From contig CADCTN010000187.1 of NCBI GenBank assembly GCA_902805535.1, positions 1-53,912 on the forward strand: a DNA stretch of 53,912 bases, written 5' to 3'. Position 1 is the stretch's first letter. The number at the start of each line of letters is the position of its first letter. The notes below the pieces were generated by a model. That model saw nothing but the letters and a program-made list of their open reading frames with translations, was not told the origin of the DNA and ran no database searches. Made by a program: the position numbers and the translations under genes. The stretch comes from an uncultured Blastococcus sp. Lineage in GTDB: Bacteria > Actinomycetota > Actinomycetes > Mycobacteriales > Geodermatophilaceae. This document shows, piece by piece, positions 1 through 53,912 of the stretch.

Positions 1-608
1 AGGAGCACGGCGACACCGTCGACTTCCTCGTCCAGGGCACGCTCTACCCCGACGTCGTGGAGTCCGGCGGTGGCACCGGGACGGCGAACATCAAGAGCCA
101 CCACAACGTCGGCGGGCTCCCCGAGGACCTGCAGTTCACGCTGGTCGAGCCACTGCGGACGTTGTTCAAGGACGAGGTCCGCGAGGTGGGGCTGCAGCTC
201 GGGCTGCCCGAGGCGATGGTGTGGCGCCAGCCCTTCCCGGGCCCCGGCCTGGGCATCCGGATCGTCGGCGAGGTGACGCAGGAGCGGCTGGACGTCCTGC
301 GCAAGGCCGATGCGATCGTCCGTGCCGAGCTCACGGCGGCGAAGCTGGACCGCGAGATCTGGCAGTGCCCGGTGGTTCTCCTGGCCGGCGTGCGGTCGGT
401 GGGCGTGCAGGGCGACGGCCGCACCTACGGGCACCCGGTCGTGCTGCGGCCGGTCTCGAGCGAGGACGCCATGACCGCCGACTGGACGCGGCTGCCCTAC
501 GACGTGCTGGCGAGGATCTCGACGCGGATCACCAACGAGGTGCCCGAGATCAACCGGGTCACCCTCGACGTCACGAGCAAGCCGCCGGGCACCATCGAAT
601 GGGAATGA
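1..608 (+). CDS. guaA: GMP synthase (glutamine-hydrolysing), C-terminal part
   Basis: Carboxy-terminal 201 residues of GMP synthase, which aminates XMP to GMP in de novo purine synthesis. The frame is already open at base 3 and has no start, so the glutamine amidotransferase domain and the ATP P-loop lie outside the window. Visible are the end of the ATP pyrophosphatase domain ([16 protein letters not shown], then [10 protein letters not shown]) and the C-terminal dimerisation domain, with [12 protein letters not shown] and the ending KPPGTIEWE that is typical of the family. It ends 4 bases before a convergent regulator gene. Nothing unusual in the part present. Confidence 0.97.
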
Positions 609-612
609 GCAG

Positions 613-1314
613 CTAGGGCGCGGTCGGTGCGCGGACGGTGCGGGCATCATCGGGGGGCGTGCCGAAGACTGCGGGATCGTGCTCCGGTGCCACGTCGGCG
701 GTGAGGTCCGCCGCCTCGATCCGGTCCCAGCGGAACCAGCGCGGCCCCTGGCGCTCGCGGCACCAGGCGGCCAGGAACCAGTGCGCCCCGGGCCGGGCCA
801 GGAGCACCGGCTCCACGCGGCGCCGGGTCACCTCGCCGGAGCCGCTGCGGTAGCGGATGGCCAGGACGCGCCGCCGCAGCACCGCCTCCTCGACGACGGC
901 GGCCGCAGGAGGACGCCGGTGGAGGGGTGAACGGACCCAGACCCGGGCTCCGAGCCGCTCGGCATCGCTCCGGGCGCCGGGGCCCAGCACGTCGAGGATC
1001 TTCTCCAGCGCCGCTCGCGCGTCGACGGCGAACGGTGCGTCCGGAGCTCCGGCCACCGCGACGGCGACCGCCACCGCCTGGGCCGGGGTGAGGTTCACCG
1101 GAGGGAGCGTCGCGGCGGTGTCGAGGACGTAGCCACCGCCCGGGCCTCCGGTCGCCCAGATGGGGACGCCCGCCTGCTGCAGCGCCGCGACGTCCCGCTT
1201 GATCGTCCGCGGTGACACCTCCAGCCAGTCGGCCAGCCGCTGCGCCGTCCGCCCGCGTCGTCCCGCGCGGCGCAGTTCCTCGGAGACGGCGTGCAGCCGG
1301 TCGGTGCGGTTCAC
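613..1314 (-). CDS. WYL-domain, DeoR/YafY-type HTH transcriptional regulator
   Basis: A 233-residue DNA-binding regulator starting at GTG. Residues about 5-55 form a winged helix-turn-helix (RLADWLEVSPRTIKRDVAAL), and residues about 130-215 form a WYL domain in which HWFLAAWCRER matches the W-Y-L stretch and RWFRWDRIEAA follows. WYL proteins are thought to sense ligands through this domain. It is divergent from a dienelactone-hydrolase-like gene with only 63 bases between the starts, and that gap holds a perfect inverted repeat, so it probably controls itself and its neighbour. The ligand cannot be inferred. Family assignment is firm; the target is an inference from arrangement. Confidence 0.9.
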   Translation of the reverse strand: MNRTDRLHAVSEELRRAGRRGRTAQRLADWLEVSPRTIKRDVAALQQAGVPIWATGGPGGGYVLDTAATLPPVNLTPAQAVAVAVAVAGAPDAPFAVDARAALEKILDVLGPGARSDAERLGARVWVRSPLHRRPPAAAVVEEAVLRRRVLAIRYRSGSGEVTRRRVEPVLLARPGAHWFLAAWCRERQGPRWFRWDRIEAADLTADVAPEHDPAVFGTPPDDARTVRAPTAP

Positions 1315-1335
1315 GCCCGAGATCGTGGCAGGAAC

Positions 1336-1355
1336 GGTGACAGGACGGTGTCACC
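1336..1355. promoter_or_regulatory. Inverted repeat, likely operator of the WYL regulator
   Basis: GGTGACA, six bases, TGTCACC: a perfect 7-base inverted repeat in the 63-base gap between two divergent starts (1314 on minus, 1378 on plus). Its position between a regulator and its likely target makes an operator role plausible. Binding by the adjacent WYL protein is inferred. Confidence 0.55.
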
Positions 1356-1377
1356 GAGGCCGCGAGATGGTCGTCCC

Positions 1378-1977
1378 ATGACGACGATCGCTCTCTTCCA
1401 CTCCGTCCTCGGTGTCCGCCCCGGGGTCCTCGCCGCCGCCGACCGGCTCCGCGCCGCCGGCCACCAGGTCCGCGTGGTCGACCAGTACGACGGAGAGGTC
1501 TTCGACGACTACGCCCCGGCCGGCGCCCACGTCGAGCGCGTCGGGTTCCCCGCGCTCATGGCGGCAGCGCTCGACGGGGTGGCCGACCTGCCGGACGGCT
1601 TCGTGGCCGCCGGCTTCTCCAACGGCGCCGGGATGGCCGAGTACGTGGCGCTCCAGGGTCGATGCTCGGGCGCCCTGATGATCTCGGGCGCGCTGCCACT
1701 CGCGATGCTGGGCGCGAGCGCCTGGCCGTCCGGGGTTCCGGTCCAGCTGCACGCCGCCGAGGCAGACCCCATGCGCCACCAGGAGTGGAACGACGCCTTC
1801 GTGGCGGACGTGAGGGAGTCGGGCGCGACGGTCGAGGTCTTCGACTACCCGGTGCGCGGCCACCTGTTCACCGACCCGAGCCTGCCCGGCGAGTTCGACG
1901 CGGTTGCGACCGAACTGCTGTGGGAGCGGGCGTTGGCGTTCTGCGCCGCGGCCGGTGCTCAGCCGGCGGCGCGGTAG
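1378..1977 (+). CDS. Dienelactone hydrolase family protein
   Basis: A 199-residue alpha/beta-hydrolase of the dienelactone hydrolase family. The start is set at ATG 1378 (MTTIALFHSVLGV), because the upstream in-frame extension runs through the intergenic operator. The nucleophile elbow is GFSNGAGM with Ser81, where classical dienelactone hydrolases have Cys; AAEADPMRHQEWN supplies the likely acid and RGHLFTDPSLP the His. The substrate is unknown. It is divergent from a WYL regulator, a common pairing for hydrolases of this group. Its 3' end overlaps the convergent lipoprotein gene by 19 bases. Confidence 0.88.
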   Translation: MTTIALFHSVLGVRPGVLAAADRLRAAGHQVRVVDQYDGEVFDDYAPAGAHVERVGFPALMAAALDGVADLPDGFVAAGFSNGAGMAEYVALQGRCSGALMISGALPLAMLGASAWPSGVPVQLHAAEADPMRHQEWNDAFVADVRESGATVEVFDYPVRGHLFTDPSLPGEFDAVATELLWERALAFCAAAGAQPAAR

Positions 1978-2720
1978 ACCAGGGCCCGGCCGTCGTCGGC
2001 GGTGAGGGTGAGCCGGTCCTCCTGGATCTGCAGCGCTGGGCCGCCCTGCAGGACCGCCGTCACGTGCCCGTCCTGGTCTTCGACGTCGGCGGGGCACGGG
2101 GCACTGTCGGCGAGCAGGTCGTCGACGACCAGCGCTCCGGACTCCACCAGCCAGGTACCGGTGATCGTCCGGCAACCGGTGGACGCCTCGGCGGTGCGGT
2201 CCGCACCCAGGGTGAGGAGCGCGGGTGCGCCGACCGTCGACGAGGCCATCTCGCCGTCGACCACGGTCTCGAGGACCCACCGGGTCTCCTCCAGCGGGCT
2301 GTCGGGGACGCCGACGACCGCCGTGAACCGCAGCTCCACGCCGTCCCCGGTCAGGAGGAGGCTGTCGCCGTCCCCCGTGGCCCGGTCCACGTCCGCGAGA
2401 GCGGTGAGGAAGGTGGTCTCCGCCGCCATCACGTCGGGCTCGCAGCCCATCTCGGTGCTGCCGATCCCGTCCAACGTGAACGAGGACCCGTCGAGCCGGT
2501 AGGACGCGAAGTACTGGTTGCAGAAGGCGACGCCGCGCAGCTCCTCCCGGTCGATCTCCAAGGTCGCCTGGGCTCCCGCCGGCCGGGGGAGTTCCGCGCC
2601 GTCCGCCGTCCCACCGGCGAAGTCCCACTCCCCGGCGACGTCCGGGCCGCTCGCACCGTCGCCGGCACCGCACGCGGCGAGCGCCAGCACGGCGGCGAGG
2701 AGGAGTATGGCGCGGTGCAC
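1959..2720 (-). CDS. META-domain (HslJ-like) lipoprotein
   Basis: A 253-residue exported lipoprotein. The signal peptide ends in a lipobox with Cys17 (ALAAC), so it should be anchored on the outer face of the membrane. Two META/HslJ-like units follow: residues about 28-130 (GEWDFAGG, ELRGVAFCNQYFASYRLDG) and about 140-250 (EETRWVLETVVDGE, TAEASTGCRTITGTW), each with the conserved Cys and Asn/Thr pattern. HslJ relatives are linked to heat shock and novobiocin tolerance in E. coli, but no function is established here. It starts at GTG and lies downstream of a strong hairpin that separates it from the membrane-protein gene at 2822. Confidence 0.85.
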   Translation of the reverse strand: MHRAILLLAAVLALAACGAGDGASGPDVAGEWDFAGGTADGAELPRPAGAQATLEIDREELRGVAFCNQYFASYRLDGSSFTLDGIGSTEMGCEPDVMAAETTFLTALADVDRATGDGDSLLLTGDGVELRFTAVVGVPDSPLEETRWVLETVVDGEMASSTVGAPALLTLGADRTAEASTGCRTITGTWLVESGALVVDDLLADSAPCPADVEDQDGHVTAVLQGGPALQIQEDRLTLTADDGRALVYRAAG

Positions 2721-2767
2721 GTCCTGTGGACGCCCGGCGCCGCTCCCCGGTTCCCCGCCCGCACGGC

Positions 2768-2803
2768 GGAGGGCCCGGGGAGCGTGTGCTCCCCGGGCCC
2801 TCC
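2768..2803 (-). terminator. Strong hairpin terminator
   Basis: A perfect 16-base stem (ggagggcccggggagc with its complement) around a gtgt loop, 18 bases past the stop of the gene at 2822-3124. There is no T-run, as is common in GC-rich actinobacteria. It ends the PspC-protein/100-residue-protein unit. Confidence 0.75.
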
Positions 2804-2821
2804 TGACGTCCGCTCCGCCGG

Positions 2822-3124
2822 TCAGCCGCGGCGCCGCCGGGATTTCTTCAGCTCCGACACCAGCAGCGCGATGCCACCGCCGATCAGCAGGATCCAGACG
2901 AACCCGCCGTCCTCCCAGAACCCGAAGGACAGGTCCACACCGGCCATCGCGACGACCGCCAGGGCGATGAACAGCACGCCCGGGATCAGCGCACCCAGGT
3001 CCACCGACCGCCGCTGCGGCACCGGCACGTCCTCGGTGGACAGGGGCAGCACGGTCTGCCAGTCCTTGAGCTGCTGCTCCTGCCAGGCCGTCGGCGTGGT
3101 GGGGAACTCGCTGTAGTCAGCCAC
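2822..3124 (-). CDS. Small two-helix membrane protein
   Basis: A 100-residue protein beginning with GTG. The N-terminal ~40 residues are hydrophilic (QLKDWQTVLPLSTEDVPVPQ). Two hydrophobic helices follow at about 44-62 (LIPGVLFIALAVVAMAGV) and 73-90 (GFVWILLIGGGIALLVSEL), then a basic tail KKSRRRRG. Its start overlaps the end of the PspC/LiaF-like gene by 8 bases (GTGGCTGA), so the two are translationally coupled and it probably belongs to the same envelope-stress unit. No family recognised beyond this. Confidence 0.8.
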   Translation of the reverse strand: MADYSEFPTTPTAWQEQQLKDWQTVLPLSTEDVPVPQRRSVDLGALIPGVLFIALAVVAMAGVDLSFGFWEDGGFVWILLIGGGIALLVSELKKSRRRRG

Positions 3125-4064
3125 GGGACACCTCCACGTCTCCGATGCCGAGGTCGATGGTCAGGAGGAACTCGGCCTGGTCGTCATCCGTCCACGTCGC
3201 CGAGCCGGTGCCCGGGACGAGCCGGCCGTCGTCGGCATCGTCGCCGCCGAACACACGGGCGTCGCCGACGCCCTGGTCCAGCCGCACGATGACGTCGGCC
3301 GACCACGGCACGACGACGTTCAGATCCCCGACGCCGTGGTCGATCGTGGTGCGGATCGGCTCGTCCACGTCCGACAGATCCACGTCGCTGAGGTCCACGG
3401 TCATCTCGCCGGCACCGATCTCGTACAGCGAGCGGACCTCGGCCGCGGTGGTCGGCCGGTAGGTGCGCTCACCCACGCCGCCGGAATCGGACAGGTCCAC
3501 CGTCGACACGGTGACCAGGGCCACCGAGAGCACGCCGCCGAGCGCGATGAGCCCGCCGCGCGAGGTCCGCCCGCCGCTGAACGCGGCGGCGACGAGCCCC
3601 AGACCGACCACGATCAGCGCTGTGCCGAGGACGCCGCGCGCGCCGATGTCCCAGTCGCTGAAGTTCGTGATCATCGCCATCAGGCCGGCCACGATGAGCA
3701 GGGCGGCGACGGTGATGCGCGGCACCGGCGACCGGGGGAGGGCCGGCTGACGCGCGGTCGTGGTGACGGCGGCCCCGGGAGCGCCGGGCGGACCGGCCGG
3801 CATGAGCACCCACAGCAGCAGGTAGACGATGACGCCGGTACCGGCGGCCAGGGTCAGGGCGACGAAGCCGACCCGCCAGAGCAGCGCGTCGATGCCGGTG
3901 TACTCGGCCAGGCCGCCGTTGACGCCGCCCAGGATCTTGTCGGTGCGGTTGCGGCGCAGCTGCGGGCGGACCGCCGCCGGTTCCGGCGGGGGCGGGGGCC
4001 AGGGCGGCGGTTCCATCGGCGGGGGCAGGGGAGGGGGTGCTGCGGGAGGGGGTGCGGAAGTCAT
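3117..4064 (-). CDS. PspC-domain, LiaF-like membrane protein
   Basis: A 315-residue membrane protein that is probably the LiaF-like partner of the divergent sensor kinase. After a proline-rich start (MTSAPPPAAPPPLPPP) comes a PspC domain (about residues 37-95; DKILGGVNGGLAEYTGID, then VIVYLLLWVLMPAG). Several more membrane helices follow, and the C-terminal ~110 residues resemble the LiaF/cell-wall-stress beta domain (IGAGEMTVDLSDVDLS, TTIDHGVGDLNVVVPW). Start ATG 4064 is preferred over an upstream GTG-type extension at 4100. By analogy with LiaFSR systems it may hold the kinase inactive in the absence of envelope stress; that role is inferred. Confidence 0.87.
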   Translation of the reverse strand: MTSAPPPAAPPPLPPPMEPPPWPPPPPEPAAVRPQLRRNRTDKILGGVNGGLAEYTGIDALLWRVGFVALTLAAGTGVIVYLLLWVLMPAGPPGAPGAAVTTTARQPALPRSPVPRITVAALLIVAGLMAMITNFSDWDIGARGVLGTALIVVGLGLVAAAFSGGRTSRGGLIALGGVLSVALVTVSTVDLSDSGGVGERTYRPTTAAEVRSLYEIGAGEMTVDLSDVDLSDVDEPIRTTIDHGVGDLNVVVPWSADVIVRLDQGVGDARVFGGDDADDGRLVPGTGSATWTDDDQAEFLLTIDLGIGDVEVSRG

Positions 4065-4198
4065 GGCAGCAGCCTGCCGACCGCACGCCGACGGATCCAT
4101 CAGGGAACGCCCCCATCCGACCCTGGATCGGCCGGGACTGCTCTTCCAGGGTGATCACCCGTGTCGCGGACATGCCTCGCGGTGCGACGATCGAGTAC

Positions 4199-5404
4199 GT
4201 GACCACCATTGCGACCGGGGCGCCACCCGAGCCGACGGCTGCCCGGCCGCCGCTGGCGCGCCCGCGGTCCGGGCGGCTGCTGGCCGGGGTGGCCGCCGGC
4301 ACCGCCACCCACCTGCGCCAGGACCCGCTGGTGGTCCGGGTCGCCTTCGTCGTCCTGGCGACGCTCGGCATCGGCGTCGTCATGTACGGGCTGCTCTGGC
4401 TGACCATGCCCGTGGCCGCGCCCGGCGAGGACCCGACCCCTGCGGCGTTCCGGCTGGAACGCCCGACGGGCAAGCGGCAGCTGGTCACCCTGGTCCTGCT
4501 CGGGATCGCCGCGGCCACCGTGCTCGGCCAGGTGGCGCGCTTCAGCAGCGGCGACCTCGTGCTGCCCCTCATCTTCGTCGCCGTCGGCATGGCGGTCATC
4601 TGGCGCCAGCTGGACACCGACCGCACGCTCAACCTGCCGGGTGTCCGCTGGGCCCTCGCCGGGGGCGCGGCCCTGGCGGCGGGTGGTCTCATCCTGCTGC
4701 TGGCCACGACCGGTCAGCTCGCCAACGCCCGCAACGGCTTCGCGGCGACCCTGGTCATCCTCACGGGTGTCGTGCTGGCGACCGCCCCCATCTGGCGCCG
4801 GCTGCTGGCCTCGCGCGCCGACGAGCGGGCGGCGCGGGTGCGGTCGGAGGAACGCGCCGCCGTCGCGGCCCACCTGCACGACTCCGTGCTCCAGACGCTG
4901 GCACTCATCCAGCGCCATGCCGAGGACCAGCAGGCGGTGAGCCGGCTCGCCCGCAGCCAGGAGCGCGAACTGCGCGCCTGGCTCTACGACCCCAAGGTGG
5001 TCCGCGAAGGGGGCACCTGGGCCGGGCTGGTGGCCGGGGTCGTCGCCGAGGTCGAGGCCGACCACGAGCTCCTGGTGGACTCCGTCGTCGTCGGTGACTC
5101 GCCGATGGACGACGCCCTGGCCGATCTCGGTGCGGCGACCCGCGAGGCGCTGGTCAACGCGGCCAAGCACTCGGGCGCCACGGCCGCCGACCTGTACACG
5201 GAGGTCACCCCCCAGCGGGTGTCGGTGTACGTCCGCGACCGCGGGAAGGGGTTCGATCCGGCAGAGGTGCCCGACGACCGCCGGGGCCTGCGCGACTCGG
5301 TGAACGGGCGGCTGACCAGGCTGGGCGGGACGGCCGTCGTCCGATCGGCGCCTGGCGAGGGAACCGAGGTGGAGCTCGTGCTCCCGAGAGGAGCAACCCC
5401 ATGA
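4199..5404 (+). CDS. PspC-domain sensor histidine kinase (LiaS/NarL-type)
   Basis: A 401-residue membrane sensor kinase. An N-terminal PspC domain (SGRLLAGVAAGTATHLRQDP, then VVMYGLLWLTMPVA) is followed by four to five more membrane helices to about residue 200. The HisKA_3 box is AAHLHDSVLQTLALIQ with His227 as the phospho-acceptor. A HATPase_c domain follows (AATREALVNAAKHSGA, then DRGKGFDPAEVPDDRRGLRDS). The start is uncertain: GTG 4199 keeps the start close to the PspC domain, while ATG 4172 is in frame. It is divergent from the LiaF-like gene across 134 bases and overlaps the response regulator by 4 bases (ATGA). The likely signal is envelope stress. Confidence 0.92.
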   Translation: MTTIATGAPPEPTAARPPLARPRSGRLLAGVAAGTATHLRQDPLVVRVAFVVLATLGIGVVMYGLLWLTMPVAAPGEDPTPAAFRLERPTGKRQLVTLVLLGIAAATVLGQVARFSSGDLVLPLIFVAVGMAVIWRQLDTDRTLNLPGVRWALAGGAALAAGGLILLLATTGQLANARNGFAATLVILTGVVLATAPIWRRLLASRADERAARVRSEERAAVAAHLHDSVLQTLALIQRHAEDQQAVSRLARSQERELRAWLYDPKVVREGGTWAGLVAGVVAEVEADHELLVDSVVVGDSPMDDALADLGAATREALVNAAKHSGATAADLYTEVTPQRVSVYVRDRGKGFDPAEVPDDRRGLRDSVNGRLTRLGGTAVVRSAPGEGTEVELVLPRGATP

Positions 5405-6057
5405 CCGCCCCCCGCGTCTTCGTGGTGGACGACCACGCCATGGTCCGCGCCGGCGTGCGCGCCGAGCTGGGGGACGACGTCACCTTCGTCGGCGAGGGCG
5501 CCGACGTGCCCTCCGCCGTCGAGGGCATCCGGGCCACCCGACCCGACGTCGTCCTGCTCGACGTGCACATGCCCGGCGGGGGTGGCCGCACGGTGCTGGA
5601 GACGCTGCGCAGCGAGCTGCCCGACGTGAAGTGGCTCGCCCTCTCGGTGTCCGACGCCGCCGAGGACGTCATCGCCGTCATCCGGGCCGGCGCCCGGGGC
5701 TACGTCACCAAGACCATCTCCGGGGCAGACCTGCTCGACGCGGTCCGGCGGGTGGCCGACGGCGACGTCGTGTTCAGCCCGCGGCTGGCCGGCTTCGTGC
5801 TGGACGCCTTCGCCGCCGGCGGGCCGGTCGCACCGGAGCCGGAGGAGACGACCGACCCCGGGCTGGACCTGCTCAGCGCCCGCGAGCGCGAGGTCATGCA
5901 GCTGCTCGCCCGTGGCTACACCTACCGCGAGATCGGGTCGCGGCTGTTCATCTCGGTGAAGACCGTGGAGTCCCACGCCTCCAACGTGCTGCGCAAGCTG
6001 CAGCTGTCCAACCGCAACGAGCTCACCCGCTGGGCGGCCACCAACCGCCTGCTCTGA
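5401..6057 (+). CDS. LuxR/NarL-family response regulator
   Basis: A 218-residue two-component response regulator. The receiver domain has Asp10-Asp11 (VFVVDDHAMVRAG), the phosphorylation site Asp54 (VVLLDVHMPGG) and Lys in GYVTKTISG. A LuxR-type helix-turn-helix occupies about residues 150-212 (LSAREREVMQLLARG, VKTVESHASNVLRKL). The ATG lies within the kinase stop (ATGA), so it is the cognate partner of the PspC kinase. Its targets probably include the divergent LiaF-like operon. The next gene on the opposite strand begins directly after its stop. Confidence 0.95.
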   Translation: MTAPRVFVVDDHAMVRAGVRAELGDDVTFVGEGADVPSAVEGIRATRPDVVLLDVHMPGGGGRTVLETLRSELPDVKWLALSVSDAAEDVIAVIRAGARGYVTKTISGADLLDAVRRVADGDVVFSPRLAGFVLDAFAAGGPVAPEPEETTDPGLDLLSAREREVMQLLARGYTYREIGSRLFISVKTVESHASNVLRKLQLSNRNELTRWAATNRLL

Positions 6058-6381
6058 CTACTGCTGGGACTCCACCCACGCGCGTGCCTCGCTGACGAGG
6101 AGGTCGCGGTCGGCCGTTCCGCCCAGGACGGCCCAGCCGTTCATCGGGCGGCCCTCCATCGGCTCGAACACCGTCGCCTCGCCGGCGGCCAGGAGGCTCC
6201 GGAGCCGGTCGGCCGGGAGCTTGACCACGAGCTGCTCGTGCCACCGGATCGCGAAGAACCTCCGACCGGTCCGCAGCCCCCGGCAGCCGAACATGGTCCC
6301 GGGCGTGACGGCACCACCCCGGGCGCGCTCGACCAGGTCCTCCCACGCCTCCTCACCCATGCGCTGAGCCTCGTCACCCAT
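6058..6381 (-). CDS. TfoX N-terminal-domain / YjbR-like protein
   Basis: A 107-residue protein of the TfoX/Sxy N-terminal domain family. The key stretch is GTMFGCRGLRTGRRFFAIRW, followed by EQLVVKLPADRLRSLL and EPMEGRPMNGWAVL, the glycine- and methionine-containing signature of this fold. TfoX regulates competence in proteobacteria, but stand-alone N-terminal domains in actinobacteria have no established role. GTG/ATG starts at residue 1 or residue 8 (6360) are both possible. It is convergent with the response regulator with no gap, and its own upstream neighbour on the same strand is the PIG-L gene, 12 bases away. Confidence 0.8.
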   Translation of the reverse strand: MGDEAQRMGEEAWEDLVERARGGAVTPGTMFGCRGLRTGRRFFAIRWHEQLVVKLPADRLRSLLAAGEATVFEPMEGRPMNGWAVLGGTADRDLLVSEARAWVESQQ

Positions 6382-6393
6382 GCGGTGAGCAGA

Positions 6394-7128
6394 TCACGCC
6401 GTGTGGACGACGTGGAAGGCCTCGGCGAGCCGGCCGTCAGGGAGGCCGAACCGGTTCGCGGTCTGCCGCATCCACCCGGTGACGAACTGCTCGAGCTCCG
6501 GGTTGTGGCTCACCTGGGTCACGTGGCAGCGCAGCGCCGCGAGTTTCGCGTCCATCACGTCGGTGACGTCGACGGCGTGGTCGGTCTGCGGGCTCGCGCC
6601 CAGCCAGACCTCGGACACCGACCAGGCGTCGAGGCCCTCGTCGGCCAGCAGTTCCGGGAAGGCGAACGGGTTGCGGGCGTCGGGGTAGACCGCGCGCAGC
6701 GTCGACTCGCCGACCGTCATGTGGTCGGGGTGGCTGGCGCCGATCCGGTCCCAGAACCGCTCGGGGGAGGTGGTGAGCACGCGCTGCGGCCGCACCTGGC
6801 GGATGACCCGGCTGATGTCGCGGCGCAGGTCGAGCGTCAGCTCCAGGCGCCCATCGGGATAGCCGAGGAACCGGACGTCGCTGACCCCCACGGCGGCCGC
6901 GGCGGCCCGCTGCTCCGCCTGCCGCAGCGGGCCCATCTGGTCCCGCGGCGTCTCGTCGAACCCACCGGCGTCGCCGTCGGTGACGATGCAGTAGACGACC
7001 TCGGTGCCGGCCGCCGTCCAGGTCGCAACGGTGCCCGCCGACCCGAAGTCGACGTCGTCGGGATGGGCCAGCACGCAGAGGACGCGCTCCACGTGCTCGG
7101 CCGGGCGGTGGGGGAGGGGGGCGGTCAC
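6394..7128 (-). CDS. PIG-L family deacetylase
   Basis: A 244-residue zinc-dependent N-acetyl-sugar deacetylase of the PIG-L/LmbE superfamily. The metal site is AHPDD (residues 21-25) with the second motif HPDH at 133-136, and VTDGDAGG and FLGYPDGRL are typical. In actinobacteria this family includes MshB and Mca of mycothiol metabolism as well as many enzymes of unknown substrate. The length and sequence do not let me assign it to either, so no symbol is given. It is followed 12 bases later by the TfoX-like gene, suggesting a two-gene unit. Confidence 0.9.
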   Translation of the reverse strand: MTAPLPHRPAEHVERVLCVLAHPDDVDFGSAGTVATWTAAGTEVVYCIVTDGDAGGFDETPRDQMGPLRQAEQRAAAAAVGVSDVRFLGYPDGRLELTLDLRRDISRVIRQVRPQRVLTTSPERFWDRIGASHPDHMTVGESTLRAVYPDARNPFAFPELLADEGLDAWSVSEVWLGASPQTDHAVDVTDVMDAKLAALRCHVTQVSHNPELEQFVTGWMRQTANRFGLPDGRLAEAFHVVHTA

Positions 7129-7177
7129 GCGCCGGAGCTTAGGTCGCCCTTCTCCGCGGGTCGCAGCGGATGGGCAC

Positions 7178-7218
7178 GGGACCGGCCGGGTCCTACCCCT
7201 TGCGACCCGGCCGGTCCC
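7178..7218 (-). terminator. Perfect 15-base inverted repeat, likely terminator
   Basis: gggaccggccgggtc and its exact complement around an 11-base loop. It sits 88 bases past the stop of a small minus-strand open frame (7307-7420) and 50 bases before the PIG-L start. With a divergent gene on the right, the only transcript it could end is one from the small frame, which supports that frame being expressed. No T-run. Confidence 0.55.
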
Positions 7219-7306
7219 GGCGACCGGCGCGCACCGCGCACCGGCCTCCGGTCCCTCCGGTGGTCCGCGGGGTCAGGGCGGGCCGGACGGTCCGGACGAC
7301 GGGGCC

Positions 7307-7420
7307 TCAGCCGAGGCGGGCCCGCCGGGGTGGCGGGGCGGTGGCCCGGATGCGTACGGCGACGTCGGCGGGCAGCCGGATCCTGAACGGCGGGGTCGGC
7401 ATCGGTTCGGGCACGGGCAC
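7307..7420 (-). CDS. Candidate 37-residue basic, proline-rich small protein
   Basis: A short minus-strand frame in the 372-base gap between PIG-L and the 97-residue gene. It starts at GTG 7420 or, with better spacing from the upstream GGAAGG, at GTG 7414. The peptide begins MPVPEPMPTPPFRIRL and ends in PPPRRARLG, so it is proline- and arginine-rich with a net positive charge and no membrane segment. A strong inverted repeat lies downstream at 7178-7218. I recognise no family. Support is a Shine-Dalgarno sequence, codon-like GC pattern at third positions, and the terminator; it remains unproven. Apart from these the gap shows nothing else. Confidence 0.4.
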   Translation of the reverse strand: MPVPEPMPTPPFRIRLPADVAVRIRATAPPPRRARLG

Positions 7421-7488
7421 GTCCTTCCGAGGGGCTGTGCCCGGAGGAGGCCCGCGGCGGGCACCCGGATACAGCGGGACGCGGCAGG

Positions 7489-7494
7489 CACACT
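7489..7494 (+). promoter_or_regulatory. Probable -10 element, leaderless gene at 7501
   Basis: CACACT lies 6 bases before GTG 7501 and there is no Shine-Dalgarno sequence. The same spacing recurs at many genes in the window. The hexamer is a weak match to TAnnnT. Confidence 0.35.
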
Positions 7495-7500
7495 GCCGAC

Positions 7501-7794
7501 GTGGACTCCTTCACCCTGTTCCTCACGCTGCGGCCCGACCGGCCGCTGGACGGCGGCGCCGTCGACGCTCTCGGCTCGGCCCTCCGGCCGCAGGACGACG
7601 AACTGCGCGTGTGGCGCGAGGACGGGCCCGGTCTGCTCCGGGTGTCGACCGAGGCCGACGCCGAGGGGCTCGAGGCGGCGCTGGAGCTGGCGCACGTCCT
7701 CGGTGCCGACGTGCTGGCGCGCTGCCCGGGGACGCTGCTGGAGGTCTCCGCCCTGGGCGACGATGACTCCCTGGTCTGGCGCGCGATGCCCTGA
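7501..7794 (+). CDS. Hypothetical 97-residue acidic protein
   Basis: A small soluble protein with no recognised family. It starts MDSFTLFLTLRPDRP and contains a helical stretch ADAEGLEAALELAHVLGAD, and the end DDDSLVWRAMP is acidic. There is no signal peptide or membrane helix. It is convergent with chorismate mutase, 7 bases away. Its start has no Shine-Dalgarno and a possible -10 hexamer 6 bases upstream, consistent with a leaderless transcript. Its steady codon pattern supports a real gene. Function unknown. Confidence 0.75.
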   Translation: MDSFTLFLTLRPDRPLDGGAVDALGSALRPQDDELRVWREDGPGLLRVSTEADAEGLEAALELAHVLGADVLARCPGTLLEVSALGDDDSLVWRAMP

Positions 7795-7801
7795 GGTCCG
7801 C

Positions 7802-8080
7802 CTACAGGCGGCCGCGACCCTGGCGGAGCAGCAGCATGCCGAGCGCGGCCCCCTCGGGGCCGAGCGCGGCGCGGTACCGGGAGAGCACCTGCTGCTCCCG
7901 GGAGAGGTTGAGCCGGGTGCCGCCGCTGGCCGCGCGCAGCGCGCCGATCTGCTGGGAGACGGCCAGCCGGCGCTGGACGACCTCGATGATCTCTGCGTCG
8001 CAGGCGTCGATGGCGGCGCGCAGCTCGGCGATCCGCTCGATCTCGGCGGCTGTGGCGGCGGGCGAGGGGCTGGTGCTCAT
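7802..8080 (-). CDS. aroQ: Chorismate mutase (AroQ-type, actinobacterial)
   Basis: A 92-residue all-helical chorismate mutase that converts chorismate to prephenate, the branch point to phenylalanine and tyrosine. The N-terminal helix carries ELRAAIDACDAEIIEVVQRR, with the active-site Arg and Asp pattern, and the second helix AVSQQIGALRAASGG and the third SREQQVLSRYRAALG fit the short AroQ family (usual 85-105 residues). Start ATG 8080 has GAAGGACG upstream as ribosome site. About 95 bases upstream on the same strand lies a 20-codon leader frame with Phe-Phe-Tyr, then a hairpin with a T-rich tail, so expression is probably set by attenuation. Confidence 0.92.
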   Translation of the reverse strand: MSTSPSPAATAAEIERIAELRAAIDACDAEIIEVVQRRLAVSQQIGALRAASGGTRLNLSREQQVLSRYRAALGPEGAALGMLLLRQGRGRL

Positions 8081-8127
8081 GGTGGCGTCCTTCGGTGCTG
8101 GTGGCCGTCCGACCCCAGGCACAAGAA

Positions 8128-8158
8128 ACGCCCCGGGGCTCTTGCGGGCCCGGGGCGT
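8128..8158 (-). terminator. Attenuator-like terminator before chorismate mutase
   Basis: On the minus strand acgccccggg and cccggggcgt form a 10-base stem with an 11-base loop, followed by tttctt. It lies 16 bases after the stop of the candidate leader peptide and about 48 bases before the chorismate mutase start. This is the arrangement of a transcription attenuator. No clean antiterminator pairing could be identified by eye; a small competing hairpin (caccgg/ccggtg at 8193-8207) follows the Tyr codon. Confidence 0.7.
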
Positions 8159-8174
8159 CTGTTGCGGCGGTTGC

Positions 8175-8237
8175 TCAGCCAGCGGTGACGGACACCGGAT
8201 CCCGGTGACCGTAGAAAAAGCTGACCGTGTCGAGCAC
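8175..8237 (-). CDS. Candidate aromatic leader peptide (Phe-Phe-Tyr) for attenuation
   Basis: A 20-codon frame, GTG to TGA, whose residues 5-13 read VSFFYGHRD; the TTT-TTC-TAC codons sit at 8211-8219. It lies upstream of chorismate mutase and ends 16 bases before a terminator hairpin. In attenuation a ribosome stalls at codons of the pathway's end products, and Phe and Tyr are exactly the products downstream of chorismate mutase. GTG is 7 bases after a CAGACT -10 box, so translation would be leaderless. Strong positional logic, but not tested; conservation of the FFY codons in relatives would settle it. Confidence 0.65.
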   Translation of the reverse strand: MLDTVSFFYGHRDPVSVTAG

Positions 8238-8244
8238 GGGGCCG

Positions 8245-8274
8245 AGTCTGCCACCGGCTCCCGGCGGGTGTCAC
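8245..8274 (-). promoter_or_regulatory. Promoter of the leader peptide/chorismate mutase unit
   Basis: On the minus strand GTGACA (8269-8274), 18-base spacer, CAGACT (8245-8250), then 7 bases to the leader GTG at 8237. This is a reasonable housekeeping sigma match and places transcription start at or next to the leader start codon. Confidence 0.5.
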
Positions 8275-8338
8275 TACCCAGGCCGTGGCTGGTGTGGCGC
8301 AGGGTCCACGGGGGCGGGGGACCGTCACCCGTCCGGCT

Positions 8339-8344
8339 TACAGT
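8339..8344 (+). promoter_or_regulatory. Probable -10 element of pcrA
   Basis: TACAGT, a good TAnnnT match, 9 bases before the ATG at 8354. The intervening gaggtgg may also serve as a weak ribosome site if transcription starts close by. Confidence 0.5.
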
Positions 8345-8353
8345 GAGGTGGTC

Positions 8354-10672
8354 ATGAGCAGCGTGCAGCAGACCCTCCCCGGTGCCCAGAACAGTCTTCC
8401 CGGCACGGAGGCGCTGCAGCGCACCGCCAAGGGCTCCGTGGGGCGCGAGCTCGAGCGGATGCTCGCCGGGCTCAACGGCCCGCAGCGCCAGGCCGTGGTC
8501 CACGAGGGCGGCCCGCTGCTCATCGTGGCCGGCGCCGGATCGGGCAAGACCCGAGTGCTGGCCCACCGCATCGCCTACCTGCTGGGCGCCCGGCACACGC
8601 AGCCCGGCGAGATCCTCGCGATCACCTTCACCAACAAGGCCGCCGGCGAGATGAAGGAGCGGGTCGCCCACCTCGTCGGCCCGCGGGCGCGGGCGATGTG
8701 GGTGTCGACCTTCCACTCCATGTGCGTCCGCATCCTGCGCGCCGAGGCGGGCAAGCTCGGATTGAAGTCCTCGTTCACGATCTACGACCAGGGCGACTCG
8801 GTCCGGCTCATGACGATGGTCGCCCGCGACCTCGACCTCGACGCCAAGCGCTATCCGGGCCGCAGCCTCGCCGCGCAGGTGTCGAACCTGAAGAACGAGC
8901 TGATCGACGAGGAGAGCTACGTTCCGGGGACGGCGCCGGAGAAGGTGCTGGCGGAGGCCTACAAGCTCTACCAGCAGCGGCTCCGCCAGGCGCACAGCAT
9001 GGACTTCGACGACCTGATCATGAACACCGTGCACCTGCTGCAGGCGTTCCCCGACGTCGCCGAGCACTACCGGCGCCGGTTCCGCCACGTGCTGGTCGAC
9101 GAGTACCAGGACACCAACCACGCCCAGTACATGCTGGTGCGCGAGCTGGTCGGCGACGGCGCGGGCCCTGTGCCCATGGCCGAGCTGTGCGTCGTCGGCG
9201 ACGCCGACCAGTCCATCTACGCCTTCCGCGGCGCGACGATCCGCAACATCGACGAGTTCGAGCGCGACTACCCGCAGGCCACCACGATCCTGCTCGAGCA
9301 GAACTACCGGTCCACCCAGCGCATCCTCAAGGCGGCCAACCAGGTCATCTCGCGCAACACCGCCCGCCGTCCCAAGAACCTCTGGACCGACTCGGGCGAC
9401 GGCGAGCTGATCGAGGGCTACGTCGCCGACAACGAGCACGACGAGGCCGCCTGGGTCGCCGAGCAGATCGACGCGCTGGTCGACGAGGGCACGGCCCAGC
9501 CGAAGGACATCGCGGTCTTCTACCGGACCAACAACGCCTCCCGCGTGTTCGAAGAGGTCTTCATCCGGGTCGGCATGCCGTACAAGGTCGTCGGCGGGGT
9601 GCGCTTCTACGAGCGCAAGGAGGTCCGCGACGCGCTGGCCTACCTCAAGGTCGTGGCCAATCCCGCCGACGTCGTCAGCCTGCGCCGGGTCATCAACACC
9701 CCCAAGCGCGGGATCGGTGAACGGGCGGAGGCGTGCATCGAGAACTTCGCCGACCGCGAGCGGATCCCGTTCGCCTCGGCGCTCCGCCGGTGCTCCGAGG
9801 TCGGCGAGCTCGCCACCCGGTCGCTGAAGGCGCTCCAGGAGTTCGTCGCGCTGCTGGAGGAGTTCGAGCAGCTGGTCGAGACCGGCTCCGGCCCGGCCGC
9901 GCTGCTGGAGAGCATCCTCGACCGCACCGGCTACCTCGCCGAGCTGCAGGCGAGCACCGATCCGCAGGACGAGGGGCGGGTCGACAACCTCAACGAGCTC
10001 ATCTCCGTCGCCGCGGAGTTCGAGGCCGCCAACCCGAACGGGACGGTCACCGACTTCCTGGAGCAGGTCTCCCTGGTGGCCGACGCGGACCAGATCCCCG
10101 TCACCGGTGACGACGCCGGCGTCGTCACGATGATGACCCTGCACACCGCCAAGGGCCTGGAGTTCCCGGTGGTCTTCCTGACGGCGCTCGAGGACGGGGT
10201 CTTCCCGCACCTGCGCGCCCTGGGCGACCCGCGGGAGCTGGAGGAGGAGCGCCGGCTCGCCTACGTGGGCATCACCCGCGCGCAGCAGCGGCTGTTCCTG
10301 TCCCGGGCGCAGGTGCGCACCAGCTGGGGCCAGCCCTCCTACAACCCGCCGTCGCGGTTCCTCGACGAGCTGCCGGCCGACACGGTGCACTGGGCACGGC
10401 TGGAGCCGGCGCCCGCGTCGTCGAGCAGCTACTCCTCGGCGCAGTCCCGCGTGGCCGCGACCGGCCTGTCCACCGGCGGCCTGCGCGGCGGGGTGGGCAA
10501 CCGGGCGATCATCTCGGTGGACGTCGGCGACCGGGTCAGCCACGACGCGTTCGGTCTCGGCACCGTCGTCGAGGTCACCGGCATGGGGGACAAGGCCCAG
10601 GCCACGGTGGACTTCGGCTCCGGCGGCACCAAGCGCCTGGTGCTCAGGTACGCCCCGCTCGTGAAGCTCTGA
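8354..10672 (+). CDS. pcrA: ATP-dependent DNA helicase PcrA/UvrD
   Basis: A 772-residue superfamily 1A 3'-5' DNA helicase for nucleotide excision repair and replication-transcription conflicts. Start ATG 8354 removes an in-frame extension with no coding features. Motifs in order: Q-type NGPQRQAVVH, Walker A GAGSGKT at 60-66, LAITFTNKAAGEMKER, Walker B DEYQDTN near 250, GDADQSIYAFRGA, QNYRST, VTMMTLHTAKGLEFP, EERRLAYVGITRAQQ. The C-terminus has a Tudor-like domain (VGDRVSHDAFGLGTVVEV) that in PcrA binds RNA polymerase. Length is normal for actinobacteria. It is divergent from the chorismate mutase leader, and the two promoters share about 100 bases. Confidence 0.97.
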   Translation: MSSVQQTLPGAQNSLPGTEALQRTAKGSVGRELERMLAGLNGPQRQAVVHEGGPLLIVAGAGSGKTRVLAHRIAYLLGARHTQPGEILAITFTNKAAGEMKERVAHLVGPRARAMWVSTFHSMCVRILRAEAGKLGLKSSFTIYDQGDSVRLMTMVARDLDLDAKRYPGRSLAAQVSNLKNELIDEESYVPGTAPEKVLAEAYKLYQQRLRQAHSMDFDDLIMNTVHLLQAFPDVAEHYRRRFRHVLVDEYQDTNHAQYMLVRELVGDGAGPVPMAELCVVGDADQSIYAFRGATIRNIDEFERDYPQATTILLEQNYRSTQRILKAANQVISRNTARRPKNLWTDSGDGELIEGYVADNEHDEAAWVAEQIDALVDEGTAQPKDIAVFYRTNNASRVFEEVFIRVGMPYKVVGGVRFYERKEVRDALAYLKVVANPADVVSLRRVINTPKRGIGERAEACIENFADRERIPFASALRRCSEVGELATRSLKALQEFVALLEEFEQLVETGSGPAALLESILDRTGYLAELQASTDPQDEGRVDNLNELISVAAEFEAANPNGTVTDFLEQVSLVADADQIPVTGDDAGVVTMMTLHTAKGLEFPVVFLTALEDGVFPHLRALGDPRELEEERRLAYVGITRAQQRLFLSRAQVRTSWGQPSYNPPSRFLDELPADTVHWARLEPAPASSSSYSSAQSRVAATGLSTGGLRGGVGNRAIISVDVGDRVSHDAFGLGTVVEVTGMGDKAQATVDFGSGGTKRLVLRYAPLVKL

Positions 10673-10817
10673 GGCCCGTGCACGTGCTCTCGTTCGCGTC
10701 GGAGGACGCCTGACGCGGTATCTGGCGAGCCCCGAACGCGCCGCGCACCGGAGCCTGCTCGACGGCATCAGGCTCGAGCAGCGCGTGGTGGAGTTCCTGA
10801 GCGACGTCCCTGGCTAG
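10673..10817 (+). other. Short open frame after pcrA, possible gene remnant
   Basis: The space between pcrA and the M23 gene is open on the plus strand from the pcrA stop to TAG 10815-10817. Its last part reads YLASPERAAHRSLLDG then IRLEQRVVEFLSDVPG, which looks like the helical end of a real protein, but there is no usable start codon before it. It may be the tail of a deleted gene. No family recognised; chance is possible in GC-rich DNA. Confidence 0.25.
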
Positions 10818-11713
10818 ATGTCCACGCCTCGCTCGGCGAGCCACTCCTGCGGGTCCAGCGGTCGGCCGTTCTCGTCGCCCCGGTGGATCTCGTAGTGCAG
10901 GTGCGGGCCGGTCGAGTAGCCCTCGTTGCCGACCTTCGCGATCTGGTCGCCGGCGTGCACGAGGTCGCCGGCCGCGACGTCGTAGTAGCGCATGTGCCCG
11001 TAGATGTGGACGTTGCCGTCCGCGTCCTGGATGTAGACGGCGTTGCCGAACCCCGACACGCGGCCGGCCCGCAGCACGACGCCGTCTGCTGCGGAGTAGA
11101 TGGGGGTGCCGAGCGGAGCGGCGAGGTCCAGCCCGTAGTGCATCTGGCCCCACCGCATGCAGTAGCAGGTGGTGAGCCGGCCCTGCGTCGGCAGGAAGGT
11201 CTTCGGTTCGCGGGCAGCACGGGAGGCTGCCAGCTCGCCCAGGCGGGCCTGAGCCTCGGCCTCGGTGATGCTCCGGCGGACGCCGGCGTCGTCGAGCCCG
11301 CCGACCGCCAGGTCCGCGGCCACGCCGAGCCCGTAGTCCGACGCGGTCCCGGTGAGCGCCTCGGACGTGCCGAAGACACCGGGGGCGGCGGCGAGGAGGG
11401 CGCCGGCGATGAGGGCGGCGAGCCACAGGTGGGCGCGCCTGCCGGGAGGGTGGGGGAGGCGCCGCCCGGCTGGACGGGGCTGCTCGGCCGCAGTCGTGGT
11501 GGCCGTCGGTTCCTCGACGGGTTGCTCGGCCCCAGCGGTGCCGGAGCCGTTGACGCGGGCCTCGGCCTTCGCCGCAGCGGTGGCGAGGGCCGCGGCCGTC
11601 ACGGCCGTGCGGGGCGCCGGGATCCCTGCGGCGGTGATCGGCGCGCCGAGGGAGGCCGTGTCGCGCTCTGCCGTCGGCCCGTCGAGGACCTGCGGTGCAC
11701 TGCTGCGAGACAA
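10814..11713 (-). CDS. M23-family cell-wall metallopeptidase
   Basis: A 299-residue membrane-anchored peptidoglycan endopeptidase. A cytoplasmic, Ala/Pro-rich N-terminus (1-93) is followed by one helix at about 96-113 (LWLAALIAGALLAAAPGV), a linker, and the M23/lysostaphin domain from about 185. Zinc ligands are visible: His192-x3-Asp196 (HYGLDLAAP) and His271-x-His273 (GPHLHYEIHRG), so it should be active. The start is TTG 11713, chosen because GGGAAGG sits 6 bases upstream. A palindrome about 120 bases upstream may be an operator. Probable role is cell-wall remodelling. Confidence 0.92.
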   Translation of the reverse strand: MSRSSAPQVLDGPTAERDTASLGAPITAAGIPAPRTAVTAAALATAAAKAEARVNGSGTAGAEQPVEEPTATTTAAEQPRPAGRRLPHPPGRRAHLWLAALIAGALLAAAPGVFGTSEALTGTASDYGLGVAADLAVGGLDDAGVRRSITEAEAQARLGELAASRAAREPKTFLPTQGRLTTCYCMRWGQMHYGLDLAAPLGTPIYSAADGVVLRAGRVSGFGNAVYIQDADGNVHIYGHMRYYDVAAGDLVHAGDQIAKVGNEGYSTGPHLHYEIHRGDENGRPLDPQEWLAERGVDI

Positions 11714-11834
11714 GGCGCACCTTCCCGGACGAGCGTTCCCCGTCGACCCGCCCGAGGGCGTCCGCCGGGGGAGCGGCGGCGGCTCAGGACGACCGGGGTG
11801 CGGTGCCCGCCGGTGAGTGCACCGGCGCCGTGAT

Positions 11835-11851
11835 CGGACCGTAACGGTCCG
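11835..11851. promoter_or_regulatory. 17-base palindrome upstream of M23 peptidase
   Basis: CGGACCGT-A-ACGGTCCG, perfect 8-base arms around one base, about 122 bases upstream of the TTG start. It contains GTAAC, and the bases just before it (tgatcgg) extend a GTTAC-N-GATCAC pattern on the other strand that recalls MtrA-type boxes controlling cell-wall hydrolases. Binding protein is a guess. Confidence 0.4.
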
Positions 11852-11941
11852 TCAGGACATCACCCAGCACCGCGCGCCACGTGTCGCGATCGGCGCGCTG
11901 GTCGACAGCGGCCCGCTGCCAGGCCCGTCCCGGCTTCCGCG

Positions 11942-12841
11942 TCAGGCGACGGCGGTGTGACCGGGCACCCGGCTGCTCGCGGTCCGGGGGTGGCCGGCCA
12001 GGGTGGCCGCCACCTCGTCGACGACGACCCGGTGCCGCGGCAGGCTCAGGTGCCCGATCCCGTGGACGAGGACGTTGCGGACGGCCAGGTCGGGGTGGTC
12101 GCAGCGTCCGGACCGCGTCGGCAGCACCACCTGGTCCAGGTCGCTGTAGATGGCGGTGATCGGCGTGCGGATCGTCGGCGCGGGCTCCGCGAGCTCCCGG
12201 AGCATCGGCGACCCGGGGCGCAGCTGACGGATGAGCGGCGTCGGTAGGACGTGCGCGAGGAGCGACCCCTCGTGCGGGGTACCGAGGGTCACGAGGGACT
12301 CCACCCGGGCGTCACCGCCCTGGCGCTGGACGTGGTACCGCGCGATCAGCCCACCCAGGCTGTGCCCGACGACGTGCACGCGGTCGTGGCCGGTCTGCTG
12401 GCAGATGCGCTCGATGTGCGCGCCGAGCTCGGCCGCTCCTCGCGCGACATCGGCGAGCAGCGGGCTGTAGTTCCACGCGCAGACATGCGCGAACCCCCGG
12501 CGTCGCAGGCTCCGCTGCATCACCGAGAAGACCGAGTGGTTGTCGACCAGGCCGTGCACGAGCAGCACCGGGATGTGGGCGGCCAGCGGATCGGCGGCGA
12601 ACAGGGCGCGCGCCGCGGGGGCCTGCTGCCCGGGCCGGTTGCGCGGATCGGGGCGCAGAGCGGGCGTGCGCGTGCCCAGCGGGTACATGAGCAGGTGCGC
12701 GCCGACCCACGCGAGCTCGCTGAGTCCGCCGGTCAGGGTGGTGGGCCGGCACAGGGCGCGCAGGCCGCTCCCGGGGATGCCGTCGACCCGGGTTGTCGTG
12801 TGCCACGCTGGGCGGGGCTGCGGAGCACTCCCTGCCTGCAT
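11942..12841 (-). CDS. Alpha/beta-hydrolase, triacylglycerol lipase-like
   Basis: A 299-residue serine hydrolase. HGLVDNHSVF (from His96) gives the oxyanion region, GHSLGG has Ser161 as nucleophile, YSDLDQVVLP supplies the Asp and HGIGHLSLP the His. The layout (short N-terminal part, then PVLLVHGL) matches class 2 lipases/PGAP1-like esterases. Start ATG 12841 has GGGAGGGA upstream; ATG 12898 is an in-frame alternative. An N-terminal hydrophobic stretch (LAWVGAHLLMYPLG) may bind membrane. Substrate unknown. A perfect CRP/GlxR-like palindrome lies 94-109 bases upstream. Confidence 0.85.
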   Translation of the reverse strand: MQAGSAPQPRPAWHTTTRVDGIPGSGLRALCRPTTLTGGLSELAWVGAHLLMYPLGTRTPALRPDPRNRPGQQAPAARALFAADPLAAHIPVLLVHGLVDNHSVFSVMQRSLRRRGFAHVCAWNYSPLLADVARGAAELGAHIERICQQTGHDRVHVVGHSLGGLIARYHVQRQGGDARVESLVTLGTPHEGSLLAHVLPTPLIRQLRPGSPMLRELAEPAPTIRTPITAIYSDLDQVVLPTRSGRCDHPDLAVRNVLVHGIGHLSLPRHRVVVDEVAATLAGHPRTASSRVPGHTAVA

Positions 12842-12934
12842 GGCCGATCCCTCCCCGACTGTTCTCGGCAGCGGCGCGGGTTCGGCTTCGCTGGTCATGT
12901 ATGTGTGCCCCGTCACAGCGCAGTGTTGCGTTGC

Positions 12935-12950
12935 TGTGACGCGCGTCACA
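12935..12950. promoter_or_regulatory. CRP/GlxR-like palindrome
   Basis: TGTGACGCGCGTCACA is a perfect 16-base palindrome and an exact match to TGTGA-N6-TCACA, the site bound by cAMP receptor proteins such as GlxR. It lies in the 259-base gap between the lipase (minus) and the membrane-protein gene (plus). A second half-site, gtcacag, is near 12912. The rest of the gap shows nothing else. Confidence 0.6.
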
Positions 12951-13100
12951 GTCGACTGTCGGGTCATCGGCCGATCGAGTCCCGTTCGTGACCGGACCGA
13001 CGCCCGCCGCAGCCCCGACACCGACCGCTGCGGCCGCAGACTGGTCCACGATCCAGTGCCACCGACGAGCCACCGTTGACGCGGCGAGCAAGGGGGAGAC

Positions 13101-14144
13101 GTGTCCCGCGAGACCCGCACCGGAGCGACCGGCCGGCGGACCACGTCGACCGCCCGCCGGGGCGCCGCGGCGGGGACCCCACCCTCGTCACGCCGCTCCG
13201 CACCGCCGGCGGCGCCTCCTCCGGGTGAGGGTCTCGTCGTCGGCACGGTGCCGTCCGGCGTCCGCGTCACCGGGCTCCTCCTGGTGCTCGCCGCCCTCAC
13301 CGGGGCCGTCGCCGCCTTCCCGACGTACCTCGTCGTCGGTGGTCGCGAGCTCTCCTCCGCGCAGGGGCTCGGCAGCGCGCTCGTGGCTCTGCTCGTGCCT
13401 GCGGTGCACCTCGCCGTCGGCGTCGTCCTGGTCCGGAAGGCGGTGCCGAAGTTCGGGCTCGCGTACGCCGGTGTGGCCGGCGCGCTCGGGCTGGGGCAGC
13501 TGCTCATCGAGCTCTACCGGGGCAGCAGCTCCACCGCGCGGCCCGGCGTGGAGGTGCTGGCCGGCGAGCGGGTCCTCACCACCGGCGTGGCGGCCGGCCC
13601 GGGATGGGTGCTCGGCGTCTGCGCCCTCGCACTGACCGTCCTCGCCGGCGTCGTCGCCATCGCCTCCTGGGGGCGCACCGTCATGGACGACGGCGGCGCG
13701 CTGGACCCCCTCCGGCCGGGCCTGGCCGGTGCGGCCGTGCTCCTGGGTGTCACGACCGTGCTGTGCCTGTCGCTGCCCGCGGCGGACGTCCCCGACCGGC
13801 TCGTCGTCGATCCCGCCACCGGCCTGGAGACGATCGTCACCCAGGAGGGTCCGCAGGCGCTCCTGGAGCGGCCGGGACTCGCGCTCATGGGCGGCCTGCT
13901 CCTGGCCGGCGCCGTCGTCCTCTGCTCGGTCGTCGCCCCGTCCCTGCGCCCCCGGCTGGCCGCCGTCGGCGGACTGCTCGCGGTGGCCGTCGCCGTCCTG
14001 GGCGCCGCCCTGGGCGGCCTGCGCGACGCCGTCTCCTCCGACGAGCTGGACTGGACCGTGCCCGGGGCCGGGCTGGTGCTGACCGGGCTGGGGTACGCGG
14101 CGGTCACCGCCCTCGCCTGGCGGCTGCGCCGCGGCCGCTCGTGA
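13101..14144 (+). CDS. Hypothetical multi-helix membrane protein
   Basis: A 347-residue integral membrane protein. A 50-residue cytoplasmic head rich in Ser, Arg, Ala and Pro ([17 protein letters not shown]) is followed by seven or eight hydrophobic segments, for example [20 protein letters not shown] (about 58-77) and [20 protein letters not shown] (about 259-278), with an external loop at about 225-255. GTG 13101 is preceded by AAGGGGGAGAC, a strong ribosome site. No family recognised and no neighbour hints at a role. It ends 35 bases before the B12-binding gene, which has its own promoter. Confidence 0.8.
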
Positions 14145-14166
14145 CCGCGGGGGCGGGCGGGCTGCA

Positions 14167-14172
14167 TAAGCT
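14167..14172 (+). promoter_or_regulatory. -10 element of the B12-binding gene (leaderless)
   Basis: TAAGCT, a full TAnnnT match, 7 bases before GTG 14180 with no Shine-Dalgarno sequence. Confidence 0.55.
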
Positions 14173-14179
14173 GCCGGTC

Positions 14180-14581
14180 GTGGACGAACGCATTCGGGTG
14201 GTCATCGCCAAGCCAGGCCTCGACGGTCACGACCGTGGGGCCAAGATCGTCGCGCGGGCGCTGCGCGACGCCGGCATGGAGGTCGTCTACACCGGCCTGC
14301 ACCAGACGCCGGAGCAGATCGTGGAGACCGTCGTCCAGGAGGACGCCGACGCCGTCGGCCTCTCCGTGCTGTCCGGCGCGCACATGACGCTGTTCGCGCG
14401 GCTCAAGGAGCTGCTGGACGAGCGCGGCATCGACGACGTCGTCATGTTCGGCGGCGGGATCATCCCCGACGAGGACATCCCCGAGCTGGAGAAGCTGGGC
14501 GTCGGTCACATCTTCACGCCGGGGGCGACCACCACCGAGATCGTCGACTGGGTCCGCGCCAACGTCGGCGCCGTCGTCTAG
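14180..14581 (+). CDS. Stand-alone cobalamin (B12)-binding domain protein
   Basis: A 133-residue protein equivalent to the C-terminal B12-binding domain of methylmalonyl-CoA mutase. The cobalt-coordinating motif DGHDRG (15-20, His17) is intact, and SVLSGAHM and [12 protein letters not shown] complete the family pattern. Such small subunits pair with separate catalytic subunits (as in isobutyryl-CoA or ethylmalonyl-CoA mutases), but no large subunit is in the window. It may also be an orphan used by another mutase. It starts at GTG 14180 with a clear -10 box. sucC follows 147 bases later with its own promoter. Confidence 0.93.
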
Positions 14582-14663
14582 CGAGCGTCCGGCAGCATCC
14601 TGGCCACGCCGGCGGGGGCCGGGAGCGGCCCGTCGGAGTGAGCCGTCGTGTGACTCCGAGCAC

Positions 14664-14694
14664 CCGCCCCGCGCACGGGCAACGCCCGGGGCGG
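14664..14694 (+). terminator. Hairpin between the B12-binding gene and sucC
   Basis: ccgccccg and cggggcgg form an 8-base perfect stem with a 15-base loop. It lies 82 bases past the upstream stop and just before the sucC -10 box. Probable terminator without T-run. Confidence 0.4.
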
Positions 14695-14714
14695 CGGGGA
14701 GGTTACGGGCGGGC

Positions 14715-14720
14715 TACGGT
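14715..14720 (+). promoter_or_regulatory. -10 element of sucC (leaderless)
   Basis: TACGGT lies 8 bases before GTG 14729 and there is no Shine-Dalgarno sequence, so sucC is probably read from a leaderless transcript. Confidence 0.5.
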
Positions 14721-14728
14721 GCCTGTTC

Positions 14729-15889
14729 GTGGATCTCTTCGAGTACCAGGCCCGTGACCTCTTGGCCTCGCACGGCGTCCCCGTGCTCCCCGGAGGCGTC
14801 GCCGAGACGCCGGAGGAGGCGGAGGCGATCGCACGCGAGATCGGCCAGACCGTCGTCGTCAAGGCGCAGGTGAAGGTCGGCGGCCGCGGCAAGGCCGGCG
14901 GCGTGAAGCTCGCCGAGAACGCCGAGGAGGCCAGGGCGCGCGCCCAGGACATCCTCGGTCTGGACATCAAGGGGCACATCACCCACAAGGTGATGGTGGC
15001 CCAGGCCAGCGACATCGCCGAGGAGTACTACTTCTCCTACCTGCTCGACCGGTCCAACCGCACCTTCCTGGCGATGGCCTCGAAGGAGGGCGGCATGGAC
15101 ATCGAGCAGCTCGCCGTCGAGCGCCCCGAGGCGCTGGCCCGCATCCCGGTCGACGCGAGCAAGGGCGTCGACGAGGCCAAGGCGGCCGAGATCGTCGACG
15201 CGGCCGGCTTCCCCGCCGACGTGCGCGACCAGGTCATTGCGATCGCCGTCCAGCTGTGGGAGGTCTTCATCCAGGAGGACGCCACCCTCGTCGAGATCAA
15301 CCCGCTGGCCAAGGCGCCCGACGGCACCGTGCTCGCGCTCGACGCCAAGGTCACCCTGGACGAGAACGCCTCCTTCCGGCAGGCCGAGCACGCCGCGCTC
15401 GAGGACGCCGCCGCGGCCGACCCGCTCGAGGCCCGGGCCAAGGAGAAGGACCTCAACTACGTCAAGCTGGACGGCGAGGTCGGGATCATCGGCAACGGCG
15501 CCGGCCTGGTGATGAGCACCCTGGACGTCGTCGCCTACGCCGGCGAGGAGTTCGGCGGCGTCAAGCCGGCCAACTTCCTCGACATCGGCGGTGGCGCCTC
15601 GGCCGAGGTCATGGCCAACGGCCTGGAGATCATCCTCTCCGACCCGGCCGTCAAGAGCGTCTTCGTCAACGTCTTCGGCGGGATCACCGCCTGCGACGCC
15701 GTCGCCAACGGCATCGTCTCCGCCCTCGGCATCCTGGGCGACGAGGCCACCAAGCCGCTGGTCGTCCGGCTCGACGGCAACAACGTCGAGGAGGGCCGCC
15801 GGATCCTCGCCGAGGCCAACCACCCCCTGGTGACCGTGGTCGACACGATGGACGGCGCCGCGCGCCGGGCCGCCGAACTCGCCGCCTGA
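14729..15889 (+). CDS. sucC: Succinyl-CoA ligase (ADP-forming), beta subunit
   Basis: A 386-residue ATP-grasp subunit of succinyl-CoA synthetase, which makes ATP/GTP from succinyl-CoA in the TCA cycle. It has the nucleotide-binding [12 protein letters not shown], the Mg/ATP region LVEINPLAK, and the alpha-contacting C-terminal domain ([39 protein letters not shown]). Length is normal. Start GTG 14729 gives [19 protein letters not shown], the usual N-terminus. It is followed 31 bases later by sucD, in the same operon. Confidence 0.97.
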
Positions 15890-15920
15890 TCGCCGCCCTC
15901 ACCTAGGACAGGACACCACT

Positions 15921-16799
15921 ATGTCGATCTTCCTCAACGAGAACAGCAAGGTCATCGTCCAGGGCATGACCGGCTCCGAGGGCAGCAAGCACACCCAGCG
16001 CATGCTCGCCTCCGGCACCGCCATCGTCGGCGGCGTCAACCCGCGCAAGGCCGGCACCAGCGTCGACTTCGACGGCGCCAGCGTCCCGGTGTTCGGCGGG
16101 GTGGCCGACGCCATGAAGGAGACCGGCGCCGACGTCAGCGTCATCTTCGTGCCGCCGCCCTTCGCCAAGGGCGCCGTCATCGAGGCCGTCGACGCGGGCA
16201 TCGGGCTCGCCGTGGTCATCACCGAGGGCATCCCGGTGCACGACTCGACCTACTTCTGGGCGCACGCCCAGGGCAGCTCCACCCGGATCATCGGCCCGAA
16301 CTGCCCCGGCCTGATCAGCCCCGGACGCTCGAACGCCGGCATCATCCCGGCCAACATCACCAAGCAGGGCAAGATCGGTCTGGTGTCGAAGTCCGGCACG
16401 CTGACCTACCAGATGATGTACGAGCTCCGCGACATCGGTTTCTCCACCGCGATCGGCATCGGTGGCGACCCGGTCATCGGCACGACGCACATCGACGCCC
16501 TCCAGGCCTTCCAGGACGACCCGGAGACCGAGGCCATCGTGATGATCGGTGAGATCGGTGGCGACGCCGAGGAGCGGGCCGCCGACTTCGTCAAGGCCAA
16601 CGTCACCAAGCCGGTCGTCGGCTACGTCGCGGGCTTCACCGCCCCCGAGGGCAAGACCATGGGCCACGCCGGCGCCATCGTGTCGGGCTCGGCCGGCACC
16701 GCGCAGGCCAAGCAGGAGGCCCTCGAGGCCGCCGGCGTCCGCGTGGGCAAGACGCCGTCGGAGACCGCCCGCCTGATGCGGGAGATCGTCGGCGCCTGA
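15921..16799 (+). CDS. sucD: Succinyl-CoA ligase (ADP-forming), alpha subunit
   Basis: A 292-residue CoA-binding and phosphohistidine subunit. The CoA-binding Rossmann domain starts [15 protein letters not shown], and the ligase domain has [11 protein letters not shown] and [18 protein letters not shown] with His249 as the phosphorylated active-site residue. It begins ATG 15921 with AGGACAGGA upstream. The sucCD operon ends in a strong hairpin at 16844-16878. It acts with SucC as a heteromer in the cytoplasm. Confidence 0.97.
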
Positions 16800-16843
16800 C
16801 GCTGCCGCGACGGGCCGGCGCGCGAGCGCGCAGGCTCCACACC

Positions 16844-16878
16844 GCTGCCCGGTGTCCCCTGAGGGGATACCGGGCAGC
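16844..16878 (+). terminator. Terminator of the sucCD operon
   Basis: gctgcccggt-g-tcccc, loop tga, gggga-t-accgggcagc: a 15-base-pair stem with one G/T mismatch, followed by gctgtctc. It lies 45 bases past the sucD stop. Confidence 0.8.
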
Positions 16879-17001
16879 GCTGTCTCGGAACCTGCGAAGA
16901 TCCGGTCCCGGACGACGAACCGCGAGCCGTCGTTGCGTGTCCTCCACGGGGCGGCCACGATTCGCCTCGCACCCCCGACGCTCTGCGAGGAGAGCCCTGC
17001 G

Positions 17002-18105
17002 ATGACCGCCAGCCAGCCTCCCCAGCCGCCCGGCGGCGGCCAGCCGGAGCGCGGCCACCAGCCGGAGCACGGGCATCAGCCGCAGCACGGGCAGCAGCCC
17101 CCTCAGGCCCCGCCACCGGGATACGGACCCCCGCCCGGTGGCGGATACGGACAGCAGCCCCCGCCCGGCTATGGGCCACCGCCTGGCTACGGGCCACCCC
17201 CGGGCTACGCGCCACCGCCCGGGTACGGGCCCCCGCCTGGGTACGGCTACGCGCAGCAGCCCCCACCCGGCTACGGGCAGCCTGGCTATGGGCCCCCTCC
17301 CGGCTATGGGCCCCCTCCCGGCTATGGGCCACCCCCCGGCTATGGGCCACCCCCCGGCTATGGGCCCCCGCCCGGGTACGGGCCGCCGCAGGGATACCCG
17401 CCCTACGGGCAGCCCGGCCACCCGCCGTACGGGCAGCCCGCCGGCCCTCGCGGCGCGGGCTTCTCCTTCGACCTCCGGCGGTTGACGGTCGCCGACTACG
17501 CCATCGCCGGTCTCACGGTGCTCTATCTCGTCCTCGCGTTCTTCCCCTGGTTCACCTTGGGGGACGAGTTCTTCGGCTTCACCCTCAACGGCTTCGACTC
17601 GGGCAACGTGACGTCGGCGTTCGTGCTGTTCCTGCTCGCGACGGCCTGGGCGCTCCTGCCCGCCTTCACCGACCTCAAGCTCGGGTTCTCCCGATCCTGG
17701 GTGACGGTCGGGCTGGCGGCGCTGGCCTGGCTGCTGACGCTGTTCGCCTGGCTGGACAGCTTCGAGGGCGACTTCTCCGTCTGGGCGCTGCTCGGCTTCC
17801 TCACGGCGACCGCGATCCTGGTGTTCGCCGTGCTGTCGCTGATCCCCGAGATCCGCAACCGTCCGGCGCTCCCTGGCGGGCCGGCCGGCGCGGCGCAGTG
17901 GGCCGACCAGCCCGCTCCGGACTTCGGTCAGCACGGCGCCCGGCAGCCGGAGCACCCCCAGCCCGGCCAGCAGCAGCCCGGCCAGCCGCAGCAGCCCGGC
18001 CCACAGCCGTACGGCGGCCCGGCCGAGCCGCGGCACCCGGGTGGGTCGACCGCGTCGGGTGAGGGCACGGGCACTCCGGGTGCCGGCGAGCGGCCCGGCG
18101 CCTGA
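17002..18105 (+). CDS. PPPGYG-repeat membrane protein
   Basis: A 367-residue protein with three parts. Residues 1-150 are Pro/Gln/Gly/Tyr-rich, dominated by about twelve PPPGYG units in tandem (from about residue 37). Residues about 155-300 hold four membrane helices (ADYAIAGLTVLYLVLAFFPW, FVLFLLATAWALLPAFTDL, WVTVGLAALAWLLTLFAW and FLTATAILVFAVLSLIP). The tail is again Gln/Pro/Gly-rich. Start ATG 17002 has GAGGAGA upstream. The low-complexity regions are probably disordered, and may drive self-association or bind WW/SH3-like partners, but no function is known. It sits between sucD and DUF6350. Confidence 0.82.
   Translation: MTASQPPQPPGGGQPERGHQPEHGHQPQHGQQPPQAPPPGYGPPPGGGYGQQPPPGYGPPPGYGPPPGYAPPPGYGPPPGYGYAQQPPPGYGQPGYGPPPGYGPPPGYGPPPGYGPPPGYGPPPGYGPPQGYPPYGQPGHPPYGQPAGPRGAGFSFDLRRLTVADYAIAGLTVLYLVLAFFPWFTLGDEFFGFTLNGFDSGNVTSAFVLFLLATAWALLPAFTDLKLGFSRSWVTVGLAALAWLLTLFAWLDSFEGDFSVWALLGFLTATAILVFAVLSLIPEIRNRPALPGGPAGAAQWADQPAPDFGQHGARQPEHPQPGQQQPGQPQQPGPQPYGGPAEPRHPGGSTASGEGTGTPGAGERPGA
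17110..17400 (+). repeat. Tandem 18-base repeats coding PPPGYG
   Basis: About twelve imperfect copies of an 18-base unit (core ccccctcccggctatggg), each encoding PPPGYG, sometimes changed to PPQGYP or interrupted by QQ. Neighbouring copies 17290-17370 are nearly identical at DNA level, so copy number probably varies between strains by slippage or recombination. Confidence 0.85.
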
Positions 18106-18120
18106 CGCCGGCGTCGGGGC

Positions 18121-18136
18121 ACGCCGATATCGGCGT
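18121..18136. promoter_or_regulatory. 16-base palindrome between genes
   Basis: ACGCCGATATCGGCGT is a perfect palindrome in the 84-base gap after the PPPGYG gene. Flanking ggggc and gcccc can extend it. It may be a terminator of the upstream gene or an operator for the downstream promoter at 18178. Confidence 0.4.
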
Positions 18137-18177
18137 CGGCCCCGGCGCGTGCGGCCGCATCGGCCACCTCGGCTTGC

Positions 18178-18183
18178 GACAGT
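18178..18183 (+). promoter_or_regulatory. Probable -10 element of the DUF6350 gene
   Basis: GACAGT, preceded by TGC as an extended -10, 6 bases before GTG 18190 and no Shine-Dalgarno sequence. Confidence 0.4.
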
Positions 18184-18189
18184 GAGGGC

Positions 18190-19365
18190 GTGGTCTCCGT
18201 GCACTCCCGCCTGCCCAAGGGGAGTCCGACGGGCGCCGTGCCGCTGCTCGGTCTCGCCGCGGCCGCGTCCCTCGCCGCCAGCGCGGCCGCCCTCGTGGGT
18301 CTCGGCCTCGCGATCGTCGTCGTCCAGACGCTGGACCCGGACGGGGGCCGGTCGATCGGTGACTCCGTCGTCCTGGCCGGGCGGTTGTGGCTGCTCGCGC
18401 AGGGCGGTGAGCTCCAGCTCCCCTCCGGACCGCTGGTCCTCGCCCCGCTCCTGCTGACCCTGGGCCTCGCGTGGGGGTTCTCCCAGGCAGGGCGGGGGAT
18501 CGCCCGGCTCCGCAGCCCGATGGGCGGGGGCGACGTCGCGCGCACCGTCGCGGTCGTCGCGGGCGTGCACCTGCTCCTGACGACCGTGCTGGCCCTGGCC
18601 TTCGACGCTCCCGATGCCCGCGTCGGACTGCTCCGGACCCTCGTCGGCGCCGCCGTCCTGGCGGTGGTTGCGACCGGCTGGGGGCTCACGCGCGAGTCGG
18701 GCCTGGTCGCCGACGCACTGGACCGCGGAACGGCGATGGCCGTGGCGCGCGGCGTGCTCGCCGGGCTGCTGACGGCCGTTGCCCTGTGCGCCGTCGTGGT
18801 CGCCGTCGCGCTCGTCTCCGACGCCTCCGGCTACGCGGCCCTGTCCGGGTCGCTGGGCGGGGCCGGCGCGGGAGCGGTCGGGCTCGCCGGTCTGGCGGTC
18901 CTGCTGCTGCCCGCCGCCGCCGCCGCGGTGCTGGGCCTCGCGGCGGGGCCCGGCTTCCACGTCGGGTCGGGAACGCTGGTGTCCGTCCACGGCGTGACCC
19001 TGGACGCGGTCCCCGCCCTGCCCCTGCTGGCCGCGCTGCCCGACACCCAGGCGGTGCCGCTGGTGGCCTTCGCCTCCCAGGTGATCCCGGCGCTCGCCGG
19101 CCTGGTGGCCGGGACGACGGTGGGCCGGTGGCTGCGCGAGGAGGACGGCGGCTCGGTCGTGGCCGGGCTGAACGGCATCCTCACCGGGGTCCTGGTGGGC
19201 GTCGCCGCGGGCGTGCTGGTGTGGGTGGCCGGCGGCTCGCTCGGCGACGGCGCGCTGGCGGAGGTCGGTGCCCCTCCGGTGGCCACGGGCATCGGCATCG
19301 CGGCGCAGAGCGGGATCGCCGCCGCCGTCGCGGCCGCCGTCAGCCGCTGGCGGTCACTCGGCTGA
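18190..19365 (+). CDS. DUF6350 family integral membrane protein
   Basis: A 391-residue polytopic membrane protein, about ten hydrophobic segments (for example LLGLAAAASLAASAAALVGL and AVLAVVATGWGLTRESGLVA). Position between sucCD and purN-purH matches the conserved actinobacterial DUF6350 gene. Loops are short, with a larger periplasmic stretch around 245-285 (FHVGSGTLVSVHGVTLDAV). No enzymatic motif is visible. GTG 18190 appears leaderless. Function unknown; the conserved location near purine genes hints at a housekeeping envelope role, but that is weak. Confidence 0.8.
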   Translation: MVSVHSRLPKGSPTGAVPLLGLAAAASLAASAAALVGLGLAIVVVQTLDPDGGRSIGDSVVLAGRLWLLAQGGELQLPSGPLVLAPLLLTLGLAWGFSQAGRGIARLRSPMGGGDVARTVAVVAGVHLLLTTVLALAFDAPDARVGLLRTLVGAAVLAVVATGWGLTRESGLVADALDRGTAMAVARGVLAGLLTAVALCAVVVAVALVSDASGYAALSGSLGGAGAGAVGLAGLAVLLLPAAAAAVLGLAAGPGFHVGSGTLVSVHGVTLDAVPALPLLAALPDTQAVPLVAFASQVIPALAGLVAGTTVGRWLREEDGGSVVAGLNGILTGVLVGVAAGVLVWVAGGSLGDGALAEVGAPPVATGIGIAAQSGIAAAVAAAVSRWRSLG

Positions 19366-19379
19366 CGCCCCCCGGTGAC

Positions 19380-19423
19380 CGGCTCGGACCCAGGAGCCGA
19401 GGTGGGAGGGCGAGGTCTCCCAC
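19380..19423 (+). terminator. Two tandem hairpins before purN
   Basis: cggctc/gagccg (19380-19399) and gtgggag/ctcccac (19402-19423), each perfect, in the 82-base gap between DUF6350 and purN. They probably end the upstream transcript just before the purN -10 box at 19435. Confidence 0.5.
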
Positions 19424-19434
19424 GCGGGTCCTTA

Positions 19435-19440
19435 TAGGGT
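19435..19440 (+). promoter_or_regulatory. -10 element of purN (leaderless)
   Basis: TAGGGT in a TATAGGGT context, 7 bases before GTG 19448. This spacing favours GTG 19448 over GTG 19442 as start. Confidence 0.5.
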
Positions 19441-19447
19441 CGTGCGC

Positions 19448-20074
19448 GTGCCCGAACCCGCGTCCGTCCCGCGGGCCCGCGTCGCCGTCCTGCTGTCCGG
19501 CACCGGCTCGCTGTGCGCGGCGCTGCTCGACGCCACCGACGACCCCGCCTACCCGGCCGAGGTGGTCGTCGTGGGCAGCGACCGGGCCGCCGACGGTCTC
19601 GAGCACGCCCGCCGCCGGGGCATCCCCACCCTCACCTGCGCGCTGGCCGAGCACGCCGACCGGTCGGCCTGGGACCGGGCGCTGACGGAGGCGCTCGCCG
19701 GCCACGCCCCGGACCTCGTCGTCTCCGCGGGCTTCATGAAGCTCGTCGGCCCGGCGGTCCTGGACGCCTTCGGCGGGCGGATGATCAACACGCACCCGGC
19801 GCTGCTGCCGGCCTTCCCCGGCGCGCACGCCGTCCGGGACGCCCTCGCCGCGGGCGTCGCCGTCACGGGCGCGACGGTGCATCTGGTCGACGCCGGCCTG
19901 GACACCGGGCCGGTCCTCGCCCAGCGCGAGGTCGCCGTCCACCCGGACGACGACGAGGCGCGGCTGCACGAGCGCATCAAGCAGGTGGAGCGGGAGCTCC
20001 TGGTGGAGACGGTGGCCGGACTGGTCGGCCCTGATCGACTGTCACAGCGAGGAACGAGGAACAGCGACCGATGA
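19448..20074 (+). CDS. purN: Phosphoribosylglycinamide formyltransferase
   Basis: A 208-residue GAR transformylase, which uses 10-formyl-THF to formylate GAR in de novo purine synthesis. Substrate loop [17 protein letters not shown], then [20 protein letters not shown] with the catalytic Asn and His, and [16 protein letters not shown] with the catalytic Asp. The start is GTG 19448, judged by spacing from a -10 box; GTG 19442 would add two residues. It overlaps purH by 4 bases (ATGA), so the two are coupled. folD, which supplies the folate cofactor, is 2.8 kb downstream. Confidence 0.96.
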
Positions 20075-21621
20075 GCGACCGCACCCCGATCCGCCGGGCA
20101 CTGCTGGGGGTCTACGACAAGACCGGTGTCGAGGAGCTGGCCGCCGGGCTCGCCGCCGCGGGCGTGGAGCTGGTGAGCACCGGCGCGACCGCCCGTCGCC
20201 TCGCCGACGCCGGCATCCCGGTGACGCCCGTCGAGCAGGTCACGGGGTTCCCGGAGTGCCTCGACGGCCGGGTGAAGACCCTGCACCCGGCCGTGCACGC
20301 CGGGATCCTGGCCGACCGGCGCAAGGCCGACCACGTCGCGCAGCTCGACGAGCTGGGTATCGCGGCCTTCGACCTGGTCGTGGTGAACCTCTATCCGTTC
20401 AGCGAGACGGTCGCGTCAGGTGCCGGCCCGGACGAGTGCGTGGAGCAGATCGACATCGGCGGCCCGGCGATGGTGCGGGCGGCGGCCAAGAACCACCCCT
20501 CGGTGGCCGTCGTCGTCGATCCGGCCCGCTACGGCGACGTGCTCGCTGCCGTCGGTGCCGGTGGCTTCACGACGGCCGACCGGCAGCGACTGGCCGTCGC
20601 GGCCTTCCGGCACACGGCGTCCTACGACATCGCCGTCGCCTCGTGGATGGGCAACGTCCTCGCACCGGACGACGAGAGCGGCTTCCCCGCCTGGGTGGGG
20701 GCGAGCTGGGAGCGGGCCGACGTGCTGCGCTACGGGGAGAACCCGCACCAGGGCGCCGCGCTCTACCGGAGCTGGCAGCCGGGCCTGGCCCATGCCGAGC
20801 AGCTGCACGGCAAGCAGATGTCCTACAACAACTACGTCGACACCGACGCCGCCTGGCGGGCCGCCCACGACCACGACGACCCCTGCGTGGCGATCGTCAA
20901 GCACGCCAACCCGTGCGGGATCGCGGTCGGCACCGACATCGCCTCCGCCCACCGCAAGGCGCACGCCTGCGACCCGGTCTCCGCCTTCGGCGGCGTGATC
21001 GCCGCGAACCGGGAGATCGACCTGACCCTGGCCGAGCAGGTCGCGGAGGTGTTCACCGAGGTCGTCGTCGCGCCGTCGTTCACCGACGACGCGGTCCGCG
21101 TGCTGACCGCCAAGAAGAACATCCGGCTGCTGCGCCTGCCGCACCTGCCGGCGTCGGGGGCGGAGCTGCGGCCGATCAGCGGCGGCCTGCTGCTGCAGGT
21201 GAAGGACCGCCTCGACGCCCCCGGCGACGACCCGACCAGCTGGACCCTCGCCACGGGGGAGCCGCTGGACGCCGCGGGCCTCGACGACCTCGTGTTCGCC
21301 TGGCGCTCGGTGCGCGCGGTGAAGAGCAACGCGATCCTGCTGGCGCACGACCGGGCCACCGTCGGCGTCGGGATGGGGCAGGTCAACCGCGTGGACGCCG
21401 CTCGGCTGGCCGTCTCCCGGGCCGGCGATCGGGCCACCGGGTCCGTGGCGGCGTCCGATGCATTCTTCCCGTTCGCCGACGGGCTGCAGGTACTGCTGGA
21501 CGCCGGTGTACGCGCGGTCGTCCAGCCGGGCGGCTCCGTGCGCGACGAGGAGGTCGTCGCGGCGGCTGCCGCGGCCGGGGTCCCGCTGTACCTGACCGGT
21601 ACGCGGCACTTCGCGCACTGA
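20071..21621 (+). CDS. purH: Bifunctional AICAR transformylase/IMP cyclohydrolase
   Basis: A 516-residue enzyme doing the last two steps to IMP. The N-terminal IMP cyclohydrolase domain has [18 protein letters not shown] and [20 protein letters not shown]. The C-terminal AICAR transformylase domain has [31 protein letters not shown] and [13 protein letters not shown], with the catalytic Lys-His pair. Ends in [10 protein letters not shown]. Length is normal. It is coupled to purN by ATGA and followed 2 bases later by a pentapeptide-repeat gene. Confidence 0.97.
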
Positions 21622-21623
21622 CC

Positions 21624-22265
21624 GTGGTGCAACGGCACTCGTCCCGACCGCACGTGGGACCGCCCGAGGCCGGCTCCACCCTCGAGGACGCCGATTTCGC
21701 CCGGGTGGACTGGGACTGGAGCGAGCTCGAGTCGGTGACCTTCCTCCGGTGCCGGTTCGAGGACGCCCACCTGCTCGAGCTGGTCACCCGCCGCTGCGTG
21801 TTCCAGGAGTGCACGCTGACCGGCGTGCGGATGGCTGGTGGGCAGCACACCGGGACGGCCTTCCTGTCCTGCCGGTTCGAGCGGGCGCGGCTGTCGAACA
21901 GCGTCTTCGAGGCGTGCAAGTTCACCGGCTCGCACTTCGTCGGCGCCGACCTGAGGCCGCTGGAATCGCGCGACTGCGACTGGTCGTGGACGTCCTTGCG
22001 CGGCGTCGACCTGTCGGGCACGGACCTGACGGGTCAGCGGTTCCGCGAGGCGGACCTGGCCGACGCCGACCTGCGCGAGACGGACCTGCGCGGCGCAGAC
22101 CTCGACCACGCCCGGCTCCAGGGCGCCAGGCTGCGCGGGGCGGACCTGCGCGGCGCCTCCGTGGACGGGGTGAACTGGCGGGCGTTCGAGCTGACCGGCG
22201 TGCGGATCGACCTGACGCAGTCAGTGCTCTTCGCCCGCGCCCACGGCGCTTCCGTGGCCGACTAG
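21624..22265 (+). CDS. Pentapeptide-repeat protein
   Basis: A 213-residue protein made of pentapeptide repeats, which fold as a right-handed beta-helix. The pattern A(D/N)LxX is clear in the second half (LSGTDLTGQRFREADLADAD, LRETDLRGADLDHARLQGAR), and earlier turns are looser with F and C at the core (SVTFLRCRFEDAHLLE, NSVFEACKFTGSHFVGADLR). Start GTG 21624 directly follows the purH stop, with GTG 21627 also possible; reading would be coupled to purH. Relatives of the MfpA/Qnr type protect DNA gyrase, but that cannot be claimed here. It ends by a 4-base overlap with a convergent gene. Confidence 0.88.
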   Translation: MVQRHSSRPHVGPPEAGSTLEDADFARVDWDWSELESVTFLRCRFEDAHLLELVTRRCVFQECTLTGVRMAGGQHTGTAFLSCRFERARLSNSVFEACKFTGSHFVGADLRPLESRDCDWSWTSLRGVDLSGTDLTGQRFREADLADADLRETDLRGADLDHARLQGARLRGADLRGASVDGVNWRAFELTGVRIDLTQSVLFARAHGASVAD

Positions 22266-22816
22266 CGCGGGTACCTCTTGCCCGAGACCAGGGCCTTGAT
22301 GCTGCCGAGCAGGCCCAGGACGGCGACGGCGATCGCGCAGTAGAACCCGGGTCCGAAGGACCCCAGGTCCCAGTCGGCGTCCTCGAACGGCACGAGGACG
22401 CCTGCCGTGACCGCCAGGCTGACCAGCAGGGCCAGCAGCCCGAAGAAGCGGTGCGACCGCATCGGCAGCCACATGAGGACGCCGAGCAGGAACAGGACCC
22501 CGCCACCGAGCACGATCGCCAGCGGCTGCCACAGGCCCTCGTCGAAGATGGTGCCCAGATCGTCGAAGCCGGCACGGACCAGCCCCCAGCCGGAGATGTC
22601 GTTCCCGGTCAGCCAGTCCATGAGCAGGCTCAGGCCCGCCGCGATGCCGGCGAGGATGAGCAGGAGGCCGCCCAGGCTCTCCGGACGCCGGAGGGCGATC
22701 GGTCGGTCGGCGTACCGGGGCGCCGTGTGCTCGCCCGGGTCCTGTGACGGGTCGGCGGACGCCCCGGTGGGCGCGCCCGTGGAGCCGCTGTATCCGACTG
22801 GTTCGCGTTCGGTCAT
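22262..22816 (-). CDS. Four-helix membrane protein, uncharacterised
   Basis: A 184-residue membrane protein. Start ATG 22816 has GGAGGT 8 bases upstream. The first ~48 residues are hydrophilic ([16 protein letters not shown]), then four helices ([80 protein letters not shown]) and a basic end SGKRYPR. Between helices 1 and 2 lies a loop [18 protein letters not shown]. It resembles other actinobacterial four-helix proteins of unknown role. It is divergent from folD. Confidence 0.8.
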
Positions 22817-22910
22817 CTGCGTACCTCCGGCAGTGGGCGGTGCAGGAGCTGGGGAGGGGAAGGGGGCCGCACGCAGCGTAGGACCGCGCGGCCTCACGTG
22901 GGTCGTCGGG

Positions 22911-22916
22911 CAGACT
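22911..22916 (+). promoter_or_regulatory. Probable -10 element of folD
   Basis: CAGACT lies 6 bases before GTG 22923. The same hexamer precedes the genes at 32853 and the chorismate mutase leader, each with 6-7 base spacing. Confidence 0.4.
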
Positions 22917-22922
22917 GTCCAC

Positions 22923-23792
22923 GTGCCCGCGACGATCCTGGACGGCAAGGCGACGGCGGCGTCGATCCGCGGCGAGCTCACCGAGCGGGTGGCGGCACTG
23001 ACCGCCGCCGGTCACCGCCCCGGTCTGGGCACCCTGCTGGTCGGAGACGACCCGGCCAGTCGCTGGTACGTCAACGCCAAGCACTCCGACTGCGCGCAGG
23101 TCGGCATCGCCAGCATCCAGCGCGAGCTGCCGGCGACCGCCACCGAGGCCGACGTCCTGGCCGTGGTCGAGGAGCTGAACGCCGACCCCGAATGCACCGG
23201 CTACATCGTCCAGCTGCCCCTGCCGAAAGGCATCGGGGAGAGCACGATCCTCGAGGCGATGGACCCGGCCAAGGACGCCGACGGGCTGCACCCGGTGAGC
23301 CTGGGCCGCCTGGTGCTCAACGTCCCTGGCGCGCTCCCGGCCACGCCGGTCGCGATCGTGGAGCTGCTGCGCCGGTACCAGGTGCCGGTGGCCGGCGCCG
23401 AGGTCGTCGTCATCGGCCGCGGGATCACCGTGGGTCGCCCGCTCGGGCTCCTGCTCACCCGCCGCACCGAGAACGCCACCGTGACCCTGTGCCACACCGG
23501 CACGCGCGATCTGGCCGCGCACGTGCGCTCCGCCGACATCGTGGTGGCCGCGGCCGGCGTCCCCGGGCTGGTCACCGCGGAGATGGTGCGGCCGGGTGCC
23601 GCCGTCCTCGACGTGGGCGTCAGCCGGATCGACGGGAAGATCGCCGGCGACGTCGCGCCGGACGTGCGCGACGTGGCCGGTCACGTCGCGCCCAACCCCG
23701 GCGGCGTCGGCCCGATGACGCGGGCGATGCTGCTCCAGAACGTCGTCCTCGCCGCCGAGCAGGCCGCGGCGCTCGAGGCGCTCACCGCCTGA
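22923..23792 (+). CDS. folD: Methylene-THF dehydrogenase/methenyl-THF cyclohydrolase
   Basis: A 289-residue bifunctional FolD that makes 10-formyl-THF for purine synthesis. The active-site Lys lies in [16 protein letters not shown], then [12 protein letters not shown], the nucleotide loop [20 protein letters not shown], and the C-terminal [16 protein letters not shown]. Start GTG 22923 seems leaderless. It lies close to purN-purH, consistent with shared purine and C1 demand. Followed 2 bases later by the DUF3017 gene. Confidence 0.97.
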
Positions 23793-23794
23793 GC

Positions 23795-24100
23795 ATGACG
23801 CGCCCACCCCTCTACGTCCGCCGCCCCTTCCTGGCCGGCCTGCTCCGCCAGCTCCCGTTGCTGCTGGCGCTGGCGACCGTGGGCGCCGGGCTGCTGGTCG
23901 TGACCCTCGGTCATTGGCGCCAGGGACTGGTCGTGATCGGCCTGGTGCTCATCGCGGCGGCGGTCCTGCGGCTGCTGCTGCCCGTCCGGAGCGTGGGCTT
24001 CCTCGCCGTCCGGAGCCGCTTCGTCGACGTCCTGTTCCTCGCCGGCGCCGGCGTGGCGCTCACCGTCCTGGTCCTCACGATCCCGCTGCCCCAGCCGTGA
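23795..24100 (+). CDS. DUF3017 family membrane protein
   Basis: A 101-residue membrane protein with three helices (RQLPLLLALATVGAGLLVVT, LVVIGLVLIAAAVLRLLLPV, VLFLAGAGVALTVLVLTIPL) and the basic start MTRPPLYVRRPF. In actinobacteria DUF3017 is regularly found directly after folD, as here. Gap to folD is 2 bases, so it is coupled. Function unknown. Confidence 0.88.
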   Translation: MTRPPLYVRRPFLAGLLRQLPLLLALATVGAGLLVVTLGHWRQGLVVIGLVLIAAAVLRLLLPVRSVGFLAVRSRFVDVLFLAGAGVALTVLVLTIPLPQP

Positions 24101-24138
24101 GCGGCCCACCCGCGCGGGCGGTGCGGCCGACTCAGCGA

Positions 24139-24144
24139 TAGGTT
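24139..24144 (+). promoter_or_regulatory. -10 element of mdh (leaderless)
   Basis: TAGGTT, a full TAnnnT match, 7 bases before ATG 24152. No Shine-Dalgarno sequence. Confidence 0.55.
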
Positions 24145-24151
24145 CCTGGCC

Positions 24152-25105
24152 ATGGCAGAGAAGTCGCGGAAGGGCAAGGTCACCGTCGTCGGCGCCGGTT
24201 TCTACGGCTCGACCACAGCACTCCGGCTCGCCGAGTACGACATCTTCGAGACCGTCGTGCTCACCGACATCGTGGAGGGAAAGCCCGAAGGCATCGCGCT
24301 GGACATGAACCAGTCGCGCCCCATCGAGGGTTTCGAGACGAAGGTCGTCGGGGTCGGCGGGGGTTCCTACGAGGGCACCGAGGGATCCGACGTCGTCGTC
24401 ATCACCGCGGGAATCCCTCGCAAGCCCGGCATGAGCCGGATGGACCTCATCGAGACCAACGCGAAGATCGTCCGCCAGGTGGCGGAGAGCATCGCCGCGG
24501 CATCGCCGGACGCGGTGATCATCGTCGTCTCCAACCCGCTGGACGAGATGACGGCGCTGGCTCAGCTGGCCACCCAGTTCCCGAAGAACCGGGTCATGGG
24601 CCAGGCCGGCATGCTCGACACCGCGCGCTTCAGCAACAACGTGGCCGAGGAGCTCGGCGTCCCCGTCTCCTCCGTGCAGACCCTCACGCTCGGCTCGCAC
24701 GGCGACACGATGGTCCCCGTGCCCTCGCGCTGCACCGTCGACGGCAAGCCGCTCTCCGACGTGCTCGCCCAGGACCGCATCGACCACCTGGTCGACCGCA
24801 CCCGCAACGGCGGCGCCGAGGTCGTTGCGCTGCTCAAGACCGGCTCGGCCTACTACGCGCCCTCGGCCGCGGCCGCCCGCATGGCGCGCGCCGTCATGGA
24901 GGACTCGGGCAGCGTCATGCCGGTCTGCGCCTGGGTGGACGGCGAGTACGGCATCGACGGCGTCTACCTCGGCGTGGAGGCGGAGATCGGGCGCGAGGGC
25001 GTGCGACGGGTCGTCGAGGGCGACCTGTCCGAGAGCGAGCTGTCCGGTCTGCGCGAGGCGGCCGAGGCCGTGCGCGCCAAGCAGGCCGACGTAGCCGACC
25101 TCTGA
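24152..25105 (+). CDS. mdh: Malate dehydrogenase (LDH-like type)
   Basis: A 317-residue NAD-dependent malate dehydrogenase of the lactate-dehydrogenase-like group, which oxidises malate to oxaloacetate. Rossmann motif [11 protein letters not shown], substrate loop [12 protein letters not shown] with Arg where LDH has Gln, SNPLDEMT, and catalytic His in [10 protein letters not shown]. It has a leaderless start from a clean -10 box. icd lies 40 bases downstream, so two TCA-cycle dehydrogenases are probably cotranscribed. LDH is the only plausible alternative, ruled against by the Arg. Confidence 0.96.
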
Positions 25106-25145
25106 GCCGACCCTGGCTCGGAGCTGTAGAGAGGGAACACCTGAC

Positions 25146-26360
25146 GTGAGCAAGATCAAGGTCGAGGGCACCGTCGTCGAGCTCGACGGCGACGAGATGA
25201 CCCGGATCATCTGGCAGTTCATCAAGGACCAGTTGATCCTCCCGTACCTGGACGTGAACCTGGAGTACTACGACCTGGGCATCGAGTCGCGGGACGCCAC
25301 CGACGACCAGATCACCATCGACGCCGCCAACGCGATCAAGAAGCACGGCGTCGGTGTCAAGTGCGCGACCATCACGCCGGACGAGGGGCGGGTCGAGGAG
25401 TTCGGCCTGAAGAAGATGTGGCGCTCCCCGAACGGGACCATCCGCAACATCCTCGGCGGCGTCATCTTCCGCGAGCCGATCATCATGCAGAACGTCCCGC
25501 GTCTGGTGCCGGGCTGGACCAAGCCGATCATCGTCGGCCGGCACGCGTTCGGTGACCAGTACCGCGCGACCGACTTCCGGTTCCCCGGCGAGGGGACGCT
25601 GACGATCACCTTCACGCCGAAGGACGGATCGGAGCCGATCGAGCACGAGGTCTTCCAGTCCCCGGGCGGCGGCGTCGCGATGGCGATGTACAACCTCGAC
25701 GACTCGATCCGGGACTTCGCCCGCGCATCGCTGAACTACGGCCTGGACCGCAACTACCCGGTCTACCTCTCCACGAAGAACACGATCCTCAAGGCCTACG
25801 ACGGCCGGTTCAAGGACATCTTCGAGGAGGTGTTCCAGGCCGAGTTCAAGGAGAAGTTCGACGCGGCGGGCATCACCTACGAGCACCGCCTCATCGACGA
25901 CATGGTCGCCGCCTCCCTCAAGTGGGAGGGCGGATACGTCTGGGCGTGCAAGAACTACGACGGCGACGTGCAGTCCGACACCGTGGCACAGGGCTTCGGC
26001 TCGCTGGGCCTCATGACGTCGGTGCTGGCCACCCCGGACGGCCGCACGGTCGAGGCCGAGGCCGCGCACGGCACCGTGACCCGGCACTTCCGCCAGCACC
26101 AGCAGGGCAAGGACACGTCGACCAACCCGATCGCGTCGATCTTCGCGTGGACGCGGGGCCTGGCCCACCGCGGCAAGCTGGACGGCACCCCTGAGGTGAC
26201 CCGGTTCGCCGAGACCCTGGAGCGGGTCTGCATCGAGACCGTCGAGGGCGGTCAGATGACCAAGGACCTCGCGCTGCTGATCTCGCGGGACAGCCCGTGG
26301 CTGACCACCCAGGACTTCCTGGCGGCCATCGACACCAACCTCCAGAAGGCCATGGCCTGA
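25146..26360 (+). CDS. icd: NADP-dependent isocitrate dehydrogenase (type II, homodimeric)
   Basis: A 404-residue isocitrate dehydrogenase of the eukaryote-like homodimer type. Motifs: [18 protein letters not shown] near the start, [14 protein letters not shown] for isocitrate binding, [24 protein letters not shown] for metal Asp residues, and [13 protein letters not shown] for NADP. Length is normal for this type, far shorter than the 740-residue monomer. GTG 25146 has agagaggga upstream. It ends 17 bases before a strong terminator. Confidence 0.97.
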
Positions 26361-26377
26361 GGTAGGACCGTCGCGCC

Positions 26378-26412
26378 ACGGCCCCCTCGCCCACGACGGG
26401 TGCGGGGGCCGT
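26378..26412 (+). terminator. Terminator of mdh-icd, possibly bidirectional
   Basis: acggccccc and gggggccgt form a 9-base perfect stem, extended within by ccc/ggg, and it sits between the icd stop and the convergent CAP-domain gene. Confidence 0.7.
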
Positions 26413-26476
26413 CGCGCGTCCGCCGTGAGCCCGGAAAGCACACTCTCGCCGCGCCCTGGACGGCGAACGGGTGGGG

Positions 26477-27367
26477 TCAGCCGAAGAGTTGGGTCCACCA
26501 CGGGCCGCCGCCGCCCTCGGCGATGCCCACGCCGAGCCGGGTCAGGCCGCAGTCGAGGATGTTCGCCCGGTGCCCCGCGCTGTTCATCCACGAGTTCATG
26601 ACGTCGGCGGCGTCCACCTGGCCGCGGGCGATGTTCTCGGCCCGCGCGTCGACCCCGGCGTCGTCGGCCCGGTCGAACGGGCTCAGCCCCTCGGGGTTGA
26701 CGTGGTCGAAGAACGCGCGGTCCCGCATGTCGTCGCTGTGCGCCCGCGCGACCGAGGCCAGCCCGCCGTCGGCGGAGACCGGGCCGCATCCGGCGGCGGC
26801 CCGCTCCTCGTTGACCAGCGCCACCACCTGGTCCTCGGTACCGCCGGACGGTGTCGCGGGAGCGGCCGCCGGCGCGGGCACGGTGACCTCCGGCGCGGAA
26901 GCGGCGACCTCCGGGACGGGCACCGTCTCGGGAGCCGGGGCAGGGGCCGGCGGGTCCTCGGAGGGAGCCGGCGTCGGAGCGACCACTTCGGGAACGGCCG
27001 GGGCACCGGCGACGTCGCCGGCCGGCGGCGCGGCGGAGGTCACCGGAGCCGCCGACGACCAGGTCGCCTCCGGTGCCGCGGTGGTCTCCCCGGTCGCGGT
27101 GGAGAACGTCGCGGACGACGTCAGCCCGGCGAACGTCTCCGACGTCGGGACCCCGTCCTGGCCGAGGACCACCGGCGAGTGCGGCACCCCGTTGCCGGCC
27201 ACCACGGGGACGGCGAGCACGAGCGCGGTGACCACGCTGCTGAGGAAGGTGCTCAGCGCCAGCCGCCCGCTGCGGTGGCCGCTCGCCCGCCCGAGGAGGC
27301 GGGCGCGGCGGCTCGCGCCACTGGTCGGTCGGACGCGAGGCGCGGGCCCCTCGGGAACGTGGTGCAC
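26477..27367 (-). CDS. CAP/SCP-domain secreted or membrane-anchored protein
   Basis: A 296-residue protein starting at GTG with GAGG 8 bases upstream. A basic N-terminus is followed by a hydrophobic segment at about 36-58 (LALSTFLSSVVTALVLAVPV), then a long Ala/Pro/Val/Thr linker (about 80-170, APAPAPETVPVPEVAASAP) and a C-terminal CAP domain from about 174 (EDQVVALVNEERAAAGCGPV, ARAHSDDMRDRAFFDHV, AADVMNSWMNSAGHRANILD). The conserved His and Glu cluster of CAP proteins is present. Role in the envelope is unknown. It is convergent with icd and divergent from the CNNM transporter. Confidence 0.9.
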   Translation of the reverse strand: MHHVPEGPAPRVRPTSGASRRARLLGRASGHRSGRLALSTFLSSVVTALVLAVPVVAGNGVPHSPVVLGQDGVPTSETFAGLTSSATFSTATGETTAAPEATWSSAAPVTSAAPPAGDVAGAPAVPEVVAPTPAPSEDPPAPAPAPETVPVPEVAASAPEVTVPAPAAAPATPSGGTEDQVVALVNEERAAAGCGPVSADGGLASVARAHSDDMRDRAFFDHVNPEGLSPFDRADDAGVDARAENIARGQVDAADVMNSWMNSAGHRANILDCGLTRLGVGIAEGGGGPWWTQLFG

Positions 27368-27383
27368 GATGCGGACCTCACGA

Positions 27384-27395
27384 GTGATTGATCAC
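27384..27395. promoter_or_regulatory. Inverted repeat GTGAT-N2-ATCAC before the CAP gene
   Basis: GTGATTGATCAC, 17 bases upstream of the CAP-domain GTG and beside cgtta/taacg at 27400-27421. An operator is possible; arms are only 5 bases. Confidence 0.3.
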
Positions 27396-27586
27396 GATTC
27401 GTTACTGCACCGAGACTAACGGTGCGCGCAAGGTCACCGTGAGTCGGGGGCGACGACGTTCTCTCCCCGACGGGGACACCCGCAGGAGGGGCGGCCGGCC
27501 CCCGGGGCGCACCTGCGGCGCGACCGACCAGGCACCATGGATGCGACCGCGCTCCACCACCCCAGTCCCCGAGGAGAACGCCGCCG

Positions 27587-28915
27587 GTGAGCGACGTCTG
27601 GCTCAGCATCGTCATGGTCGTCGTCTTCATCATGATCGGCGGGGTCTTCGCAGGCGCCGAGATCGCCCTGGTCTCCCTGCGCGAGTCCCAGGTCCGCGCC
27701 ATGGCCGAGACGGGCCGCCGCGGCCTGGCCGTGCAGACGCTGCTCAGCGACCCCAACCGCTTCCTGGCGGCCGTCCAGGTCGGCGTGACGTTCGCCGGCT
27801 TCTTCTCCGCAGCCTTCGGCGCCAGCACCCTGTCCCAGCCCTTCGCCGACTGGCTCGTCGGTCGAGGCGTGTCCGAGGGGCTGGCGGGCACCCTCGCACT
27901 CGTCCTCGTCACCATCGCCATCAGCTACCTGTCGCTGGTCGTCGGCGAGCTCACCCCCAAGCGGCTGGCCCTCCAGCGGGCCGAGGGCTTCGCCCTCCTC
28001 GTCGCCGCGCCGCTGAACGCGATCGCGACGCTGTCCCGTCCGGTCATCTGGCTGCTCTCGCAGTCCACCAACGTCCTCGTGCGGATCTTCGGCGGGGACC
28101 CCAAGCAGAGCGGGGAGGCGATCAGCCAGGAGGAGCTCCGCGACCTGGTCGCCGCCCACGAGTCCCTCAGCAGCGACGAGCGACGGCTGATCGACGAGGT
28201 CTTCCGCGCGGGCGAGCGCGAGGTGCGCGAGGTCATGACGCCGCGCACGGAGGTCGCGTTCCTGGAGGCGTCCATGACGGCCAGCCGGGCGGCCAAGCTC
28301 GTGGCCGACTCCAACTGGTCGCGCTTCCCGGTCGCCGGCCGCGACCAGGACGACGTCGTGGGGTTCGTCCACGTCCGCGACCTGTTCCTGCCCAACCACC
28401 CCGCCGGCCGCGCGGCGACCGTGGGCGACCTCGCCCGCGAGGTGAAGCGGCTGCCCGGCACCGCCGGGGTCCTCATGGCCCTCAGCGAGATGCGGCGCGG
28501 GAGCGACCACCTCGCCATCGTCATCGACGAGTACGGCGGCACCGACGGGATCGTCACGCTCGAGGACCTCATCGAGGAGGTCATCGGCGAGATCTACGAC
28601 GAGTACGACGCGGAGGTCGAGCAGGACAAGCAGGCCCCCGGCGGCCCGCACGAGGTGGACGGCCTGCTCAACCTCGACGACTTCACCGAGGCCACCGGGC
28701 TGCAACTGCCCGACGGGCCCTACGAGACCGCCGCCGGGTACGTCCTGGCCGAGCTGGGCCGGCTGCCGGAGCTCGGGGACGTCGTCCAGGTCGAGGGCCG
28801 CACCCTGTCGGTCGTCGAGCTCGACGGGCGGCGGATCAGCCGGCTGCTGGTCAGCCCGCCTCCGGAGCCGACCGCCGAGGAGGACGGCGCCTCGACCGGC
28901 GCTGCCGGCGGCTAG
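27587..28915 (+). CDS. CNNM/HlyC-CorC family transporter (DUF21-CBS)
   Basis: A 442-residue membrane protein of the hemolysin-C/CNNM group, linked to Mg/Co efflux. Residues 1-190 form the DUF21 membrane domain (VVVFIMIGGVFAGAEIALVS, SDPNRFLAAVQVGVTFAGFF, VVGELTPKRLALQRAE). A CBS pair lies at about 215-335 (VREVMTPRTEVAFLEAS, IVIDEYGGTDGIVTLEDLIE), then a CorC_HlyC domain (KQAPGGPHEVDGLLNLDDF). Start GTG 27587. Ion specificity cannot be told. It is convergent with galE across the tandem-repeat stretch. Confidence 0.93.
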   Translation: MSDVWLSIVMVVVFIMIGGVFAGAEIALVSLRESQVRAMAETGRRGLAVQTLLSDPNRFLAAVQVGVTFAGFFSAAFGASTLSQPFADWLVGRGVSEGLAGTLALVLVTIAISYLSLVVGELTPKRLALQRAEGFALLVAAPLNAIATLSRPVIWLLSQSTNVLVRIFGGDPKQSGEAISQEELRDLVAAHESLSSDERRLIDEVFRAGEREVREVMTPRTEVAFLEASMTASRAAKLVADSNWSRFPVAGRDQDDVVGFVHVRDLFLPNHPAGRAATVGDLAREVKRLPGTAGVLMALSEMRRGSDHLAIVIDEYGGTDGIVTLEDLIEEVIGEIYDEYDAEVEQDKQAPGGPHEVDGLLNLDDFTEATGLQLPDGPYETAAGYVLAELGRLPELGDVVQVEGRTLSVVELDGRRISRLLVSPPPEPTAEEDGASTGAAGG

Positions 28916-28932
28916 CGCGCCTGCGCCACCCG

Positions 28933-29050
28933 TCAGGCCCGGGTCCTGACTCTGCCCTCAGGCCCGGGTCCTGGCTCTGCCCTCAGGCCCGGGTCCTGGC
29001 TCTGCCCTCAGGCCCGGGTCCTGGCTCTGCCCTCAGGCCCGGGTCCTGGC
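28933..29050. repeat. 25-base tandem repeat derived from the 3' end of galE
   Basis: Four full copies of a 25-base unit (starting tcaggcccgggtcct) at 28933, 28958, 28983 and 29008, then a partial fifth at 29033-29050 that is the actual end of galE, including its stop codon. The second to fourth copies are identical and the first has one change. Each unit holds the near-palindrome CAGGCCCGGGTCCTG, so each could form a hairpin. The array sits between two convergent genes and probably arose by tandem duplication. It may serve as stacked terminators. Confidence 0.9.
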
Positions 29051-29989
29051 CACGTCCCACGCGTCGCGGACGATCCCCGCCAGGTCGGTGTGCCGGGGCG
29101 CCCACCCGAGGTCGGACCGGATGAGGTCGCTGGACGCCACCAGCTGGGCCGGGTCGCCGGCCCGGCGGGCGCCGACGACGACCGGCACGGGGTGCCCGGT
29201 GACCTCGCGGGCCGCGTCCACCACCTCCTGCACGGAGAACCCGGTGCCGTTGCCCAGGTTGTAGATGCGGTGCTCGCCCTCGGCCGGTGCGGACAGCGCC
29301 AGCAGGTGCGCGTCGGCGAGGTCCTCGACGTGCACGTAGTCGCGGATGCAGGTGCCGTCGGGCGTCGGGTAGTCCTCGCCGTAGATGGTGAGCGCCTCGC
29401 GCTTCCCGGCCGCCACCTCCAGCGCGATCGGGATCAGGTGCGTCTCGGTCGCATGCCGCTCGCCCAGCCCGTAGGCGGCTCCGGCGACGTTGAAGTACCG
29501 CAGGCTGACCGCGGCGAACCCGTGCGCGACCGCGTAGGAGGTCAGCATGTGGTCCACGGCCAGCTTCGAGGCGCCGTAGGTGTTGGTCGGTCGCGTCGGG
29601 GCGTCCTCGCGGATGGGCACCGACTCCGGCTCCCCGTAGGTGGCCGCCGTGGAGGAGAACACGATCCGGCGGCAGTCGGCCGCGCGCATGGCCTCCAGCA
29701 GGGCGAGCGAGCCGCCGACGTTGGTGTCCCAGTACTCGTGCGGGCGCTGCTGGGAGACCCCGACCAGGCTCTTGGCGGCGAAGTGCAGCACCGCCTCCGG
29801 CCGGACGTCGGCGAGCACCGGCGCGCTGTCGTGCAGGGAGACCGCGGCGAGCGTGGCGCCGGAGGGCACCGCGTCGGCGTGACCGGTGGACAGGTCGTCG
29901 AGCACCGTCACCTCGTGCCCGGCGGCCAGCAGCCCCGCCGTCACTACGCTGCCGATGTAGCCGGCCCCACCGGCGACGAGTACGCGCAT
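29033..29989 (-). CDS. galE: UDP-glucose 4-epimerase
   Basis: A 318-residue short-chain dehydrogenase/reductase that interconverts UDP-glucose and UDP-galactose using bound NAD. The NAD loop is GGAGYIGS at 7-14, then [21 protein letters not shown] with the catalytic Ser/Thr, and YGASKLAVD with the YxxxK pair. Length is typical of actinobacterial GalE. Start ATG 29989. Its last 25 bases are the source of a tandem repeat downstream, so the end ARTRA is duplicated past the stop. It is divergent from the aminotransferase gene across 74 bases. Confidence 0.95.
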
Positions 29990-30063
29990 GGCGCCACCTT
30001 AGGTTCGGTCGGCCCCGCGCGCCCCACCGCACAGGCGCCCGCCTGGACAGGAGGCAGAGTTCC

Positions 30064-31179
30064 GTGGTGAACCCACGACCGGTGGTGGCGTCCCTGCCGG
30101 CCTACCGGCCCGGCCGCAACCCCGCCGACCTGGCGCGTGAGATCGGCGTCGACCGCGCGGTCAAGCTGGCCAGCAACGAGGTCGCGTTCCCCCCGCTGCC
30201 CGCCGTCGTCCAGGCCGTCGCCGCGGCTGCCACGCAGACCAACCGGTACCCCGACAACGGCGCCGTGGTCCTCACCCGGGCGCTGGCCGAGCGCTACGGC
30301 GTCGACCCGCGGCAGGTGGCCACCGGGTGCGGTGCGGTGACCCTGTGCCAGGAGCTCGCCCAGGCCTACAACGACCCCGGCAGCAGCATCGCCTTCGCCT
30401 GGCGCTCCTTCGAGATGTACCCCCTGCTGGCCTCGGTGGCCGGTGCCCGCGCCCTGCGCGTGCCGCTGGTGCCCGGGCGCCCGGACGGCGTGGCCGACAC
30501 CCACGACCTGGACGGGCTGCTCGCCGCCGTCGACGAGAGCACCCGCCTGGTGTTCGTCTGCAACCCGAACAACCCCACCGGGACGGCGGTCCGGCGTGCC
30601 GAGCTCGAGCGGTTCCTCGACGCGGTCCCCGCGCAGACCCTCGTGGTCCTCGACGAGGCCTACCGCGAGTTCGTGACCGACCCCGACGTCCCCGACGGCA
30701 TCGAGCTCATGCGCGGCCGGCCCAACGTCGCCGTGCTGCGGACGTTCTCCAAGGCGTGGGGCCTCGCCGGGCTGCGGGTCGGCTACCTGCTCGCCGAGGA
30801 CCCGGCCGTGGCCGAAGCCGTCCGCAAGACCCACGTCCCCTTCAGCGTCTCGATGCTGGCCCAGGCCGCGGCGGTGGCGGCCCTCGCCAGCGAGGACGAG
30901 GTCCGGGCCCGCTGCGCGGCCGTCACCGCCGAGCGGGAGCGGCTCACCTCTGCCCTGCGCGACCGCGGCCTCGACGTCGCCGACAGCCAGGCCAACTTCG
31001 TCTGGCTGCCGGTCGGGGAGCAGGCGGCGGAGCTCGCCGGGGCGCTGGAGGCCCGCGCCGTCATCGTCCGGCCGTTCGCCGGGGAGGGGGTGCGCGTCAC
31101 CGTCGGCACCCCGGAGGAGGACGACCTCTTCCTCGCGGCGCTCGACGACGCGCTGGACACCGCCGGCCTGCGGGGATGA
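30064..31179 (+). CDS. Aromatic/histidinol-phosphate aminotransferase (HisC2/Pat-like)
   Basis: A 371-residue PLP enzyme of fold type I. The cofactor Lys230 is in TFSKAWGLAGLRVGY, and KLASNEVAFPP, VFVCNPNNPTGT and VVLDEAYREF complete the family pattern. The segment GCGAVTLCQELAQAY and AWRSFEMYP is closer to the aromatic aminotransferases (HisC2/PatA of actinobacteria) than to true HisC, so the likely role is the last step of phenylalanine/tyrosine synthesis. No other his genes are nearby. AGGAGG sits 9 bases before GTG 30064. It is followed 45 bases later by trpS. Confidence 0.9.
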   Translation: MVNPRPVVASLPAYRPGRNPADLAREIGVDRAVKLASNEVAFPPLPAVVQAVAAAATQTNRYPDNGAVVLTRALAERYGVDPRQVATGCGAVTLCQELAQAYNDPGSSIAFAWRSFEMYPLLASVAGARALRVPLVPGRPDGVADTHDLDGLLAAVDESTRLVFVCNPNNPTGTAVRRAELERFLDAVPAQTLVVLDEAYREFVTDPDVPDGIELMRGRPNVAVLRTFSKAWGLAGLRVGYLLAEDPAVAEAVRKTHVPFSVSMLAQAAAVAALASEDEVRARCAAVTAERERLTSALRDRGLDVADSQANFVWLPVGEQAAELAGALEARAVIVRPFAGEGVRVTVGTPEEDDLFLAALDDALDTAGLRG

Positions 31180-32816
<1,637 letters not shown>

Positions 32817-32840
32817 AGGGCGCGCCCGGAGGGCAGGCCC

Positions 32841-32846
32841 CAGACT
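32841..32846 (+). promoter_or_regulatory. Probable -10 element of the YihY gene
   Basis: CAGACT, 6 bases before GTG 32853, with no Shine-Dalgarno sequence. Confidence 0.4.
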
Positions 32847-32852
32847 CGGACG

Positions 32853-33815
32853 GTGAGTTCCGCCGACGAGCCCGCGCCCGCCGGTCGGGAACCCTGGTGG
32901 AACCGGGCGTACACGCGGGCCGAGGAGGCCATCGCCGCCCAGCGGCGCCGGCACCGCTGGTTCGACCACCTGGCGCGGGCGGGGGGCCGGTACCAGCGCA
33001 CCCAGGGCGATCTCATGGCCGCGGGGGTCACCTACTTCGTGTTCCTCGGCCTGTTCCCGGTGCTGCTGCTGATCGCCTCGGTCGTCGGGCTGGTCCTCGC
33101 GGGGGACGAGCTCCTCCAGGCCGAGCTGTTCGCGGCCATCCGTGACGCCTTCCCCGGCACGGTGGGCCGGCAGCTGGTGAGCCAGCTGCGCGGGGCGATC
33201 GACGGCGCCGGCTTCATCGGACTCATCGCCCTCGCCGGCTCGCTCTACGCGGGGCTGCGGGCCATGGACAAGCTGCGGGTCGGCATGGAACGGATCTGGA
33301 AGGGCCACGTCGACCCGCCCGACGTCCTCCGGGACAACCTGCAGGACCTCGTCTCCCTGGTCGCGCTGGCCGCGGTCGGGCTGGCCAGCCTGGGCCTCAC
33401 CGGCGCGGTCACCCAGGCGACGTCGTGGGTGCTGGACCTGCTCGGCATGGCCGACGAGCCGGGGTTCGGCGTGCTGACGTGGGTCCTGGGCATCACGCTG
33501 GCCGTCGCCGTCGACACCGCCGTCTTCCTCTGGCTGCTGCGGGTCGTGCCGTCGGTGAACCATCCGCTGCGGCTGCTGCTGCCCGGGGCGCTGCTGGGGG
33601 CCGCCGGGGTGGAGGTGCTCAAGCTGATCGGCGGCTACTACCTGTCGCTGATCTCCGACAGCGTCACGGCCTCGGCGTTCGGCGGGTCGGTGGGGCTGCT
33701 CGTCTGGATCAACCTGGTCGCCCGGTTCGCCTTCTTCATGGCCGCGTGGACGTCGACCCTCCGGCGGATCGAGGCGGTGAGTCCTCCCTGGGAGGACCCC
33801 CGGGTGGTGGCCTGA
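32853..33815 (+). CDS. YihY/BrkB family inner-membrane protein
   Basis: A 320-residue membrane protein with the YihY/virulence factor BrkB domain. A basic head (EEAIAAQRRRHRWFDHL) precedes six helices, including GVTYFVFLGLFPVLLLIASV, then VGMERIWKGHVDPPD, typical of the family. The C-terminus ends in FMAAWTSTLRRIEAVSPPWE. The physiological role of YihY proteins is unclear. GTG 32853 appears leaderless. Its last 80 bases overlap the convergent carboxypeptidase gene. Confidence 0.9.
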   Translation: MSSADEPAPAGREPWWNRAYTRAEEAIAAQRRRHRWFDHLARAGGRYQRTQGDLMAAGVTYFVFLGLFPVLLLIASVVGLVLAGDELLQAELFAAIRDAFPGTVGRQLVSQLRGAIDGAGFIGLIALAGSLYAGLRAMDKLRVGMERIWKGHVDPPDVLRDNLQDLVSLVALAAVGLASLGLTGAVTQATSWVLDLLGMADEPGFGVLTWVLGITLAVAVDTAVFLWLLRVVPSVNHPLRLLLPGALLGAAGVEVLKLIGGYYLSLISDSVTASAFGGSVGLLVWINLVARFAFFMAAWTSTLRRIEAVSPPWEDPRVVA

Positions 33816-35049
33816 GCGAACCGGCCGCCCGCCGCCGCACCAGGAGGGTCGTCGTCCCGACGGCGAGGGCGCCGAGGGCCAGCGGCACCCACGGTGCAGA
33901 GTCGTCGTCGCCGGACGGCGGGTCGGCCTGCGATGCGAGTTCCGGCTGCAGGGTCGGTCGGGCCGGCGCAGTGGTGGGGGAAGGCAGCGGCGGGAGGTCC
34001 CCGGAGGCGACGAGCGTGCCGACCTCCTCGACGCCCGGGGGGACGGTGAACCCCCAGTCCAGCAGCAGGGCCGCCTGGTCCGCCGCACGGAGCGGGACGT
34101 TCTCGGTGTCCATGACGCTGACGACCAGCCGCCGGCCGTTGCGCTCGGCGGCCGTCACGAAGGTGTGCCGGGCCGCGTCGGTGAACCCGGTCTTGCCGCC
34201 GAGGTTGCCCGGGCTGCCGGCCAGCGGGTTCTGGTTCTGGATCTGGTAGCCGGGGGAGCGCCCCTCGACCGCGGGAATGTCGGCCGTGGGGGTGGTGAGC
34301 ACCGCGGCGGTTCCCGGGTCGGCGACCAGGGCGCGGAAGATCAGCGCCAGGTCGTAGGGCGAGGAGGACTGGCCCGCGACGTCCAGCCCGGACGGGGTCC
34401 CGGCGACCGTGTCGTAGGCGCCGATGTCCTCGGCGGTCTCGTTCATCGCCGCCACCGTGACCGTCGCGCCCCCCGCAGTCCGGGCCAGGGCGCTGGCCGC
34501 GTCGTTGCCCGACTGCAGCATCAGCGCCTGGAACAGCAGCGACACCGGGTAGCGGCCGCCCACGACAAGCCCGACGCGGCTGCCCTCGATGTTCTCGTCC
34601 TCGGCCGTCCCCTCGACCACGGTCGCCGGGTCGAGCACGGGGGCGAGCGTCAGCAGGGTCAGCGTCTTGAGGGTGCTGGCCGGGTAGTAGCGGCCGTGCG
34701 GGTCGCGTGCGGCCAGGACGTCGCCGGTGCCGGTGTCGGCCACCAGCCAGCCGTTCGCCGCCAGCCCCTCCGGCAGCGTCGGCGCCCCGGTGGCCACGAC
34801 GGTCCCGCGGGTGTCCAGCCCCTCGCCACCGACCGTCCGTCCGTCGGGCGCCGAGCCCTGCGGGGGGCGGCCGGCGTACGGGGCGGTTGGCGTCGGGGCA
34901 GTGGGATCCACCGTGGGGCGGGCGTCCTCGGCGGCGGCCGGTCCGGCGGTCGGCAGGGCGATGGCCGGTAGGGCGATGACCGGCAGTGCGATGGCCGCCG
35001 CGACCAGGGCGGCCACCGGCCACCGCGCGCCCGGCAGCCGTCGCCTCAT
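33736..35049 (-). CDS. D-alanyl-D-alanine carboxypeptidase (peptidase S11)
   Basis: A 437-residue penicillin-binding protein that trims pentapeptides in peptidoglycan. A signal peptide at 1-40 (RWPVAALVAAAIALPVIALP) is followed by the S11 domain with SxxK as Ser125-TL-Lys128 (YYPASTLKTL), SGN at 180-182 (LMLQSGNDAA) and KTG at 286-288 (NLGGKTGFTD), so it should be active. After a linker a single helix at about 395-412 (WVPLALGALAVGTTTLLV) and a basic tail give a membrane anchor. Start ATG 35049 suits the signal peptide; a longer start at 35136 is less likely. It overlaps YihY by 80 bases. Confidence 0.93.
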   Translation of the reverse strand: MRRRLPGARWPVAALVAAAIALPVIALPAIALPTAGPAAAEDARPTVDPTAPTPTAPYAGRPPQGSAPDGRTVGGEGLDTRGTVVATGAPTLPEGLAANGWLVADTGTGDVLAARDPHGRYYPASTLKTLTLLTLAPVLDPATVVEGTAEDENIEGSRVGLVVGGRYPVSLLFQALMLQSGNDAASALARTAGGATVTVAAMNETAEDIGAYDTVAGTPSGLDVAGQSSSPYDLALIFRALVADPGTAAVLTTPTADIPAVEGRSPGYQIQNQNPLAGSPGNLGGKTGFTDAARHTFVTAAERNGRRLVVSVMDTENVPLRAADQAALLLDWGFTVPPGVEEVGTLVASGDLPPLPSPTTAPARPTLQPELASQADPPSGDDDSAPWVPLALGALAVGTTTLLVRRRAAGSLRPPPGGPPREDSPPRSAGGSTSTRP

Positions 35050-35178
35050 GGGCTGGCACGCTATGCCGTCGGGAGAGCCCACGCGCCACCGAGTGACCCA
35101 GCCCACGACCGGCGCCCGGCTTCGCAACGATCGCATCTCAGTCGGCCCGGAGCCCCTGGTCTCCGCGCGGCACGCAGT

Positions 35179-35184
35179 TAGCGT
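35179..35184 (+). promoter_or_regulatory. Probable -10 element of the BMP operon
   Basis: TAGCGT in gcagttagcgttc, about 118 bases before the TTG start at 35302. If correct the transcript has a leader of about 110 bases that could fold (ggtccg/cggacc at 35205-35225). I see no known riboswitch in it. The 252-base gap to the divergent carboxypeptidase holds nothing else. Confidence 0.35.
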
Positions 35185-35301
35185 TCCTCAGTCCTCAACG
35201 ACCGGGTCCGGCCAGTGCCGGCGGACCGGGGTCCGCGGATACCTGAAATCACACGGGGCGCGCTCTCTCCACCTGCGCGTCCCCCCAGAGAGGAGATCGT
35301 C

Positions 35302-36369
35302 TTGCGCCGAGCGCGGATGACGAAGGTCGCAGCGCTGCTGCTGGCCGGCGGCCTGGCCCTGTCGGCCTGTGCCAGCGACGAGGAGGGCGGCGGCGAAGCC
35401 GCCGGTGGCGGCGGTGGCGGAGGCGGTGGCAGCGAGGACCTCAAGGTCGGCGTCGCCTACGACACCGGTGGCCGTGGCGACCGCTCGTTCAACGACTCGG
35501 CCATCGCCGGTGTCGAAGCCGCGATCGAGGAGCACGGTGGCGAGGTCCGCGACCTGTCCCCGAACGCCGACGCCTCCAACCGCGTGGAGCTGCTCACCCA
35601 GCTCGCCGACGAGGGCTACAACCCCGTCATCGCCGTCGGCTTCGCCTACGGCGACGTGATCGGCGACGTCGTCGAGCAGTACCCGGACACGACGTTCGCG
35701 ATCATCGACTCCTCGGTCGAGGAGATCGGCGCCGACAACCTCGTCGGCCTGCTGTTCGCCGAGGAGCAGGGCTCCTTCCTCGCCGGTGTCGCCGCGGCGC
35801 TGAAGAGCGAGAAGGGCAGCGTCGGCTTCGTCGGCGGCGTCGAGACCCCGCTGATCGAGAAGTTCCAGGCGGGCTTCGAGGCCGGCGTCGAGGCCGTCGA
35901 CCCGGCCACCACCGTCACCTCGCAGTACATCTCGCCCGCCGGTGACTTCTCCGGCTTCAACGACCCGGCCAAGGGCCAGATCGTGGCGCAGGGCATGTTC
36001 GACGGCGGGGCCGACATCGTCTACCACGCCGCCGGCGGCTCGGGCCTGGGCGTCTTCCAGGCCGCCGCCGCGTCGAACGGTCGCGCGATCGGCGTCGACT
36101 CCGACCAGTACAACACCGTCGACGACCCGGCCCTGCAGACCGTGATCATGACCTCGATGCTCAAGCGCGTCGACAACGCCGTCCAGGCGTTCATCGACGG
36201 CTTCGTCGAGGGCGAGGTCGAGGGCGGCACGGACGTCGTCAACGACCTCGAGTCCGAGGGCGTCGGCCTGGCCACCACCGGTGGGTACATCGACGACATC
36301 CAGGCTGACATCGACGAGTTCCGCCAGCAGATCATCGACGGGGAGATCGAGGTCCCCACGACCCCGTGA
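35302..36369 (+). CDS. BMP-family nucleoside/purine-binding lipoprotein (ABC importer)
   Basis: A 355-residue substrate-binding lipoprotein. The signal peptide ends in a lipobox with Cys23 (LALSAC), then an acidic Gly-rich spacer (EEGGGEAAGGGGGGGGG), then the BMP/PnrA domain (VGVAYDTGGRGDRSFNDSA, VGLLFAEEQGSFLAGVAAAL, KFQAGFEAGVEAVDP, VYHAAGGSGLGVFQAAA, GVDSDQYN). PnrA/BmpA relatives bind purine nucleosides. Start TTG 35302 has GAGGAG 6 bases upstream; ATG 35317 is an alternative. The next genes encode the ABC ATPase and permeases, so it is the capture protein of that importer. Confidence 0.94.
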   Translation: MRRARMTKVAALLLAGGLALSACASDEEGGGEAAGGGGGGGGGSEDLKVGVAYDTGGRGDRSFNDSAIAGVEAAIEEHGGEVRDLSPNADASNRVELLTQLADEGYNPVIAVGFAYGDVIGDVVEQYPDTTFAIIDSSVEEIGADNLVGLLFAEEQGSFLAGVAAALKSEKGSVGFVGGVETPLIEKFQAGFEAGVEAVDPATTVTSQYISPAGDFSGFNDPAKGQIVAQGMFDGGADIVYHAAGGSGLGVFQAAAASNGRAIGVDSDQYNTVDDPALQTVIMTSMLKRVDNAVQAFIDGFVEGEVEGGTDVVNDLESEGVGLATTGGYIDDIQADIDEFRQQIIDGEIEVPTTP

Positions 36370-36374
36370 TCCCC

Positions 36375-36406
36375 GGACGCGGGCCCGCTCACGCGGGTCC
36401 GCGTCC
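36375..36406 (+). terminator. Strong hairpin directly after the BMP lipoprotein gene
   Basis: ggacgcgggcccgc, loop tcac, gcgggtccgcgtcc: 14-base-pair stem with one G-U pair, 5 bases past the stop. Together with the next hairpin it likely lowers read-through into the ATPase gene. Confidence 0.75.
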
Positions 36407-36423
36407 TGAACGGCCCCGACGGC

Positions 36424-36464
36424 GGGTCCGGGCGCACCGCACTCCTGGTGCGGCGCCCGGGCCC
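36424..36464 (+). terminator. Second hairpin between BMP lipoprotein and ABC ATPase
   Basis: gggtccgggcgc-ac-cgcac, loop tcctg, gtgcggcgcccgggccc: a 17-base-pair stem with a 2-base bulge, 17 bases after the first hairpin. The remaining 170 bases before the ATPase show no other clear element. Confidence 0.65.
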
Positions 36465-36636
36465 GTCGTCGTGATCAGCGATGGCACCCAGATCCGTCGG
36501 AACCCCGGCCGTCCTCAGTCGTGGCGGGGTGCGACATCATGCGGCCAGCCCCGTCCGCGTTCGCCCCAGAAGGTCGTGCCGGATGAGGGTCACCGATGCC
36601 GCGCACCCGTGGCAGCAGACGAGGGAGAGGCCCACC

Positions 36637-38247
36637 ATGGCCCTGACAGGAGTGACCGGTGACGGCGCGGCTCCGGCCGCACCCGCCGGCGAGGCCTACG
36701 CCGTCCAGCTGCGCGGCATCACCAAGCGCTTCCCCGGCGTGGTCGCCAACCGCGACATCGAGCTGCGGGTCCGCCGGGGCGAGGTGCACGCGATCGTCGG
36801 GGAGAACGGCGCGGGCAAGTCCACCCTGATGAAGACCCTGTACGGCATGCACCGCCCCGACGAGGGCCAGATCCTGCTCGACGGGCGCGAGGTCCACTTC
36901 AAGAGCCCGGCCGACGCGATCGCCGCCGGCATCGGCATGGTCCACCAGCACTTCATGCTGGCCGACAACTTCACCGTCCTCGAGAACATCGTGCTGGGCA
37001 GCGAGCCGACGAAGGGCGTCCGCCTGGACCGCGCCGAGGCCCGCCGCCGCATCCGCGAGATCTCCGACCGGTACTCCCTGGGCCTGGACCCCGACGACCT
37101 GGTCGAGAACCTCGGCGTCGGGGCCCGCCAGCGGGTCGAGATCGCCAAGGTGCTCTACCGCGGCGCGACGACGCTGATCCTCGACGAGCCGACGGCCGTG
37201 CTCGTCCCGCACGAGGTCGACGAGTTGTTCGGCAACCTCGCCGAGCTCACCCGCGAGGGCCTGACGGTCATCTTCATCTCCCACAAGCTCGACGAGGTGC
37301 GCCGGGTGGCCAACGGGATCACCGTCATCCGGCGCGGCACGACGGTCGGGACGGCGGACCCGCGGACGACGACCGTCCGCCAGCTGGCCGAGATGATGGT
37401 CGGCTCCGAGCTGCCCTCCCCGGAGACCCGCACCTCCACGGTCCGCGACGAGCCGGTCCTGGTGCTGCGGAACCTCACCGTGCGCACCGTGGAGGGCCGT
37501 GCGCTCATCGAGGACGTCGACCTGACCGTGCGCGCCGGCGAGGTCGTCGGCATCGCCGGCGTCGAGGGCAACGGCCAGGCCGAGCTCGTCGACGCGATCA
37601 TGGGACTGCGGCCGCTGGCCTCGGGCGAGGTGCACCTCGACGGTGGGACGACGGGCGACGGCGGGAGCGCCGGGCTGGAGGACATCACCGGCTGGAGCAC
37701 CCGCGCGCGCCGCGAGGCCGGGCTGGGCTTCATCCCGGAGGACCGGCACCGGCAGGGCATCCTGCTCGACGCGCCGCTCTGGGAGAACCGGATCCTCGGC
37801 CACCAGACCCTGCCGCCCGCGGCGAAGGGGCCCTTCATCGACCGCAAGGCGGCCCGCGCCGACACCGAGCGGATCATGGCGGCCTACGACGTCCGCGCCC
37901 CCGGACCGGACACGCTCGCCGTGGCGCTGTCCGGCGGGAACCAGCAGAAGCTCATCGTCGGCCGCGAGATGAGCTCGAACCCGCGGCTGCTCATCGCCGC
38001 GCACCCCACCCGCGGCGTGGACATCGGCGCCCAGGCCGCCATCTGGGAGCTGCTCAAGGACGCGCGAGCCGAAGGGATGGGGATCCTGCTGATCTCTGCC
38101 GACCTCGACGAGCTGATCGGCCTGTCGGACACGCTGCAGGTGATGCTGCGCGGCCGGCTGGTCGCCACGCTGGACCCGGCGCAGGTGACGCCGGAGGAGC
38201 TGGGCGGCTACATGACCGGGGCGCGCACCGCGGCGGGTGCGGCATGA
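36637..38247 (+). CDS. Double ABC ATPase of a nucleoside importer (NupO/YufO-like)
   Basis: A 536-residue protein of two fused ABC domains. Domain 1 has Walker A GENGAGKST, signature LGVGARQRVEIAKVLY and Walker B ILDEPTAVL. Domain 2 has a degenerate Walker A (GVEGNGQAELVDAI), signature LSGGNQQKLIVGRE, and AAHPTRGVD in place of a standard Walker B, as is usual for sugar and nucleoside importers where one site is inactive. Start ATG 36637 has GAGGGAGAGG upstream. It overlaps the permease by 4 bases (ATGA). It energises uptake by the two permeases and the BMP lipoprotein. Confidence 0.94.
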   Translation: MALTGVTGDGAAPAAPAGEAYAVQLRGITKRFPGVVANRDIELRVRRGEVHAIVGENGAGKSTLMKTLYGMHRPDEGQILLDGREVHFKSPADAIAAGIGMVHQHFMLADNFTVLENIVLGSEPTKGVRLDRAEARRRIREISDRYSLGLDPDDLVENLGVGARQRVEIAKVLYRGATTLILDEPTAVLVPHEVDELFGNLAELTREGLTVIFISHKLDEVRRVANGITVIRRGTTVGTADPRTTTVRQLAEMMVGSELPSPETRTSTVRDEPVLVLRNLTVRTVEGRALIEDVDLTVRAGEVVGIAGVEGNGQAELVDAIMGLRPLASGEVHLDGGTTGDGGSAGLEDITGWSTRARREAGLGFIPEDRHRQGILLDAPLWENRILGHQTLPPAAKGPFIDRKAARADTERIMAAYDVRAPGPDTLAVALSGGNQQKLIVGREMSSNPRLLIAAHPTRGVDIGAQAAIWELLKDARAEGMGILLISADLDELIGLSDTLQVMLRGRLVATLDPAQVTPEELGGYMTGARTAAGAA

Positions 38248-39443
38248 CCGTCCTCCGCCGCGTCGGGCTGTCGCTGTTCGCCCCGGTCCTCGCCGTCGTC
38301 GTCGCGCTGGTCATCTCCTCGCTGGTCATGGCCGCGCTCCAGGTGAACCCGCTGCGGGTGTTCGAGGTGATGCTGGACTTCGGCGAGACCCCTGCGCAGC
38401 AGGTCACCGCCATCGTCGTGATCGTCAACCGGGCCATCCCGCTGTTCCTCGCCGGGCTGGCGGTGGCCGTCGCCTTCCGCATGGGGCTGTTCAACATCGG
38501 CGTCGAGGGCCAGTACCGGCTGGCCACCATCGTCGCGGCGGCCGTCGGTGCCGCCGTCGCCCTGCCCGGTCCGCTGCACATCCTGCTGATCGTCGTGGTG
38601 GCCGTGGCCGTCGCGGCCTGCTGGGCGGGCATCGTCGCCGTGCTCAAGGTGACCCGCGGCGTCAGCGAGGTCATCAGCTCGATCATGCTGAACTTCGTCG
38701 CGCTGGGGCTGGCCTCCTACCTGCTCACCGGACCCTTCCGGGGCAGCGAGGAGGGCGCCTCCATCATCAGCACCGCCGAGATCCCGGAGTCGGGGCAGCT
38801 CGGCGGGCTGAACGCGGTCTTCGGCGCGATCGGCCTGGCCGAGCCGCCGCGACAGCTCTACGGGTTCCTGCCCATCGCCATCGTCGTGGGGGTGGTCCTG
38901 GCCGTGCTGCTCAACCGGACCCGGTTCGGCTACGACCTCCGGGTCAGCGGCCTGTCGCCGTCGGCGGCGAGCGCCAGCGGCGTCGACGCCCGCGGCATGG
39001 TCATCAAGACGATGCTGCTGTCCGGCGGAGTGGCCGGGCTCGTCGGCCTCCCCGACCTGCTCGGCACCACGCACTCCTACACGACCGACTTCACCGCGGG
39101 GCTCGGCTTCCTCGGCATCGCGGTGGCCCTGCTGGGGCGCAACCGGCCGCTGGGCATCGCCTTCGCGGCGCTGCTCTTCGGGTTCCTCGACCGGTCGCTG
39201 GTGCCGCTGCAGATCGCGGACTTCCCGGCGTCGGTGGTCACGATCATCCAGGGCACCATCGTGCTGGCCGTCGTGGTCGCCAACGAGATCGCCCGGCGGG
39301 TGGCCCGCCGGAACGCCGAGCGGGGCAGCGGGCAGGCGCCCGCCGCCGTCGCCGGTGACGGCGGCACCGGACCCGATCAGACCTCCGGCGGCCCGGCCGG
39401 GCCGGCCGGGGACCTCGACCAGCGACAGGGGGCCCGGGCATGA
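38244..39443 (+). CDS. ABC permease, nucleoside importer subunit 1
   Basis: A 399-residue permease of the BPD_transp_2 family (YufP/NupP-like). About ten helices, with FNIGVEGQYRLATIVAAAVG and GVSEVISSIMLNFVALGLAS as family landmarks, and GLGFLGIAVALLGRNRPLGI near the end. The tail is hydrophilic and Gly/Pro-rich (GSGQAPAAVAGDGGTG). Both ends overlap their neighbours by ATGA, so the three membrane-complex genes are coupled. Confidence 0.93.
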   Translation: MTVLRRVGLSLFAPVLAVVVALVISSLVMAALQVNPLRVFEVMLDFGETPAQQVTAIVVIVNRAIPLFLAGLAVAVAFRMGLFNIGVEGQYRLATIVAAAVGAAVALPGPLHILLIVVVAVAVAACWAGIVAVLKVTRGVSEVISSIMLNFVALGLASYLLTGPFRGSEEGASIISTAEIPESGQLGGLNAVFGAIGLAEPPRQLYGFLPIAIVVGVVLAVLLNRTRFGYDLRVSGLSPSAASASGVDARGMVIKTMLLSGGVAGLVGLPDLLGTTHSYTTDFTAGLGFLGIAVALLGRNRPLGIAFAALLFGFLDRSLVPLQIADFPASVVTIIQGTIVLAVVVANEIARRVARRNAERGSGQAPAAVAGDGGTGPDQTSGGPAGPAGDLDQRQGARA

Positions 39444-40723
39444 GCACCGTGGTGAGCTCCTCACCCGGGACCCGGCCGAGCCGCGGTCCGATCACCGACC
39501 TGCTGACCGGCGGCGGCAGGGCGCGCCGGTTCGTCTGGCTGGCACTCGCCGCGATCGTGGTGATCTCGCTCGTGCGCGCGATCAGCAGCGAGGAGGCGCT
39601 GACCTCCTCGTCCACGATGTCGGCCGCGCTCCTGCTGGCCGTGCCGATCGGGCTGGCCGCCCTGGGCGGGCTCTTCTCCGAGCGCGCGGGCGTGGTCAAC
39701 ATCGGCCTCGAGGGCATGATGATCCTGGGCACCTGGGGGGCCGGGTTCGCCGGCTACCAGTGGGGCTGGGGAGCCGCGCTGGTCGGCGGTGTCCTGTTCG
39801 GCGCGCTGGGCGGCCTGCTGCACGCGGTGGCCACGGTGACCTTCGGCGTCGACCACGTTGTCTCGGGCGTGGCGATCAACATCCTCGCCGCCGGGGTCGC
39901 GCGGTTCCTGTCCGAGCTGCTCTACACCGACAACGAGGCGGGCGGCGGCGTCACGCAGTCGCCGGCGCTGTCCAGCGATCCGCCGGAGCTCTCGCTGCCG
40001 GTGCTCTCCTCCGGCCCCGACCTGCTCGGCGACCTGGAGGGCCGGCACTGGTTCCTGATCAGCGACCTGGCCGGCGTGCTCCGCGGGGTCACCAGCGGGA
40101 TCGGCGTGCTGACGATCCTCGCCGTGCTGCTGATCCCGGCGTCCTACCTGCTGCTCTGGCGGACGGCGTTCGGCCTGCGGCTGCGCGCCTGCGGGGAGAA
40201 CCCGGCGGCCGCTGACTCCCTGGGCGTGGCCGTCTACCGGATGAAGTACATCGCGGTGATCATCTCCGGCGCGCTGGCCGGCATGGGCGGGGTCTTCCTC
40301 GTCTTCATCGCCGGGATCTACCGCGAGAACCAGACCAACGGCCGCGGGTTCATCGGCCTGGCCGCGCTGATCTTCGGCAACTGGCGGCCCGGTGGCCTGG
40401 CGGCCGGTGCGGGCCTCTTCGGCTTCGCCGACGCCCTGCAGCTGCGCAGCCGGACCGCCGTCGTCGCGCTGCTGCTGCTCGTCGCCGTCCTGCTGGCCGG
40501 CGTCGCGCTCTGGCAGGCGGTGCGCCGCCGGGCCCTGCAGGCGATCCTGGCCGCCGCGTTCGCCGCCGCGGCGCTGGCCGGCTTCATCGGGATCGACGAG
40601 CTGCCGCCGGGGATCGTCTCGTTCACCCCGCACCTGACGACGCTGCTGGTCCTGTCGCTGGCCTCCCAGCGATTGCGCATGCCCCAGGCCGACGGCCTGG
40701 TCTACCGACGAGGAGAGCACTAG
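39440..40723 (+). CDS. ABC permease, nucleoside importer subunit 2
   Basis: A 427-residue permease of the same family (YufQ/NupQ-like). FSERAGVVNIGLEGMMILG and DHVVSGVAINILAAG are the landmark motifs, followed by FGLRLRACGENPAAADSLGV and GRGFIGLAALIFGNWRPGG. It has about ten helices. It ends 79 bases before cdd. Forms the importer with the upstream permease. Confidence 0.93.
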   Translation: MSTVVSSSPGTRPSRGPITDLLTGGGRARRFVWLALAAIVVISLVRAISSEEALTSSSTMSAALLLAVPIGLAALGGLFSERAGVVNIGLEGMMILGTWGAGFAGYQWGWGAALVGGVLFGALGGLLHAVATVTFGVDHVVSGVAINILAAGVARFLSELLYTDNEAGGGVTQSPALSSDPPELSLPVLSSGPDLLGDLEGRHWFLISDLAGVLRGVTSGIGVLTILAVLLIPASYLLLWRTAFGLRLRACGENPAAADSLGVAVYRMKYIAVIISGALAGMGGVFLVFIAGIYRENQTNGRGFIGLAALIFGNWRPGGLAAGAGLFGFADALQLRSRTAVVALLLLVAVLLAGVALWQAVRRRALQAILAAAFAAAALAGFIGIDELPPGIVSFTPHLTTLLVLSLASQRLRMPQADGLVYRRGEH

Positions 40724-40744
40724 TGACGGGAGCGGACAGGACCG

Positions 40745-40797
40745 TGAGCATCGCAGCGAGCGCCAGCGAGCGAGGAGCGGAGCGGTCCGCGGGAGCG
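40745..40797 (+). repeat. gcgagcg-rich intergenic repeat
   Basis: agcatcgcagcgagcgcc continues into agcgagcgaggagcggagc, a stretch built from a 4-base period agcg/gagc, in the 79-base gap between the permease and cdd. The style resembles dispersed intergenic repeats of actinobacteria. Whether it occurs elsewhere in the genome cannot be told from this window. Confidence 0.35.
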
Positions 40798-40802
40798 ACC
40801 CG

Positions 40803-41219
40803 ATGACCGAGCCTGATTGGGACGCCCTGCGGGCGGCCGCGCGCGAGGCGATGACGCACGCGTACGCGCCCTACTCGAGGTTCCCCGTCGGCGTCGCCGG
40901 GCTCGTGGACGACGGCCGCGTGGTCACCGGCTGCAACGTCGAGAACGCCTCGTACGGGCTGAGCCTGTGCGCCGAGTGCGGGATGGTCAGCGAGCTGGCC
41001 CGCAGTGGCGGCGGCCGGCTCGTCGCCGTGGCCTGCGTGGGTGGCGACGGGCAGCCGCTCATGCCCTGTGGCCGGTGCCGGCAGCTGCTGTGGGAACACG
41101 GGGGCGCGGACATGCTCATCGAGACGGTGTCGCTCGGGATCGTGCCCATGCGCCAGGTGCTGCCCGACGCCTTCGGGCCGGACGACCTGATCGCCGCGGC
41201 CGAGCGGGGCCAGGGCTGA
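40803..41219 (+). CDS. cdd: Cytidine deaminase
   Basis: A 138-residue zinc enzyme that deaminates cytidine or deoxycytidine to uridine or deoxyuridine. The zinc site is Cys56-Ala-Glu58 (SLCAECG) with Cys89 and Cys92 (MPCGRCRQ), the tetrameric-type arrangement. NVENASYGLSLC binds substrate. Start ATG 40803. Its TGA shares an A with the deoA ATG (TGATG), so the two are coupled. It fits salvage of the nucleosides taken up by the importer. Confidence 0.96.
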   Translation: MTEPDWDALRAAAREAMTHAYAPYSRFPVGVAGLVDDGRVVTGCNVENASYGLSLCAECGMVSELARSGGGRLVAVACVGGDGQPLMPCGRCRQLLWEHGGADMLIETVSLGIVPMRQVLPDAFGPDDLIAAAERGQG

Positions 41220-42490
41220 TGGACGCGATCGACGTCCTCCGGACCAAGCGGGACGGCGGTGAGCTCACGGCCGAGCAGATCCGCTGGATCATCGCCGCCT
41301 ACACCGCGGGGACGGTGCCCGACGAGCAGATGAGCGCGTTGCTCATGGCGGTCTTCTTCCGCGGCATGACGCCGGGCGAGCTCGCCGTGTGGACCCAGGC
41401 GATGATCGACTCCGGCGAGCGCAAGGACCTCTCCTCGCTGGGCCGGCCGACGGCCGACAAGCACTCCACCGGCGGCGTGGGCGACAAGATCACGCTGCCG
41501 CTCGCACCGCTGGTGGCCGCCTGCGGGGTGGCCGTCCCGCAGCTGTCCGGTCGCGGGCTCGGCCACACCGGCGGCACGCTGGACAAGCTCGAGGCGATCC
41601 CGGGGTGGCGCGCCGACGTCCACGAGGAGGCCTACCTCCGCCAGCTGCGCGAGGTGGGCGCGGTCATCTGCGCGGCGGGCAACGACCTCGCGCCGGCCGA
41701 CAAGAAGCTGTACGCGCTGCGCGACGTCACCGGGACCGTGGAGTCCATCCCGCTGATCGCCAGCTCGATCATGAGCAAGAAGATCGCCGAGGGCGCCGAC
41801 GCGCTGGTGCTGGACGTCAAGACCGGCTCGGGCGCCTTCATGAAGGAACCCGACGCCTCCCGCGAGCTGGCCCGCACCATGGTCGGCCTGGGCGAGGCGG
41901 CCGGGGTGCGGACGGTCGCGCTGGTGACGGCGATGGACCGCCCGCTGGGACGGGCCGCGGGCAACGCCGTCGAGGTGGCCGAGTCCGTCGAGGTGCTGGC
42001 CGGTGGCGGTCCGGCCGACGTCGTCGAGCTGACCCTCGCGCTGGCCCGCGAGATGCTCGCCGCTGCCGGCCGGGAGGGCATCGACCCGGCCGACGCCCTG
42101 GCCGACGGCCGGGCGATGGACGTCTGGCGGGCGATGATCGCTGCCCAGGGCGGGGACCCCGACGCGCCGCTGCCGACGCCGGCCGAGACCCACGTGGTGA
42201 CGGCGCCGGCGACCGGCACGCTGACCCGGCTGGACGCGTACTCGCTCGGCGTCGCGGCCTGGCGGCTCGGTGCCGGCCGGGCGCGCAAGGAGGACCCGGT
42301 GTCGGCCGCGGCCGGCATCCGCTGGACTGCTGGGGTGGGCGAGCAGGTGACCGCCGGTCAGCCGCTCCTGGAGCTGCAGACCGACGACGCAGCGCGCATC
42401 CCACGCGCGCTGGAGGCGCTGGAGGGCGCCGTCGGCATCGACACCGGCGACGAGCCGCTGCCACTGGTCCTCGACCGCATCACCGCCTGA
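41219..42490 (+). CDS. deoA: Thymidine phosphorylase
   Basis: A 423-residue pyrimidine-nucleoside phosphorylase that cleaves thymidine (and deoxyuridine) to base and deoxyribose-1-phosphate. Motifs: DAIDVLRTKRDGGELTAEQI, the phosphate loop KHSTGGVGDKITLPL, SGRGLGHTGGTLDKLE, and DVKTGSGAFMK. Length is normal. ATG 41219-41221 overlaps the cdd stop by one base. Works after cdd in degrading pyrimidine deoxynucleosides. Confidence 0.96.
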   Translation: MDAIDVLRTKRDGGELTAEQIRWIIAAYTAGTVPDEQMSALLMAVFFRGMTPGELAVWTQAMIDSGERKDLSSLGRPTADKHSTGGVGDKITLPLAPLVAACGVAVPQLSGRGLGHTGGTLDKLEAIPGWRADVHEEAYLRQLREVGAVICAAGNDLAPADKKLYALRDVTGTVESIPLIASSIMSKKIAEGADALVLDVKTGSGAFMKEPDASRELARTMVGLGEAAGVRTVALVTAMDRPLGRAAGNAVEVAESVEVLAGGGPADVVELTLALAREMLAAAGREGIDPADALADGRAMDVWRAMIAAQGGDPDAPLPTPAETHVVTAPATGTLTRLDAYSLGVAAWRLGAGRARKEDPVSAAAGIRWTAGVGEQVTAGQPLLELQTDDAARIPRALEALEGAVGIDTGDEPLPLVLDRITA

Positions 42491-42514
42491 GGACGGGGCC
42501 ACAGGGACATGGGG

Positions 42515-42520
42515 GACACT
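42515..42520 (+). promoter_or_regulatory. Possible -10 element of the ABC exporter pair
   Basis: GACACT, 8 bases before GTG 42529 with no Shine-Dalgarno sequence. Weak match. Confidence 0.3.
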
Positions 42521-42528
42521 GTCTCCTC

Positions 42529-43431
42529 GTGACCCGCACACCCGCTCCGGCGACGGCCGTGCACGACGGGCCTGCGTTCCCGCTGGACCCGGGCGCCGCG
42601 ATCTCCATCCGCGGCCTGGTGAAGCGCTACGGCGACTTCGCGGCCGTCGACGGGCTGGATCTCGACATCCGCCGCGGCGAGATCTTCGCGCTGCTGGGCC
42701 CGAACGGCGCCGGGAAGACGACGACCGTGGAGATCTGCGAGGGCTACCGGTCCCGGGACGCCGGCGACGTCCGGGTGCTGGGGGAGGACCCGGCCGACGG
42801 GGCGCGCTCCTGGAAGGCGCAGCTGGGCATCGTGCTGCAGTCCGGCGCCGGCGACAGCCAGCTGACCGCGCGCGAGATGCTCACCGCCCAGGCCTCCTAC
42901 TACGCCGACCCTCGCGACCCCGACGAGGTGCTCGAGCTGGTCGGGCTCACCGAGAAGGCGGGCGTCCGCGGGAAGTCGCTCTCCGGTGGCCAGCGCCGCC
43001 GGCTCGACGTCGCGCTGGGCATCGTCGGCCGCCCGACCCTGCTCTTCCTCGACGAGCCGACCACCGGTTTCGACCCCGAGGCCCGGCGCCAGTTCTGGTC
43101 ACTGATCCGCTCGCTGCGCGAGCTGGGGACCACGATGCTGCTGACCACCCACTACCTGGACGAGGCCGAGGCCCTGGCCGACCGGGTCGGCGTGATCACC
43201 CGCGGCCGGCTGGTCGAGGTGGCGGTCCCGTCCCTGCTCGGCGGCCGCGAGAGCGCACCGGCGGTCGTCAGCTGGACCGAGGACGGCGCCCGCCGCACCG
43301 AGGCGACGGCCACGCCGACCGCCCTGCTCCGGACGCTGTCCGCGCGCTTCCCCGGCGAGGTCCCCGACCTGGCGGTCGCCCGGCCCACGCTCGAGGACGT
43401 CTACCTGCAGATGATCGGCGAGACCCGATGA
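42529..43431 (+). CDS. ABC-2-type exporter ATPase (DrrA-like)
   Basis: A 300-residue ATPase of a drug/polyketide-type ABC exporter. Walker A GPNGAGKTTTVE, Q-loop VLQSGAGDSQL, signature LSGGQRRRLDVAL, Walker B LFLDEPTTGFDPE, and H-loop TTHYLDEAEALADRV. The C-terminal extension ends in TLEDVYLQMIGETR, normal for this class. It overlaps its permease by 4 bases. The substrate is unknown. Its position between deoA and add breaks the salvage gene block. Confidence 0.93.
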   Translation: MTRTPAPATAVHDGPAFPLDPGAAISIRGLVKRYGDFAAVDGLDLDIRRGEIFALLGPNGAGKTTTVEICEGYRSRDAGDVRVLGEDPADGARSWKAQLGIVLQSGAGDSQLTAREMLTAQASYYADPRDPDEVLELVGLTEKAGVRGKSLSGGQRRRLDVALGIVGRPTLLFLDEPTTGFDPEARRQFWSLIRSLRELGTTMLLTTHYLDEAEALADRVGVITRGRLVEVAVPSLLGGRESAPAVVSWTEDGARRTEATATPTALLRTLSARFPGEVPDLAVARPTLEDVYLQMIGETR

Positions 43432-44258
43432 CCACTCCGATGACCACTCCGGTGGCCACGAAGCCGCTGCCGTCCCTGCCCGCCGTCTACCGCTCGCGGG
43501 CCTCGGTCGAGCTCAAGGAGTTCTTCCGGCAGCGGGAGTCGGTGGTCTTCACGCTGATGCTGCCGGTGCTGCTGCTCGTGGTCTTCGGGGCGGTGCTGGA
43601 CTTCGACCTCGGCAACGACGTCCCGTTCATCCAGTACTTCATGGCCGGCATCATCGCGGCCGGCATCCTCGGCGCCAGCCTGCAGAACATGGCGATCAGC
43701 ATCGCCACCGAACGCTCCGACGGGACGCTGAAGAGCCTGGCCGGGACGCCGATGCCCAAGAGCGCGTACTTCGTCGGCAAGGTGGTGCAGGTCCTCGCCG
43801 TCACCCTGGCGATCATCGTGATCCTGCTGCTGATCGGCGTCGCCTTCTACGGCATCGACCTGCCCTCGGGTGCCGACTGGCTGACCTTCGCGTGGGTGGC
43901 CGGCCTCGGGGCGGCCGGCTGCACCCTGCTCGGCATCGCGCTGTCGAGCCTGGCGAAGAACGGCCGGTCGGCCTCGGCGACGGTGACCCCGTTCGCGCTG
44001 CTGCTGCAGTTCATCTCCGGGGTGTTCTTCCAGTTCAGCGAGATCCCGACCTGGATGCAGACGTTCGCGGCGTTCTTCCCGCTGAAGTGGATGGCGCAGG
44101 GCCTGCGGTCGGTGTTCCTGCCCGACGTCATGGCCGCCTCCGAGCCGGCCGGCACGTGGGAGCTCGGCCGGACGGCGCTGGTCCTGGGCGCGTGGTGCAT
44201 CGCCGGACTCCTGCTCTGCGTGGCCACCTTCCGCTGGCAGGATCGCGGATCGCGCTGA
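43428..44258 (+). CDS. ABC-2-type exporter permease (DrrB-like)
   Basis: A 276-residue membrane subunit with six helices. A short cytoplasmic start has a direct repeat (MTTPMTTPVATKP). Landmark residues: VELKEFFRQRESVVFTLMLP before helix 1 and ERSDGTLKSLAGTPMPKSAY in the loop after helix 2, typical of ABC2_membrane. The later part VFFQFSEIPTWMQTF is the usual coupling region. It pairs with the ATPase through ATGA coupling. Confidence 0.92.
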   Translation: MTTPMTTPVATKPLPSLPAVYRSRASVELKEFFRQRESVVFTLMLPVLLLVVFGAVLDFDLGNDVPFIQYFMAGIIAAGILGASLQNMAISIATERSDGTLKSLAGTPMPKSAYFVGKVVQVLAVTLAIIVILLLIGVAFYGIDLPSGADWLTFAWVAGLGAAGCTLLGIALSSLAKNGRSASATVTPFALLLQFISGVFFQFSEIPTWMQTFAAFFPLKWMAQGLRSVFLPDVMAASEPAGTWELGRTALVLGAWCIAGLLLCVATFRWQDRGSR

Positions 44259-44260
44259 GC

Positions 44261-44266
44261 TAGGTT
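44261..44266 (+). promoter_or_regulatory. -10 element of add (leaderless)
   Basis: TAGGTT, a full TAnnnT match beginning 3 bases after the permease stop, 6 bases before GTG 44273. No Shine-Dalgarno sequence. Same hexamer as the mdh promoter. Confidence 0.55.
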
Positions 44267-44272
44267 CTGCGG

Positions 44273-45340
44273 GTGCCCGCACCGCTCGTCGCCGAGAACG
44301 TCGTCCGCGCCCCGAAGGTCCTCCTGCACGACCACCTGGACGGCGGCCTGCGCCCGCAGACGGTGCTGGAACTGGCCGACGAGCACGGGTACCGCGGACT
44401 GCCGGCCTCGGACGCCGAGAGCCTCGGGACCTGGTTCCGTGCGGCCGCGGACTCGGGCTCGCTGGTGCAGTACCTGGAGACGTTCGCGCACACCGTCGGC
44501 GTGATGCAGCACCCCGAGGCGATCCACCGCGTCGCGCGGGAGTGCGCCCTCGACCTGGCCGCCGACGGCGTCGTCCACGCCGAGGTGCGCTTCGCCCCGG
44601 AGCTGTCCACCGCGCAGGGGATGGCGATCGAGGCCGTCGTCGAGGCGATCGTCGCCGGGTTCGCCGACGGCAGCGCCGAGGCCGCGACGCCGATCACCGT
44701 CGGGGCGCTGCTCTGCGGGATGCGGCAGACCGACCGCTGGGAGGAGGTGGCCGGCCTCGTCGTCCGCCACCGCGACGCCGGTGTCGTCGGCTTCGACCTC
44801 GCGGGCCCCGAGATCGGCTTCCCGCCCGACCGCATCCCGGCCGCCATCGAGCTCCTGGACCGGGCGCGCGCCCACCGCACGATCCACGCCGGCGAGGCGG
44901 CCGGCATCGCCAGCATCCGGGCAGCGCTGGACGGCGCGCGGGCGGAGCGGCTGGGGCACGGGATCCGCATCGCCGACGAGGTCGCGGCCGACGGACGTCT
45001 CGGCCCGCTGGCGCAGCGGGTGCTCGACGAGCAGGTGGTCCTGGAGATCGCGCCGTCGTCCAACGTGCAGACCGGCGCCTACCCGAGCCTGGCCGAGCAC
45101 CCCGTCGACCGGCTGCACCGGCTCGGCTTCGCCGTCACGCTCAACACCGACAACCGCCTGATGAGCGGTGTCTCGCTGAGCAGCGAGGTCACCGACGTCG
45201 CCACCACGTTCGGCTGGTCCTGGGACGACGTCCGGACGGTCACCGAGCGTGCGCTGGCCGGGGCCTTCATCGACGACGACGAGCGCAAGCGCCTGCTCCA
45301 CGACGTCGTCCGCCCCGGATACGCCCAGCTGCAGGCCTGA
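44273..45340 (+). CDS. add: Adenosine deaminase
   Basis: A 355-residue zinc amidohydrolase that deaminates adenosine or deoxyadenosine to inosine. The zinc ligands are His19 and His21 (LLHDHLDGG), then IHAGEAAG with the catalytic Glu and His, RLGHGIRI, and LNTDNRLMSG with the zinc-binding Asp. Length is normal. It is transcribed from its own -10 box inside the end of the operon, and ends in a terminator. It completes the nucleoside-salvage block. Confidence 0.96.
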   Translation: MPAPLVAENVVRAPKVLLHDHLDGGLRPQTVLELADEHGYRGLPASDAESLGTWFRAAADSGSLVQYLETFAHTVGVMQHPEAIHRVARECALDLAADGVVHAEVRFAPELSTAQGMAIEAVVEAIVAGFADGSAEAATPITVGALLCGMRQTDRWEEVAGLVVRHRDAGVVGFDLAGPEIGFPPDRIPAAIELLDRARAHRTIHAGEAAGIASIRAALDGARAERLGHGIRIADEVAADGRLGPLAQRVLDEQVVLEIAPSSNVQTGAYPSLAEHPVDRLHRLGFAVTLNTDNRLMSGVSLSSEVTDVATTFGWSWDDVRTVTERALAGAFIDDDERKRLLHDVVRPGYAQLQA

Positions 45341-45341
45341 C

Positions 45342-45367
45342 GGCGGGGTGATCGTGGACACCCCGCC
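45342..45367 (+). terminator. Terminator of add
   Basis: ggcggggtg, loop atcgtgga, caccccgcc: perfect 9-base stem that begins 2 bases past the add stop. Confidence 0.75.
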
Positions 45368-45395
45368 TCGGGAATGTTCTGGCGATCTTCGCTGC

Positions 45396-45401
45396 TAACC
45401 T
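45396..45401 (+). promoter_or_regulatory. -10 element of the DEAD-box helicase leader
   Basis: TAACCT, a full TAnnnT match. Transcription would begin near 45408, where accggc/gccggt (45408-45425) forms a hairpin at the very 5' end of the mRNA. The leader is then about 174 bases long. Confidence 0.5.
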
Positions 45402-45451
45402 GGGCGTACCGGCACACAGGCCGGTCATCCTCCCGGACGGAACGTCTGGGC

Positions 45452-45499
45452 ATGAGCGCATCCGTGCAGATCCCGCGTTCCATTCCTGGGCGCAGCTGA
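45452..45499 (+). CDS. Candidate 15-residue upstream leader peptide (uORF)
   Basis: ATG to TGA, encoding MSASVQIPRSIPGRS, in the leader of the DEAD-box helicase gene. GGAA 9 bases upstream is a weak ribosome site. The stop lies 8 bases before a terminator hairpin at 45508-45540. Ribosome passage or stalling on this frame could decide whether that hairpin forms. No recognised arrest motif. It is a real open frame, but translation is untested. Confidence 0.5.
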   Translation: MSASVQIPRSIPGRS

Positions 45500-45507
45500 T
45501 CGCCAGT

Positions 45508-45540
45508 GAAGGACGCCGGTACTCCAGGCGCCTTCCTTTT
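45508..45540 (+). terminator. Intrinsic terminator inside the helicase leader
   Basis: gaagg-a-cgcc, loop ggtactcca, ggcgccttc, then ctttt: 9 base pairs with one bulged A, followed by T residues, 42 bases before the helicase ATG. In a GC-rich genome a hairpin with a T-tail inside a leader is unusual and points to attenuation. Confidence 0.65.
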
Positions 45541-45551
45541 CCACGGGACGC

Positions 45552-45571
45552 GCTCCGAGCTGTATCGGAGC
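45552..45571 (+). promoter_or_regulatory. Hairpin sequestering the helicase Shine-Dalgarno
   Basis: gctccga, loop gctgta, tcggagc: perfect 7-base stem. The 3' arm contains the GGAG (45567-45570) that is the only good ribosome site before ATG 45582. Folding would block translation initiation; opening would allow it. Confidence 0.5.
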
Positions 45572-45581
45572 CCCACCCCGC

Positions 45582-47099
45582 ATGACTGTGGTCAACCCTG
45601 TCTCGTTCGAGTCGAACGAGGTCGTCACCACCCCTGAAGACACCACTCCCGAGAACACCGTCGAGGCCCCGAGCGGCCCGACGTTCCACGAGCTGGGTCT
45701 GCCCCAGCTGCTGGTCACCGCCCTGGAGCGGCGCGGCATCCACCGCCCGTTCGCCATCCAGACGTCGGCCCTGCCCGACGCCCTGGCCGGCCGCGACGTG
45801 CTCGGCAAGGCCGCCACCGGCTCGGGCAAGACGCTGGCCTTCGGCCTGCCGCTGCTCGCCCGCATCGGCGCCGAGGTCAAGAACGGCCGCCGCGCACCGC
45901 GCGGCCTGGTGCTCGTGCCGACGCGCGAGCTCGCCCAGCAGGTGCACGACAACCTGGCGCCCCTCGGCCAGGCGACCGGCGTCCAGCTCGCCACCGTCTA
46001 CGGCGGCGCGCCCATGTACCGCCAGATCCAGCAGCTCCGCCGCGGCGTCGACGTCATCATCGCCACCCCCGGCCGGCTGCAGGACCTGATCAGCCAGGGC
46101 GAGGCCACCCTCGCCGAGGTCGTCATCACCGTCCTCGACGAGGCCGACTTCATGGCCGACCTGGGCTTCCTCCCGGTCGTCAAGGAGCTGCTCGACCAGA
46201 CCGACCGCAACGCCCAGCGGCTGCTGTTCTCGGCCACCCTGGACGGCGAGGTCGACTCCCTGGTCCGTCGCTACCTCAAGGACCCGGCCCGGCACGAGGT
46301 CAAGCGGGCCGGCGACGACGCCCCGCCCGCCGAGCACCTCGCCTTCAGCCTCGCGTTCCGCGACAAGCTGCAGGTGGCCACCGAGCTCGCCGGCCGCCCC
46401 GGCCGCACGATCGTGTTCGCGCGCACCCAGCTCGGCGTCGACCGGCTCGCCGAGAACCTGAAGGCCGCCGGCATCAAGGCCGAGGCCATCCACGGCGGTC
46501 TGCCCCAGGCCGCGCGCAAGCGCGCCCTGGAGGAGTTCACCGACGCCCGGTCCCCGGTCCTCGTCGCCACGGACGTCGCCGCGCGCGGCATCCACGTCGA
46601 CGACGTCTCGCTGGTCCTGCACTACGACCCGCCGACGGACGCCAAGACCTACCTGCACCGTTCGGGCCGCACCGCCCGCGCGGGTGCCGCCGGTGTCGTC
46701 GCCTCGCTGCTCCTGCCCGACCAGGTGGGCCAAGCCAAGCGCCGCTTCCGCTCGGCCAAGGTCGACCCGGCCATCGACCGGATCCGCCCGGGTGACCAGG
46801 CGATCCTCGACCTGGTGGCCAAGGGCGTCGCGGTGGAGCCCAAGGAGCGCACCCAGCGCGACATGCGCCGCGGTGGCGGTGGCCCCGGCGGCCGTCCGCG
46901 CCGGGAAGGCGACCGCCCCACCGGCGGTCACCGTGGTGGCCCGCGTCGGTCGTTCGGCGACAAGCCGCGTCCGGCCGGCGAGCGGTCGGGTGGCGAGCGG
47001 TCCTACGGCGAGCGCTCGTCCTCCGGTGAGCGTTCCTACGGTGACCGTGGCCCGCGGCCGGGCGGGCGGCCCAGCCGCCCGTCGCGCTACGGCAGCTGA
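45582..47099 (+). CDS. DEAD-box ATP-dependent RNA helicase
   Basis: A 505-residue RNA helicase of superfamily 2. Q motif FHELGLPQLL with RPFAIQTSALP, motif I ATGSGKT at 78-84, PTRELAQQ, motif II VLDEADFMAD near 186, SAT in LFSATLDGEV, TDVAARGIHV and HRSGRTARAG. The last ~85 residues are Arg/Gly/Ser-rich with repeated SYGERS/SYGDRG units and are probably RNA-binding and disordered. A 174-base structured leader suggests regulation, and cold shock is the usual stimulus for such helicases. No closer homologue is claimed, so no symbol. Confidence 0.95.
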   Translation: MTVVNPVSFESNEVVTTPEDTTPENTVEAPSGPTFHELGLPQLLVTALERRGIHRPFAIQTSALPDALAGRDVLGKAATGSGKTLAFGLPLLARIGAEVKNGRRAPRGLVLVPTRELAQQVHDNLAPLGQATGVQLATVYGGAPMYRQIQQLRRGVDVIIATPGRLQDLISQGEATLAEVVITVLDEADFMADLGFLPVVKELLDQTDRNAQRLLFSATLDGEVDSLVRRYLKDPARHEVKRAGDDAPPAEHLAFSLAFRDKLQVATELAGRPGRTIVFARTQLGVDRLAENLKAAGIKAEAIHGGLPQAARKRALEEFTDARSPVLVATDVAARGIHVDDVSLVLHYDPPTDAKTYLHRSGRTARAGAAGVVASLLLPDQVGQAKRRFRSAKVDPAIDRIRPGDQAILDLVAKGVAVEPKERTQRDMRRGGGGPGGRPRREGDRPTGGHRGGPRRSFGDKPRPAGERSGGERSYGERSSSGERSYGDRGPRPGGRPSRPSRYGS

Positions 47100-47112
47100 T
47101 CGACCCAGTAGA

Positions 47113-47162
47113 ACGCCAGAGCGGCCGGTCCCGGGACTTCCCGGGGCCGGCCGCTCTGGCGT
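47113..47162. terminator. Long bidirectional terminator between convergent genes
   Basis: acgccagagcggccgg with its complement ccggccgctctggcgt, plus an inner cccggga/tcccggg: a stem of about 24 pairs with a minimal loop. It lies between the helicase and the convergent hypothetical gene. Confidence 0.8.
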
Positions 47163-47169
47163 GTGGCCG

Positions 47170-48528
47170 CTAGTCGCGGAAGACCAGCGCTCCGCTGACC
47201 TGGGTGACGACCTCGTCCCACTCCGGGCGCAGGGTGGCGGCGTCCTCGGCGCGGAGCACCGCCCGCGGATCGGCCTCGCCCCGGGCCACGGCGCGGCCCA
47301 GCGGCGCGGTGGGGGAGAGCAGCTCGTCGACGCGGGTGAGGCCGGCGTACTCGGCCAGGTCGCGCACGCCCTCCACCGGCTGGGCGAACGACCGGTGGTC
47401 GACCAGCCCCGCGGCGCCGTCGGCCACCTCGGTCAGCACCTCCGACAGCCCGGTGAGGTCGTAGCGGTCCTGGTCGGCCGGCAGCGGCGGGACGTCGGTG
47501 TCGGCGACCTCGGCCCAGGAGGCGATCTCGATCAAATCGTGGCTCTCGGGGCCCTTGCAGAAGCGTGCGAGGTCGGCGGGGGTGGCGAAGAGGAAGACCT
47601 CGCCGTCGCGGCCGAGGAACCGGGCGACGTCCTCGACGTAGCAGCGCAGGGTCAGCCCCGCCCCCTCGGGGACGACGATCTCGACCGGCAGGATGCCGAC
47701 GGATTCCCAGAAGGCGCCCGCCGTGGCGACCTCCGCCGCCGTGGCGCTGACGCCGCCACCCCGGGCGATGGTGCGCACAGGGGGCGCGGCGACGGGCTCG
47801 TCGCCGGCCTGGACGACCGCGGGCTCCCCTTCGTCCCCCTGCTGCTCCGCGTCGACGTCCTCGACCTGGGACGCCGCCGGGTAGTCCTCCGGCGTCGCGG
47901 AGCCGGCGCCGGTCCAGTCGAAGTGCTCGTTGAGCTCCTCGACGACGTCCTCCCACAGCTCGTCGAGGACCCCGCCGACGCCGACCCAGGCGTCCTCGCC
48001 GGAGCGGCCGACGAAGGCGTCCACACCGAGGCCGAGGGAGCCGATCTCGGGCTTGGCGGCGAGCTCGGCGACGGCCTCGAACTGCGTCTCGTCGTCGTCG
48101 TCCTGGTCGTCGTCGCCGCCGGCGGTGTCCAGGCACTCGGCCAGCCGGCTGACGATGTCGACCGTGGCGGCCAGCTCCTCGACGGCCCACCGGTCGGGGT
48201 TCTCGGCGGCGATGTCGTACACGCCGTCGAGGTCGAAGCGGTGGTCGTCGTCGGGCGTCAGGTCCTCGGCGTCGAGGCCGACCACGATCGGCCAGACCGG
48301 GTGGTCGGCGAGGTCGTGGTCGGTGCTGGTCCGGCAGAACGCCGCCAGCGCCGTGGGGGTCGGGAAGAGGTGGACGACTGTCCGCCCGCCCGCGCCGGTG
48401 TCGTCCTCGGTGGTGCCGAGGAACGCCTGCCACTCCTCCCCGTCCTCCTCCCACGGTGGCGCCCACAGCGTGTAGCCGGTGCGGTCATCGAGGGTGAGTG
48501 CGATCGGGACGATGCTGGGCCTGGCCAC
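47170..48528 (-). CDS. Hypothetical acidic protein with an internal duplication
   Basis: A 452-residue soluble protein. Start GTG 48528 gives MARPSIVPIALTLDD; longer frames read through repeats. Two similar halves are visible: VVHLFPTPTALAAFCRTSTD with DHDLADHPVWPIV near 60-95, and EVFLFATPADLARFCKGPES with HDLIEIASWAEV near 325-360, each followed by an Asp-rich stretch (DDDHRFDLDGVYD versus DQDRYDLTGLSEV). The linker is very acidic (DDDQDDDDETQ). Similar actinobacterial proteins are sometimes labelled primosomal protein, which I do not support. Function unknown. Confidence 0.8.
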   Translation of the reverse strand: MARPSIVPIALTLDDRTGYTLWAPPWEEDGEEWQAFLGTTEDDTGAGGRTVVHLFPTPTALAAFCRTSTDHDLADHPVWPIVVGLDAEDLTPDDDHRFDLDGVYDIAAENPDRWAVEELAATVDIVSRLAECLDTAGGDDDQDDDDETQFEAVAELAAKPEIGSLGLGVDAFVGRSGEDAWVGVGGVLDELWEDVVEELNEHFDWTGAGSATPEDYPAASQVEDVDAEQQGDEGEPAVVQAGDEPVAAPPVRTIARGGGVSATAAEVATAGAFWESVGILPVEIVVPEGAGLTLRCYVEDVARFLGRDGEVFLFATPADLARFCKGPESHDLIEIASWAEVADTDVPPLPADQDRYDLTGLSEVLTEVADGAAGLVDHRSFAQPVEGVRDLAEYAGLTRVDELLSPTAPLGRAVARGEADPRAVLRAEDAATLRPEWDEVVTQVSGALVFRD

Positions 48529-48570
48529 GGGGACACCCTGCCAGATGCCACGGGGACGCCCTGTCAGATG
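48524..48570. repeat. Imperfect 23-base direct repeat over the start of the 47170-48528 gene
   Basis: gccacggggacaccctgcc at 48524 and gccacggggacgccctgtc at 48547, each followed by agatg, differ at only two places. The first copy contains the GTG start codon of the gene. The effect, if any, on translation is unknown. Confidence 0.7.
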
Positions 48571-48599
48571 CTCGGACCCGCCTCGGTTGCCAGGCGCAG

Positions 48600-49073
48600 C
48601 TACGCCTGGGCGGTCCGCTTCGTCCGGGGCGCGGGGCGGACGACGAGGACGGGGCACGGCGCGTAGTGCTGGACCCGCTGGGCGGTGCTGCCGACGAGGA
48701 TCACGTCGGTGATTCCGCGCGCTCCGGCCGCGACGACGACCAGCCCTGAGTCGTGCTCCGTGGCCGCCTTGATGATCTCCGCGGCGGGTGACCCGCTGCG
48801 GATCTGCTTGCCGACCTTGGGCCCCCAGTCGTCGAACACGGCCGCCACCGCGTCGACGGCACGCTGCGCTGCCTCCCGGAAGCTGCCGGTCCCCTCGCCG
48901 ATCCCTTGCTGCTCGGCCTCGGAGATCTCGTCGGCGAAGGCCACCGAGGCCAGTGGCCGGATGACCGCCACGACGAGGATCTCGGTGATCTTCGCGGGAT
49001 CGGCGAAGGACGTGAGGTGGCGGGCCGCGGCCAGCGACTGCGGCGATCCGTCGGTGGCGACGATGACGTGCAT
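48600..49073 (-). CDS. Universal stress protein (UspA family)
   Basis: A 157-residue single-domain UspA protein. HVIVATDGSPQSLAAARHL is the start, and GARGITDVILVGSTAQRVQH carries the G-2x-G-9x-G-S/T ATP-binding pattern, so it probably binds ATP. It ends in CPVLVVRPAPRTKRTAQA. The permease gene ends one base before its ATG, so the two are cotranscribed and it may modulate the transporter, as seen for other transporter-USP pairs. Target unknown. Confidence 0.93.
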   Translation of the reverse strand: MHVIVATDGSPQSLAAARHLTSFADPAKITEILVVAVIRPLASVAFADEISEAEQQGIGEGTGSFREAAQRAVDAVAAVFDDWGPKVGKQIRSGSPAAEIIKAATEHDSGLVVVAAGARGITDVILVGSTAQRVQHYAPCPVLVVRPAPRTKRTAQA

Positions 49074-49074
49074 C

Positions 49075-50505
49075 TCAGGCCTCCGTCCGTGAGGCGGCTT
49101 CGGGATCGCCGCGTCGGGTGCCCGCGGGGCCGTTCCGCGAGCCGGCGGCGTACTCGATCAGGAAGAGGACCACGCCGACACCGATCAGCGCGGCGCACCA
49201 GATCAGCGAGCTCGGGTCGTCGTAGATGGAGAAGCCGAGGATGGCCAGGTTGCCGACCAGCCCGACGATCAGCAGGGGAGTGTTCGCCCGGAAGGTGCGC
49301 TCGTCCTCGTCCTGCCCACGCAGCTTGAGACACGCGACGATCACCAGGGCGTAGATGGCGAGGAGGAGGACGACGGTCACCAGCGCCAGCCGGTTGACCA
49401 GGTCCAGACCGCCACCGGTCTCGAGCAGGATGGTGCCGGCGATCAGCAGGGCCGCGACCACCGCTGCGCTGAAGAGCAGCCCGACCCACGGGCTGCGGCG
49501 CGTGGCGTGGATCTTGGCGAAGACACCGGGGACGACGTCCTCCCTGGCCATGCCGTAGAGGATCCGCGGCTGGGTGACGATCGTGACCAGCGTGGTGTTG
49601 GTGATCGCGATCAGCGCGATGATCGAGAACAGCGTGGTCATGAAGTCGGTGGAGAAGGGCAGGATGCCCTGCTTCACGACCTCGAGCAGCGCTGCGTCGG
49701 ACTCCGCCAGCACGTCGGTGGGCACGGTGAGGGCGGCGGCCATCGAGACCAGGACGTAGACCAGGCCAGCGACGACCATGCCGCCGACCAGGGACCGGGG
49801 GAAGGCCCGGTGCGGGTCGATCGTCTCCTCGGCGACGTTGGCGGTGTTCTCGAAGCCGGTCATCGCGAAGAACGAGAAGGCGATGCCGGCGAGGACGGCG
49901 AGCGCGGGGTTGCCGGAGACGCTGATGTCGGCGAGGACGCCGAAGTCGGCGTCGCCCTGGGCGATGAACCAGATGCCGATGATCATCACGATGATCAGCC
50001 CGGCCACCTCGACGAAGGTCATCAGCATGTTCATCACCACCGACTCGGTGATGCCGATGAAGTTGACGACCACCAGGGCGAGGAGGAAGACCAGGGACAC
50101 CAGCAACGCCGGCGGGCCCTCCCACAGCGTGGCGAAGTAGGAGGAGAAACCGGTGGCCAGCGAACCCGTGGCCGCGAAGCTCGCCGACAGGAACGACACG
50201 GTGACCAGGAAGGTCAGCGCCGTGCTGCCGAACGCCTTCTTGACGTACAGCGCCGCACCGGCCGCCTGCGGGTACTTGGTCACCAGCTCCGCGTAGGCGG
50301 ACCCGGTGATGGCCGCGACGGTGACGCCGAGGGCGAAGGCGAGCCAGAACGCCCCGCCGACGGCAGCCGCGACCAGGCCGATCAGGACGTAGATGCCCGA
50401 CCCGAGGACGTCGCCGAGCGTGTAGAAGAACAGCTGTCTCCCGGTGATCGATCTCCGGAGACCGCTGTCCTCGTTCTCGACCCTGGTGGTGCCGATCTCG
50501 GCCAC
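49075..50505 (-). CDS. APC-superfamily amino-acid permease
   Basis: A 476-residue transporter with about twelve helices. FFYTLGDVLGSGIYVLIGLV holds the helix-1 GSGIY motif for substrate binding, FAMTGFENTANVAEETIDP is the helix-6/loop landmark, and the C-terminus is cytoplasmic (RNGPAGTRRGDPEAAS). Start GTG 50505 has GAGGAA 3 bases upstream of it. Substrate is probably an amino acid or polyamine; it cannot be narrowed. Operon with the downstream USP gene. Confidence 0.93.
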   Translation of the reverse strand: MAEIGTTRVENEDSGLRRSITGRQLFFYTLGDVLGSGIYVLIGLVAAAVGGAFWLAFALGVTVAAITGSAYAELVTKYPQAAGAALYVKKAFGSTALTFLVTVSFLSASFAATGSLATGFSSYFATLWEGPPALLVSLVFLLALVVVNFIGITESVVMNMLMTFVEVAGLIIVMIIGIWFIAQGDADFGVLADISVSGNPALAVLAGIAFSFFAMTGFENTANVAEETIDPHRAFPRSLVGGMVVAGLVYVLVSMAAALTVPTDVLAESDAALLEVVKQGILPFSTDFMTTLFSIIALIAITNTTLVTIVTQPRILYGMAREDVVPGVFAKIHATRRSPWVGLLFSAAVVAALLIAGTILLETGGGLDLVNRLALVTVVLLLAIYALVIVACLKLRGQDEDERTFRANTPLLIVGLVGNLAILGFSIYDDPSSLIWCAALIGVGVVLFLIEYAAGSRNGPAGTRRGDPEAASRTEA

Positions 50506-50653
50506 GAGTTCCTCGTTTCGGCGTCGAGCGGGAGCTGCTGTCGGCCGATCCTGCCGCCATCGACGCGCCGGTGCTCGGTGAACGCGGAAGTTCGGCACCT
50601 GGGGTGGGCGGCCGCTCCTGGCACCTGGGTGAGTCCCGTGGCGGTCCGCTGTG

Positions 50654-50659
50654 CAGAGT
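50654..50659 (+). promoter_or_regulatory. Probable -10 element of the VOC gene
   Basis: CAGAGT, 6 bases before GTG 50666 and no Shine-Dalgarno sequence. This spacing favours 50666 over the earlier GTG at 50651. Confidence 0.35.
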
Positions 50660-50665
50660 GACCGC

Positions 50666-51061
50666 GTGACGGCTCTCATCTCCCACACCACGTTCGACAG
50701 CCTGGACGCCTACGCGATGTCGGTCTTCTGGGCCGGGATCCTCGACTTCGCCGAGGATCCCGAAGACCCGAACCAGCCCGGCGACGAGGAGTGCATGATC
50801 CTCTCCGCGGACGGCGGCCAGCGACTGCTGTTCATCGAGGTTCCGGACGCCAAGCAGGTGAAGAACCGAGTTCACCTGGACCTGAAGCCTGCCGAGGGCA
50901 GCCGTGACGAGGAGCTCGAACGGTTGCTGCGGCTGGGCTCGCGCCGGGTTGCCGACCACCGCCGTGAGGACGGAACGGGCTGGGTCACGCTCGCCGATCC
51001 GGAGGGCAACGAGTTCTGCATCCTCCGGAGCGACGGCGAACGCGCCGTCTCGGCGGGATAG
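50666..51061 (+). CDS. VOC/glyoxalase-like domain protein
   Basis: A 131-residue protein of the vicinal oxygen chelate superfamily, glyoxalase_6-like. MTALISHTTFDSLDAYAMSVFW is the usual start, KNRVHLDLKPAEGSRDEELERLL and TLADPEGNEFCILRSDGE are the family's second half. The metal-ligand positions (His7, Glu near the end) are partly conserved. Substrate unknown. Start GTG 50666 rather than 50651 by promoter spacing. It is divergent from the APC permease. Confidence 0.88.
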   Translation: MTALISHTTFDSLDAYAMSVFWAGILDFAEDPEDPNQPGDEECMILSADGGQRLLFIEVPDAKQVKNRVHLDLKPAEGSRDEELERLLRLGSRRVADHRREDGTGWVTLADPEGNEFCILRSDGERAVSAG

Positions 51062-51184
51062 GCACTCTCTTCCCGACGTCCGCATGAGGATCGGCGAGCG
51101 GGCGCGGATCAACCATCGGGTCCGGCTCCGGAAGTGGCGCAGCCGTGCCATGAGTCACATCAGGGCGTCGTCTCGGTTGCGGAT

Positions 51185-51331
51185 CGATGACTCGCTGTTC
51201 CTGGTGCAGTGGTCCGGCCGGTCCGCCGACGCCCGGCTGACCCTGGTACTCGCTGCGGCCACTTCATCTCCCCGGAAGCACCGCGAGCCTTCAACGACGC
51301 CATGCCCGGGCTCCTCGTTGGCACCACCTGA
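51185..51331 (+). pseudogene. Frameshifted C-terminal remnant of an alpha/beta-hydrolase
   Basis: In one frame the sequence reads SLFLVQWSGRSADARLTLV, then a shift of frame gives CGHFISPEAPRAFNDAMPGL and the stop TGA 51329-51331. The second part is a textbook alpha/beta-hydrolase end, with the catalytic His in GHF. The upstream part of the gene is not present in the 317-base gap, which otherwise shows nothing. It lies directly beside a convergent intact epoxide hydrolase. Sequence evidence for decay is direct; the parent family is inferred from about 45 residues. Confidence 0.6.
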
Positions 51332-51378
51332 CCCGCCGTCCCGGCCCGAGGAGCCGTCGTACACCGAGTCAGCTCAGC

Positions 51379-52476
51379 TCACGCGCCGGCTGCGAGAGAA
51401 ACCGCGGTATGCACCCCTCGGGCGTAGTCCTCGGGCCGTTCCCAGGCGGCGAAGTGCCCGCCGACGGGGAGCTCGCGCCAGTCTTGGACGTTGAAGTGCC
51501 GATCGGCGAACTCGCGCGGGGCGTTGACCAAGTCGCGGGGGAAGATGGTGAACGCGGTCGGCGCCTGGACCCTGCCCCAGGACTTCCCGCCGCCCTCCGC
51601 GTAGGGCGTGAAGGAAGTGCCGATGGTTCCGCTCACCCAGTACGCAGTGATCCACGTCAGGAGCTCGTCTCGGGTGAAGACCGACTCGACGTCTCCGCCG
51701 CAGTCCGTCCAGCTCCGCAGCTTCTCCAGGATCCAGGCTGCGAGGCCCGCAGGTGAGTCACCGAGAGCCACCGAGAGGGTCGCTGGCTTGGTGGACTGCT
51801 CGTGCATGTACCCGCCCTCGGCCGCCTGCCAGCGGTGGCCGTGCGCGACGTACTCCTGCTCCACCGCGGAGAGGCCGGTGGGTGGGTCGACGAGGAAGTG
51901 GTACTGGGACACGTCGGTCAGGTGCAGCGCCGAGACGCTGTCGGGGCGCGATGCGGCGAGGGCTTCCGCGACGTCGCACCCCACGTCACCCGCTGAGACG
52001 ACGTACCGGGTGTGACCCAGCTCGGCCATCGCCTCACCCACGGCCTCAGCCATCGCGGTCGACGACATCCCCCCGCCGTGCACCGGGGCCGCGAAGGGGA
52101 ACCCGGGCAGGGCCGGCGCGACGACGTCCAGGTCGCTCAGCAGTGGCAGGACCCGCTCGAAGCGGAGCACGGAGTCCGGCCAGCCGTGCAGGAGCAGTAC
52201 CGCGGAGGCGCCGCGGTTACCGCGCTGGTGGACCGCGCGGACAGGCACCCCTCCACCACTGACCTCCACCCAGGGCAGCGAGGCGATGCGCTGCTCGTGC
52301 TCTCGCCAGTCGTACCCGTCGGCCCAGTAGTCGATCAGCGCGGCCAGGTAGGCCGGGTCCACGCCGCGGTTCCAACCATGGTCTCCGGCCGTCGGGACCG
52401 GCCGGAACAGCCGCAACCGGTCGCGTAGGTCGTCCAGGACGGTTTCGTCGACTGCCGGAAGGACAGGTACTGGCAC
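51379..52476 (-). CDS. Epoxide hydrolase (EHN-domain alpha/beta-hydrolase)
   Basis: A 365-residue alpha/beta-hydrolase of the epoxide hydrolase N-terminal-domain type. An EHN segment (residues about 1-105; DPAYLAALIDYWADGYDWRE) precedes the core. The oxyanion motif is LLLHGWPDSVLRFERVL, the nucleophile elbow is YVVSAGDVGCDVAEAL with Asp, and the catalytic His is in PVGGHFAAWERPE. Start GTG 52476 is chosen for AAAGGGGA 6 bases upstream; a longer frame begins at 52497. Substrate unknown. It is convergent with the VOC gene and the hydrolase remnant. Confidence 0.9.
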   Translation of the reverse strand: MPVPVLPAVDETVLDDLRDRLRLFRPVPTAGDHGWNRGVDPAYLAALIDYWADGYDWREHEQRIASLPWVEVSGGGVPVRAVHQRGNRGASAVLLLHGWPDSVLRFERVLPLLSDLDVVAPALPGFPFAAPVHGGGMSSTAMAEAVGEAMAELGHTRYVVSAGDVGCDVAEALAASRPDSVSALHLTDVSQYHFLVDPPTGLSAVEQEYVAHGHRWQAAEGGYMHEQSTKPATLSVALGDSPAGLAAWILEKLRSWTDCGGDVESVFTRDELLTWITAYWVSGTIGTSFTPYAEGGGKSWGRVQAPTAFTIFPRDLVNAPREFADRHFNVQDWRELPVGGHFAAWERPEDYARGVHTAVSLAAGA

Positions 52477-52564
52477 GTTGGTCCCCTTTCGAGGCACTGG
52501 CGCCGAGGCACCGCGATGGAGTGTAGGACCGGGAGAAAGGCGCCCACCCTCACCACTTACAAGA

Positions 52565-52597
52565 GGCGGCGGCCACCGCGCTACCCCGGCCGCCGCC
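52565..52597 (-). terminator. Terminator after the aldehyde dehydrogenase-like gene
   Basis: ggcggcggcc, loop of 13, ggccgccgcc: perfect 10-base stem 9 bases past the stop at 52606, on the minus strand. It separates the aldehyde dehydrogenase pair from the epoxide hydrolase unit. Confidence 0.65.
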
Positions 52598-52605
52598 GTC
52601 CCGCC

Positions 52606-53472
52606 TCAGACCCCGATCGGGTGCCAGACGGTCTTCGTCTCCAGGAACGGCGTCATCCGCGACAGCCCCGGGTCCGCCGTCCAGTCGGGCTCGGTCGCCG
52701 GCGGGCGCAGCACGCGCTTGATCGTGCCGGCGGCCTCCCGTTCGAACTCCATGGCCCGGTCGGCGGGCGCGCCGGTGAGGTCGATGCCGTCGACGTCGGC
52801 GTGCTCGGCGAGCCAGGTGCCGAGCTCCTCGGCGTCGCCGGTGAGCACGTTGACCACGCCGGCCGGGACGTCGCTGGTGGCGAGGACCTCGGCGAGGGTG
52901 ACCGCGGGCAGCGGCCGCTCCTTCGACGTCACGACGACGGCGGTGTTGCCGCCGGCCAGGACCGGGGCCAGGACGCTGACCAGGCCCAGCAGCGAGGACT
53001 GCTGCGGCGCCAGGACGGCGACCACACCGGTGGGCTCGGGCATCGAGAAGTCGAAGTACGGCCCCGCGACGGGGTTGGCCCCGCCGAGGACGGCGGCCAG
53101 CTTGTCGGTCCAGCCGGCGTACCAGACCCACCGGTCGACGGCGGCGTCGACGGAGGCGCGGGCCTTGGAGGCGGACAGGCCCTCGCCGGCCGCGACCTCC
53201 TCGCAGAACTGGACGTGCCGGCCCTCCATCACCTCGGCCACCCGGTAGAGCACCTGGCCGCGGTTGTAGGCGGTCATGGCCGACCACTTGCCGAAGGCGC
53301 CGCGGGCGGCCACGACGGCGTCCCTGGCGTCCTTGCGCGAGGCCCGGGCGGTGTTGGCGAGGAAGTGCCCCTTCGTGTCCGTGACCTCGTAGGTGCGGCC
53401 GGACTCCGAGCGGGGGAAGGCCCCGTTGACGTAGAGCTTGTAGGTCTTGCGGACGGCCAGCCGGTCGTTCAC
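52606..53472 (-). CDS. Truncated aldehyde dehydrogenase-like protein, no catalytic Cys
   Basis: A 288-residue protein that matches only the N-terminal, NAD-binding half of aldehyde dehydrogenases. KLYVNGAFPRSESGRTYEV, MEGRHVQFCEEVAAGEG, PTGVVAVLAPQQSSLLGLVS and LAGGNTAVVVTSKERPLPA are recognisable, but after VNVLTGDAEELGTWLA the family's Glu (ELGGK) and catalytic Cys are absent and the end is a different sequence (LSRMTPFLETKTVWHPIGV). It begins GTG 53472, overlapping the previous ALDH stop by 4 bases (GTGA). It is likely a non-catalytic partner of that enzyme; the alternative is a fragment, but the clean frame argues against decay. Confidence 0.85.
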   Translation of the reverse strand: MNDRLAVRKTYKLYVNGAFPRSESGRTYEVTDTKGHFLANTARASRKDARDAVVAARGAFGKWSAMTAYNRGQVLYRVAEVMEGRHVQFCEEVAAGEGLSASKARASVDAAVDRWVWYAGWTDKLAAVLGGANPVAGPYFDFSMPEPTGVVAVLAPQQSSLLGLVSVLAPVLAGGNTAVVVTSKERPLPAVTLAEVLATSDVPAGVVNVLTGDAEELGTWLAEHADVDGIDLTGAPADRAMEFEREAAGTIKRVLRPPATEPDWTADPGLSRMTPFLETKTVWHPIGV

Positions 53473-53912
53473 GAGTGCGTCGCTCCCTTGAGGTAGGCGG
53501 TCAGCCCGTGGCGGCCGCCCTCGCGGCCGTAGCCGGACTGCTTGTAGCCGCCGAACGGCGACGTCGGGTCGAACTTGTTGAAGGTGTTGGCCCACACGAC
53601 GCCGGCGCGCAGCTCGTTGGCGATCTTGAGGATCCGCGAGCCCTTCTCCGACCAGATGCCCGCCGACAGCCCGTAGGTGGAGTTGTTCGCCTTGGCCACG
53701 GCCTCGTCGGGAGTGCGGAAGGTCAGCACGGACAGGACCGGGCCGAACACCTCCTCGCGGGCGATCCGGTGCGCGGGGGAGACATCGGTGAAGATCGTCG
53801 GCGGGAACCAGTAGCCGCGGTCGGGCAGGTCGCACGCCGGCTGCCAGCGGGTGGCGCCCTCGGTCTCGCCGTAGTCGGACAGCTCGCGGATGCGGGCCAG
53901 TTGCTCCGCGGA
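53469..53912 (-). CDS. Aldehyde dehydrogenase, C-terminal part
   Basis: The last 147 residues of an NAD(P)-dependent aldehyde dehydrogenase; the gene runs off the window end, so the catalytic Cys region is outside. Visible landmarks: YWFPPTIFTDVSPAH, IAREEVFGPVLSVLTF, NNSTYGLSAGIWSEKGSR and NTFNKFDPTSPFGGYKQSG, the end FGGYKQSGYGREGG being typical. It is cotranscribed with the truncated ALDH-like gene through a 4-base overlap. In actinobacteria such a pair often follows deoC, but that gene is not in view. Confidence 0.93.
   Translation of the reverse strand, partial: SAEQLARIRELSDYGETEGATRWQPACDLPDRGYWFPPTIFTDVSPAHRIAREEVFGPVLSVLTFRTPDEAVAKANNSTYGLSAGIWSEKGSRILKIANELRAGVVWANTFNKFDPTSPFGGYKQSGYGREGGRHGLTAYLKGATHS

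Follow-up and report, generated by a model that had tools for sequence, protein, structure and literature searches.

The window, i.e. the whole stretch of 53,912 nucleotides analyzed (contig 187 of an uncultured Blastococcus sp., the genome of which is 85% complete), carries on its minus strand a chorismate mutase (CM) gene preceded by a compact leader region (Table 1). The CM protein scored above the cut-off of the NCBIfam models PRK07857 and TIGR01808, matched Pfam CM_2 and had Rv0948c (2qbv) as its best match among solved structures; both the NCBIfam equivalog cut-off and the relation to Rv0948c identify it as the small actinobacterial chorismate mutase. The upstream neighbour is a helicase gene of the pcrA/uvrD type (Pfam UvrD-helicase, UvrD_C, and PcrA_UvrD_tudor), which is divergent, and the hairpin present in the leader region therefore does not end a co-directed upstream gene. 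On the plus strand, a 97-residue frame (7501-7794) showing no Pfam match converges on the CM gene and ends 7 bases from its stop codon.

Table 1. Features of the leader region and of the CM gene in the window.
Feature	Position	Strand	Basis
-35-like hexamer GTGACA	8269..8274	minus	direct reading
-10 box CAGACT (usual family form GTGGCASACT)	8245..8250	minus	conserved in family leaders
Leader-peptide frame VLDTVSFFYGHRDPVSVTAG: GTG 8237-8235, TGA 8177-8175, 20 codons before TGA	8175..8237	minus	direct reading, counterparts in relatives
Regulatory codons (Phe Phe Tyr)	8211..8219	minus	TTT 8219-8217, TTC 8216-8214, TAC 8213-8211
Protector hairpin within leader frame	8188..8212	minus	8212-8202 pairs with 8198-8188, loop 8201-8199
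Putative antiterminator 5' strand CCGGTGTC	8191..8198	minus	able to pair with 8159-8150; ribosome-masked folds, pair counts
Predicted terminator hairpin ACGCCCCGGG...CCCGGGGCGT	8128..8158	minus	pairing, covariation, folding energy
T-rich tail TTTCTT	8123..8128	minus	direct reading
SD-like GAAGGA of CM gene	8093-8088	minus	sequence
CM gene, 92 aa	7802..8080	minus	NCBIfam, Pfam, structure match

The first-pass annotation of this DNA had described a promoter, a short frame with consecutive TTT-TTC-TAC codons, a hairpin 16 bases beyond the TGA and a T-rich run. All these elements were recovered at the same positions, the two promoter hexamers by direct reading. The hairpin consists of 10 base pairs closing a loop of 11 bases, with a folding energy of about -24.5 kcal/mol. 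A generic promoter and terminator scan returned no promoter-like site in the stretch scanned and a lone terminator-like site at 8239-8225; it listed neither the promoter nor the hairpin, both of which probably fall outside the hexamers and loop sizes that it allows. None of the 4227 models of Rfam release 15 matched the window at gathering score. At a relaxed threshold, nothing reached the gathering score either within positions 7900-8400 of the window or in six related loci, where the best match was suhB (29.8 vs 41 bits). A role of the T-run in frameshifting was dropped by reasoning alone.

The CM protein was matched in 109 of the 112 genomes of the window's family (Geodermatophilaceae), the other three having no CM match; one locus with CM at a contig edge was left out, and upstream regions were thus read at 108 loci. 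A leader with the core F-x-Y-G is present in all 108, and although the search pattern itself required F.YG, it excluded none of the loci. The codon in the middle of this core is free (Y in 55 loci, F in 21, S in 20, A in 6, P in 5, and L in 1), and the conserved unit is therefore F-x-Y-G and not strictly F-F-Y: the conservation of Phe and Tyr codons expected in the first-pass annotation holds for the outer two positions, but the second Phe is variable. An A...T -10 box ends 6 or 7 nt upstream of the start codon in 108/108 leaders, for which reason the frame is very probably leaderless, as had been proposed for the GTG of the window; a GTGNCA-type box was found by pattern in 105. The leader peptide pheL of E. 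coli has a ribosome-binding site. A hairpin follows the stop codon in every family locus, its best stem having at least 9 bp in 106 cases and 6 bp in two; in four loci the distance from the stop codon to this best stem is 30-37 nt, and the conserved hairpin may be another. The T-rich tail is short and interrupted: the 8 nt that follow the stem contain a mean of 3.56 T, as compared with a T fraction of 0.134 upstream.

The use of codons in the leaders was counted in 146 unique sequences. The key codon encodes Tyr in 145 of them (TAC in 120, TAT in 25), and the codon two places before it encodes Phe in 133, as TTT in 125 and as TTC in only eight. At least three aromatic codons up to and including the key Tyr were present in 50 of 56 groups and two in the other six. 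In the genes of the window (42 high-GC3 frames, 15,599 codons), Phe is encoded 415 times by TTC and never by TTT, while TTT makes up 5.6% of the Phe codons over the related loci sampled, which is a rough figure since the stop-to-stop frames include some non-coding sequence. In the leu leader of E. coli, rare Leu codons are decoded slowly and sensitively, and the choice of TTT as the sensor codon may likewise reflect selection for slow, sensitive decoding. A structural reason for TTT is the alternative, and it is not favoured by the codon placed right after the sensor Phe, which is more often TTC (37) than TTT (27).

Covariation was assessed on an alignment (A2) of 66 of the 88 distinct family stretches, made with MAFFT and not fitted to the structure; the shuffles used as controls ignore the relatedness of the sequences. 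In the protector hairpin, 97.3% of the cells are paired and two pairs show two-sided changes, as in the case of a CG pair replaced by UA in five sequences, the same pair being broken in 12/66. In the terminator, 98.8% of the cells are paired and three pairs show two-sided changes. Taken together, the two hairpins are paired in 98.0% of the cells, with five pairs and 21 cells changed on both sides, and their covariation score of 0.066 (0.032 in shuffled alignments) was equalled in none of 500 shuffles, which bears out the expectation that the hairpin would be conserved in relatives with compensatory changes. The weaker measures gave 1/500 shuffles as high for double-change pairs and 34/500 for further pair types. 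The antiterminator is paired in 87.4% of the cells, with two-sided changes in four pairs and 14 cells; its score (0.098 vs 0.049 shuffled, 0/500 as high) is favoured because the structure was read off folds of the same sequences, and by the weaker measures 46/500 shuffles (changed pairs) and 63/500 (pair types) were as high. The helix at the stop codon is paired in only 68.4% of the cells, and a second antiterminator register was about equally common among the family folds. When the structures were slid along the alignment, the controls scored 0.001-0.036 in the case of the protector and terminator and 0.008-0.031 in that of the antiterminator. The arm-swap test, run without L183, L186, L188, L190, L194, and L197, gave a moderate result (142/20000).

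Folding the whole leader gave an only moderately unusual and not decisive result (z -2.72); folds in which a ribosome masks part of the RNA were therefore used, on 57 lineage representatives that are mutually non-independent. When the ribosome sits on the Tyr codon, upstream pairing involves 7.1 of the 10 bases in the 5' arm of the terminator, vs 5.1 when the upstream sequence is shuffled; the number falls to 1.3 for a ribosome on the stop codon and is 3.3 in the free RNA. The mean z was -1.70, and p was 0.05 or less in 29/57 groups. The alternative antiterminator sought in the first-pass annotation thus follows the position of the ribosome on average, but it is not significant for the window alone, where it was no better than in shuffled sequence (z -0.22, p 0.405); in the Mycobacterium-like representative it was worse than in shuffled sequence (z 0.51, p 0.695). 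Folds of the window down to the terminator loop gave -19.2 kcal/mol with the ribosome stalled at Phe, -15.7 at Tyr, and -2.4 at the stop. In the lowest-energy full-length fold of the window with the ribosome at Tyr, the terminator is still held, and antitermination would therefore have to be kinetic.

Beyond the family, an RNA model (R1) comprising protector and terminator was built from 66 family sequences and searched with strict filters, by which weak members are lost. At E<=0.01 it matched 198 of the order's 298 genomes, of which 51 belong to the window's family and 147 do not; in 25 of the 198 the best E exceeded 0.001, and chance matches may be among these. Forty matches outside the family, chosen for their spread over families and genera and each with E<=2.1e-5, were fetched, and CM lies downstream in all forty (three were recognized via closer queries, and one is cut at a contig end). 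Since these loci were chosen by the RNA model, a second set was chosen by the CM protein alone, consisting of the best 80 of 290 confirmed loci. These loci come from Micromonospora, Salinispora, Actinoplanes, Stackebrandtia, Amycolatopsis, Saccharothrix, Lentzea, Umezawaea, Blastococcus, Mycobacterium talmoniae, and others. They are weighted towards a small number of families and overlap partly with genomes of the other sets, as with L271 and G027; the genus and family labels of many comparison genomes are themselves inferred. An aromatic leader is present in all of these best 80 of 290 loci: 79 were found by script together with the hairpin, and one, in M. talmoniae (L265, leader VLNAQLRFFYGYRPAVPVV), by eye; five of the 80 have no -10 match to the script pattern. 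The two Blastococcus loci L261 and L271 have a leader of the same type as the window. In Actinoplanes L219 and L221, there is an apparent frame shift after Phe-Phe, by which Tyr-Tyr-Gly is lost while the hairpin is kept; both loci were matched by the aromatic-leader script but not by the codon-use script.

The element is less regular in two other groups. In the Streptomyces-like family, CM was matched in 51 of 61 genomes, and 24 of the best 30 CM loci have a leader, mostly of the FTYG form; the other six of these 30 have none, including one located at a contig edge. CM is present in all 81 genomes of the mycobacterial family, where 12 of the 50 CM loci read have a leader (eight FFYG and four of the variant W-R-F-P-S-G-Y-R) and the element is absent from 38. 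In the genus labelled g19, the leader was found in 4/4 loci, and no such leader was found in four CM loci (L370-L373) of small Corynebacterium-like genomes. Four loci of the mycobacterial family (L317, L322, L324, and L333) keep a GTGGCARACT promoter and a nearby ATG while the aromatic codons are gone; they look as if the attenuator had decayed.

At the level of the class, R1 matched 33 of 394 genomes at E<=0.001, of which 20 were fetched: eight matches precede CM, nine precede a frame starting with MVIVM, and three (L186, L188, and L194), with neither gene downstream, were taken as false. The nine MVIVM frames look like DAHP synthase and all belong to one family (L185, L191-L193, and L195-L199); their leaders are like MQRNFWRFYGYRPDTPVACRALR in eight cases and MRTAFLFWYGDGPESVRHLTLR in one. 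A 207-residue fragment of such a frame (L191) matched DAHP synthase models below the whole-protein cut-offs. In L295, which is from another family and has the leader MQRWYGYLLTTPGDLRSPWLLPR, the downstream protein exceeds two cut-offs for DAHP synthase. The leaders associated with DAHP synthase contain Phe, Trp, and Tyr codons (FWRFYGYR, FLFWYG, and WYGY), and these loci together therefore indicate that Trp/Phe/Tyr-codon leaders precede the first enzyme of the pathway. A search for aromatic leaders before type II DAHP synthase in the genus of the window gave none (0/15, a partial 16th locus being left out), nor was any found in the family before type I DAHP synthase (0/3 loci). Among the extra matches examined, L292-L294, L297-L299, L302, and L305 have no aromatic leader before a recognized biosynthetic gene. 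When four family genomes (G002, G011, G018, and G055) were searched again, their second R1 match proved to be the same hairpin read on the reverse strand. L302 shows, around 1480-1640, a weak model match with a frame MQRALVTTTPDPVPAR containing three Thr codons and a hairpin; the gene looks by eye like a threonyl-tRNA synthetase, and the locus may carry a Thr attenuator built in the same way.

The region is best explained as a ribosome-mediated transcription attenuator of the CM gene, a reading to which we assign a probability of roughly 0.9 on the basis of sequence comparisons and folding models. It has a short frame at the 5' end with clustered codons for the end products; between this frame and the gene lies a predicted intrinsic terminator, as judged by sequence; and in the folds, on average, an antiterminator that excludes the terminator forms when the ribosome is on the regulatory codons. 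Transcription would start at or next to the leader GTG, and the ribosome would therefore load on the 5' end of the RNA. With ample Phe-tRNA and Tyr-tRNA, it would reach the TGA and cover the stop-codon region and the antiterminator strand, upon which the terminator would form and RNA polymerase would stop before the CM gene. If charged tRNA-Phe or tRNA-Tyr were short, the ribosome would stall on TTT-TTC-TAC and mask strand 1 of the protector (CACCGG), strand 2 (CCGGTGTC) would pair with GACGCC..GG, the terminator 5' arm, and the CM gene would be transcribed. Without translation, the protector would hold strand 2 and the terminator would form by default. The transcription start, actual termination, and the response to Phe and Tyr are what we infer from these features, as is the function itself; conservation, covariation, and average folding support the translation-dependent Phe/Tyr attenuator that had been suggested for this position, and the CM gene is probably turned up in these bacteria when Phe and Tyr run short.

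Four other explanations were weighed, all of them improbable. The least so is an arrest peptide, in which the nascent ...FxYG, and not uncharged tRNA, would halt the ribosome on a free metabolite such as Phe, Tyr, or prephenate. The Gly codon that follows the key Tyr in 146/146 leaders, with a free third base, and the near invariance of the Tyr itself (145/146) are what a conserved peptide would give, but the conservation of the Tyr-Gly-His-Arg codons can be a constraint on the RNA, because these codons form the protector stem, a point that also lessens what their conservation says for codon sensing. The N-terminal half of the leader varies, and so does the aromatic run, which differs between lineages in number and order (FFYG, FYFYYG, and FWRFYG), which is what codon sensing would predict; moreover, TTT is preferred to TTC, a choice that acts at the codon and not at the peptide. 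Marginally less probable is translation attenuation, in which alternative structures would hide or expose the Shine-Dalgarno sequence of the CM gene. This mode of control is known for mycobacterial cysteine uORFs, according to work cited in the consulted part of PMC13236596. In structures forced on the window, however, the terminator does not hide this sequence, which is more open in the terminator state (unpaired 0.59-0.62) than in the antiterminator state (0.21), i.e. the wrong direction, and the T-rich stretch after the hairpin also speaks against it.

That the leader encodes a conserved small functional protein, the hairpin being incidental, is very improbable. The sequence VLATVSF(F/Y)YGHRDPVSVTAG is nearly constant in the window's genus, but the C-terminus of the leader differs in other families (SSVPVVSG, APVIA, AAVGRA, and GCHGRAA) while the aromatic codons and the hairpin stay, and the covariation is found at the level of the RNA. 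Least probable of all is an ordinary terminator or a chance frame without regulation: high-GC DNA yields hairpins, long frames, and many spurious ORFs, and the whole-leader fold reaches only z -2.72, but the upstream neighbour is divergent, an F-aromatic-Y run has a chance of about 2.5e-5 at a given place (from the codon use of the window), and the counts already contradict it, the arrangement recurring in 108/108, 40/40, and 80/80 loci, so that chance is excluded by conservation of the sequence.

The attenuator reading has several precedents. The aroR attenuator of C. glutamicum aroF was reportedly described by Neshat et al. in 2014. This aroR element is a leader with Phe-Tyr-Phe before the DAHP synthase gene aroF, with read-through under Phe limitation (PMC11802643, PMC4046766), and pheL-pheA of E. 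coli is likewise an attenuator (PMC11802643). The former, too, is a Phe/Tyr leader before an aromatic-pathway gene in an actinobacterium, but its target is DAHP synthase and not CM, and it was likened to the present element by description and not by sequence. In the latter, a Phe-rich leader peptide and a terminator control a gene with chorismate mutase activity; unlike here, the target is a fused CM-prephenate dehydratase and the response is to Phe-tRNA. The attenuators trpL, leuL, and ilvL of S. lividans (PMC8079986) and that of ilvB1 in M. tuberculosis (PMC13236596) resemble the CM leader in that a short leader frame containing regulatory codons, together with alternative hairpins, precedes a biosynthetic gene; they differ from it in the amino acids concerned. 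The named S. lividans leaders are leaderless, as very probably here, and the eight leaders tabulated in PMC8079986 include none for Phe or Tyr.

As to Phe/Tyr operons, a 2005 survey (PMC1262725) reports no conserved RNA structures upstream of them in Actinobacteria, and PMC1173090 tabulates putative tyrA-associated attenuators. The main text of PMC13236596 does not contain the word chorismate, and the legend of its Extended Data Fig. 5 does not name the genes; nothing on CM leaders was found in the parts consulted of PMC4633059, PMC9413887, and PMC12125101. The first-pass annotation knew of no attenuator of this kind for the small actinobacterial CM, and none was found in the portions consulted of the open-licence full-text literature, where a report may lie elsewhere, for example in a supplementary table. 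The putative CM attenuator adds a new and widely conserved member to the leader-peptide attenuators, a known class, and like others from Actinobacteria it is very probably leaderless; the related leaders before DAHP synthase and the rare-codon sensor give it extra interest.

The odds are about even that these leaders form one old family of aromatic attenuators, extending from Geodermatophilaceae, Micromonosporaceae, Pseudonocardiaceae, and Mycobacterium to the Streptomyces-like family, which would be the main control of CM expression there and would have been adapted to DAHP synthase with Trp codons; the sensor UUU, near-absent elsewhere in the genomes, would make it a hypersensitive gauge of Phe and Tyr, and the small CM may also set the feedback of DAHP synthase. 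With UUU used almost exclusively, these leaders would lend themselves to testing how rare codons serve in attenuators, and the element could join Rfam and annotation pipelines. The enzyme at the Phe/Tyr branch point would gain a control of its expression in many Actinomycetes, and many of these organisms produce antibiotics derived from aromatic compounds. The small CM of M. tuberculosis works by binding DAHP synthase, and the level of CM may therefore also tune feedback at the entry of the pathway.
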